From Lysobacter antibioticus HS124 (GTDB taxonomy: Bacteria > Pseudomonadota > Gammaproteobacteria > Xanthomonadales > Xanthomonadaceae): DNA of 42,032 nucleotides. The stretch spans positions 52,486-94,517 of the forward strand of contig NZ_HG424516.1 of NCBI RefSeq assembly GCF_000336385.2, in the 5' to 3' direction. The position numbers and the translations under genes are program-made. Shown one piece after another: positions 1 to 42,032 of this stretch; position 1 is the first letter of the stretch; the number at the start of each line of letters is the position of its first letter. The notes below the pieces were generated by a model, which was given only the letters and a program-made list of their open reading frames with translations, did no database searches and was not told where the DNA came from.

Positions 1-410
1 AGTCCGGCGGCGGCGTCGAGCGCGCTCTCGCGACGCAACGCGTAGACGTCGTTGATCAGGCCGGCGCCGGCGGCGACCGCGGCGCGCATCACCTCCGGCT
101 TAGAGGTGTCGATGCTGATCGGCAGCGGGGTTTCGCGCGCCAGCCGCTCGATTACCGGGATCGTGCGCCGCAATTCCTCCTCGACCGACACCTCGCCGGC
201 GCCCGGCCGGGTCGACTCGCCGCCGACATCGAGGAGGTCGGCCCCCTCCTCCGCCAGGCGCAGCGCATGCGCCACCGCCGCCTCGACCGAATCGTGCGCC
301 CCGCCGTCGGAGAACGAATCCGGCGTGACGTTGACGATGCCCATCACCCGCGGGCGATCGAGCTTGAGCGGGCGGCCGTTGCAGTCGAGGATCGGGGAGA
401 GGTCGAACAT
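1..410 (-). CDS. folP: Dihydropteroate synthase, N-terminal part (cut by window edge)
   Basis: Folate pathway enzyme that condenses p-aminobenzoate with the pterin pyrophosphate to give dihydropteroate in the cytoplasm. The first 136 residues are visible; the rest lies beyond position 1. Seen in the sequence are the first DHPS signature GIVNVTPDSFSDGG (about residues 24-37) and the pterin-loop motif DVGGESTRPGA (about 62-72), followed by ISIDTSKPEV. The start at 410 gives an N-terminus of the same length as E. coli FolP. The gene follows ftsH as in E. coli, but a terminator lies between them. The start codon directly abuts a 7-bp repeat array (411-452) and has no recognisable Shine-Dalgarno sequence, which is odd. 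The identity is firm. Confidence 0.95.
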   Translation of the reverse strand, partial: MFDLSPILDCNGRPLKLDRPRVMGIVNVTPDSFSDGGAHDSVEAAVAHALRLAEEGADLLDVGGESTRPGAGEVSVEEELRRTIPVIERLARETPLPISIDTSKPEVMRAAVAAGAGLINDVYALRRESALDAAAG

Positions 411-452
411 GGGATTGGGGATTGGGGATTGGGGATTGGGGATTGGGGATTG
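411..452. repeat. Six perfect tandem copies of GGGATTG touching the folP start codon
   Basis: Six uninterrupted 7-bp units run from 411 to 452 on the plus strand and end at the folP ATG, which is read on the minus strand. The plus strand therefore has seven G-tracts of three or four Gs separated by ATT, a textbook G-quadruplex pattern on the template strand of folP. The folP mRNA leader is correspondingly C-rich. The unit belongs to the GGGATT/GGGATTC arrays common in Xanthomonadaceae intergenic regions, a statement from general knowledge. Confidence 0.9.
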
Positions 453-567
453 GGCGAGAGTGTTCGTCCCTTCGGAGCTTACGCAAGCCCTCCCCAGCTT
501 TCACCTGCACTCCAGAACCACGCCTGCCTGCTTCCGCCCATGCTCCCCAAAAACCCCAACCCCGTCC

Positions 568-601
568 AAAAACAAACGGCGTCCGGTTGCCCGGACGCCG
601 T
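568..601 (-). terminator. Rho-independent terminator after ftsH
   Basis: A perfect 11-bp stem (576-586 with 591-601) has a 4-nt loop. Read on the minus strand it is followed by a T-rich tract, TTTGTTTTT (568-576). It lies about 70 nt past the ftsH stop and before folP, so it should uncouple most folP transcription from ftsH. The plus-strand side also has a more distant T-rich stretch (612-620), so weak bidirectional use is possible. Confidence 0.85.
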
Positions 602-637
602 CTGCTTCAAGGTTTTGTTTTGGGGTTTGGCTACTGA

Positions 638-672
638 CGAATCCCCAATCCCGAATCCCCCATCCCGGCCGA
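638..672 (-). repeat. G-rich GGGATT array just after the ftsH stop codon
   Basis: On the minus strand the ftsH stop is followed after two bases by GGCCGGGAT and then by G-tracts separated by ATT or ATTC. The four tracts can form a G-quadruplex in the ftsH 3' RNA. The array is in opposite orientation to the one at 411-452, so the ftsH-folP spacer is bounded by inverted arrays. The same junction is seen after yhbY at 3717-3754. Confidence 0.75.
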
Positions 673-2574
<1,902 letters not shown>

Positions 2575-2584
2575 TTAATTCCTA

Positions 2585-2602
2585 CCCTGCGGCCCCGCAG
2601 GG
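2585..2602 (-). promoter_or_regulatory. Short perfect palindrome in the ftsH leader
   Basis: CCCTGCGG and CCGCAGGG face each other with two bases between, ending about 10 nt upstream of the ftsH start codon and overlapping the region of its ribosome site. It could form a small leader hairpin affecting translation or act as a protein site. There is no direct evidence beyond the symmetry. Confidence 0.3.
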
Positions 2603-2687
2603 CCTCGTGTCCTCCGACGCCTCGTGCGCCGGCGGGTACCGCCAGATTGCCCAGATTGTCACACCGGCGCGCGGCCGGCACCTGCCG

Positions 2688-3335
2688 TCATGCGGCGGTT
2701 GCGCGCTTGCCCTGCGCCAATGCGTACACCTCCGGCGACCGCTTGCGCGAGGCCGCCGGCTTGCGGATCGAGACCTTGGCGTAGCGTCGGCGCAGTTCGC
2801 GCACGTATTCGTCGAAGCCGACGCCCTGGAACAGCTTGATCAGGAACGTGCCGTCGACTTTCAGGTGCCGGTCGGCGAAATCCATCGCCAGCTCCGAAAG
2901 GTGCATCGCCCGCGGCAGGGCCACCGCATCCACACCGCTCATATTGGGGGCCATGTCGGACAGCACAAGGTCCACTGCCTGCCCGCCCAGGGTGGCTTCC
3001 AACTGCGATAACACCGCATCCTCCCTGAAATCGCCATGAAGGAACTCGACCCCGGCCAGACCGGGCATGTCGAGGATGTCCAGGGCGATGATCCGGCCCG
3101 GCTGCTTCGGATTCAGCCGGTCCAACTCCTGCCGGACCCACTGCGACCAGCCGCCCGGGGCGGCGCCGAGGTCGACCACCACCATGCCCGGCCGCAGCAG
3201 GCGGTCGCGCTCGACCAGTTCCTCCAGCTTGTAGGCCGCGCGCGAGCGCAGGCCCTCGGCCTTGGCCTTCTTCACGAAGGGGTCGGAGAAGTGCTCTTTG
3301 AGCCAGCGATGGCTGGATTTGCTGCGGGTCGCCAT
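2688..3335 (-). CDS. rlmE: 23S rRNA (uridine-2552-2'-O)-methyltransferase RlmE
   Basis: SAM-dependent RNA methylase (RrmJ/FtsJ) that 2'-O-methylates U2552 in the ribosomal A loop late in 50S assembly. The product is 215 residues, the usual family length. The SAM-binding motif [14 protein letters not shown] is at about 52-65. The K-D-K-E catalytic tetrad can be placed at K36 (RAAYKLEEL), D127 (LSDMAPN), K167 (IKLFQG) and E202 (RSPEVY). It lies about 110 nt upstream of ftsH in the same direction and diverges from yhbY, as in E. coli. Identity is firm. Confidence 0.97.
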
Positions 3336-3413
3336 GGGCGGGCGGCCGTCCCGGTGGGGTTTGGGGGCGCCATGATACCCTGAGCGACCTTTCTACTCCG
3401 TTCGTGTGACCCG

Positions 3414-3719
3414 ATGCCGACCCTGCTGACCTCCGCCCAGACCCGTTTCCTGCGCGGACAGGCCCACGATCTCAAGGCCATGCTCCAGGTCGGCGGCAAG
3501 GGGGTGACGGACGCGCTGATCGCCGAAATCGACCTGGCGCTGGAACATCACGAGCTGATCAAGGTCAAGGTCGGCGCCGAAGACCGCGAGGCCCGCGACT
3601 CACTCATCGCTGAGATCGCCGACCGCACCGGCTCGGCTCTGGTCCAGCGCATCGGCCACACCGCCGTGCTCTACCGCCCGAGCAAGGACAAGCGCCAGAT
3701 CGTGCTGCCGCGGGCCTGA
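3414..3719 (+). CDS. yhbY: Ribosome assembly RNA-binding protein YhbY (CRM domain)
   Basis: A 101-residue CRM-domain protein that binds pre-50S particles during ribosome assembly. The visible hallmark is the KH-like loop LQVGGKGVTDALI (about 25-37), followed by HELIKVKV and a C-terminal strand ending in VLYRPS. Length and sequence fit the single-domain bacterial family. It diverges from rlmE with a 78-nt gap that must hold both promoters, a conserved arrangement linking two ribosome-maturation genes. The stop is followed two bases later by a GGGATT-type array. Confidence 0.95.
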   Translation: MPTLLTSAQTRFLRGQAHDLKAMLQVGGKGVTDALIAEIDLALEHHELIKVKVGAEDREARDSLIAEIADRTGSALVQRIGHTAVLYRPSKDKRQIVLPRA

Positions 3720-3720
3720 A

Positions 3721-3826
3721 CGGCCGGGATTGGGGAGTGGGGATTCGGGATTCGCCACGCGGCCCAGCCTCACCTGTCGCCTCACCCGCGCCCCTGCTTT
3801 GACCGAATCCCAACTCCCGAATCCCC
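3721..3826. repeat. Spacer made of a G-rich array and an inverted C-rich array
   Basis: Positions 3726-3754 hold GGGATT-type units with four G-tracts, and 3804-3826 hold the complementary orientation (CGAATCCC-type units). Together they bracket 49 nt of unique sequence. The module starts two bases after the yhbY stop and ends six bases before the next ATG. It has the same design as the ftsH-folP spacer, including the GGCCGGGAT junction after the stop codon. It could form a long hairpin or G-quadruplexes. Confidence 0.8.
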
Positions 3827-3832
3827 GCCCCC

Positions 3833-4207
3833 ATGCTCCTGTCACTCGAAACCCCCGACCACGAGTTCTTCCTGCGCGGGGCCGACGGCCGGGTCGCGCT
3901 GGTCAACGACCGCCGGATCGAGCGCAGCTTCGTGCTGGCGCCGAACCGGCTGATCGAGGATTGGGCAGTCGGCGACGTGCGCACGCTGAGCATCGACGAC
4001 CTCGCCCCCCTGCTCGAGCTGCAGCCGGAGCTGATCGTGCTCGGCTGCGGCGCCAGCCAGGCATTCCCGCCGCCGGCCACCCTGGCCGCCTGCCTGGGCC
4101 GCGGGATCGGCGTGGAAAGCATGACCAACGCCGCCGCCGCGCGGACCTTCAACGTGCTCGCCGGCGAAGGCCGGCGGGTGGTCGCCGGCTTCGTCCTCGG
4201 CCAGTGA
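3833..4207 (+). CDS. Mth938-domain (NDUFAF3-like) protein
   Basis: A 124-residue soluble protein with the Mth938/DUF498 fold, the bacterial relative of the mitochondrial complex I assembly factor NDUFAF3. The family features seen are FVLAPNRLIEDW (about 33-44), the core LIVLGCGASQAFPP (about 68-81), and GVESMTNAAAARTFNVLAGEGRRVVAGFVL at the end, all conserved in this family. No catalytic residue is known to me, and the function in bacteria is unsettled. The ATG at 3833 follows a C-rich repeat and has no clear ribosome site, as with folP. The next gene starts 7 nt after its stop. Confidence 0.85.
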   Translation: MLLSLETPDHEFFLRGADGRVALVNDRRIERSFVLAPNRLIEDWAVGDVRTLSIDDLAPLLELQPELIVLGCGASQAFPPPATLAACLGRGIGVESMTNAAAARTFNVLAGEGRRVVAGFVLGQ

Positions 4208-4214
4208 GCCCGGA

Positions 4215-4919
4215 ATGCCCCAGGGACGCCGGGGATTAAGCCCGCTTAATCCCTCCCGTTCCTGGGGCGCGTCCAACGGCCACAGGGGCCTCCGGACCAG
4301 CGCACTGCTGGCGGCTCTGGCCGTCGCCGCCCTGCCCTTGCTGCTGCAACGCGACCGCAGCGACACGCCCGAACAGCGCTATCAGGCCTGGCTGTCCCGA
4401 GGCCATGCCGAGCAGGCCGAGGCCTACCGCCGCTATCTGCGCGCGCAGCGGGTCGACGACGTGCTGCCGCTGCGCCAGTCGCCGCGCAGCGGCCGGCATT
4501 GGCGCCGCTGCGGGGCGGCCGAATTCGTCGTACCGCCTAAACAGTTGTGGGCGGCCACGGTGCCGAGCCTGCGCCTGATCCGCGAGCTGCGCGCGCAAGG
4601 CTGGTTGAACGGGGCGACAGTGGAATCGGCCTATCGCGACGAGGCCTTCAACCACTGCGAAGGCGGCGCCCGGCTGAGCCGCCATCGCCATGGCGGCGCC
4701 TACGATTTCGACCTCGCCGCCGACGTACCGGTACAGGCGCTGTGCGCATTCTGGCGCCGCCGCGGCGCGGCCACCGGTTTCGGCCTGGGCTTCTACGACC
4801 GCCGCCATATCCACGTCGACACCGCCGGTTTCCGCACCTGGGGCGAGGACTTCAGCCGCAAGACCTCGCTGTGCCGAGGGTCGGCCCGGGGTGGCCCCGC
4901 CGTGCCGCGGACGCTATGA
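4215..4919 (+). CDS. Exported M15-type (D-Ala-D-Ala carboxypeptidase-like) zinc peptidase
   Basis: A 234-residue protein with an N-terminal hydrophobic segment (about 27-45), so probably exported or membrane-anchored. The C-terminal half carries the M15 zinc motif S-x-H-x-x-G-x-A-x-D as SRHRHGGAYD (155-164), followed by HIHVD, giving likely zinc ligands H157, D164 and H200. Such enzymes cleave peptidoglycan stem peptides. ATG 4215 is the only ordinary start before the hydrophobic segment, yet it places an 18-residue Arg/Pro/Ser-rich leader over the palindrome at 4226-4258. The true start could therefore be a rare codon further in. The fold assignment is good; the exact substrate is unknown. 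Confidence 0.75.
   Translation: MPQGRRGLSPLNPSRSWGASNGHRGLRTSALLAALAVAALPLLLQRDRSDTPEQRYQAWLSRGHAEQAEAYRRYLRAQRVDDVLPLRQSPRSGRHWRRCGAAEFVVPPKQLWAATVPSLRLIRELRAQGWLNGATVESAYRDEAFNHCEGGARLSRHRHGGAYDFDLAADVPVQALCAFWRRRGAATGFGLGFYDRRHIHVDTAGFRTWGEDFSRKTSLCRGSARGGPAVPRTL
4226..4258. repeat. Palindromic element, copy 1
   Basis: GGGATTAAGC (4232-4241) faces GCTTAATCCC (4244-4253), a perfect 10-bp inverted repeat with two bases between. The flanks AGGGACGCCG and CCT are shared with a second copy at 5101-5133 that differs by a few substitutions. The copy sits at the very start of the M15-type gene, so it is either translated or lies over the initiation region of that gene. Confidence 0.65.
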
Positions 4920-5100
4920 CCGACCGCACTCGGCCGCGGCCGGCGGCCGCGCATGGAGGCGCACGATGGATCCGTCCCCCGCCGCTAGCGACGACCGCGT
5001 GCCCCTGGACCCGCGCGTTCGACCCGCCTCCGCCGCGGCCATGAACGGTCGGGCGACACGGGCGCGATGTTCCTGCCGTCTGACCAGGCCGCGCGGCGAA

Positions 5101-5133
5101 AGGGATGCCGGGATCATGCGCGCTTGATCCTTA
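5101..5133. repeat. Palindromic element, copy 2
   Basis: GGATCA (5111-5116) faces TGATCC (5125-5130) inside a stretch that aligns over about 33 nt with 4226-4258, including the AGGGAYGCC flank. It lies between the convergent ends of the M15 gene and nlpD and may serve as a weak terminator for either, though no T-run follows on either strand. The rest of 4920-5142 shows no gene. Confidence 0.6.
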
Positions 5134-5142
5134 CGTCCTTGC

Positions 5143-5940
5143 TCACTTCGCCGGCAGGTACAGCAGCGGATCGACCGGCTTGGCGTTGTAGCGGACCTCG
5201 AAGTGCAGCATGTCGCGCGCGGCGCCGCTGCGGCCCATCTCGGCGATCTGCTCGCCGGACTTGACCACCTGGCCTTCGTTGACCAGGCGTTTGCGGTTGT
5301 GGCCGTAGGCCGACAGCCATTGTTCGTTGTGCTTGACGATGACCAGTTCGCCGTAGCCGACCAGGCCGGTGCCGGAGTACACCACCACGCCGTCGGCCGC
5401 CGCGCGCACCGGCGCGCCGCTGGCGCCGCCGATGTCGATGCCCTGCTTGGTCGGTTCGTTGGCGACGTAGCGACCCAGCAGCGGGCCGTCGGCCGGCCAG
5501 CGCCAGCGGATGCCGCTGTTGACCGGCGCCGCAGGCACCGGTGCCGGTGCCGTGCGCGGCGGCGTGCCGGTCGAAGCGGAGGAGGAACCCGAACCGCCGG
5601 ACGGCGCGCGGCCGCCGGGCGGATACAGGCGCAGGCGCTGGCCCGGATAGAGGTTGTACGGCGCCGACAGGCCGTTCCAGGCGGCCAGATCGCTCATCGC
5701 GATGCCGTGGTTGGTGGCGATGCGGTACAGGCCTTCGCCGCGCTGCACGGTGACGGTAGCGCCGTACTTCGGCGTCGACGGGCGCGGCGCCGGGCGCGAG
5801 GCCGGCGGGCGCGCGCCGGGGCGGCTGGAACCGCCGCGCGAGGGTTCGCGGACGACCGTGCTCGAACAACCGATCAGGACGAGCGAGGCCAGTACGCAGG
5901 CGGCCATCGCCAGGGTCGGGGTTCGGGTCGTCTCGCTCAT
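5143..5940 (-). CDS. nlpD: NlpD-type LysM/M23 lipoprotein
   Basis: Envelope lipoprotein that activates cell-wall amidases at the division site in the family. It has a lipobox VLIGC with lipidated C25, a Pro/Arg/Ser-rich linker, one LysM domain (about 62-106, VQRGEGLYRIA to YPGQRLRLY) and a C-terminal M23 domain (about 164-262). The M23 metal site is degenerate: the usual HxxxD reads KQGID (K165 replaces His) and the HxH position reads MLH (244-246), while H214 (AYGHN) remains. This is the pattern of activators such as NlpD and EnvC rather than active endopeptidases. It is the last gene of the surE-pcm-yqaA-nlpD group, and rpoS does not follow. Confidence 0.93.
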   Translation of the reverse strand: MSETTRTPTLAMAACVLASLVLIGCSSTVVREPSRGGSSRPGARPPASRPAPRPSTPKYGATVTVQRGEGLYRIATNHGIAMSDLAAWNGLSAPYNLYPGQRLRLYPPGGRAPSGGSGSSSASTGTPPRTAPAPVPAAPVNSGIRWRWPADGPLLGRYVANEPTKQGIDIGGASGAPVRAAADGVVVYSGTGLVGYGELVIVKHNEQWLSAYGHNRKRLVNEGQVVKSGEQIAEMGRSGAARDMLHFEVRYNAKPVDPLLYLPAK

Positions 5941-6022
5941 GCTCTTCCTCTTGCTGCGCCTGGGTTCGCGCGCACTCGTTCCTGATTGCGGCCGCCGGCG
6001 ACAGTGTCGCGTCCGGCGCGGC

Positions 6023-6640
6023 TTAGTGTTGTGAACGCCAGATCAGCCAGGCCACTGCCGCGGCCACCAACACGGTGGCGATCCAGCCGATCGGCTCGAT
6101 ATAGCGCCGCAGCGCCGCCTCGGCGCGCTCGCCGCCGATCCGGATCGCCAGCGCCAGCAGGTACACGCGCTTGCCGCGGCCGATCAGCATGCTCAGCACG
6201 TATTGCAGCATAGGCACGCCGACGATGCCCGACGCCCAGGTGAACACCTTCATCGGAATCGGCATGAAGCCGCCGAGCACCAGGAAGAAGAACACCGCCC
6301 ACGGCGACTCGGCCATCTTGGCCTGGACGGTAGCGATGCCCGACTCGATCGCCGGCAGCATGCCCAGCGCGGCGAACATCGGCTTGAGCGCCTCGAAAGC
6401 GTAGTGGCCGAGGAAATAACCGACCAGGGCGCCGGCCATCGAGCCGATCAGGCTCAGGGTCGCGAACCAGAATGCCCGCCTGGGCTGGGCCACCGACATC
6501 GGCGCCAGCATGACCTCGGGCATGACCGGGAAAATGATCGCCTCGACGAAGCTCAGGCCGGTCAGGTAGGCCGGCGCGTGGCGATGGCGGGCCCAGGCGA
6601 TGGTGCGCTCGTAGAGCGGTCCGAAGATCTTCAATGCCAT
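6023..6640 (-). CDS. yqaA: YqaA/DedA-superfamily membrane protein
   Basis: A 205-residue polytopic inner-membrane protein with the SNARE-associated (VTT) domain of the DedA superfamily. The N-terminal reentrant-loop region reads SFVEAIIFPVMPEVMLAPMS (about 30-49), with a hydrophobic hairpin LIGSMAGALVGYFLGHY and a second motif GGFMPIPMKVFTWASG (about 127-142). Members of the superfamily act in lipid transport, but the YqaA branch is poorly characterised. It lies between pcm (19 nt upstream) and nlpD on the same strand and is probably co-transcribed with them. Confidence 0.88.
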   Translation of the reverse strand: MALKIFGPLYERTIAWARHRHAPAYLTGLSFVEAIIFPVMPEVMLAPMSVAQPRRAFWFATLSLIGSMAGALVGYFLGHYAFEALKPMFAALGMLPAIESGIATVQAKMAESPWAVFFFLVLGGFMPIPMKVFTWASGIVGVPMLQYVLSMLIGRGKRVYLLALAIRIGGERAEAALRRYIEPIGWIATVLVAAAVAWLIWRSQH

Positions 6641-6659
6641 GTGGGGTCGGCTGCGGGGG

Positions 6660-7340
6660 TCAGTCGATCATGCCCGACAGCAGCGGCACGAACACCACCG
6701 GCGCGAGCGAGGTTTGGCTGAGGTTGCCGTCGGCGTCCTTGCGCAACTGCAACAGCGATTGCGACGACGCCGCGCCGACCGGCGCGATCAGGGTGCCGCC
6801 GGGGGCGAGTTGTTCGGTCAGCGCGTCGACCAGGGCCGGTGCGGCGGCGGTGACGATGATCGCGTCGAAGGGGCCGTTTTCGGGCCAGCCGATGCGGCCG
6901 TCGTCGTGCTTGCTGCGCACGTTCAGGCCGAGCTGGCGGAAGCGCTTGCGCGCGGTGCGCAACAGCTCGCCGATGCGCTCGACGGTATGCACTTCCAGCC
7001 CCAGTGCGGCCAGAATCGCGGCCTGATAGCCGGAGCCGGTGCCGATCTCCAGCACCTTGGCCGGCACCCGTTCGGCCAGCAGGGCCTCGGTCATCTTCGC
7101 CACCACCCAGGGCTGGGAAATGGTCTGGCCGTGGCCGATCGGCAGCGCGGTGTCCTCGTAGGCGCGCATCGCCAGGGCTTCGTCGACGAACAGGTGGCGC
7201 GGCACGGTGCGGATCGCGTTGAGCACGCGCTCGTCGCGGATGCCGGCCTCGCGCAGGCGCTCGACCAGGCGGTCGCGCACGCGCTGCGAGGTCAGGCCGC
7301 TGCCGATCGCCTCGGGCTGCAGGCGCATGCGCTGGATCAT
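6660..7340 (-). CDS. pcm: Protein-L-isoaspartate O-methyltransferase
   Basis: Repairs damaged L-isoaspartyl residues by SAM-dependent methylation. The product is 226 residues when started at ATG 7340, which overlaps the surE stop by 4 nt (ATGA), indicating translational coupling. The family motif [11 protein letters not shown] is at about 67-77, SAM motif [12 protein letters not shown] is at about 96-106, and the C-terminus GGTLIAPVG matches the family. The reading frame is open further upstream, but that part is only the antisense-like shadow of surE. The surE-pcm pairing is a classic gammaproteobacterial stationary-phase survival operon. Confidence 0.96.
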
Positions 7341-8134
7341 GCCGCCGGCTCCGCGGCCGCGCCCGGCTCGAGCGCGGCGGCCAGGCCGCCGACCCAGCTG
7401 GCGACCTGTTCCAGGGCCTGGTAGCGGGTCAGGTCGACATGAATCGGGGTGATCGAGATGTTGCCGGTACGCACGGCATGAAAATCGGTGCCCGGGCCGG
7501 CATCGGCCTCGGGACCGGCGGCGCCGATCCACCACCACTGGCGGCCGCGCGGGTCCTGCTGCGGAATGCAGGCCTCGGCGCGATGGCGGTTGCCGAGCCG
7601 GGTGACCTCGAAGCCGGCGATCTCGCTCCAGGGCAGATCCGGCACGTTCACGTTGAGGATGGTGTCGGCGGGCAGCGGATCGGTGCGCAGGCGGGCGATG
7701 ATCTCGACCGCGGCGCGGGCGGCGGTTTCGTAATGCCGGCCGACGTGGTCGACGGTGACCAGCGACATCGCCACCGCCGGCAGGCCGAGGAAGCGGCCTT
7801 CCATCGCCGCGGCGACGGTACCGGAATAGATCACGTCGTCGCCGAGGTTGGCGGTGTTGTTGATCCCGGAGACGACGATGTCCGGCTCGGCCTCGAGCAT
7901 GCCGGTGATCGCCACGTGCACGCAGTCGGTGGGCGTGCCGTAGACGCGCCAGGTCGCCTCGTCGACTTTGTTCACGCGCACCGGCATGTCCAGGGTCAGC
8001 GAGTTGCTGGCGCCGGAGCGGTCGCGGTCGGGGGCGACCACCAGCACTTCGTGACCGGCATCGCGCAATCCCTGGGCCAGGACGCGAATGCCCGGGGCGT
8101 CGACGCCGTCGTCGTTGCTGACCAATACGCGCAT
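7337..8134 (-). CDS. surE: 5'/3'-nucleotidase SurE
   Basis: Metal-dependent nucleotidase/exopolyphosphatase of the stress-survival operon. The product is 265 residues. The hallmark N-terminus [15 protein letters not shown] carries metal ligands D8 and D9, and DRSGASNS (about 37-44) and [19 protein letters not shown] complete the active site. The start at 8134 matches the family N-terminus exactly, and GGAAT lies upstream as a ribosome site. The frame is open far upstream, but nothing there resembles SurE. It diverges from the LuxR-type gene at 8240. Confidence 0.97.
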
Positions 8135-8239
8135 GGGGATTCCGCGGTGAAAGGCCGAATCATACCCGATCCGGCACGGGGCCCGGCCGGCCATTGGGCG
8201 GTAAGATGACCGCCGTACGGTCTGAATGCAGGGCAAGGC

Positions 8240-9007
8240 ATGCAGTACTGGGAACATATCGAGCGCGTGTTCCGCGCCCGATCGCTGGACGACGTGAAGT
8301 CGGCGACGAGCGCCTATACCAAGGCGCTCGGGTTTCAGCATCATGGCTATGCGATGAAACTGCAGGAGCCCTCGCTCCTGCCCGGCCTCGCCGCGGTCCC
8401 CGGCAACGATTTCTTCTACTTCGAGGATTTCGCCAGCGACTGGTCCAAGACCTACCCCGCGCTGGCCGCGCCGCAGGCCGAACGCGCCGATCCGCGCATC
8501 ATCCAGTCGCGCGAAGGGCTGCCGGCGGCGTCGTGGAACGCGCGCGGCGAGACCAGTTACGAGCTGCGGCCGCGCGTGTACCTGATGCAGCGCACCCGCC
8601 GCACCCTGCAGATGGCCGGCGAGCACGGCCTGCGCGGCGGCATCACCGTACCGAGCTGGTCGCCGGGCATGCGCTGGTCGTTCATGACCTTCACCCACAC
8701 CGCGCTGTTCGACCCGCGCGAGATGCTGCCGACCGTGGCCTCGGCGGTGTATTTCGTCAATTGCATGCAGGCCGCGCTGGACCGCCTGCTGCGTCAGCGC
8801 CAGCCGTTGCCGACCCTGAGCGAACGCGAGCGCGAGGTGCTGCGCTGGTCGGCGGTCGGCAAGACCTCGTGGGAGATCTCGATGATCCTGCGGATCAGCG
8901 AGCGCACAGTGAACTTCCACCTGCAGCAGGCCTCGCGCAAGCTCGGCGTCAAGGGCCGCCGCGCGGCCTGCGCGCGCGCGGTCGCGCTGGGGCTGATCAC
9001 GTTGTGA
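8240..9007 (+). CDS. LuxR-type quorum-sensing regulator without cognate synthase
   Basis: A 255-residue regulator with an N-terminal autoinducer-binding domain (about 20-175) and a C-terminal GerE-type helix-turn-helix ([18 protein letters not shown] at about 193-210, then [12 protein letters not shown]). The six positions that contact acyl-homoserine lactone in TraR/LuxR proteins appear conserved: W68, Y72, D84, P85, W99 and G133. It therefore does not show the Met/Trp changes of the plant-signal-responsive subgroup (OryR/XccR). No luxI is present in the window, so it is a candidate solo. It could be related to LesR of Lysobacter enzymogenes, but I cannot verify orthology. The ribosome site AGGGCAAGG precedes the ATG. 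A dyad, ACCG-N5-CGGT (8209-8221), lies upstream. Confidence 0.88.
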
Positions 9008-9026
9008 AACCGCAGGCACACCGGGT

Positions 9027-9081
9027 GTCGAGCGGCGCTCGACCCTTGCCTGCCTTTTGGCGACCTGTCTGTTCTGACAGG
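9027..9081 (+). other. Two hairpins downstream of the LuxR-type gene
   Basis: A 7-bp stem, GTCGAGC/GCTCGAC (9027-9043), and a 6-bp stem, CCTGTC/GACAGG (9064-9081), follow the stop codon within 75 nt. A modest T-containing stretch lies between them. They may end transcription of the regulator, but neither has a proper T-tract. The remainder of 9008-9263 contains no gene I can support. Confidence 0.35.
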
Positions 9082-9263
9082 CGCGGCGACGGCGGCGGTG
9101 CGACGCGTGTTGAACTGTGCCCATGCGGTGTCGCAGACGCAGCGGCGCTGAAGAGCGCCAGGGGGCTGGCCGGCGCGCACCGCGCGCAGGTTTTCCCCGG
9201 TGCCGGCCCGATACCGACGGGCCGCAGGTCCCAAGGACGGGCCGGGGCTTTTATCCTGTGGCC

Positions 9264-9842
9264 ATGATGCCGCCTCCCGACCGCCCCGCCGACGACGATT
9301 CCGACGATGCCGCCCTGTTCCGGGCCGCGATCGGCGATGTCCGGCGCCTGCCCGACGCCGCGCCGCCGCCGGCCGGGCCGAAGCCGCGGCCGCGCGCGCG
9401 CATGGCCGAGCGCGACGAGGCGCAGGCGCGCGAGGAATTCCGTCACGCCCTGGAAGACAGCCTGCTGGAAGCCGGCGACGCGCTCAGCTACCGCCGCGAC
9501 GAACTGCCGCCGCGGGTGTTCGCGCGGCTGCGCCGCGGCGAGATCTCGGCCCAGGAGGAACTGGACCTGCACGGCAGCGACGTGCGCGAGGCCGAGCAAC
9601 TGCTGCGCGCGTTCCTGCACGACGCGCGCGAACACGGCCTGGGCTGCGTGCGCCTGATCCACGGCAAGGGCCGCAGCGGCAGCGGCGGCGATTACGTCGA
9701 CAGCCGCGGCGTGCCGGTGCTGAAGAACCTGGTCGACCGCATGCTGCGCCAGCGCGCGGACATACTGGCGTTCCATTCGGCGCCGCCCGCGCAAGGCGGC
9801 ACCGGCGCGGTGCTGGTGCTGCTGGCGCCGCGCCGGCGTTGA
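9264..9842 (+). CDS. Smr-domain (YdaL/SmrB-like) nuclease-family protein
   Basis: A 192-residue protein with an acidic and proline-rich N-terminal part and a C-terminal Smr domain. The Smr signature is clear: ELDLHGSDVREAEQLLRAFL (about 95-114), VRLIHGKG, then a loop and VLKNLVDRMLRQRADILAFHSAP, ending in a VLVLL strand. The LDLHG and HGKG motifs are those of Smr endonuclease domains, such as SmrB, which cuts mRNA at collided ribosomes, although this shorter form may differ in role. The start was set at the ATG pair 9264/9267; upstream codons are not conserved-looking. It follows the LuxR-type gene after 256 nt. Confidence 0.88.
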   Translation: MMPPPDRPADDDSDDAALFRAAIGDVRRLPDAAPPPAGPKPRPRARMAERDEAQAREEFRHALEDSLLEAGDALSYRRDELPPRVFARLRRGEISAQEELDLHGSDVREAEQLLRAFLHDAREHGLGCVRLIHGKGRSGSGGDYVDSRGVPVLKNLVDRMLRQRADILAFHSAPPAQGGTGAVLVLLAPRRR

Positions 9843-9889
9843 AAGGGACGAAGGGAGTCGAGCGCGCTAGACGGCTCCGTCCCGCGCAT

Positions 9890-10123
9890 TCATTCGTCCT
9901 GGACGGACTCGCGCTGCGGCGGATTGACCCAGACCACATCGATGCCGCGGTTGCGGGCGATGCGCTCGATGGTGGCGATATAGCGCTCGTCGCGCGACAT
10001 CGACGATTCGGCGCGCGGCGCGCTGGCCGGCTCGACATAGCTGCTCTTGGTCTGGGTGCCGGCGCAGGCGGCCAGGCCCAGGATCGACAACGACAGGACG
10101 GCGACACGCACGGTAGCGTTCAT
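9890..10123 (-). CDS. Small hypothetical lipoprotein
   Basis: A 77-residue protein with a lipoprotein signal peptide, LSILGLAAC, giving lipidated C20. The mature part is short, polar and partly charged (SRDERYIATIERIARNRGIDVVWVNPP). The helix followed by a VVWVNPP strand is seen in small Xanthomonadaceae lipoproteins, but no function is known to me. The ribosome site GGGAGC lies before the ATG. It is downstream of truD on the same strand, about 170 nt away, and is probably transcribed separately. Confidence 0.75.
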   Translation of the reverse strand: MNATVRVAVLSLSILGLAACAGTQTKSSYVEPASAPRAESSMSRDERYIATIERIARNRGIDVVWVNPPQRESVQDE

Positions 10124-10296
10124 GACCAGGCTCCCTGACGCGGTGGAGTCCGGTCCCGGTACGCCCGGCGGCCGGACGGCAACCGGCCCGTGCCGGCTGT
10201 CAATTCCGGCTTATACGCCGGCCGGACCGGGGTTCCAGTGCCATCGGCTGCAAACCGACGAGCGGTCGGCCGCAGGGTCGCAACGGTGCGCCGCGC

Positions 10297-11394
10297 TCAG
10301 CCCGCGGCGCCGGAATGCAGTTCGCCGAGTTCGGCCAGGACCACCGTGGCGTAGGCGCCCGCGGGCAGCGCGAAGCTCACTTCCAGCGCACCGTCTTCGC
10401 GCCAGCGCCAGCTCAGCGCGTCCGGCCGCAGGCGCAGCGCGCGCCGCTCCTGTTCCAGACCGGCCGCTTCCAGCCCCGCGCGCAAGGCCAGCGCCTGCGC
10501 GTCGTCGAGCGCGCCCGACTCCAGCGCGGCCACTTCGTCGCGGCTGCGCAGGGGGCCGCGCCCCCACAGGGGGCCGCTGGGGTGGATGTCGAACGCGGCC
10601 AGCCGTCGTGCGAGATCGTCGCTCCACGGTTCCGGCCCGAACACGCTGCGGCTGCCGGCCAGCGCCCAGACCTCGCCGTCCAGCGGCGTGCCGTCGCGCA
10701 GGCCGCTCCAGCTGCGGTCCGACACCCGCGCGGCCAGCACGCGATTGAACAGTTCCGAACGCGCCGCCGACAGCAGCAGGCTGCGCTGTTCGCGCCGCAC
10801 CCGGCGCCCGCCGAACATCGCCAGCGCATTGGCGACGTTGTCGCCGTCGCGGCCGAAGCGCTGTTCGCCGAAATAGTTCGGCACGCCCTGTTCGGCGATC
10901 CGGCGCAGCCGGGCCTCGATCGCCTCGCGCTCGCCGGCCGGCTCGCGCAGGGTCAGCACGAAACGGTTGCCGGCCAGCGCGCCGCGCGGCAGCTTCTTGG
11001 CGTGCCATTGGCTGTCGAGCACGCGCAGTTCGTCGCTTTGCAGCGCGTCCAGCTCCGGCGCGACCCGCTTGGGCAGGTGCACGCTGAATCGCTGCACGGT
11101 CACGGCGTGGCGGTCCTTGAGCCCGGCGTAGCCGATCGCGACCTCGCCGACGCCGGCCCAGGCCGCGAGGCGCTTGGCGGCGAAGGCGGTGTTCATGCCG
11201 CGCTTCTCGATGGTCAGCAACAAGTGCTCGCCGCTGCCGCTGGCGGCGAAGCCGGGCAGCTCCTCGACCCGGAAATCCTCCGGTCGCGCGCGCAGGCGCG
11301 CACGCAGCACCGCCGCGCCGTGGGCGCGCGGCAACAACGGTTCCTGAGCCGGGCGATCCGCCCCCGGCGCGTCCTGGGTGTCGTGCTCGCTCAT
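10297..11394 (-). CDS. truD: tRNA pseudouridine(13) synthase
   Basis: Makes pseudouridine 13 in tRNA-Glu. The product is 365 residues from ATG 11394, which overlaps the ispF stop by 4 nt (ATGA). The family motifs are visible: [15 protein letters not shown] near 36-50, the catalytic motif [14 protein letters not shown] with D94, and the insertion-domain entry [17 protein letters not shown] followed by NALAMF. The C-terminal part keeps LWG.G and the conserved LELP-like [13 protein letters not shown] end. IspF-TruD pairing is common in gammaproteobacteria. In many relatives surE follows directly, but here three other genes intervene. Confidence 0.96.
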
Positions 11395-11870
11395 GCCACG
11401 ACCAACAGGCACACCGCCATCGCCGCGATGCCCTCGCGGCGGCCGGTGAAGCCCAACTGCTCGGTGGTGGTGGCCTTGACGCTGACCGCGTCGACCGCGA
11501 TGCCCAGGTCGGCGGCGATGGCCTCGCGCATCGCCTGCGCGTGCGGACCGACCTTGGGCCGTTCGCAGACCACGGTGACGTCGGCGTTGCCGACCCGATA
11601 GCCGCGCTCGCCGATCAGCGCATTGCAGTGGCGCAGGAACTGGCGGCTGTCGGCGCCGCGCCAGCGCTCGTCGCTGGGCGGAAAATGCCGACCGATGTCG
11701 CCCAGCGCGAGCGCGCCGAGCATGGCGTCGCACAGCGCGTGCAGGACCACGTCGCCGTCGGAATGGGCGAGCACGCCGCGATCGTGCGGCACGCGCACGC
11801 CGCCGAGCATGACGTGGTCGCCGGCGCCGAAGGCGTGCACGTCGTAGCCTTGGCCGATGCGGATGTTCAT
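11391..11870 (-). CDS. ispF: 2-C-methyl-D-erythritol 2,4-cyclodiphosphate synthase
   Basis: MEP-pathway enzyme that cyclises CDP-ME 2-phosphate to MEcPP. The product is 159 residues, the usual size. The zinc ligands are visible as D10 and H12 in IGQGYDVH and as H44 ([14 protein letters not shown]). HSDGD (36-40), IGRHFPP and the C-terminal [12 protein letters not shown] motif are all canonical. It is coupled by a 4-nt overlap to truD. IspD lies 115 nt upstream on the same strand. Confidence 0.97.
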
Positions 11871-11985
11871 GAATGAGTCCGGAGAAAAAGACGGAAGCTA
11901 GCGTATAGGAGTCGGGCGTCGGCGAAAGCGGGAGCGACTGCGCGCGGGCCGCTTCCGCCAACCTGCGACAGCGATCGGCCGATCG

Positions 11986-12663
11986 CTAGGCGCCCAGCAG
12001 GTACTCGGCCAAAGCCAGATCCGCCGGCGTGGTCACCTTGAGATTGTCCTCGCGTCCCTCGACCAGGCGCGGACGCAGGCCGATGCGCTCCATCGCCGAG
12101 GCCTCGTCGGTGACCACGACGCCGGCGGCGGCCGCTTCGGCCAGGGCCGCGGTCAGCGCGCCGCGGCGGAAGGCCTGCGGGGTGAACGCGCGCCACAGGC
12201 CGTCGCGCGGTTCGGTGGCGAGGATGCGGCCGTCGCCGGCGCGCTTGAGGGTATCGCGCAGCGGCGCGCCGAGGATGGCGCCGGCGGGGTCGGCCTCGGC
12301 CGCTGCGATCAGCGCGTCGAGGTCGGCGCGGCGCAGGTTCGGTCGCGCCGCGTCGTGGACCAGCACCAGGGTGTCGTCGCCGGCGTGCCCGGGCAAGGCG
12401 CGCAAGCCGGCCAGTACCGAGTCGGCGCGCTCGCCGCCGCCGATGCAGCGCAGCACCGGCTTGCCGAGCAATTCGCTCCAGCCCGGCCACAGCGCATCGT
12501 CGGCCGACAGCGCGACCATCGCTCCGCTCACGCGCGGATGCGCGAGCAGGGCAGCCAGGGCATGCTCGATCAACGGCTTGCCGGCGGCGTGCAGGTATTG
12601 CTTCGGGATCGGGCCGCCGAAACGCTGACCGCGCCCCGCGGCGGGAAGAACGGCCCAGATCAT
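11986..12663 (-). CDS. ispD: 2-C-methyl-D-erythritol 4-phosphate cytidylyltransferase
   Basis: MEP-pathway enzyme that joins MEP to CMP. The nucleotide-binding N-terminus WAVLPAAGRGQRFGG is intact, as are PKQY (loop lysine), VHDAARP (about 104-110) and the C-terminal EGREDNLKVTTPADL. I chose ATG 12663 (225 residues) because MIWAVLPAAGRG fits the family start. An in-frame TTG at 12678 would add five residues. It lies 46 nt downstream of ftsB, the usual ftsB-ispD-ispF arrangement. Confidence 0.96.
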   Translation of the reverse strand: MIWAVLPAAGRGQRFGGPIPKQYLHAAGKPLIEHALAALLAHPRVSGAMVALSADDALWPGWSELLGKPVLRCIGGGERADSVLAGLRALPGHAGDDTLVLVHDAARPNLRRADLDALIAAAEADPAGAILGAPLRDTLKRAGDGRILATEPRDGLWRAFTPQAFRRGALTAALAEAAAAGVVVTDEASAMERIGLRPRLVEGREDNLKVTTPADLALAEYLLGA

Positions 12664-12709
12664 GCGCTCGCTCGCCAAGAATCGGTACGGATGAATGCCG
12701 CCACCGGCC

Positions 12710-13165
12710 TCACCGCGCCGGCGCGGGCGGTTGCGGTTCCGGCGCCGCCGGCGGCAACTCGGTCGGCGGTTCGTCGACCTGCTCTTCCAGGCTAGGCTCG
12801 GCGGCGTCGGCCGAATCGGCTGCCGCCCCGCTCTGCATCGCGCTGACGGCCGCGGCCGCGTTCGGCCCCGGCGCCTGCGGCTTGGCCTCGACCACGCGGT
12901 AGAAGGTTTCGCCGGGCTTGATCATGCCCAGCTCGCTGCGCGCACGCTCCTCGACCGCCGCCTCGCCGGACTTGAGGTCCTCGACTTCGGCGGCGAGGGC
13001 GTCGTTGCGCTGCTGCAGGCCCTGGTTTTCGCGGGTCTGGCCATCGACCTGGGCCTGCAGCGCGGCGACGCTGCCGCCGCGCCCGTCGCCGGCCCACCAC
13101 AGCCGGTACTGCAGGAGGGCGAGCAGCGCCAGCAGCGCCACCACCGAGACCCGCACCCAGCGCAT
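12710..13165 (-). CDS. ftsB: Cell division protein FtsB with extended C-terminus
   Basis: Bitopic division protein that pairs with FtsL and FtsQ to activate septal wall synthesis. The product is 151 residues. A membrane helix lies at about 6-22, followed by the conserved RLWW segment and a coiled coil (about 31-68: VAALQAQVDGQTRENQGLQQ and onward). The family motif ARSELGMIKPGETFYRVVE (about 75-93) ends the conserved core. After that comes an Ala/Pro/Glu-rich tail of nearly 60 residues not found in the 103-residue E. coli protein. It is 20 nt downstream of eno. Identity is firm from the core and the context. Confidence 0.93.
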   Translation of the reverse strand: MRWVRVSVVALLALLALLQYRLWWAGDGRGGSVAALQAQVDGQTRENQGLQQRNDALAAEVEDLKSGEAAVEERARSELGMIKPGETFYRVVEAKPQAPGPNAAAAVSAMQSGAAADSADAAEPSLEEQVDEPPTELPPAAPEPQPPAPAR

Positions 13166-13185
13166 GCCTCCGCCTCCCGTCGCGA

Positions 13186-15580
<2,395 letters not shown>

Positions 15581-15681
15581 GCTTGAGTTCCGGTTGCGTT
15601 CGTGGGTCGATCAGATGGCGGCCGAAGCCGGCGCCGGCAAGGCCGGCGCATGCGTCGCGCCGGCCGTCGTTCACGGCGGAC

Positions 15682-17899
<2,218 letters not shown>

Positions 17900-18042
17900 C
17901 GGGGCTCTCCTGGCCGGGCGAGGTTCCGGCGTTCGCGGGCGCGGCGGCGCACGCGTCCCCGGAAACATAGCCCAGGGCAGCTGCGCCGGCCAACGCGGCG
18001 CGGGGGCCGGATCCGGGCCGCGCCGGTCAACCGACCGGCCGC

Positions 18043-18072
18043 AAAGAAAACGCCCCGGCAGGGCCGGGGCGT
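18043..18072 (-). terminator. Rho-independent terminator after the small charged secreted protein
   Basis: A perfect 10-bp stem ACGCCCCGGC/GCCGGGGCGT (18050-18059 with 18063-18072) has a 3-nt loop. On the minus strand it is followed by TTTTCTTT (18050 down to 18043). It lies 45 nt past the stop of the gene ending at 18117. The rest of 17900-18116 is without genes. Confidence 0.88.
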
Positions 18073-18116
18073 CGCAGGGGTTCGAACGGGCCGGCGGGCG
18101 CCGGCGGCCGCTGCGA

Positions 18117-18344
18117 TCAGCGGTCGCCCTCTTCTTCCGGCTCGACGCCGCGGTCGCCGGACTTCTGACGCTTCTCGGCCTCGGCCTTCTTCTTGGCTTC
18201 CGCCTTCTTCGCGTCCTCGGCCTTCTTGGCCTCTTCGGCCTTCTTGTCGGCCTGCGGATCCTGCTGCGCGAACGCGGTCGGCGCGACCAGAGCGAACAGC
18301 GCGGCAGCGATGGCGGTGGGGAGCAGCAGCTTGCGGATCTTCAT
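18117..18344 (-). CDS. Small secreted Lys/Ala/Glu-rich protein
   Basis: A 75-residue protein with a clear signal peptide (basic MKIRK, hydrophobic core to about 22, cleavage site likely AFA/QQD after residue 26). The mature 49 residues are almost entirely KKAEEAKK-type repeats (about 34-60) ending in an acidic tail, EPEEEGDR. This composition predicts a single charged alpha-helix, like the TolA stalk but very short. A ribosome site (GGAGTC) and a strong terminator frame it as a monocistronic gene. I do not recognise a named family; a periplasmic spacer or chaperone-like role would be guesswork. Confidence 0.8.
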   Translation of the reverse strand: MKIRKLLLPTAIAAALFALVAPTAFAQQDPQADKKAEEAKKAEDAKKAEAKKKAEAEKRQKSGDRGVEPEEEGDR

Positions 18345-18578
18345 GGGGTGACTCCGTACGGATGGGGAACGGCCGGTTGGGAGCGGCGCCCGGGGCGCCC
18401 CGGCTCCCGGGCCGGACGGTCGTCGCGCCGCATCCTGCGGCGTCGGGCGAACCCTAGTCCCGCCTGCCTCGCTCGCGCCTGAACGGCCGTGCCCGGCAGG
18501 GGGACCCGAAGTCAGCATGGGGGTGCCGCCGGCCCGGTTCAAGCCACCGGCCGACCGCGGCGGGCGCCGGCGACGATC

Positions 18579-18989
18579 TCAATAGCGCGAACTGAACATC
18601 GCCGTGACCGAATGCATCGCCGTGCGCCAGCGCGCCAGCAGGGCGTCGTCGGCGCGCTCGTCGTACTCGCCGATCGCCAGCAGCAGGCTGTCGATCCAGT
18701 ACGGGTACAGCGCGGGCGGCACCGGCGTGCGGCCCTGGCGCGAATGCACATCGGCCATTTGCTCGCAGGTGCGCTTGACCACGGCGCTGCCGGCCGCATG
18801 GAAGATCGCCACGCTGATGCCGCGGCGCAGGGCCAGGCGCTGCTTCTGGAAATCGGTGCGTTCGAACATCGGCGCCACGTCGGGGTGGCTGGCCATGAAG
18901 ATCTCGTAGAAGCGTTCGATGAAACCCTTGCGGATGAGGCAGCGGCCGTAGCTCTGCTGCAGATCGAAATACTGGTCCTGGGTGGACAC
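18579..18989 (-). CDS. Single-domain bacterial globin
   Basis: A 136-residue globin. Features seen are an early helix FIERFYEIFMASHPDVAPMF (about 23-42, with the usual Phe and Pro at the helix C/D region), FQKQRLALRRGIS, and the proximal-His region ADVHSRQGRTPVPPALYPYW (about 79-98), where H82 is the likely haem ligand, followed by WIDSLL. This pattern is typical of a Xanthomonadaceae globin group; oxygen or nitric-oxide handling is inferred from the fold. The GTG at 18989 was chosen because AGGAGGGCAGG lies directly before it; an upstream extension to 19118 has no globin character. An FNR-like box lies upstream. Confidence 0.85.
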   Translation of the reverse strand: MSTQDQYFDLQQSYGRCLIRKGFIERFYEIFMASHPDVAPMFERTDFQKQRLALRRGISVAIFHAAGSAVVKRTCEQMADVHSRQGRTPVPPALYPYWIDSLLLAIGEYDERADDALLARWRTAMHSVTAMFSSRY

Positions 18990-19052
18990 CCTGCCCTCCT
19001 GTGGCGCGGAAAGAAACGGCGCGCAGGATGGCAGCGCCGGCGCGGGCCCGGC

Positions 19053-19066
19053 TTGCGCCAGATCAA
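19053..19066 (-). promoter_or_regulatory. FNR/ANR-like box upstream of the globin gene
   Basis: On the minus strand the sequence is TTGAT-CTGG-CGCAA, matching 8 of 10 conserved positions of the FNR consensus TTGAT-N4-ATCAA. Its centre lies about 70 bp before the GTG start of the globin gene, so activation from around -41 would put the RNA start near 19018. The rest of 18990-19335 contains no gene; a TTGACC hexamer near 19168 is a possible -35 for parE. Confidence 0.45.
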
Positions 19067-19335
19067 TCCGCGGCGCGAAGGCGCCGGTCCGTGCGCCCAG
19101 CCGTGGCCCAGGTCTCAACCGGCGAGACGGCGACAGGCGTGAATATCGCCCGCGGCCGGCGCGGCTTGACCCGGCAGGCCCCGGTCGCCATGCTCGCTGC
19201 GCCCCGCGCCGGGCCCGCCCGATGCGCGGCCGTCACCCGCCGATGGCAAGATGGCCGCCGCCCGGCCCGCTCCGCCGGCGCGCCGCTCCTGCGGCGCCGG
19301 CGCGGACGCCACTCCTTACTACCGATGCAGGTTTC

Positions 19336-21237
19336 ATGAGCAGTCGTTACAACGCCGCAGACATCGAAGTCCTTTCCGGCCTGGACCCGGTCAAGCGCCG
19401 GCCCGGCATGTACACCGACACCGCGCGCCCCAACCACCTGGCGCAGGAAGTCATCGACAACGCCGTCGACGAAGCGCTGGCCGGCCACGCCCGCAGCATC
19501 GAGGTGACCCTGTACGCCGACGGCAGCTGCGAAGTGGCCGACGACGGCCGCGGCATGCCGGTCGACATCCATCCGGAGGAGAAAGTCCCCGGCGTGGAAC
19601 TGATCCTGACCCGCCTGCACGCCGGCGGTAAGTTCAGCAACAAGAACTACACCTTCTCCGGCGGCCTGCACGGCGTCGGCGTCAGCGTGGTCAATGCCCT
19701 GTCCAAGCTGGTGGAAGTGCACATCAAGCGCGAGGGCAGCGAATACCGCATGACCTTCCGCGACGGCGACCGCGCCACGCCGCTGGAGGTGGTCGGCACG
19801 GTCGGCAAGAAGAACACCGGCACGCGGGTGCGCTTCTGGCCGGATGCGAAGTATTTCGACACGCCCAAGTTCGCCCTGCGCGCGATCAAGCACGTGCTGC
19901 GCGCCAAGGCGGTGCTGTGCCCGGGCCTGAACGTCAAGCTGTTCGACGAAGCCAGCGGCGAACGCCTGGAGTGGTACTACGAGGACGGCCTGCGCGACTA
20001 CCTGTCGGGCGAACTGCGCGAAGGCCAGGCCCAGCGCGAGCTGCTGCCGCCGGATCTGTTCGTCGGCCAACTGAAAAAGGACACCGAAGTCGTCGACTGG
20101 GCGGTGGCCTGGGTGCCGGACGGCGAACTGGTCCAGGAAAGCTACGTCAACCTGATCCCGACCGCTCAGCACGGCACCCACGTCAACGGCCTGCGCACCG
20201 GCTTCACCGACGCGCTGCGCGAGTTCTGCGACTTCCGCAACCTGCTGCCGCGCGGGGTCAAGCTGGCGCCGGAGGACGTCTGGGACCGGGTCGCCTTCGT
20301 GCTCAGCATCAAGATGACCGACCCGCAGTTCAGCGGCCAGACCAAGGAACGCCTGTCCTCTCGCCAGGCCGCCGGCTTCGTCGAGGGCGCCGCCCACGAT
20401 GCCTTCTCGCTGTGGCTGAACCAGCACACCGAACTGGGCGAGAAGATCGCCCAGCTGGCGATCGAGCGCGCCGCCGCGCGCCTGAAGACCGAAAAGCAGA
20501 TCGTCCGCAAGAAGGTCACCCAGGGCCCGGCCCTGCCCGGCAAGCTCGCCGACTGCACCTCGCAGGATCTCTCGCGCACCGAGCTGTTCCTGGTCGAAGG
20601 CGACTCGGCCGGCGGCAGCGCGCGCCAGGCCCGCGACAAGGACTTCCAGGCGATCCTGCCGTTGCGCGGCAAGATCCTCAACACCTGGGAAGTCGCCTCC
20701 GGCAGCGTGCTCGGCTCGCAGGAAGTGCACGACCTGGCGGTGGCGATCGGCTGCGACCCCGGCAAGGAAGACATCGCCGGCCTGCGCTACGGCAAGGTCG
20801 TGATCCTGGCCGACGCCGACTCCGACGGGCTGCACATCGCCACCCTGCTCAGCGCCCTGTTCCTGCGCCACTTCCCGGCCCTGGTCGCGGCCGGCCACAT
20901 CTTCGTGGCGATGCCGCCGCTGTTCCGCGTCGACGTGGGCAAGCAGGTGTTCTATGCGCTGGACGAAGAGGAAAAGCGCATCCTGCTGGAGAAGATCGAG
21001 CGCGAGAAGATCCGCGGCGCGGTCAACGTCACCCGCTTCAAGGGCCTGGGCGAGATGAACGCCGCGCAGCTGCGCGAGTCGACCATCCATCCCGACACCC
21101 GCCGCCTGGTCCAGCTGACCGTCGACGACAACGCCCAGACCCATTCGCTGATGGACATGCTGCTGGCCAAGAAGCGCGCCGGCGACCGCAAGCAGTGGCT
21201 GGAGACCAAGGGCGACCTGGCCACGCTGGAGGTCTGA
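19336..21237 (+). CDS. parE: DNA topoisomerase IV subunit B
   Basis: ATPase subunit of topoisomerase IV, which decatenates daughter chromosomes with ParC (not in the window). The product is 633 residues. LDPVKRRPGMYTDT (about 16-29) is the ParE-type version of the GHKL N-terminus, DDGRGMP is at 69-75 and the ATP lid GGLHGVGVSVVNAL at about 109-122. The TOPRIM residues are EGDSAGG (421-427) and DADSDG (493-498), with PLRGK at 442-446. The absence of the extra insert of about 170 residues found in many gammaproteobacterial GyrB proteins also supports ParE. It is followed by its own terminator. Confidence 0.97.
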   Translation: MSSRYNAADIEVLSGLDPVKRRPGMYTDTARPNHLAQEVIDNAVDEALAGHARSIEVTLYADGSCEVADDGRGMPVDIHPEEKVPGVELILTRLHAGGKFSNKNYTFSGGLHGVGVSVVNALSKLVEVHIKREGSEYRMTFRDGDRATPLEVVGTVGKKNTGTRVRFWPDAKYFDTPKFALRAIKHVLRAKAVLCPGLNVKLFDEASGERLEWYYEDGLRDYLSGELREGQAQRELLPPDLFVGQLKKDTEVVDWAVAWVPDGELVQESYVNLIPTAQHGTHVNGLRTGFTDALREFCDFRNLLPRGVKLAPEDVWDRVAFVLSIKMTDPQFSGQTKERLSSRQAAGFVEGAAHDAFSLWLNQHTELGEKIAQLAIERAAARLKTEKQIVRKKVTQGPALPGKLADCTSQDLSRTELFLVEGDSAGGSARQARDKDFQAILPLRGKILNTWEVASGSVLGSQEVHDLAVAIGCDPGKEDIAGLRYGKVVILADADSDGLHIATLLSALFLRHFPALVAAGHIFVAMPPLFRVDVGKQVFYALDEEEKRILLEKIEREKIRGAVNVTRFKGLGEMNAAQLRESTIHPDTRRLVQLTVDDNAQTHSLMDMLLAKKRAGDRKQWLETKGDLATLEV

Positions 21238-21273
21238 GTTCCGCCTGCGGACTGCGCTCCGCCGCGACGACGC

Positions 21274-21304
21274 AAGCGCCGCCTCCGGGCGGCGCTTCGT
21301 TTTT
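21274..21304 (+). terminator. Rho-independent terminator after parE
   Basis: A 10-bp stem AAGCGCCGCC/GGCGGCGCTT (21274-21283 with 21288-21297) with a TCCG loop is followed by CGTTTTT. It lies 36 nt past the parE stop codon. Confidence 0.92.
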
Positions 21305-21453
21305 GCAACACCTCTGCGGTCCGGCGCTCACGCCGCCGTGCGCCGGGATAAGGCATGCTGGGCGCGTCGATACCGGCCCGGAGATCGATATGAACGGACG
21401 CTGCCGCATCGCCCGCCGCGCCGCGCGCGGTCCCCGTCGCGGAGGACGCGGCC

Positions 21454-21807
21454 ATGGCGGTTGAACGCCTGCACCTCCCCTTCCGCCTCAACATGCACAT
21501 GCCGCCTGCGGCGCAGACCCGTTTGTTCGGGATTCTGGCCTGGTGCGCGCTGCTGCTCGGCCCGCTGCTGTCGTGGATGCTGGTGTTCGCTTTCACCAGC
21601 GACGATCAATGCGGCAGTTGGGACCTGCGCTGCACCGGCCAGGCGATTCTGTGCACCGCCGCCTGCTGGCTGTTCGGCAGCCTGTCGGCGATCGCCGCGC
21701 TGTTCCGCCACGAACCGCACGACACCGCGGTGCCGGCGCTGGGATTGAACCTGGTCGCCCTGGCGGGGTTGATCGGCGCGATCGTGCTGATCTCCAAGTT
21801 CGGCTGA
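21454..21807 (+). CDS. Hypothetical membrane protein
   Basis: A 117-residue protein with three predicted membrane helices, at about 22-46, 63-83 and 93-114. Two Cys (QCGSWDLRC, about 52-59) sit in the loop after the first helix, which would be periplasmic if the N-terminus is inside, so a disulfide is possible. I do not recognise a family. The start at 21454 follows GAGGACGCGGCC; another in-frame ATG at about residue 14 would trim the amphipathic N-terminus. It stands alone between parE and the convergent ycaQ. The region 21305-21453 holds no other gene. Confidence 0.65.
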   Translation: MAVERLHLPFRLNMHMPPAAQTRLFGILAWCALLLGPLLSWMLVFAFTSDDQCGSWDLRCTGQAILCTAACWLFGSLSAIAALFRHEPHDTAVPALGLNLVALAGLIGAIVLISKFG

Positions 21808-21831
21808 GCCGGCCGCAGCGCGCCGTATCCT

Positions 21832-23085
21832 TCACTCCGCCGCTGCGGCGCTGAGCGCGCGCCTGAGCGAAGGCGCGAACGCGGCCGGCCGGCAGCGGCC
21901 GAGCCTGACCTTCGGTGTGCCGTGCCAGCGCGCGCATTCGTCGATCGCTGCGGCGACGTCTTCGGCCAGGCGCTCGGACGGTTCGACGCCGCCCTCCAGG
22001 TACAAGGCCTTGACCTCGAACTCGCCGGCGGCGCGATGCGCCTTGGCGTCCAGGCGCCCGACCAGGCGGCCGCCGGCCAGGATCGGCAGGACGAAATAGC
22101 CGTAGCGCCGCTTGGGCTCGGGGACGTAGCACTCCAGGGTGTAGTCGAAGCCGAACAGCTCGCTGGCGCGTTCGCGGTCCCAAACCACCGGGTCGAACGG
22201 CGACAGCACGGTGGCGCGGGTCGGGCGCAGGCGCCCGGCCGCGGCCTGCGCCAGCGCCGGCGCGTGCGCGGGGTGCACGTAGCCCGGCGCGCTCCAGCCC
22301 TGCACCTGGACCCGCAGCAGCGCGCCTTCGGCGACCAGCGGCTCGAGATCGGCGTCGCGCAGGCGCGGCTTGATGCGGAAGTAATCGGCGATCCAGCGCG
22401 CCTGGGCGATGCCCAGCGCCTGCACCGAGCGCAGCACGGTGTCGCGGCGCACGATTTCCGGCTCGATCCGCGCCGTGTCCCAGTCCGCCACCGCCACGCC
22501 GGCCACGCGCTCGGCCAGGTCGTAGACGCGATGGAAGTTCTCGCGCCGCGCGACCATCAGCTCGCCCAGGGCGAAGCCGGCTTCGAGCCAGCGTTTCTCG
22601 TCTTTCCAGCCCCACCAGCCGCCGCCGGCGTCCTCGCGCTCGAAGTCGGAGGACTTGACCGGGCCCCGCTCGCGGATGTGCTGCAGCAGGCGGTCGATGT
22701 GCGCGCCGTTCCTGTCGCGGTGGCTGCGCGCGTTGCGGATCGCCCAGTGATGCTCGCGCTGCGGCAGCGCGTTGCGGTGCAGGATGTAGTCGCGCATCGA
22801 GGCGAAGCAGGCCTCGTGCGCCCAAACCTCGAAGATCGCGCGCTCGGCCAGCAGTTCTTCCAGCCACTGCCGCGGGTAGTCGCCCAGGCGCGAGAACAGC
22901 ACCAGATAGGGGCTGCGCGCGACCACGTGGATGGTGTCGATCTGCAGCAGCTGCATGCGCTCGATCGCCGCCACCAGGTCGGCCTTGCGCGCGCGCCGGC
23001 GCGGCCGCGCCAGCAGCCCCTGTGCGGCCAGGTGCAGCGCGCGCGCCTGCGCCGGGCGCAGCGGCGCCGTCGGGGTCAGATCCAT
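21832..23085 (-). CDS. ycaQ: YcaQ-type winged-helix DNA glycosylase
   Basis: HTH_42 superfamily protein related to E. coli YcaQ (AlkX), which unhooks DNA interstrand crosslinks. The product is 417 residues. The N-terminal block AIERMQLLQIDTIHVVARSPY contains Q48-I49-D50, the Q-x-D catalytic motif expected for the YcaQ branch, in contrast to the QxQ of AlkZ. Further conserved stretches are FEVWAHEACF, WWGWKD (winged-helix region), PFDPVVWDRERASELFGFDYTLECYVP and YGYFVLPIL. It lies 31 nt downstream of the formylglutamate hydrolase gene on the same strand. The biochemical role here is inferred from the family. Confidence 0.92.
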   Translation of the reverse strand: MDLTPTAPLRPAQARALHLAAQGLLARPRRRARKADLVAAIERMQLLQIDTIHVVARSPYLVLFSRLGDYPRQWLEELLAERAIFEVWAHEACFASMRDYILHRNALPQREHHWAIRNARSHRDRNGAHIDRLLQHIRERGPVKSSDFEREDAGGGWWGWKDEKRWLEAGFALGELMVARRENFHRVYDLAERVAGVAVADWDTARIEPEIVRRDTVLRSVQALGIAQARWIADYFRIKPRLRDADLEPLVAEGALLRVQVQGWSAPGYVHPAHAPALAQAAAGRLRPTRATVLSPFDPVVWDRERASELFGFDYTLECYVPEPKRRYGYFVLPILAGGRLVGRLDAKAHRAAGEFEVKALYLEGGVEPSERLAEDVAAAIDECARWHGTPKVRLGRCRPAAFAPSLRRALSAAAAE

Positions 23086-23116
23086 GGCGTCGCGTCCATG
23101 CCGCCGCTCCCGCGGC

Positions 23117-23935
23117 TCATGCCGCCTGCGATTCCAGCGCGGCGCGCAGCAGCGCCTGCAGCAGCGGCTGCAGGCGCGCGGCCTTGGCTTCGTCGTAGGC
23201 GAAGCTGTCCTCGTCCATGTAGTTGCGCTGGCTCAGCTCCAGCTGCACCGCCTGCACGCCGATCTCCGGATCGCCGTAATGGCGGGTGATGTAACCGCCC
23301 TTGAAGCGGCCGTTGGCGACCCAGTCGTAATCGGTTTGCGCGCCGAGCGCGCGCTCCAGGCGCATCTGCAACTCGGGCAGGCAGCTCTTGCCGGCGGCGG
23401 TGCCGAGGTTGAGGTCGGGCAGTCGGCCTTCGAACAGGAACGGCAGTTCGCCGCGGATCGAATGGCCTTCCCACAACACCGCGCGGCCGTGCTCGCCGCG
23501 GATGCGGTCGAGCTCGGCGACGAGCGTGTCGTGGTATGGCCGCCAGTACCGCTCGACCCGTTCGGCGACCTCTTCTGGCTGCGGCGCCTGTCCGTCCCGA
23601 TACACCGCCTCGCCGCTGAACTGCACCGCCGGGCACAGCCCGGTGGTGTTCTGGCCCGGGTACAGCGAGGTGTCGTCCGGCGGGCGGTTCAGGTCGACCA
23701 CGTAGCGCGAGTAATGCGGCACCAGGATCGAAGCGCCGAGCTCGCGCGCGAACGCATACAGCCGCGAGACGTGCCAGTCGGTGTCCGGCGCGCGCCGCGC
23801 GGACTCGACCATGCGCGCGGCGATCGGCTCGGGAATGCGCGAACCGTCGTGCGGCAGGCTGATCAGCAAGGGCGCCGTGCCGCGGTGCAGTCGGAACACG
23901 GGCTCGGTCGGCGGCGGTACGGTGACGGCGTTCAT
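23117..23935 (-). CDS. hutG: N-formylglutamate deformylase
   Basis: Zinc hydrolase of the FGase family (PF05013-type), which releases formate and glutamate from N-formylglutamate in histidine breakdown. The product is 272 residues. Conserved elements seen are LLISLPHDGSRIPE (about 23-36), DTDWHVSRLY, VPHYSRYVVDLNRPPDD, LWEGHSIRGELPFLFEG (about 153-169) and the C-terminal GGYITRHYGDP with VQLELSQRNYM. No other hut gene is adjacent, so a role in histidine use is not supported by context. Hydrolysis of another N-formyl amino acid is possible. It starts 10 nt after the S9 peptidase stop. Confidence 0.92.
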   Translation of the reverse strand: MNAVTVPPPTEPVFRLHRGTAPLLISLPHDGSRIPEPIAARMVESARRAPDTDWHVSRLYAFARELGASILVPHYSRYVVDLNRPPDDTSLYPGQNTTGLCPAVQFSGEAVYRDGQAPQPEEVAERVERYWRPYHDTLVAELDRIRGEHGRAVLWEGHSIRGELPFLFEGRLPDLNLGTAAGKSCLPELQMRLERALGAQTDYDWVANGRFKGGYITRHYGDPEIGVQAVQLELSQRNYMDEDSFAYDEAKAARLQPLLQALLRAALESQAA

Positions 23936-23945
23936 GCGATGGCGT

Positions 23946-26063
23946 TCAGTCGGCGGCGCCGGGCTGCAGGTGCCGGCGGAAGAAGGCCATGGTACTGCGA
24001 TGCACCTGCAGCCAGGTCGCGTGGCGCAGGAAGAAGTGGTCCTCGTCCGGCAGGACCAGGGTTTCGACCGGCGCTCCCCGCGCGCGCAGGCGCTCGACCA
24101 GTTCCACGCTCTGGGCGAACTTCACCGCCCGGTCGTCGTCGCCGTGCATCAACAGCACCGGCGAACGCCAGGTGTCCACGTGCGCCATCGGCGAGGACTG
24201 CCAGGCCAGCTCCAGTTCGTCCGGCCGCAGGCCCCACAGGCCGCTGTTGTCGCCGCCCTTGGCGCTTTCGCGCCAGTCGTGGACGCCGTGGCGGTCGGCC
24301 CCGGCCGCGAACAGGTCGGAGTTGCGCGCCAGCGCCGAAGCGGTCAGGAAGCCGCCGTAGGAGCCGCCGTAGATACCGATCCGGCGCGCATCGACGTCGT
24401 CGCGCTTGGCCAGATACGCGTGCGCGGCCAGCACGTCCTGGTACTCGCTGGCGCCGCGCGGGCCCTGCTTGGCAGCGCGGCGGAAGGCTTGGCCGTAGCC
24501 GGTGCCGGCGCGGAAGTTCAGCGCCAGCACGACGAAGCCCTGGCTCGCCAGCCACTGATTGCTGGCGTAATCGGCGTAGTAGTAACTGCCGTAGTGCCAA
24601 CCGGGCAGCATCTGCCGGATCGGCCCGCCGTGCACGTAGACCAGCGCCGCGCGCTTGCCCTTGAACGCGGCCGGCGGCTCGAACACGGTCGCATGCGAGA
24701 CCACGCCGTCGCCGGCGCGCAGGCTGATCGTCTTGGGCTCGGCCAGGCGGTCGATCGGGAAGCGCGCCGGCAATTGCGCCGGGAAGATCCGCCGCGGCTC
24801 GCCGCCGCTGCGCGGCACCAGCGCGATCGCGGTCGGACGGCGCGCGTCGGCGTGGCGGAACGCGAGCCATTGCCCGCCGGCGACCGCGACCGGTTCGGTG
24901 GCGATCTGGTGCTTGTCGGTCAGCCGCGTCTGCGTGGCGCCCTTGGCGTCGACGACGAACAGCTGCCGGTAGTCGAGGTCGGCGCAATTGCCGCTGAAGA
25001 AGAAGTTCCCGTCCTCGGCCAACGCGCTGGTTTCCACCTCGCATTCGCCGCGGCTCAGCGCGACCGGCTGGCCGCCGTCGGGCGAAAGCGCGTACCAATG
25101 CAGCCAGCCGCTCTGTTCGGAGCTGAATACCAGACGATCGTCGCGGCTCCATTGCAACGCATCGGGCTCGGCGAACTGGGCGTAGCCGCCGGCGCTGTCG
25201 CTGGAGCGGAACACGCGCTTGGCCTGGCCGGTAGCGACCTCGGCGACCCAGATTTCGAACGGATGGGCGCCGGTCAGGTCGAAGGTTTCGCCGTTGCGCG
25301 CCGCGGCGGTGCGCAGGAACGCGACGCGGCGGCCGTCGGGCGACCAGGCCGGCTGGCTGTCGCGGTTGAAGTCCGCGCCCATCCAGCGCACGGTGCGCGC
25401 GGCCAGGTCGAGCACGCCGACGAAGCTGTGGTCGCCGCGGCCGCTGACGAAGCCCAGCGATTTGCCGTCGGGCGAAAACACCGCGCTGCCGTTGCTGCCG
25501 CGGGTCCGGATCAAATCGCTCTTGCACCACGCCGGCGCCTGGACGCCGGGCAAGGCATGGCAGGCCGGCGCCTGGCCTTGGACCAGCAGCGCATCGCTCC
25601 GCGGCGCGAACTGCATGCCGCGCCCGGCGGCGATGCGTTGCGGCGCGCCCGAACCGTCGCTGGCGACCACCCACACCGCCTGCTCCTGGCCGTCGGGGTC
25701 GCTGGTCGGGTTGCTGTTGTGGCCGGACGCGTCCGGACCGCTGCCGCGCACGTAGGCCAGCCAGCGGCCGTCGGCGCTGAGCTGCAGGGGGCCGATCGCC
25801 TGGCCGTCGTCCTCGCCGTACGCGGTCAGGCGTTTCGGCGCGAAGTCCGGCGCGCGCGCCGTCCATACGTTGCGCACGCCTTGATCGTTCGATACCCAGG
25901 CCAGCACCGGCGCATCGCTGGCGCCGACCAGTTGGTCCGGCCGCGGCACGCTCAGCAGATCGGCGATGTCCATCGCCGGCGCGGCGACCGCCACGGCCGC
26001 CGCGATGCTCATCACGCCGGCCATCGCGCCGGCCGCCATCCAACGACGTTCCCTGTGTTTCAT
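23946..26063 (-). CDS. Secreted S9-family prolyl oligopeptidase-like peptidase
   Basis: A 705-residue serine peptidase with a signal peptide (MKHRERRW then AAGAMAGVMSIAAAVAVAA, cleavage near residue 28), so probably periplasmic or secreted. The N-terminal half has beta-propeller-like WD40/PD40 repeats (for example SPDGKSLGF, SPDGRRVAF). The C-terminal alpha/beta hydrolase domain has YVHGGP, the nucleophile elbow GIYGGSYGG with S568, the acid in HGDDDRAV (D644) and the catalytic H676 (DEDHFF). This is the dipeptidyl-/acylaminoacyl-peptidase S9 architecture. It is 57 nt downstream of gor and 10 nt upstream of hutG on the same strand. Substrate specificity cannot be told from sequence. Confidence 0.93.
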   Translation of the reverse strand: MKHRERRWMAAGAMAGVMSIAAAVAVAAPAMDIADLLSVPRPDQLVGASDAPVLAWVSNDQGVRNVWTARAPDFAPKRLTAYGEDDGQAIGPLQLSADGRWLAYVRGSGPDASGHNSNPTSDPDGQEQAVWVVASDGSGAPQRIAAGRGMQFAPRSDALLVQGQAPACHALPGVQAPAWCKSDLIRTRGSNGSAVFSPDGKSLGFVSGRGDHSFVGVLDLAARTVRWMGADFNRDSQPAWSPDGRRVAFLRTAAARNGETFDLTGAHPFEIWVAEVATGQAKRVFRSSDSAGGYAQFAEPDALQWSRDDRLVFSSEQSGWLHWYALSPDGGQPVALSRGECEVETSALAEDGNFFFSGNCADLDYRQLFVVDAKGATQTRLTDKHQIATEPVAVAGGQWLAFRHADARRPTAIALVPRSGGEPRRIFPAQLPARFPIDRLAEPKTISLRAGDGVVSHATVFEPPAAFKGKRAALVYVHGGPIRQMLPGWHYGSYYYADYASNQWLASQGFVVLALNFRAGTGYGQAFRRAAKQGPRGASEYQDVLAAHAYLAKRDDVDARRIGIYGGSYGGFLTASALARNSDLFAAGADRHGVHDWRESAKGGDNSGLWGLRPDELELAWQSSPMAHVDTWRSPVLLMHGDDDRAVKFAQSVELVERLRARGAPVETLVLPDEDHFFLRHATWLQVHRSTMAFFRRHLQPGAAD

Positions 26064-26120
26064 CGAAGCCCCTATCGGATCGCGCGCGTGGCCTGCGTCC
26101 GCGCGGCGAGCGTCGCCGGG

Positions 26121-27515
26121 CTAGCGCATCAACACCACTTCTTCGGCGCTGGTGGGATGGATGGCGACCGTGTCGCGCAGGTCGTCCAGGGTGATGCCGC
26201 GTTTGAGCGCCACCGCGAACCCTTGCAGGATTTCGTCGGCGGCCTCGCCCAGCAAATGAATGCCGACCACGCGGCGCTCCTGGCCGACGCAGATCAGCTT
26301 GAACAGGCTGCGCTGCGGCGACTCGGCCAGGGCGTACAGCATCGGCCGAAAGCCGGCGCGATAGATGTGCAGATTGTCACCATGTCGTTCGTCGCCGTAC
26401 CGCGCCCGCGCCTCGTCCTCGCTCAGCCCGACCTTGCCGATCGGCGGATGGGAGAACACCACGCTGGGGATGTCCTGCCGGCTCAAGCGCCCGTCGCGGC
26501 CGCCGAACACGCGGTCCATCAAGCGCCGCGCGGCGGCGATCGCGACCGGGGTCAGCTGCGGGTCGGCGGTGACGTCGCCGACCGCGTCGATGCCGGCGAC
26601 ATTGGTCGCGTTGAGTTCGTCGACCGCGATATGGCCGCGCGCGTCCGTCGCCACGCCGATGCGCTCCAGGCCGAGGCCGGCGCTGTTGGGCCGGCGCCCG
26701 GTGGCGAATACGACCTGATCGAAAGCCTCGCTGAGCGAACCGTCGGCGCCGCGCAGCCGCACCCGCCCCGGCTCGCCCTCCAGCGCGGCCACCGCGTGGC
26801 CGAAATGCAGGCGCACGCCGTTCTGGCGGTAGTCCTCGGCCAGTTGCGCGGTCAGCTCGGCATCGAAGCCGTCGAGCAGGCGCGCGCCGCGCGCGAACAA
26901 TTCGACCTGGCTGCCCAGCGCCTGCAGCACGCCGGCCAGTTCGACCGCGATGTAGCCGGCGCCGACGATCGCGACCCGCGCCGGCGCGGCGCACCATTGG
27001 AAGAAGTCGTCGGACACCGCGCCGAGCCCGGCGCCGGGAATGTCGGGACGCAGCGGCCGGCCGCCGGTCGCCAGCAGAATCCGCGCCGCGCTCAGGCGCG
27101 CGCCGTTCTCGCATTCGACCGTGTTGGCGTCGACCAGTTGCGCGCGCATCGGCAGCACCGCGATGCCGGACGCGTCGAGGCGGCGCCGGTAACTGTCATG
27201 GATGTTGGCGATGTAGCGCTGGCGATGGACGATGAAGGTCGGCCAGTCCAGGGCGCAAGGCCGCTGCGGATCGGCGTGGAGGCCGAAGCCCAGGCTTTGC
27301 GCCATGCGCAGCTTGCCGGCGATGTCGGCGGCCAGCCACATCGCCTTCTTCGGCACGCAGCCGACGTTGACGCAGGTGCCGCCGAGCGCGCCGGGTTCGA
27401 GCAGGGCCACGCGCGCGCCGTACTCGGCGGCGCGGAAGGCGCCGGCCAGGCCGCCGGAACCGCCGCCGACCACGATCAGGTCGTAGCGGCCGTCGGCGCT
27501 GTCGGAAGAGTTCAT
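26121..27515 (-). CDS. gor: Glutathione-disulfide reductase
   Basis: NADPH- and FAD-dependent flavoenzyme that reduces glutathione disulfide. The product is 464 residues from ATG 27515. It shows the FAD motif VVGGGSGG (about 15-22), the redox-active disulfide GGTCVNVGCVPKK (C48 and C53), the NADPH domain VAIVGAGYIAVELAGVLQALG, the second FAD motif INAVGD-like GIDAVGDVT, and the catalytic HPT of AIHPTSAEE near the C-terminus. The CVNVGC spacing and KAMW are glutathione-reductase-like rather than lipoamide-dehydrogenase-like. It overlaps the upstream oxidase gene by 4 nt (ATGA), so the two are translationally coupled. Confidence 0.94.
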   Translation of the reverse strand: MNSSDSADGRYDLIVVGGGSGGLAGAFRAAEYGARVALLEPGALGGTCVNVGCVPKKAMWLAADIAGKLRMAQSLGFGLHADPQRPCALDWPTFIVHRQRYIANIHDSYRRRLDASGIAVLPMRAQLVDANTVECENGARLSAARILLATGGRPLRPDIPGAGLGAVSDDFFQWCAAPARVAIVGAGYIAVELAGVLQALGSQVELFARGARLLDGFDAELTAQLAEDYRQNGVRLHFGHAVAALEGEPGRVRLRGADGSLSEAFDQVVFATGRRPNSAGLGLERIGVATDARGHIAVDELNATNVAGIDAVGDVTADPQLTPVAIAAARRLMDRVFGGRDGRLSRQDIPSVVFSHPPIGKVGLSEDEARARYGDERHGDNLHIYRAGFRPMLYALAESPQRSLFKLICVGQERRVVGIHLLGEAADEILQGFAVALKRGITLDDLRDTVAIHPTSAEEVVLMR

Positions 27516-28807
27516 GCGAAGCGCTCCGGTCGATAGGGATGCGGATCGATCGCCGGCGCGCGGCCGGCGATCAGGTCGGCGATCAGCTGGCCGGTGCCGG
27601 CGCTCATGCTCACGCCCATCATGCCGTGGCCGGTCGCCAGCCACAGGCCGTCGCGGCCAGGCACCGCGCCGACGATCGGCACGTCGTCGACGCTCATCGG
27701 CCGCCAGCCGTACCAGCGCTCGCGCTCGACCGGGCCGACCGGATGGTGCAGGTACTCGGCCGCGCCGCGCTCCAGCGCCGCCAGGCGGCGCGGGTTGAGG
27801 CTTTCGTCGTAGCCGGAGAATTCCATCGTGCTGCCGAGCCTGAAGCCGCTGTCCCACATGGTCACGCAGACCTTGCGCTCGCGCAGCACCACCGGCCGGC
27901 GCGGCACCAGCGCCGGGCGATCGTAAGTGATCGAATAGCCCTTGCCCGGCTGCATGGCGCGTGGCAGCGAACTCAGGCCGATCAGCTGCGACAGCTTCGG
28001 CGACCAGGCGCCGGTCGCGACCACCACCTGGCCGGCGCGCAGGACGCCCTGCGAAGTCAGTGCACGGTATTCCTCGCCGTCGCGCTGCAGATCCTGCAGC
28101 CGGCACTGCTCGATCAAGTCGCCGCCGCGCGCGCACACCGTGCGCGCGAGTTCGGCGACGTAGCGATCCGGGCGCAGCACAGCGTCGTGCTCGAAGCGGA
28201 TCGCGCCGGCTACGCCGGGCTTGAACGCCGGGTCCTGGGCTTCGTAGCGGGCGCCGTCGATCACTTCGACCTGGATGCCGAACTCGCGCAACAAGTCGAG
28301 TTCGAACTGGCCGCCCTCGAAGGACTTGCGCTCGCGGAACACGTAGTCGACGCCGGCGTTGTCGAACTCGCAGACCAGGCCGTAGCGGCCGACCCAGTCT
28401 TCCAGGCGCGCGCGCGAATCGTTGAGCAGGGCCGACTTGGCCTGCGCGCTGGCGCGCCAGTCGCGCTCGTTGCAGCGCGCGGCGAAGCGCAGCAGCCAGC
28501 CCCACAGCTGCAGGTCGAGTTTGGGATGCACGTACAGCGGCGCGTCGGGGGTCAGCATCCAGCGCAGGGCCTGGGCGATCACCCCCGGCGCCGCCAGCGG
28601 CGTGGCGTGGCTGGGGGTGATGGTGCCGCAATTGCCGTGCGAGCTGCCGCCGCCGATCCGACCGGCGTCGATCACCCGCACGCTGCGCCCGGTTTCCAGC
28701 AGGGCCAGGGCGCAGGCCAGGCCGATCACGCCCGCGCCGACCACGATCACATCGCTGCGGCCGCGGTCCGTCCGCGCCTGCGCTTCCGCCACTTCTGCTT
28801 CGCCCAT
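27512..28807 (-). CDS. FAD-dependent amino-acid oxidoreductase (DadA-like)
   Basis: A 431-residue DAO-family flavoprotein. The FAD-binding motif DVIVVGAGVIGLACALALLE is at about 19-38, GGGSSHGNCGTITPSHA at about 52-68, the C-terminal flavin motif WYGWRPMSVDDVPIVGAVPG and then GLWLATGHGMMGVSMSAGTG. This pattern is that of D-amino-acid dehydrogenases and of the related D-hydroxyproline dehydrogenase; I cannot separate these without phylogeny. The start at 28807 is supported by the compact N-terminus before the FAD fold, though a few residues more or less are possible. It is coupled to gor by a 4-nt overlap. The coupled glutathione reductase may help cope with peroxide if this enzyme uses oxygen, an inference only. 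Confidence 0.85.
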   Translation of the reverse strand: MGEAEVAEAQARTDRGRSDVIVVGAGVIGLACALALLETGRSVRVIDAGRIGGGSSHGNCGTITPSHATPLAAPGVIAQALRWMLTPDAPLYVHPKLDLQLWGWLLRFAARCNERDWRASAQAKSALLNDSRARLEDWVGRYGLVCEFDNAGVDYVFRERKSFEGGQFELDLLREFGIQVEVIDGARYEAQDPAFKPGVAGAIRFEHDAVLRPDRYVAELARTVCARGGDLIEQCRLQDLQRDGEEYRALTSQGVLRAGQVVVATGAWSPKLSQLIGLSSLPRAMQPGKGYSITYDRPALVPRRPVVLRERKVCVTMWDSGFRLGSTMEFSGYDESLNPRRLAALERGAAEYLHHPVGPVERERWYGWRPMSVDDVPIVGAVPGRDGLWLATGHGMMGVSMSAGTGQLIADLIAGRAPAIDPHPYRPERFA

Positions 28808-29213
28808 CTGCCCTTTCAGCCGTCCGGAGTCTGGTCGTGCGGCCGCGCGGCGTGCGCCGGCGGCCCCAGTGCCGTCGGGGAGCCGTTCGGCACACGCCCC
28901 ATAGTACTAAGACTGGACCGGTCCGGCCGGGCCGGGCTTTGCGCGTTGCGGCGGGCCGTGGCGGCGAGTCGGCCGCGGTTCTGTGATAAGCGGCAGAAAA
29001 GTCCGCCGCGTTGTGTGACCACGAACGCGGGTTTCGCGTTCAAGCCGCTTGCCGCCTCCGCCTAAGGTCGCATTCGTCCACCGACACGCGCATCGCGGCC
29101 GCCACCCGCGTTCCAGCGTCGAAGCGCTGGACCCGACGCCATGACCCGCACCGACCGCCGCCGCGGCCGGCAGGGACGGCTGCGGCCTAAAAAACCACTT
29201 CAGGGATCCATCC
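28808..29213 (+). promoter_or_regulatory. Divergent intergenic region with possible Clp half-sites
   Basis: This 406-bp region between the divergent oxidase and M4 protease genes holds no coding sequence I can support. It contains the 10-bp palindrome GGACCGGTCC (28915-28924). It also has two TGTGA half-sites (28982-28986 and 29014-29018), 32 bp apart, resembling halves of the Clp/CRP consensus TGTGA-N6-TCACA. The ribosome site of the protease (AGGGAT) precedes its ATG at 29214. No confident -35/-10 pair was found. Confidence 0.3.
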
Positions 29214-30998
29214 ATGCACGCCAAGACCGCTCTGCTCAGCGCCGCCGTCGTCGCCGGCATCGCCCTCCTCGCCGCCTCGTCCCGCTCCGGCTCCGAAACC
29301 ACGCCTGCCGGGGCCGCGACCGGCTTCGCCGCCGGCCGCAGCGCAACCGCGCCCGCACCGCGCGCCGATGCCGCGCGCGCGCATCGCGCCGTGCAGGCGA
29401 TGCAGCTCGCCGTCGGCAGCCGCCGCGAGAGCGACCTGCTCGCCGCCTCGACCTCGCCCGAACAGGCCGCCGCTTCGCCCGCGGCCCAGCGCGCGCGCCG
29501 CCTGCTCGAAACCGTCGCCGCCGACGCAGTGCACCGCACCCAGGCCGACGGCTTCGTCGCCCGCGACGTGATGATCGATCGCGACGGCACCGAGCACGTG
29601 CGCATGGAGCGCAGCTACCGCGGCCTGGCGGTGGTCGGCGGCGACCTGGTCGTGCATTCGCGCAACGGCGAACTGCTCTCGGTCACCCAGGGCGACAACA
29701 TGCGCAGCTTCGGCCGCCCGTCGATCGAACCGAAGCTCAGCGCCGAACAGGCCGGCATCGAGGCCGGAGGCGCGTTCGACGGCACCGTCGCCGCGATCGC
29801 CCCGGCCCGCCTGGTGATCTTCGCCCGCGGCACCGAACCGACCCTGGCCTGGCAGGTCGACGTCGAAGGCGACCGTCGCAACGACCCCGCACCGGGCCTG
29901 ATCAGCTACTACCTGGACGCGCGCACCGGCAAGCTGCTGCAGGAAGACGACCGGGTGCACTCGGCCGCCGCCAACGGCACCGGCCGCACCCTGACCCTGG
30001 GCAACGTCGGCCTGGTCAGCAACTCGGTCAGCGGCGGCTACACCCTGACCGATCCGACCCGCGGCAACGGCCAGACCCTGGACGCGCGCAACCAGAGCGG
30101 CACCAGCGGCGCGACCGCGTTCAACGACAGCGACAACGTTTGGGGCAACAACACCACCTCCGACCGCGCCTCGGCCGCCGCCGATGCGCATTACGGCGTC
30201 GCCGCGACCTTCGACTACTTCAAGAACGTGCACGGCCGCAACGGCATCTTCAACGACGGCCGCGGCGTCAAGAGCTACGTGCATTACGGCCCGACCAGCC
30301 TGGTTAACGCCTACTGGACCGGTTCGGCGATGGTCTACGGCGACGGCGACGGCGTGACCTATCGCCCGTTGGTCGCGCTCGACGTCGCCGGCCACGAAAT
30401 GGCCCACGGCGTGACCGGCGCCACCGCGCGCCTGGGCTACTACAACATCAAGGACAGCGGTGGCCTCAACGAATCCACTTCGGACATCTTCGGCACGCTG
30501 GTCGAATACAGCGTCGGCAACGCCAACGACCCGGGCGACTACCTGCTCGGCGAGGAGGTCTACATCAACAACCCGGGCGACACCAAGGCCTTGCGCCTGA
30601 TGTTCAAGCAGGACGCCGACGGCCGCTCGTTCTCGTGCTATCCCAGCGGCGGCTTCACCGCTTCGCTGACCTACCAGAACGGCAAGTACGACCCGCACCT
30701 GAGCTCGGGCGTGGGCAACCGCTTCTTCTACCTGCTGGCCGAAGGCGCGGTCACGCCGAAGGGCTTCAGCTACACCCCGGCGCAGCTGGTCTGCAACGGC
30801 GACACCACGATCGCCGGCATCGGCCGGGCCAAGGCCGGCGCGATCTGGTACCGCGCCCTGACTCGCTACTTCGTCTCCAGCACCACCTACCCGCAGGCGC
30901 GCACCGGCACCCTGCAGGCGGCGGCGGATCTGTACGGCAGCACGTCGGCCGAATACAAAGCCGTGGCTCGCGCCTGGAGCGCGGTGTCGGTGAACTGA
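29214..30998 (+). CDS. Secreted M4 (thermolysin-family) metalloprotease precursor
   Basis: A 594-residue preproprotein. A signal-like hydrophobic N-terminus (about 5-22) is followed by an Ala-rich region and an FTP/PepSY-type propeptide (about 75-245, with MERSYRGLAVVGGDLVVHS). The zinc domain has HEMAH (H394, E395, H398), the third ligand GGLNESTSD with E420, and the family catalytic His H494 in YDPHLSSGVGNRFFYLL. Two Cys (C475 and C527) may form a disulfide in the mature enzyme. This architecture is that of thermolysin-like extracellular proteases common in predatory or lytic Lysobacter. It is monocistronic, with a GC-rich hairpin downstream. Confidence 0.95.
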   Translation: MHAKTALLSAAVVAGIALLAASSRSGSETTPAGAATGFAAGRSATAPAPRADAARAHRAVQAMQLAVGSRRESDLLAASTSPEQAAASPAAQRARRLLETVAADAVHRTQADGFVARDVMIDRDGTEHVRMERSYRGLAVVGGDLVVHSRNGELLSVTQGDNMRSFGRPSIEPKLSAEQAGIEAGGAFDGTVAAIAPARLVIFARGTEPTLAWQVDVEGDRRNDPAPGLISYYLDARTGKLLQEDDRVHSAAANGTGRTLTLGNVGLVSNSVSGGYTLTDPTRGNGQTLDARNQSGTSGATAFNDSDNVWGNNTTSDRASAAADAHYGVAATFDYFKNVHGRNGIFNDGRGVKSYVHYGPTSLVNAYWTGSAMVYGDGDGVTYRPLVALDVAGHEMAHGVTGATARLGYYNIKDSGGLNESTSDIFGTLVEYSVGNANDPGDYLLGEEVYINNPGDTKALRLMFKQDADGRSFSCYPSGGFTASLTYQNGKYDPHLSSGVGNRFFYLLAEGAVTPKGFSYTPAQLVCNGDTTIAGIGRAKAGAIWYRALTRYFVSSTTYPQARTGTLQAAADLYGSTSAEYKAVARAWSAVSVN

Positions 30999-31020
30999 TC
31001 CCGCTTCGGCCTGACATCCA

Positions 31021-31050
31021 CGGACCGGCCCGCACGCGCTGGCCGGTCCG
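31021..31050 (+). terminator. GC-rich hairpin after the M4 protease
   Basis: A perfect 10-bp inverted repeat CGGACCGGCC/GGCCGGTCCG with a 10-nt loop starts 23 nt past the protease stop. No T-run follows, so it may be a weak or Rho-assisted terminator. It lies between convergent genes and could serve both. Confidence 0.5.
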
Positions 31051-31078
31051 CGTCGGCGTCCCGGCGCTCGCGCCTTCG

Positions 31079-32335
31079 TCAGCGCGAGCGCCGCAACGGC
31101 GGTACGCGCCAGTAGGTGAAGGCACGCCACAGCCATTCGGCCGGGCCGAAACGGAACCGGCGCAGCCACAGGTGCGCGAGCCGCATCTGCGCCAGGTACA
31201 GCAGGCAGGCCGCCGCCAGCAACGGCGCCGGCGCCAGTCGGCCCCACAGGCCCAGGCCGTAGCCGTAAAAGACCCAGGTGCCGACCAGGGACTGCATCAG
31301 GTACAGGCTCAGCGCGACACGGCCGGGCGCGACGAACGGCCGCGGCCAACGCCGGCCGCGCGCCAGCGACAAGACCACCGCCGCGACCAGCGCCAGGGCC
31401 AGCGGCAAGGCACCCATCATGTGCAGGGTGCCGGCGAGGAAACTGCGCGCGGTCAAGTGCGCGTTGGAGACGGTCGGGTCGATCGCCAGACTCGCGGCGG
31501 TCAGCGCCGCGCCCGCGCCCAGCCCGCCCCACAGCAGGCGCCGCCACAACCCACGGTGCGCCTGCGGCTCGGCGAACGCGCCGCTGCGGGCCAGGCCGGC
31601 GCCGATCAGGAACAGGCCCAGGGCCAACGGCAGCATGACCGGCGCGCCGGACAGGGTCAGCTCGGCGAATTCGCGCATGCGCTGCACGGTCGCATCGGCA
31701 TAGCTGCCGTGCGCGTAGGCGGCCACGGCCTGCGCGCGTTCGGCGGCGCTGCGCGCCTGCGCCTGCGCGTCGTCGCCGGCCACGCCGGGCAAGGTCAGCA
31801 GCCCCGCCAGCAACAGCAAGAACGCGCACGGCACCGCGTACAGCAAGGCGCCCAGCCGCCACTGCGCCTGCGCGCCGAGCCCGCGCAAGGCGTACAGCGC
31901 GAATGCGCACAGCGCGTAGGTGACCAGGATGTCGCCGGACCAGATCAGCCAGGCATGGACCAGGCCGATCGCCAGCAAGCCCAGGCTGCGGCGCAGGTAC
32001 AGCGGACGGAAATCGCGGCCGGCGGCCCGTGCGCGTTCGCCCATCACCGCGAAGCCGATCCCGAACAGCAGCGAGAACACGGTCCAGAACTTGTGCCGGA
32101 CCAGCACATAGACCGTCATCGCCGTCCAGCGGTCGATGCCGCGCAGGGCCGGGTCGATGCCGTCGGACAGATCCGCCAGCGGCGCGGTGAAGAACGGCGC
32201 ATTGCTCAGCAGGACGCCGAGCAGGGCGATGCCGCGCAACGCGTCGAGCGCATCCAGGCGCTCGCCGGCGGCGACCGGCGCCAGCGGCAGGGGCGGCGGC
32301 AGGGGCGGCGCAATCGGGCCGGGCTCGGTGGACAT
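31079..32335 (-). CDS. DUF418/YeiB-family membrane protein
   Basis: A 418-residue polytopic membrane protein with about eight to ten hydrophobic helices. The N-terminus RLDALDALRGIALLGVLLSNAPFF (about 26-49) is the family signature, followed by KFWTVFSLLFGIGFAVM. The C-terminal DUF418 domain contains GRVALSLYLMQSLVGTWVFYGYGLGL and ends with LAHLWLRRFRFGPAEWLWRAFTYW. Such proteins are related to acyltransferase-like membrane proteins; no reaction is established. It converges on the M4 protease gene. The N-terminal 25 residues are Pro-rich and may be shortened in reality. Confidence 0.9.
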   Translation of the reverse strand: MSTEPGPIAPPLPPPLPLAPVAAGERLDALDALRGIALLGVLLSNAPFFTAPLADLSDGIDPALRGIDRWTAMTVYVLVRHKFWTVFSLLFGIGFAVMGERARAAGRDFRPLYLRRSLGLLAIGLVHAWLIWSGDILVTYALCAFALYALRGLGAQAQWRLGALLYAVPCAFLLLLAGLLTLPGVAGDDAQAQARSAAERAQAVAAYAHGSYADATVQRMREFAELTLSGAPVMLPLALGLFLIGAGLARSGAFAEPQAHRGLWRRLLWGGLGAGAALTAASLAIDPTVSNAHLTARSFLAGTLHMMGALPLALALVAAVVLSLARGRRWPRPFVAPGRVALSLYLMQSLVGTWVFYGYGLGLWGRLAPAPLLAAACLLYLAQMRLAHLWLRRFRFGPAEWLWRAFTYWRVPPLRRSR

Positions 32336-32432
32336 CGCGGTTCCTTAGGTAGCCGGCTCTTATGTAGCCCGTCCCGGCCGCGCAAAACAGCGCCGCCAAC
32401 GCGGAGGCGGAAACCGCCCCGCCCAAACGGGA

Positions 32433-32454
32433 ACGGCCCGCGCGAGCGGGCCGT
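32433..32454 (-). terminator. Probable terminator after slyD
   Basis: A 9-bp perfect stem ACGGCCCGC/GCGGGCCGT with a 4-nt GCGA loop lies 25 nt past the slyD stop. On the minus strand only TTCCCGTTT follows, so the T-tract is poor. The other part of 32336-32478 shows no gene. Confidence 0.6.
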
Positions 32455-32478
32455 CCGGAACATCGATCGCGGCGGCGG

Positions 32479-32958
32479 TCAGTGCTGGTGGCCGCCGTCG
32501 CCGTGGACGTGGCCGTGCTCGACCTCTTCCTTGCTGGCCTCGCGCACTTCGACGATCTCGATCGCGAAATGCAGGTCCTTGCCGGCCATCGGATGGTTCA
32601 GATCGACGTCGACCACGCTCATGCCGACCTTCTGGATGGTCACCGCGCGCGGGCCGAAGCTGGTCGGCAGCACCGCCTGCATGCCCGGGCTCAGCTTGGC
32701 GTCCTTGAAGTACTTCTTCGGCACGCGCTGGGTCAGGCCTTCCTGGCGGGCGCCGTACGCGTCGACCGCGGCCACGTCGACTTCGAACTTGTCGCCGGCT
32801 TCGCGACCGTCCATGGCCTTCTCCAGGCCCGGAATGATGTTGTTGTGGCCGATCAGGATCGCCAGCGGATCGCGGCCTTCCGAGCTCTCCAGCGGCTCGC
32901 TGCCCTGCTCGGAGACGGTGTAGTGGAAACGGACGACGCGATCTTTCTCGATTTTCAT
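32479..32958 (-). CDS. slyD: SlyD-type FKBP peptidyl-prolyl isomerase with His-rich tail
   Basis: A 159-residue cytosolic prolyl isomerase and metallochaperone-like protein. The FKBP part reads VVRFHYTVS (about 8-16), PLAILIGHNNIIPGLEKAMDG (31-51) and GDKFEV, and is interrupted by the IF chaperone domain (about 68-125, with YGARQEGLTQRVPKKYF). It ends in DLNHPMAGKDLHFAIEIVEV. The tail HGHVHGDGGHQH (148-159) is a short metal-binding His cluster, poorer than the Cys/His tail of E. coli SlyD. The ATG at 32958 was chosen because MKIEKDRVVRF matches the family. A 7-bp hairpin (32976-32992) lies in the leader. Confidence 0.95.
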   Translation of the reverse strand: MKIEKDRVVRFHYTVSEQGSEPLESSEGRDPLAILIGHNNIIPGLEKAMDGREAGDKFEVDVAAVDAYGARQEGLTQRVPKKYFKDAKLSPGMQAVLPTSFGPRAVTIQKVGMSVVDVDLNHPMAGKDLHFAIEIVEVREASKEEVEHGHVHGDGGHQH

Positions 32959-33090
32959 TGCTGGATCCGGATGGAGACCGCACGCTGCGGTCGGTAATGG
33001 GGACACGGCGCCGCGCAGAATGCGCGGACCGCCACAAAACGACAGGGACGCTGTCTTGTCGCCGCTGCCGTTAGCCGCCAAGCTAGCGAC

Positions 33091-33669
33091 GTGACGAAGG
33101 CCGCGCATTATCCCGGCAACACCGCTCCCGCGCCAGCGCGCGGCCCGCTGCCGTTGCCGGCGCTGGCCCTGGCCGCGGCCCTGAGCGCGCTGCTGGCGGG
33201 ATGCGGCGGCGGCCGCGAACTGGTCCGCAAGCCGGCCCCGCCGAGCGCCCCGATCCGGCACTGGCCGCACGTCCAGCCCGAGGACCCCGACTCCGCCAAT
33301 GCCGTGCTGATGCGCGCCATCAGCCTGGTCGGCACGCCCTACCGCTACGGCGGCAACACCCCGGACAGCGGCTTCGACTGCAGCGGCCTGGTCAACTACG
33401 TCTATCGCGACATGCTGGCCCTGAGCCTGCCGCGCACCTCGCGCGACCTGGCCGCCTACCAGGGCCCGCGGATCGAACCGACCCGGCTGGCCGCCGGCGA
33501 CCTGGTGTTCTTCGGCAGCCGCGGCAACGTCAGCCATGTCGGCATCTACGTCGGCGAAGGCCGTTTCGTCCACGCCCCCAGCACCGGCGGCACGGTTCGC
33601 CTGGACCGGCTCGACGGCCCTTATTGGGTCGATCACTACAGCGGCGCCAAGCGAGTGCTGAACAAGTGA
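33091..33669 (+). CDS. NlpC/P60 family lipoprotein endopeptidase
   Basis: A 192-residue cell-wall cysteine peptidase. The lipobox LLAGC gives lipidated C38 after a Pro/Ala-rich N-terminus. The NlpC/P60 domain (about 70-190) has GTPYRYGGNTPDSGFDCSGLV with catalytic C97, then H149 (NVSHVGIYVGEGRF) and H161 (FVHAPSTGG). Such enzymes cut the gamma-D-Glu-diaminopimelate bond in peptidoglycan stem peptides. The start is GTG 33091; no nearby ATG fits the lipoprotein signal. It is the first of two neighbouring paralogues, 150 nt apart on the same strand, and diverges from slyD. Confidence 0.9.
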   Translation: MTKAAHYPGNTAPAPARGPLPLPALALAAALSALLAGCGGGRELVRKPAPPSAPIRHWPHVQPEDPDSANAVLMRAISLVGTPYRYGGNTPDSGFDCSGLVNYVYRDMLALSLPRTSRDLAAYQGPRIEPTRLAAGDLVFFGSRGNVSHVGIYVGEGRFVHAPSTGGTVRLDRLDGPYWVDHYSGAKRVLNK

Positions 33670-33714
33670 TCCGACTTTCCTGAACGGGGGTCGGCACCGG
33701 GTCGCGGTTAAAAA

Positions 33715-33762
33715 TGTGAATCAAATCACGCGCTTGTTAACGAGCATCTAACGAAATTTAAA
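33715..33762 (+). promoter_or_regulatory. Clp/CRP-like box and promoter before the second NlpC/P60 gene
   Basis: TGTGA-ATCAAA-TCACG (33715-33730) matches the CRP/Clp consensus TGTGA-N6-TCACA with a single mismatch. Just downstream lies TTGTTA (33734-33739), 17 bp, then TTTAAA (33757-33762), a fair sigma70 -35/-10 pair in an unusually AT-rich stretch. The box is centred roughly 46 bp before the expected RNA start. Xanthomonadaceae Clp is a CRP homologue controlled by c-di-GMP, stated from general knowledge. Confidence 0.6.
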
Positions 33763-33821
33763 CCAATGTCTCCGGCGCCCCGGGCATCATCCTTCCCCGG
33801 TGACGACTTCGTGATGACTGC

Positions 33822-34556
33822 GTGACGCCTCAATTCACTCGCCAACGCCGCCAGGCTGCTACCCCCGAAGCCCCCCTGGCCCAGAGCACCCGCACCGCTC
33901 GGGCTACCCAACGTCTCCTGCTCACCGCCGCGCTGGCGGTTTGCGCCCTTCCCGCTTTCGCCCAGTCCTCGACCGCCACCGGCCTGTCGATGGGCGCCCT
34001 GCCCGGCGGCCCCTCGCTGCGCAACGATTCGGCCGACGCGCCGGAGTCCACCGCCGGCAGCATGCTGCCGGAGGCGATGACCCTGTCCGACCGCGCGCTG
34101 CTGCTGGCCACCGACCTGAACCGCCTGCTCGGCCCGAACGCCAACCTGGGCAAGGCCGACCTGCCGGTCGCCGAACAGAGCCGGATCAAGAGCCTGCTGC
34201 AACGCGCCCTGGGCCTGCTCGGCACGCCCTACCGCTGGGGCGGCAGCAGCCCCGACCAGGGCTTCGATTGCAGCGGCCTGGTCGGCTACGTGTTCCGCAA
34301 CGCCCTGGGCATCGAACTGCCGCGCGTCTCGCGCGAGATGGCCAAGACCGGCGCAGTGATCGACCGCGCCTCGATGACCGAGGGCGACCTGGTGTTCTTC
34401 GGCCGCCGCGGCCGGGTCGACCATGTCGGCATCTACCTCGGCGACGGCCGCTTCGTCCACGCTCCGCGCACCGGCAAGGACGTCACCGTGTCCAGCCTGG
34501 ACACCGGCTACTGGAGCGGCAAGTTCATGGAAGCCCGCCGCGTCGACGGCATCTGA
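33822..34556 (+). CDS. Secreted NlpC/P60 family endopeptidase
   Basis: A 244-residue paralogue of the preceding gene. The N-terminus is long and basic, followed by a signal hydrophobic core (about 31-44) and a probable cleavage at AFA/QSS after residue 47. A linker of about 70 residues is followed by the NlpC/P60 domain with GTPYRWGGSSPDQGFDCSGLV (catalytic C150), H201 (RVDHVGIYLGDGRF) and H213 (FVHAPRTG). Unlike its neighbour it lacks a lipobox, so it should be soluble in the periplasm or outside. The start is GTG 33822, placed after the Clp-like promoter region. A strong terminator follows. Confidence 0.9.
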   Translation: MTPQFTRQRRQAATPEAPLAQSTRTARATQRLLLTAALAVCALPAFAQSSTATGLSMGALPGGPSLRNDSADAPESTAGSMLPEAMTLSDRALLLATDLNRLLGPNANLGKADLPVAEQSRIKSLLQRALGLLGTPYRWGGSSPDQGFDCSGLVGYVFRNALGIELPRVSREMAKTGAVIDRASMTEGDLVFFGRRGRVDHVGIYLGDGRFVHAPRTGKDVTVSSLDTGYWSGKFMEARRVDGI

Positions 34557-34579
34557 GGCGACCGCCCGAGCATCCCAAC

Positions 34580-34610
34580 ACAAGCCGCCTTCGGGCGGCT
34601 TGTTCGTTTT
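34580..34610 (+). terminator. Rho-independent terminator after the second NlpC/P60 gene
   Basis: A 10-bp perfect stem ACAAGCCGCC/GGCGGCTTGT closed by a TTCG tetraloop (34580-34589 with 34594-34603) is followed by TCGTTTT. It starts 24 nt past the stop codon. Confidence 0.93.
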
Positions 34611-34660
34611 GGGGCCGCGGCGGCGCGATCGGCCGGTGGCGCCGTGGTTGCCAGGCCCGG

Positions 34661-35072
34661 GTCATGGCTTGCGCCGCTCCTACTCCCGCGACGGTTTCGG
34701 GCTTCGATCAATGGCGATGGCGTTGGTTTCTCTGCGCGTTCCGTGGTCGCGGCTTACGCCGCTCCTACAGGGAGACATGGGGAAGGACGCGGCGAGAGTG
34801 AAGGATGGCGGTCGCGGCTTGCGCCGCTCCTACTCCCGCGACGGTTTCGGGCTTCGATCAATGGCGATGGCGTTGGTTTCTCTGCGCGTCCCGTGGTCGC
34901 GGCTTACGCCGCTCCTACAGGGGCATGGGGCAAGGACGCGGCGAGAGTGGAGGATAGCGGTCGCGGCTTGCGCCGCTCCTGCTCCCGCGACGGTTTCGGG
35001 CTTCGATCAATGGCGATGGCGTTGGTTTCTCTGCGCGTCCCGTGGTCGCGGCTTACGCCGCTCCTACAGGGG
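34661..35072. repeat. Tandem array of a 150-bp unit built from paired REP-like palindromes
   Basis: Nearly three copies of a unit of 149-150 bp lie end to end. Each unit holds two versions of a 23-bp palindromic motif: one reads GTCGCGGCTTGCGCC and the other GTCGCGGCTTACGCC, both ending in GCTCCTAC-type sequence. The six motifs are at 34661-34683, 34746-34768, 34811-34833, 34896-34918, 34960-34982 and 35045-35067, spaced 85, 65, 85, 64 and 85 bp. The intervening sequences are nearly identical between copies, so the duplication looks recent. The gap 34611-35082 holds no gene. The family resembles the interspersed GTAGGAGCGGC-type REPs of Xanthomonadales and Pseudomonas. Confidence 0.88.
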
Positions 35073-35082
35073 GCGGTGCCGC

Positions 35083-35379
35083 TCAGCGCTCGATCAGGAT
35101 CAGCTTGCCGGTCTTGGGGTCGCGGTAGACCTGGCCGACCTCCTGGTAGCCCGGCCCGGCGCCCTGCTGCCCGCGATGCGGGCGCTCGATCGCCTTGCCG
35201 CGCGCGACCTCGACCGGAGTGCGCTGCGGCGTCACCGCGGTGATCGCGGCGAGCAGGCCGCAGGCGAACACCAGCATCACGTCGACCAGATTGACCAGGC
35301 TGGCGCGCGGGTCTTCGTCGTCGTGGTCGAAACGCGTGCGCAGCCGGCGCCGCGCCGCGCGCGAGGCGCGCACGCTCAT
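35083..35379 (-). CDS. DUF2149 protein, ExbD-like membrane partner
   Basis: A 98-residue protein with a basic cytoplasmic N-terminus, one membrane helix (about 28-47) and a short periplasmic tail. The helix reads LVNLVDVMLVFACGLLAAI; its VDVMLVF core matches the ExbD/TolR helix (FIDVMLVLL), with D33 at the position of the proton-carrying aspartate. The tail VGQVYRDPKTGKLILIER is the conserved DUF2149 end. Its ATG overlaps the stop of the ExbB-like gene by 4 nt. It is the last gene of the riboswitch operon, with the REP-like array just downstream. A role as force-transmitting partner is inferred. Confidence 0.8.
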   Translation of the reverse strand: MSVRASRAARRRLRTRFDHDDEDPRASLVNLVDVMLVFACGLLAAITAVTPQRTPVEVARGKAIERPHRGQQGAGPGYQEVGQVYRDPKTGKLILIER

Positions 35380-35819
35380 GCCGCCGCCTCCATGCGTTCG
35401 AGCAATTCCTCGTACCAGCGCCGGCGCAGGCGGCCGATCCACAGTCCGGCGATGCCGGCGATCAGGCCGAGCACGGTAGCGTCGAAGGCCACCGTGACCG
35501 CGCTGGCGAGCTGGGCCGGATCGCCCTGGCCGAGCGCGGCCAGGCCGGGGCCGAGCGGGATGATGGTCGCCATCAGGCCCAGCATCGGCGGCACCCGCGC
35601 CAGCAGATCGCAGCGCTCGACGCGCCGCCGCGCCAGGCGCTCGACCAGGGCCGGATCGCCGGCGCGCTCCAGCCGGCGCAGGCCCAGCCAGCGTTCGCCG
35701 ATCGCCAGGCCGGCCTCGATCAGGGCCGCGCCGCAGGCCGCCAACAGCACCGCCATCGCCACCGGCAACAGCCGCGCGATCAGGTGGTGCAGCCAGTCGA
35801 AATGCGTCATCCACTCCAT
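35376..35819 (-). CDS. MotA/TolQ/ExbB-type proton channel protein
   Basis: A 147-residue inner-membrane protein with three predicted helices (about 17-41, 72-94 and 106-130). The core RVPPMLGLMATIIPLGPGLAALG and AVTVAFDATVLGLIAGIAGLWIG aligns with ExbB/TolQ. T85 and T115 fall at the two pore threonines of ExbB (T148 and T181 in E. coli), by motif alignment. It is shorter than ExbB and lacks the long cytoplasmic insertion. It starts 64 nt after the CobN-like gene and is coupled to the DUF2149 gene. The three form one operon under the cobalamin riboswitch. Confidence 0.88.
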   Translation of the reverse strand: MEWMTHFDWLHHLIARLLPVAMAVLLAACGAALIEAGLAIGERWLGLRRLERAGDPALVERLARRRVERCDLLARVPPMLGLMATIIPLGPGLAALGQGDPAQLASAVTVAFDATVLGLIAGIAGLWIGRLRRRWYEELLERMEAAA

Positions 35820-35883
35820 CGTCGTCTTACCTCGTATTCGTTGACCTGGTCGATCGCGCGGCCGCAGCGGCCCGCGCTCTACG

Positions 35884-38800
35884 TCATCCCGCCCGCGCCG
35901 CCGGCACCGCCAGGCCGCGGCGCAGGCCGAAGCCGAGCAGCAGCGCGATCGCCAGCGCGATCAGCGCCGACGGCAGCGGATGGCGCTGGACCAGCGCCAC
36001 CGGCGCCAGGGTCGACAGTTCGCTGACGCGCGCGTTGCGCGCCGGCTCGGCCGGCTTGGCGGGCGCCGGCTTCGATTCGGGCGGCTTCGGCGCGGCCTGC
36101 GGCGCCGGCACGGGCGGCGACGGGCGATTCGATGCCGCGGCCGGGTCCGGCGCGGCCGCGGCCCGCATCGCCGCCTGCTGCGCGCGCGCGGTCTCGCCGC
36201 GTGCGAACGTCGACACCGCGCCGCGCTCGCCGCGCGCGCGCGCCAACACTTCGGCCACCTGCGCCTGCGCTGCCGGCGACAGCCGCGGTTGCAGCCAGCC
36301 CCACAACGGGTGGTCCGGCGCGGCGTGGCCGCTGCCCGGCAGGCCGTTGCGCGCGACCAGCGCGGCCAGTTGCTCGCCCAGGCGCGCGAGGTTGGCCTCG
36401 GGCGTCTTCCAATAGCCCTTCTGCGCCGCCACCAGCATCAGCGCCAGCATGTGCGCCTTGGCCTGCTGGGCGTGGCCGCGCTCGAGGAAGTCGGCGACGC
36501 CGAGGCGGTAGCGGTCGTCGAGGTAGACGCTCTGCACTTCGTCCCAGGCCCAGCCGTGGATCACGTCCGGCCGGGTCACCTGCCAGCCCCACAGGTTTTC
36601 CAGGAACTCCTGACTGACCGTGCGCGCGCCGGCATAGCCGTGTTTCATCAGCGGGCGGATCCAGGCGGGATTGAGGTAACGGCCGCGGAACTCGCGCAGC
36701 AGCGCGGCTTCCAGCGGCTCGACGTCGGCGCGCTCGGCGTCGGCGTTGTACAGCACCTGCGCCTGCGGCACGCGCCCGGTCAGGGTCTCCACCGCCAGCG
36801 ACAGGCCGCCGAAGTAGTCGAAGGCATCGTTGTTGTCGAGCAGGCCGTACAGGTGCGAGGCGCGGCCGTGGTAGCTGCGCTCGACCCGGCCCAGGCCGAT
36901 CTCGAACGCGCGGTGCGCGGCGCTGCCGTCGGCGTCGAGACCGTAGGCATGCCCCATGCGGTTGAGATAGGCGCGGCCGATCTGGCGCCGTTCGCTCCAG
37001 GCGCCGGAGCGCTCGGTGAGCCGATTGACGCCGGCGCCGTACGCGCCGGGCGCATCGCCGAACACCCGCCAGGCCGCCTCGCGGCCGGCGTCGGCCAACG
37101 GCACGCCCTGCGCGCGCAGGGCGTCGGTGCGCTGCAACCATTCGCGAGCGACGCCGTTGCCGGCCACCGCTTCCTCACCGAATTCGACCTGCTCGCCCAG
37201 CGGCGCCAGCGCCGCCGCCAAGGCCGGCGCCAACTCCGGCCGCTGCGCGCGCAGGGTCTTGGCGCTCGCCGCCAAGGCCAGGCGGCCGCCGCGGTCGAGC
37301 AACTGCACCAGGTTCGGATAGAGGTCGCGGAACAAGCCCGAGGTGGTGACGATGACGTCGCGGCGCGGCTGCCCCTGCGGCATCGGCTTGAGTTCCAGCC
37401 CCTGGACGATGCCGCGTGCGTTCCAGCGCGGCTGCACGCCCATCAGCGCCAGCGAGAAGCCGACCATGACGCCTTCGTCGCGCACCGCGTCGGACGCCCA
37501 CAACACCACGCCCTCGCTGCCGCTGCGGCCGTCGCTGCGCGCCAGCACCCGCGCCGCCTGTTCGGCGCCCAGGCGCTGCGCCAGCGGCGACGGCAGCACG
37601 TCGCCGTCGAGGCCATGGAAGTTGCGCCCGGTCGGCAGCGATTCCGGCGCGCGCAAAGGGTCGTTGCCCTTGCCCGGCCGGACGAAGCCGCCGTCCAGGC
37701 CGTGCAGCAGCGCGGCCATTTCCGCCGGCGGCGATTCGATCAGTTTGCCGCGCAGGGCCTCGCGTTCGCCCAGGCCGCGCATCGAGTCGAGCATCGTGTC
37801 GAGCTGGCCCGCATCCCAGGCCTGGCCGAACACGTGCAGGCCGTGCGGCATGAATTTTTCCTGCAGCTTGGTCAGGTAGTGGCCGATCTCGTGCGCGAGC
37901 AGGTCGTCGTCGGCCTGTTCGAAGCCGATCCCGCGCACCTTGAGCACGTCGGCCATGCTCGCTTCCAGTTCGGCGCGCAGCTGCAACGCCTCGACCTGGG
38001 CGCGCATCTCGCTCGCGGCCTGGGCGCGCAGCGGTTCGCTGCTGCTGCTCTCGAAGCTTTCGACCAATTGGCGCAGGGTCAGCAGGCGGTCGTACAGCGA
38101 GGTCGCCGCCAACGGCGGGGTCAGGTGATCGACCATCACCGCCAGGCCGCGGCGCTTGGCCTGGGTGCCTTCGCCGACGCCGTCGACGATGTAGGGATAA
38201 ATCCCGGGCACGTCGCCGGCGATCAGGCGCGAGTAATCGTCCTCGGCCAGGCCGACCGCCTTGCCGGGCAGGAACTCGTAAGTGGAATGGCGGCCGATGT
38301 GGACGATGGCGTCGGCGCGGAACACGTCGCGCAGCCAGTGGTAGTAAGCCAGGTACTGGTGCGGCGGCGGGATCTGGGTGTTGGCGTGCAGCAGTTCCTC
38401 GTCGACCTCCCAACCGCGCGGCGGCTGCGGGCCGATGAACACGTTGCCCAGGCGCAGGCCCGGCAGCACCACGGTGTCGTCGTGCACCATCACCCTGCCC
38501 GGCGCGCGGCCCCAGCCGCGCAGGCCCGGCACCTGCAGCGCCAGCAGGCGGCGCTGCGCGGCGCCGGCGTCGGCGCAGCTCGCTTCGGCCGCCGCGGCCT
38601 CGGCCTTGAGGCAGCGCAGATGGGCTTGGATCAGGTGGCGGAACTCGGCCAACGCCGTGTCGCGTGCCGGATGATCGATGCCTTCGAGCAGATGCAGCAG
38701 TTCGCGTTCGGCATCGCGCACCCGGCGTTCGCCGAGTTCGGTCTCGTGCGCGGCGCGCGCCAGCGCGACCTGCGCCTGCAGGCGCGCCAGCGGGCCGTCG

Positions 38801-40347
38801 CTGACCTCGCCCTGCACCGCCGCCGGCAGGGTCGCGAACCAGCGCCGATAGTCGTCGCCGGACAGGGTGGTCGCCTGGGCCGCCATCGCCGCCAGTTCGC
38901 CGCCGTCCTCGGGCGTGTTGACGCCGAGCTGCATCATCCGCTCGAGCAAGGCCTCCGGCGTGGCCGGCAGGTCGTCGATGCGATAGCCGTGGTCGCGCAT
39001 GGTCCGCAGCATGCCGTGCAGCGAAGCCGGCACGTCGAGGTTGTCGGCGCCGATGTTCTGCCGGCCGGGCGGGTGGTTGTAATAGATCAGGGCGATGCGC
39101 CGTTCGCTCGCCGGCTTGGCGCGCAGCGCGCGCCAGCGCCGGGCGCGCTCGACCAGGGCGCGCATCTCGCCGCTCAGCGGCTCGGGCCGCTGCAGGCGCA
39201 CCCCGGTCAGCGGATCGATGCGCGGCGCGCCGGCCGCGGCCAGCACCATCGGCTGGCTGCTGCCCTGCAGCTCCGACATCGCGACCCGGTACTGCACGCT
39301 GGAGGCCGGCAGGCCGTCGCCGGACAAACGCCATTGCGCTTGGCCGCGATCGAGCAGGCGGATCGCCTTGAACACCGGCACGTCGAGCGCGGCGATCGCG
39401 CGGGTCGCCGCGTCGCGGCCTTCGGCGGCGCCGACCACGAAGTCCTGCAGCACCACCAGCCCGGCCAGCGGCTGCGCGCCGAGCATGGCACGCAGGTTCT
39501 GCACCGCCTGCAGCGACGCCTCGCCCCAGCGTGCGTACAGCCCCAGGCAGGCCAGTCCCTGCGCCTGCGCTTGTGCGCACAGCGCGTCGCCGGTGGCGAC
39601 GTCGGCGTTGTTGAGGTCCAGCACCGCCAGCAGCGGCCGGGCATCGGCGGCCGGCGCGGCGACCGCCGCGCCGTTCTGGCGCAGCACCAGATCCGGCTGC
39701 GGCTGCGCCGCCGGCACCGCGCCGCCGTCGAGCAGAAAGGCGTAGCTGCGCTGCAGGTTGCGGTTGCCGCCTTCGCGCCACAGCGCGCGCAGGTCGAGCC
39801 ATTCGCCGGCGAAGGCGTCGCCGCGGGCGCGCCGGACCAGCTCGGGCGGCGGCGTTTCGGCGGTGACGCGGATCAGTTCGTCGGCGCTGAATGCGCCCAG
39901 GCCGTGACCTTCGCGATGGCTGGACTGGGTCAGGCCGGCTTCGCCGTGAAAGGCGTACAGGCGCTGCGGACCGCGTCCACGCTGACGCAACCAGGACGCC
40001 GCCTCGCGCAGGCGCACGCCCTGTTCGCCGAACAAGGCCACTGCGATCACCGCGTCGCTGCCGCCGACCAGTTCGCGCAGTTGCCCGCGATCCAGGGCTT
40101 CGAGCTGCTGCGGCGTGCGCAGCACGATGCGGTCGCCGGGTCGGGTCGCCAACAATTCGCGTGCGGCCTCGGCCGCTTCCGGCGCGGCGCGCTCGGAGAC
40201 TACGCCGAACACGGTCTTGGCCGGGGCGGCGGCGGCGAACGCCAGCAGGGCCGCGGCGCCCAAGGCGCGCCATCGGCGAGCGACCGCATGCCCAAGGACT
40301 CCGCGCTCACGGACACCACGCTCGACAACACCACGCGCAACACGCAT
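35884..40347 (-). CDS. cobN: CobN-like chelatase-family protein, predicted periplasmic and membrane-anchored
   Basis: A CobN/BchH-family protein of 1487 residues from ATG 40347, which has GAGG six bases upstream. A longer frame from GTG 40467 would put residues before the signal sequence and is unlikely. The N-terminus has a basic part then a hydrophobic core (WRALGAAALLAFAAAAPAK, about 26-44) typical of a signal peptide. The body keeps CobN hallmarks: NHPPGRQNIGADNLDVPASL (about 424-443) and the metal-site region VHIGRHSTYEFLPGK (about 682-696; H683, H687 and E691), then GEGTQAKRR and VDHLTPP. The usual GKHGxxEW is altered to GRHSTYEF. A Pro/Ala/Lys linker leads to a C-terminal helix (about 1460-1480). 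No CobS/CobT is nearby. Canonical cobalt insertion is therefore doubtful; see findings. Confidence 0.85.
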   Translation of the reverse strand: MRVARGVVERGVRERGVLGHAVARRWRALGAAALLAFAAAAPAKTVFGVVSERAAPEAAEAARELLATRPGDRIVLRTPQQLEALDRGQLRELVGGSDAVIAVALFGEQGVRLREAASWLRQRGRGPQRLYAFHGEAGLTQSSHREGHGLGAFSADELIRVTAETPPPELVRRARGDAFAGEWLDLRALWREGGNRNLQRSYAFLLDGGAVPAAQPQPDLVLRQNGAAVAAPAADARPLLAVLDLNNADVATGDALCAQAQAQGLACLGLYARWGEASLQAVQNLRAMLGAQPLAGLVVLQDFVVGAAEGRDAATRAIAALDVPVFKAIRLLDRGQAQWRLSGDGLPASSVQYRVAMSELQGSSQPMVLAAAGAPRIDPLTGVRLQRPEPLSGEMRALVERARRWRALRAKPASERRIALIYYNHPPGRQNIGADNLDVPASLHGMLRTMRDHGYRIDDLPATPEALLERMMQLGVNTPEDGGELAAMAAQATTLSGDDYRRWFATLPAAVQGEVSDGPLARLQAQVALARAAHETELGERRVRDAERELLHLLEGIDHPARDTALAEFRHLIQAHLRCLKAEAAAAEASCADAGAAQRRLLALQVPGLRGWGRAPGRVMVHDDTVVLPGLRLGNVFIGPQPPRGWEVDEELLHANTQIPPPHQYLAYYHWLRDVFRADAIVHIGRHSTYEFLPGKAVGLAEDDYSRLIAGDVPGIYPYIVDGVGEGTQAKRRGLAVMVDHLTPPLAATSLYDRLLTLRQLVESFESSSSEPLRAQAASEMRAQVEALQLRAELEASMADVLKVRGIGFEQADDDLLAHEIGHYLTKLQEKFMPHGLHVFGQAWDAGQLDTMLDSMRGLGEREALRGKLIESPPAEMAALLHGLDGGFVRPGKGNDPLRAPESLPTGRNFHGLDGDVLPSPLAQRLGAEQAARVLARSDGRSGSEGVVLWASDAVRDEGVMVGFSLALMGVQPRWNARGIVQGLELKPMPQGQPRRDVIVTTSGLFRDLYPNLVQLLDRGGRLALAASAKTLRAQRPELAPALAAALAPLGEQVEFGEEAVAGNGVAREWLQRTDALRAQGVPLADAGREAAWRVFGDAPGAYGAGVNRLTERSGAWSERRQIGRAYLNRMGHAYGLDADGSAAHRAFEIGLGRVERSYHGRASHLYGLLDNNDAFDYFGGLSLAVETLTGRVPQAQVLYNADAERADVEPLEAALLREFRGRYLNPAWIRPLMKHGYAGARTVSQEFLENLWGWQVTRPDVIHGWAWDEVQSVYLDDRYRLGVADFLERGHAQQAKAHMLALMLVAAQKGYWKTPEANLARLGEQLAALVARNGLPGSGHAAPDHPLWGWLQPRLSPAAQAQVAEVLARARGERGAVSTFARGETARAQQAAMRAAAAPDPAAASNRPSPPVPAPQAAPKPPESKPAPAKPAEPARNARVSELSTLAPVALVQRHPLPSALIALAIALLLGFGLRRGLAVPAARAG

Positions 40348-40477
40348 CGACGGCCTCGCTCGCCGCACGCCCTGTGCGGAGCTGGATGAAGGAGGCGAAC
40401 GACGGACGAAGAGACAGGCCACGGACCCGGTGCACAGGCGCGCGACGCCGCCCTCCGCGACGTCCACCGCGTACGCA

Positions 40478-40728
40478 CCGGCCGGTCTCCGGGCTTGCGG
40501 GGGCCGGGACGAACCCGGCGCATCGGCGCCTTCCCGGAGCGCAGGCTCCAGTGGCTGGGCGAGTGCGGGCGGTTCGCATCCACGCCGGACGCGACCGCCG
40601 GCCGTCGCCGACGTGCCGATGCTTTACCCGCCTACCGTTGCAGGGGCAGCGCCGGACTGGTCCGCAGCCTCGCGGACGCACCGGCTTCCCGTTTAACCGC
40701 GTCGCCGGAGGGCGAGGCGGCACCAGAT
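40478..40728 (-). promoter_or_regulatory. Cobalamin (AdoCbl-type) riboswitch
   Basis: Read on the minus strand, the leader contains GGTGCC (40724-40719), GGTTAAACGGGAA with GCCGGTG, GCTGCCCCTGCAACGG (centred at 40635-40646), a GCCACTGG segment near 40550, GGGAAGG, and the B12 box AAGCCCGGAGACCGGCC (40496-40480). The order and spacing are those of B12 riboswitches. It lies about 130 nt before the CobN-like start. No terminator-like hairpin with a T-run follows, so control is probably at translation. Region 40729-40942 upstream holds no gene and should carry the promoter. Confidence 0.95.
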
Positions 40729-40942
40729 GCAAAGCGCGCGCAATCTAGCACAGCGCGCCGGCACGGCGCGGACGCGGGAGTATGGAGACGGCGGCAGCGT
40801 GCCGAGCCGGTGGGCGCCGCGTCGGGCGTGCGGAGCCCATCCTCCCGCGCTGCGAACCCCGCTCAGCAACCCAGTTGCGCCGGGCGCTGGCCCACTCTTT
40901 CGAAGGGGGCGATCGATGACGCGCCGACTCCCCGCACGCCGC

Positions 40943-41437
40943 TCACCCCTCGTGCACGTAACGCTCGACCGTCGCCTCGATGCCCTTGCTGAGTTCCATG
41001 ATCTTCAGCGCGTACTCGGCCAGGCGCTTGTCGTCCTCGGTCAGCGGCGTCCACGCCGGCACCGGCGTCGGCTTGCCCTCGGCGTCCATCGCCACGAACA
41101 CGATCACGCAGTGGGTGCACAGGCGCTCTTCGGCCACGCCGTCGTCCAGGCCCGGGTCGCGCGCCTTCACGTCGACCGCGAAGTGCATGCTGCTGGTCCC
41201 GGTGTGGATCAGCTTGGTGTGCACGGTGACCAGGTCGCTGATCCGGATCGGCGCGACGAAGCGGATGCCGCCGACCGCGACGGTGACGCTGTACTTGCCG
41301 CTCCAGCCGACCGCGGCGGCGTAGCCGGCCTGGTCGATCCACTTCATCACCATGCCGCCGTGGACCTTGCCGCCGTAGTTGACGTCGGTCGGCTGGGCCA
41401 GGAAACGCAGGTTCAATTCGCGTTGCTGCCCTTTCAT
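40943..41437 (-). CDS. Acyl-CoA thioesterase (hotdog fold)
   Basis: A 164-residue single-hotdog thioesterase hydrolysing acyl-CoA to free acid and CoA. The signature is NYGGKVHGGMVMKWIDQAGYAAA (about 20-42), which includes the catalytic Asp, followed by GGIRFVAPIRISDLVTVHTKLIHTGTSSM. CTHCVIVFVAMDAEGKPTPVP is the usual second half. It resembles the cytosolic broad-range acyl-CoA thioesterases (YciA/BACH type). The start ATG at 41437 overlaps the stop of the FMN reductase gene by 4 nt, so the two are coupled. Chain-length preference cannot be read from sequence. Confidence 0.93.
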   Translation of the reverse strand: MKGQQRELNLRFLAQPTDVNYGGKVHGGMVMKWIDQAGYAAAVGWSGKYSVTVAVGGIRFVAPIRISDLVTVHTKLIHTGTSSMHFAVDVKARDPGLDDGVAEERLCTHCVIVFVAMDAEGKPTPVPAWTPLTEDDKRLAEYALKIMELSKGIEATVERYVHEG

Positions 41438-42032
41438 GCCCGGTCCTCCCGCACGACCTTGATATGCCGCACTACCGCCGCGCCGACCCGGTGCACCGCC
41501 GCGCGCTGGCGCTCGTCGCTCAGCTGGCCGTAGTCGGCGAGCTTGTCGCCGGCCTGGCCGACCGCGACCTGCTGCGGCACCACCAGCAGGCCGAGCTTGG
41601 CCAGCGCGTCGCGCAGCACCAGCAGCGAGCGCAGCCCGCCGAGCGGGCCCGGCGAGGCCGAGACGATGCCGGCGACCTTGTCGGCGAACAGCGCGGTACC
41701 GGAGCGGCCGTCCGCGAGCGGGCGCGAGATCCAGTCCAGAGTGTTCTTGACCAGGGCCGGCATCGAACCGTTGTACTCCGGCGTGCTGATCAGCAGGCCG
41801 TCGTGCTCGGCCATCAGCGCCTGCAGCCGGCGCGCGTTGTCGGGCATGGCCTCGGCTTCGATGTCGCCGTCGTAGATCGGCAACGCGTAGTCGCGCAGTT
41901 CGATCAGGGTCACTTCGGCGCCGGCGGCGCGCGCCCCCTCGGCCAGAACCGGGATCAGGCGGCGGTTGAAGGAGCCCTGGCGCAGGCTGCCGGCGAAAGC
42001 CAGCAGGCGCGGGGCGGCGGAAGGAATGGCGG
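41434..42032 (-). CDS. NADPH-dependent FMN reductase family protein (cut by window edge)
   Basis: About 198 C-terminal residues are visible; the frame is open to the right-hand edge, so the start lies outside or at the edge. A flavodoxin-like fold is clear: LLAFAGSLRQGSFNRRL is the FMN phosphate-binding loop, and ISTPEYNGSMPALVKNTLDWISRP is the flavin-contact motif. It also contains GIVSASPGPLGGLRSL. It belongs to the ArsH/YieF/ChrR-like azoreductase and quinone reductase group, with substrate unknown. It is coupled by a 4-nt overlap to the thioesterase. A GTG at 41913 is not the true start because the FMN loop lies upstream of it. Confidence 0.92.
   Translation of the reverse strand, partial: AIPSAAPRLLAFAGSLRQGSFNRRLIPVLAEGARAAGAEVTLIELRDYALPIYDGDIEAEAMPDNARRLQALMAEHDGLLISTPEYNGSMPALVKNTLDWISRPLADGRSGTALFADKVAGIVSASPGPLGGLRSLLVLRDALAKLGLLVVPQQVAVGQAGDKLADYGQLSDERQRAAVHRVGAAVVRHIKVVREDRA

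Follow-up and report, generated by a model that had tools for sequence, protein, structure and literature searches.

CobN of the CobNST chelatase is a cytoplasmic protein of the de novo pathway with AAA+ partners, and cobN is known under B12 control. The hmu locus of Bacteroidota, in the excerpted text of PMC10434189, combines a CobN-like gene with ExbB-family and DUF2149 genes. Its CobN-like product HmuS, encoded beside hmuT, hmuU and hmuV, removes metal, does so as a purified protein, and has a reductive step reported for it (PMC12583661). Pseudomonas aeruginosa PA1922-PA1925 shares the trio of CobN-like, ExbB/D-like and DUF2149 genes, and differs in having a TonB receptor in the operon and Zur-linked control by zinc starvation, as described in excerpts of PMC4542158 and PMC9431628. 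The BtuS family (Rodionov 2003) has two members predicted to be periplasmic and is set apart from B12-regulated CobN in the text quoted by PMC6460266. Excerpts of PMC6461909 add that chelatase annotations occur in bacteria lacking most corrin genes.

Here we analyze a related operon in the window, the whole 42,032-nt stretch of Lysobacter antibioticus HS124 DNA under study, together with 80 related loci that we call clade A. Clade A shares with HmuS the CobN fold, anchors at both ends and the superfamily His, and with the hmu locus the ExbB-like and DUF2149 partner genes. The likeness to hmu that the preliminary description had pointed out was confirmed, both by the same kinds of gene (PMC10434189, excerpts) and by HmuS (9d26) as the top structure match. 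Unlike HmuS, which is iron-regulated and found with the HmuY/HmuR receptor, clade A stands behind a B12 riboswitch. The window protein shares its fold, catalytic His motif and an Asp in the domain V loop with CobN of CobNST, but falls far below the curated cut-offs and has hydrophobic signal and anchor segments instead of a soluble cytoplasmic form. Clade A is akin to HmuS/BtuS-like chelatases; our literature search turned up no account of a clade behind B12 switches, with the BtuS family covered through quotation.

A B12 riboswitch operon and its clade

Rfam cmscan matched RF00174 at 40743-40463 on the minus strand (41.7 bits, gathering score 31.5, E 2.6e-7) over model positions 1-189 of 189, the full model length, which bears out the riboswitch proposed earlier. 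No other Rfam match in the 42-kb window reached its gathering score, and none other within 34600-41000 had E <= 0.1. The three genes that follow are co-directional, with a 64-nt gap and an overlapping junction, as first described:

40463..40743, minus strand: cobalamin riboswitch aptamer RF00174, operon leader (cmscan; same-strand upstream in 73/80 related loci)
40345..40347, minus strand: probable ATG start of the CobN-like gene (GAGG 6 nt upstream, read from sequence)
35884..40467, gene probably 40347-35884, minus strand: CobN-fold protein of clade A, predicted periplasmic and membrane-anchored (PF02514, 811 bits)
40207..40263, minus strand: N-terminal hydrophobic segment, signal peptide (hydropathy; present in 76/79 clade A rows)
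38266..38304, minus strand: domain III motif VHIGRHSTYEFLP with His727, equivalent of HmuS His538 (alignment)
36805..36846, minus strand: domain V motif GLLDNNDAFDYFGG, with Asp1214 at the place of HmuS His1209 (phmmer alignment with 9d26)
35923..35979, minus strand: C-terminal transmembrane anchor (hydropathy; present in 74/79 clade A rows)
35376..35819, minus strand: ExbB/TolQ/MotA-like channel, 147 aa, three hydrophobic segments (PF01618, 36.1 bits, cut-off 22.9)
35083..35379, minus strand: DUF2149 protein, one transmembrane helix, candidate minimal ExbD (PF09919, 38.1 bits, cut-off 27.1)

The CobN-like ORF as listed starts at GTG 40467, which lies inside the riboswitch, so ATG 40347 is the better start and the protein is likely about 1487 aa long; residue numbers (His727, Asp1214) are counted from GTG 40467. 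A scan of 34900-41500 for terminator-like and sigma-70-like sites came up empty, and the fold of the 40500-40300 segment did not stand out from shuffled versions (z 0.93; 166/200 shuffles equally or more stable). CobS/CobT were not seen adjoining the trio in the window. The initial statement that other cobalamin genes and TonB receptors were missing holds within the window and fails for the genome, where both are present elsewhere.

The switch proved to be clade-wide and not peculiar to the window, being found upstream on the same strand in 73/80 clade A loci versus 0/39 control loci (canonical chelatases plus clade B), a weak set of controls in which 31/39 have about 1-1.5 kb of flank only, several are second copies of one place, and L107 and L142 yielded no CobN-like protein. 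A home-made riboswitch profile accounted for 72 of the 80, two of them weak matches (L078 and L090, E 2e-4), and Rfam added L087. RF00174 was present in all 18 clade A loci scanned with Rfam; the other 62 were scored by the profile alone. The profile had zero matches in reversed sequence, and its training set included the window's own switch, so for the window only Rfam is independent. Of the seven loci that lacked an upstream switch, L067, L074 and L081 are near a contig start and L076, L079, L085 and L089 are not; L079 and L089 have a riboswitch on the opposite strand. A regular-expression scan (36/80) had suggested that about half of the clade lacks the switch, which was overturned when Rfam was positive in 12/12 'negative' loci scanned; the expression had been too strict.

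In trees built from 79 of the 80 loci (L090 was left out as short), the window CobN fell into the well-supported clade A, which spans beta- and gammaproteobacteria, Nitrospirota and Nitrospinota, and not within cytoplasmic CobN, a placement that would have counted against the preliminary description. With a clade of 80 related loci, the view of the window locus as a lone oddity was rejected. In the sister clade B, most members pair a motor of this kind with a neighboring TonB receptor: the receptor was visible by eye in 18/20 rows, within the sequence available, and clade A profiles found motor genes in 15/20, with none in the short flanks of L114, L119, L120, L121 and L124. PA1923 probably belongs to clade B, as judged from gene order.

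The CobN-fold protein and its motor genes

Hydropathy found one hydrophobic segment at each end of the CobN-like protein, in keeping with the signal and anchor read from it originally (the counts on 79 rows omit L090, which is short, and L054). HmuS 9d26 was the top PDB match for the clade profile (519 bits vs 490 for CobN) and also the best PDB match by fold for a structure model of the window protein. Against the curated CobN equivalog TIGR02257 the protein scored 504 bits, below the cut-off of 822, and it was likewise below cut-off for four PRK05989 models and PRK12321. His727 sits in HIGRHS and was equated by motif with His538 of HmuS, whose role in the HxGxH motif is described in PMC12583661; this superfamily His is kept in 80/80 clade A rows. 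DNNDAFDY is also kept by 80/80 rows, an invariance that is partly by selection because this peptide was among the window-protein peptides used to retrieve the loci; the riboswitch and motor genes played no part in locus selection.

The domain V loop resembles that of canonical CobN, as the DNND at Asp1214 is like DSND/DSDD and unlike the LSLDH of HmuS. His1209 of HmuS (LSLDHxxEFMGG) is absent from the clade A alignment, where Asp1214 of DNNDAFDY stands instead. When A-specific residues were compared with CobN and BchH, one row each, there was no overall discrimination, the domain V loop alone being CobN-like. The Met79/His254 pair of the HmuS haem site in the head and neck is not kept either: ahead of residue 460, alignment A1 (27 sequences) has no Met other than M1 and no His at invariant or near-invariant positions, a check made on conserved positions in place of a residue-by-residue alignment with HmuS. 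As for the Met-rich insertion of HmuS, the 80 clade A rows had at most 10 Met per any 120 residues (median 6.5).

The ExbB-like protein has a conserved Thr in its second and third hydrophobic segments (T at 99% in both), which we take to be the functional Thr of ExbB. In the DUF2149 protein, Asp33 within the transmembrane helix (NLVDVMLVF) is invariant in 80/80, and this stretch aligned with TPFIDVMLVLL of ExbD/TolR in a weak hhalign match (9% probability, E 0.0036, one comparison); Pfam assigned the window protein to DUF2149 only. No ordinary ExbD genes were found across the loci searched. Counting the 80 fetched clade A loci and the window, ExbB lies downstream of CobN in 81/81 and DUF2149 in 80/81, so the trio noticed in one genome is real and conserved. 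In 44/80 loci the contiguous gene run is free of every receptor or B12 gene that was scored, so it is CobN that the motor genes accompany. Where the runs do include B12 genes, they are BtuR (20 of 80 loci), BtuB (17), CbiA (17), BluB-like (10) and BtuM (9), all lower bounds because the gene calls are rough.

Corrinoid genes in carrier genomes

The window genome has five further RF00174 matches outside the window locus. These switches lead two BtuB receptors (766 and 654 bits against the TIGR01779 cut-off of 599.7), two BtuM-like proteins, of which one was checked, CbiA/CobB and CbiB, as well as, by eye, BtuR, a further TonB receptor, metE and nrdA. The genome search returned one PF02514 protein, which together with the missing CbiC match bears indirectly on whether CobS/CobT are encoded elsewhere. 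CbiC (PF02570), the corrin-ring marker on which our ring-synthesis test rests, had no match in 41/49 clade A genomes, the window's included, absences that are soft where carriers are draft metagenome assemblies. Clade A protein is therefore not a de novo cobaltochelatase, a role rejected as the main reading on the missing CbiC match and on scores below the curated CobN cut-offs. A haem or zinc system was also set aside as the main reading, given the B12 riboswitch and the missing His1209.

Full-length CbiA/CobB was found in 34 of the 41 clade A genomes without CbiC, versus 37/232 in a single-order sample of genomes that have no CobN at all, or 82/232 if a second, higher-scoring CobB group is counted, a comparison uncorrected for relatedness. 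CbiA/CobB exceeded the curated cut-off in 23/49 clade A genomes, the window's genome not among them.

Possible roles in corrinoid salvage

Usual accounts of B12 salvage name BtuB, either BtuF/BtuCD or BtuM, and enzymes that complete the molecule in the cytoplasm. We tentatively favor a role for clade A as a B12-repressed corrinoid salvage machine powered by proton-motive force, whose chemistry would preferably be cobalt insertion or re-metalation. The CobN-fold protein would be exported by its signal sequence and held in the periplasm by its C-terminal anchor, where a corrin imported by BtuB may bind in the central cleft, flanked by His727 of domain III and Asp1214 of domain V. A minimal ExbBD-type proton motor made of ExbB and DUF2149 would act on this protein, in place of the AAA+ ATP motor (CobS/CobT, ChlI/ChlD) of cytoplasmic relatives, because the periplasm has no ATP. 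Cobalt would be inserted into incomplete or metal-free corrins, or these would be re-metalated, and the product would cross the inner membrane by BtuM or BtuCD to be finished by CbiA, BtuR, CbiB and lower-ligand enzymes. Such a machine would serve when B12 is scarce, with the riboswitch repressing the operon otherwise.

This salvage reading builds on computed features, namely the fold of the protein, its topology signals, the motor genes, a riboswitch found throughout the clade and the lack of a CbiC match in most carriers. Trio conservation, B12-gene neighbors, the presence of CbiA where CbiC is absent and the CobN-like DNND loop also speak for it. These observations argue strongly for a corrin as substrate, moderately for a motor coupled to CobN rather than TonB receptors, and weakly for insertion as the direction of metal movement. 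On the other side, CbiA is missing in 7/41 carriers without CbiC, and Zoogloea L018 keeps the trio even though it is followed by CbiM, a tetrapyrrole methylase and CbiX, an enzyme of early cobalt insertion. In the periplasm, a cobalt chelatase would also be without the CobW metallochaperone and meet competing metals. Against insertion, the nearest characterized relative, HmuS, removes metal (PMC12583661), and starvation for zinc or iron, a shortage of a metal that could be freed, induces related loci (PMC4542158 and PMC10434189, excerpts).

If true, a B12-switched, motor-coupled periplasmic chelatase would be an unrecognized step in corrinoid trafficking and would account for some 'CobN' annotations in genomes unable to make corrins. 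Together with iron-regulated HmuS and zinc-regulated PA1923, it suggests one proton-motor chelatase family in which the regulator tunes each member to its substrate, and the role of uncharacterized hmuU/hmuV-type genes becomes directly testable. More speculatively, class I tetrapyrrole chelatases may have a second, periplasmic form that uses an ExbB/DUF2149 proton motor in place of the AAA+ ATPase, with clade A as its pmf-driven cobalt chelatase for corrins, through which bacteria lacking ring synthesis could make usable B12 from corrins that are incomplete or metal-free.

A possible alternative is that the CobN-fold protein is a periplasmic carrier and the motor drives corrinoid release from BtuB or delivery to the inner-membrane transporter, with no metal chemistry. 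Methylophilaceae operons ordered BtuB-BtuM-BtuR-CbiA-CobN-ExbB-DUF2149 would suit such a hand-off, as would the window genome, in which B12 switches precede the genes for BtuB and for BtuM-like proteins. A carrier role has been proposed for P. gingivalis HmuS (PMC13227078, excerpts), and in Bacteroides fragilis, mutating two CobN-like BtuS genes together did not stop protoporphyrin formation from haem (PMC6460266, excerpts). However, the superfamily His is kept throughout clade A, and some loci that carry the trio have BtuC/BtuD genes as well (labels by eye), so the trio is no simple substitute for a missing binding protein.

It is unlikely that clade A is an HmuS-like de-chelatase or metal exchanger that takes metal out of corrins, either to obtain cobalt or to dispose of corrins with the wrong metal. 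At 5/80 clade A loci the run includes PepSY_TM proteins, whose family contains inner-membrane reductases; they recall the reductive step of HmuS, which is also the best structural and profile match. Destroying cobamides under B12 repression would be counter-productive, however, HmuS His1209 is replaced by Asp, and the head and neck, the first-haem site of HmuS, have no invariant Met/His. The B12-repressed, motor-coupled corrinoid machine of the preliminary description survives in its trio, clade-wide switch and hmu likeness, but cobalt removal, which that description listed first, fits poorly because of B12 repression in an organism without the corrin-ring marker.

It is improbable that ExbB/DUF2149 is an accessory energizer of TonB-dependent receptors with CobN as a TonB-like link, a role like those that authors assign to PA1924 (PMC4542158, excerpts) and HmuU/HmuV (PMC12583661) and one that the receptors seen in clade B would suit, since the riboswitch lies directly before CobN in 42/80 clade A loci and ExbB and DUF2149 stay with CobN even though 44/80 runs lack scored receptor or B12 genes.

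Clade A looks rare in the window's own order. The DUF2149 search hit at least 8/200 genomes, a lower bound because it missed the window's own copy, and any PF02514 was found in 14/200. The clade A match pattern occurred in the window genome alone among the 200, and in 5/300 genomes of the Methyloversatilis order, the centre included. Horizontal gain of the clade A locus is likely.

A riboswitch-led operon within a probable B12 regulon

The preliminary description had read a B12 box and core upstream of a CobN-family gene, followed across 64-nt and overlapping junctions by ExbB/TolQ-like and DUF2149 genes. Rfam and Pfam searches confirmed both the riboswitch, above its gathering score, and the identity of the three genes.

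Features of the operon in the window
40743-40463, minus strand: cobalamin riboswitch RF00174, 41.7 bits (gathering score 31.5), aligned over the whole model
From GTG 40467, minus strand: CobN/Mg-chelatase family ORF, 1527 codons (PF02514, 811 bits)
64 nt after the CobN-like ORF, minus strand: MotA/TolQ/ExbB protein, 147 aa (PF01618)
Overlapping the ExbB-like gene, minus strand: DUF2149 protein, 98 aa (PF09919)

The GTG at 40467 lies within the riboswitch; a start at the ATG at 40347, which has GAGG 6 nt before it, is preferable. Directly downstream of the operon is a tandem array (34666-35072) of 2.7 copies of a 149-bp unit with 97% matches, and two neighbouring plus-strand NlpC/P60 peptidase genes (33091-33669 and 33822-34556) converge on the operon.

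In the 5.14-Mb draft genome of the host, the window CobN was the only PF02514 protein found, and RF00174 matched six times, the window's switch included.

Other riboswitch-led genes in the host genome
Contig 12: BtuB, two BtuM-like proteins, BtuR, CbiA/CobB and CbiB
Contig 12: a further TonB receptor with a PepSY-like protein (named by eye)
Contig 33: a second BtuB
Contig 133: metE and nrdA (named by eye)

Both BtuB proteins and CbiB exceeded their curated cut-offs, CobB scored 242 bits with TIGR00379, under the cut-off of 261.4, and BtuR was likewise named by eye. Of the two BtuM-like proteins, one matches PDB 8c7p, a 'cobalamin ABC transporter' known as BtuM. CbiC (PF02570), which marks synthesis of the corrin ring, had no match in the host genome. 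With six switches, B12 genes behind them and no CbiC match, the host appears to scavenge corrinoids and to have a regulon for B12 starvation, of which the trio is part.

A conserved clade of CobN-like proteins with motor genes

Scanning the window CobN against one genome per species (84,980 species) found 176 relatives, and the best 80 of these 176 were kept (L012-L091). The trio described from the window recurs across bacteria, mostly beta- and gammaproteobacteria: using profiles built from this set itself, CobN was followed within 2.6 kb by an ExbB-like gene in 81 of 81 cases, the window plus 80 loci, and by a DUF2149 gene in all of these but one (80 of 81; the exception, L054, is at a contig end). 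A FastTree of 102 proteins grouped the window protein and 79 loci (41 from betaproteobacteria, 33 from gammaproteobacteria, 3 from Nitrospirota and 2 from Nitrospinota) as clade A with support of 100, adjoining a clade B of 20 proteins. IQ-TREE analysis of 41 rows, rooted on BchH and with SH-aLRT as its only support measure, gave 100 for A, 100 for B and 96 for A+B, with two canonical CobN and six BchH-like rows, labels assigned by motif, kept separate. The window protein falls outside canonical CobN. Clade A is real, conserved and well delimited.

A cobalamin riboswitch also marks clade A. RF00174 was found upstream on the same strand in all 18 clade A loci scanned with Rfam, 12 of which had scored negative in a pattern search. 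An iterated nucleotide profile, trained on 17 Rfam hits and the window's own switch, placed a same-strand switch upstream in 72 of 80 loci. In 42 of them it is no more than 420 nt from the CobN ORF, and in 30 it lies further up, to 7 kb; L087, contributed by Rfam, brings the count to 73. The same profile found none in reversed sequence and none in a set of 39 loci from clade B, CobN and BchH; these loci are a weak control, as most have short flanks. For comparison, 192 of the 200 genomes listed for the window's order have any such switch, with counts of 1-6 per genome.

Several PF02514 proteins (G276, G362, G523, G004 and a second copy in G213) match in two pieces (~2-605 and 672-1089), unlike clade A, and the G004 protein (L151) sits with the BchH-like rows in IQ-TREE. 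A genome from the host's own family (G106, locus L107) has a DUF2149 match of 92 bits and an ExbB-like match with no PF02514 match, representing either motor genes without CobN or a broken locus.

Resemblance to the haem de-chelatase HmuS

Of 79 clade A rows, 76 have a hydrophobic segment at the N-terminus and 74 have one at the C-terminus; the corresponding counts for clade B are 19 and 20 of 20, and the two canonical rows have neither. An AlphaFold model of residues 240-1420 (mean pLDDT 82.3, pTM 0.80) best matched the HmuS structure 9d26 (E 1.8e-50, TM 0.69, rmsd 10.2 A), followed by CobN 7c6o (TM 0.59) and ChlH (up to 0.57). The clade profile likewise ranked HmuS first in the PDB (519 bits), then CobN 9uk9 (490) and ChlH 4zhj (468). 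HmuS has been published as a de-chelatase, and its His538, the superfamily histidine, is essential for turnover (PMC12583661). In the window protein the corresponding residue is His727 (numbered from GTG 40467), within an HxGRHS motif specific to the clade. Asp1214 takes the position of HmuS His1209, in DNNDAFDY, which resembles the DSND/DSDD of CobN. No conserved Met or His was found in the clade A head and neck region, site of the first haem in HmuS. Two cysteines at ORF residues 297 and 307 (39579-39577 and 39549-39547), nearly invariant in clade A and not in clade B, could form a periplasmic disulfide of the neck domain.

Within the stretch examined, clade B has a TonB receptor in 18 of 20 rows and both motor genes in 15, and its typical order of receptor, CobN, ExbB and DUF2149 resembles hmu (PMC10434189) and P. 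aeruginosa PA1922-PA1925 (PMC4542158 and PMC9431628). At the His1209 position it divides into HmuS-like DH rows (L103, L108) and DD rows (L111-L122 and others), a split that may mark haem versus non-haem substrates.

Clade A is a B12-switched group of predicted periplasmic, chelatase-like proteins of the HmuS/BtuS type with their own motor genes. BtuS is a third CobN type with a predicted role in metalloporphyrin salvage (Rodionov 2003, as quoted in PMC6460266), and PMC8620254 gives an older speculation that Chlorobaculum chelatases beside a B12 receptor put cobalt into exogenously acquired cobalamin. The literature searched, mostly outside the subscription journals, held no description of this B12-riboswitch clade or of a motor acting on the chelatase; in published models the ExbB-like and DUF2149-like proteins work with TonB receptors or in haem transport (PMC12583661, PMC4542158, PMC13227078).

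Substrate, direction and motor

CbiC matches were absent from 41 of 49 clade A genomes searched. CbiA/CobB exceeded the curated cut-off in 23 of the 49, and 34 of the 41 without CbiC have a full-length CbiA/CobB hit. In a 300-genome sample of one order, hits of this score range occur in 37 of the 232 genomes that carry no CobN, or in 82 with a higher-scoring CobB group added, relatedness being ignored. Contiguous runs with the trio, from rough gene calls, included BtuR (20 of 80), BtuB (17), CbiA (17), BluB-like nitroreductase (10), BtuM-like (9) and PepSY_TM (5), and 44 held no scored gene; Pfam checks on examples covered the BtuR, CbiA, receptor, PepSY_TM and nitroreductase families, with other labels given by eye. 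Given the riboswitch, the lack of CbiC matches and the B12 gene neighbours, the substrate is likely to be a corrinoid and the signal low B12.

The mechanism is a hypothesis, and direction is its weak point. We favour cobalt insertion or re-metalation, making corrins usable, because B12 is scarce, the marker of ring synthesis was not found and finishing enzymes are encoded close by. The protein may instead be a corrinoid carrier. Removal of metal from a corrinoid, which HmuS chemistry favours, is a weak alternative to insertion.

Motor genes always accompany CobN and receptors do not, and therefore the motor would appear to serve CobN rather than receptors. In clade A ExbB, both the second and the third hydrophobic segment have a conserved Thr. 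The single helix of DUF2149 begins with an invariant Asp (NLVDVMLVF) and resembles ExbD DVMLVL, although the profile comparison is weak (9% probability). Such a motor would drive the CobN-fold subunit as CobST or ChlID, with ATP, drive their large subunits.

In Zoogloea (L018), CbiM, a tetrapyrrole methylase and CbiX follow the trio and CbiC is in the genome; the trio is thus retained even with what is probably an early insertion of cobalt. A PepSY-family protein lies between riboswitch and CobN in L063, L071 and L080 (PepSY_TM confirmed in L071 and L048), and in the host genome one recognised by eye lies beside a riboswitch-led TonB receptor (L098, ~13-15 kb). These neighbours are possibly inner-membrane reductases for the corrinoid.
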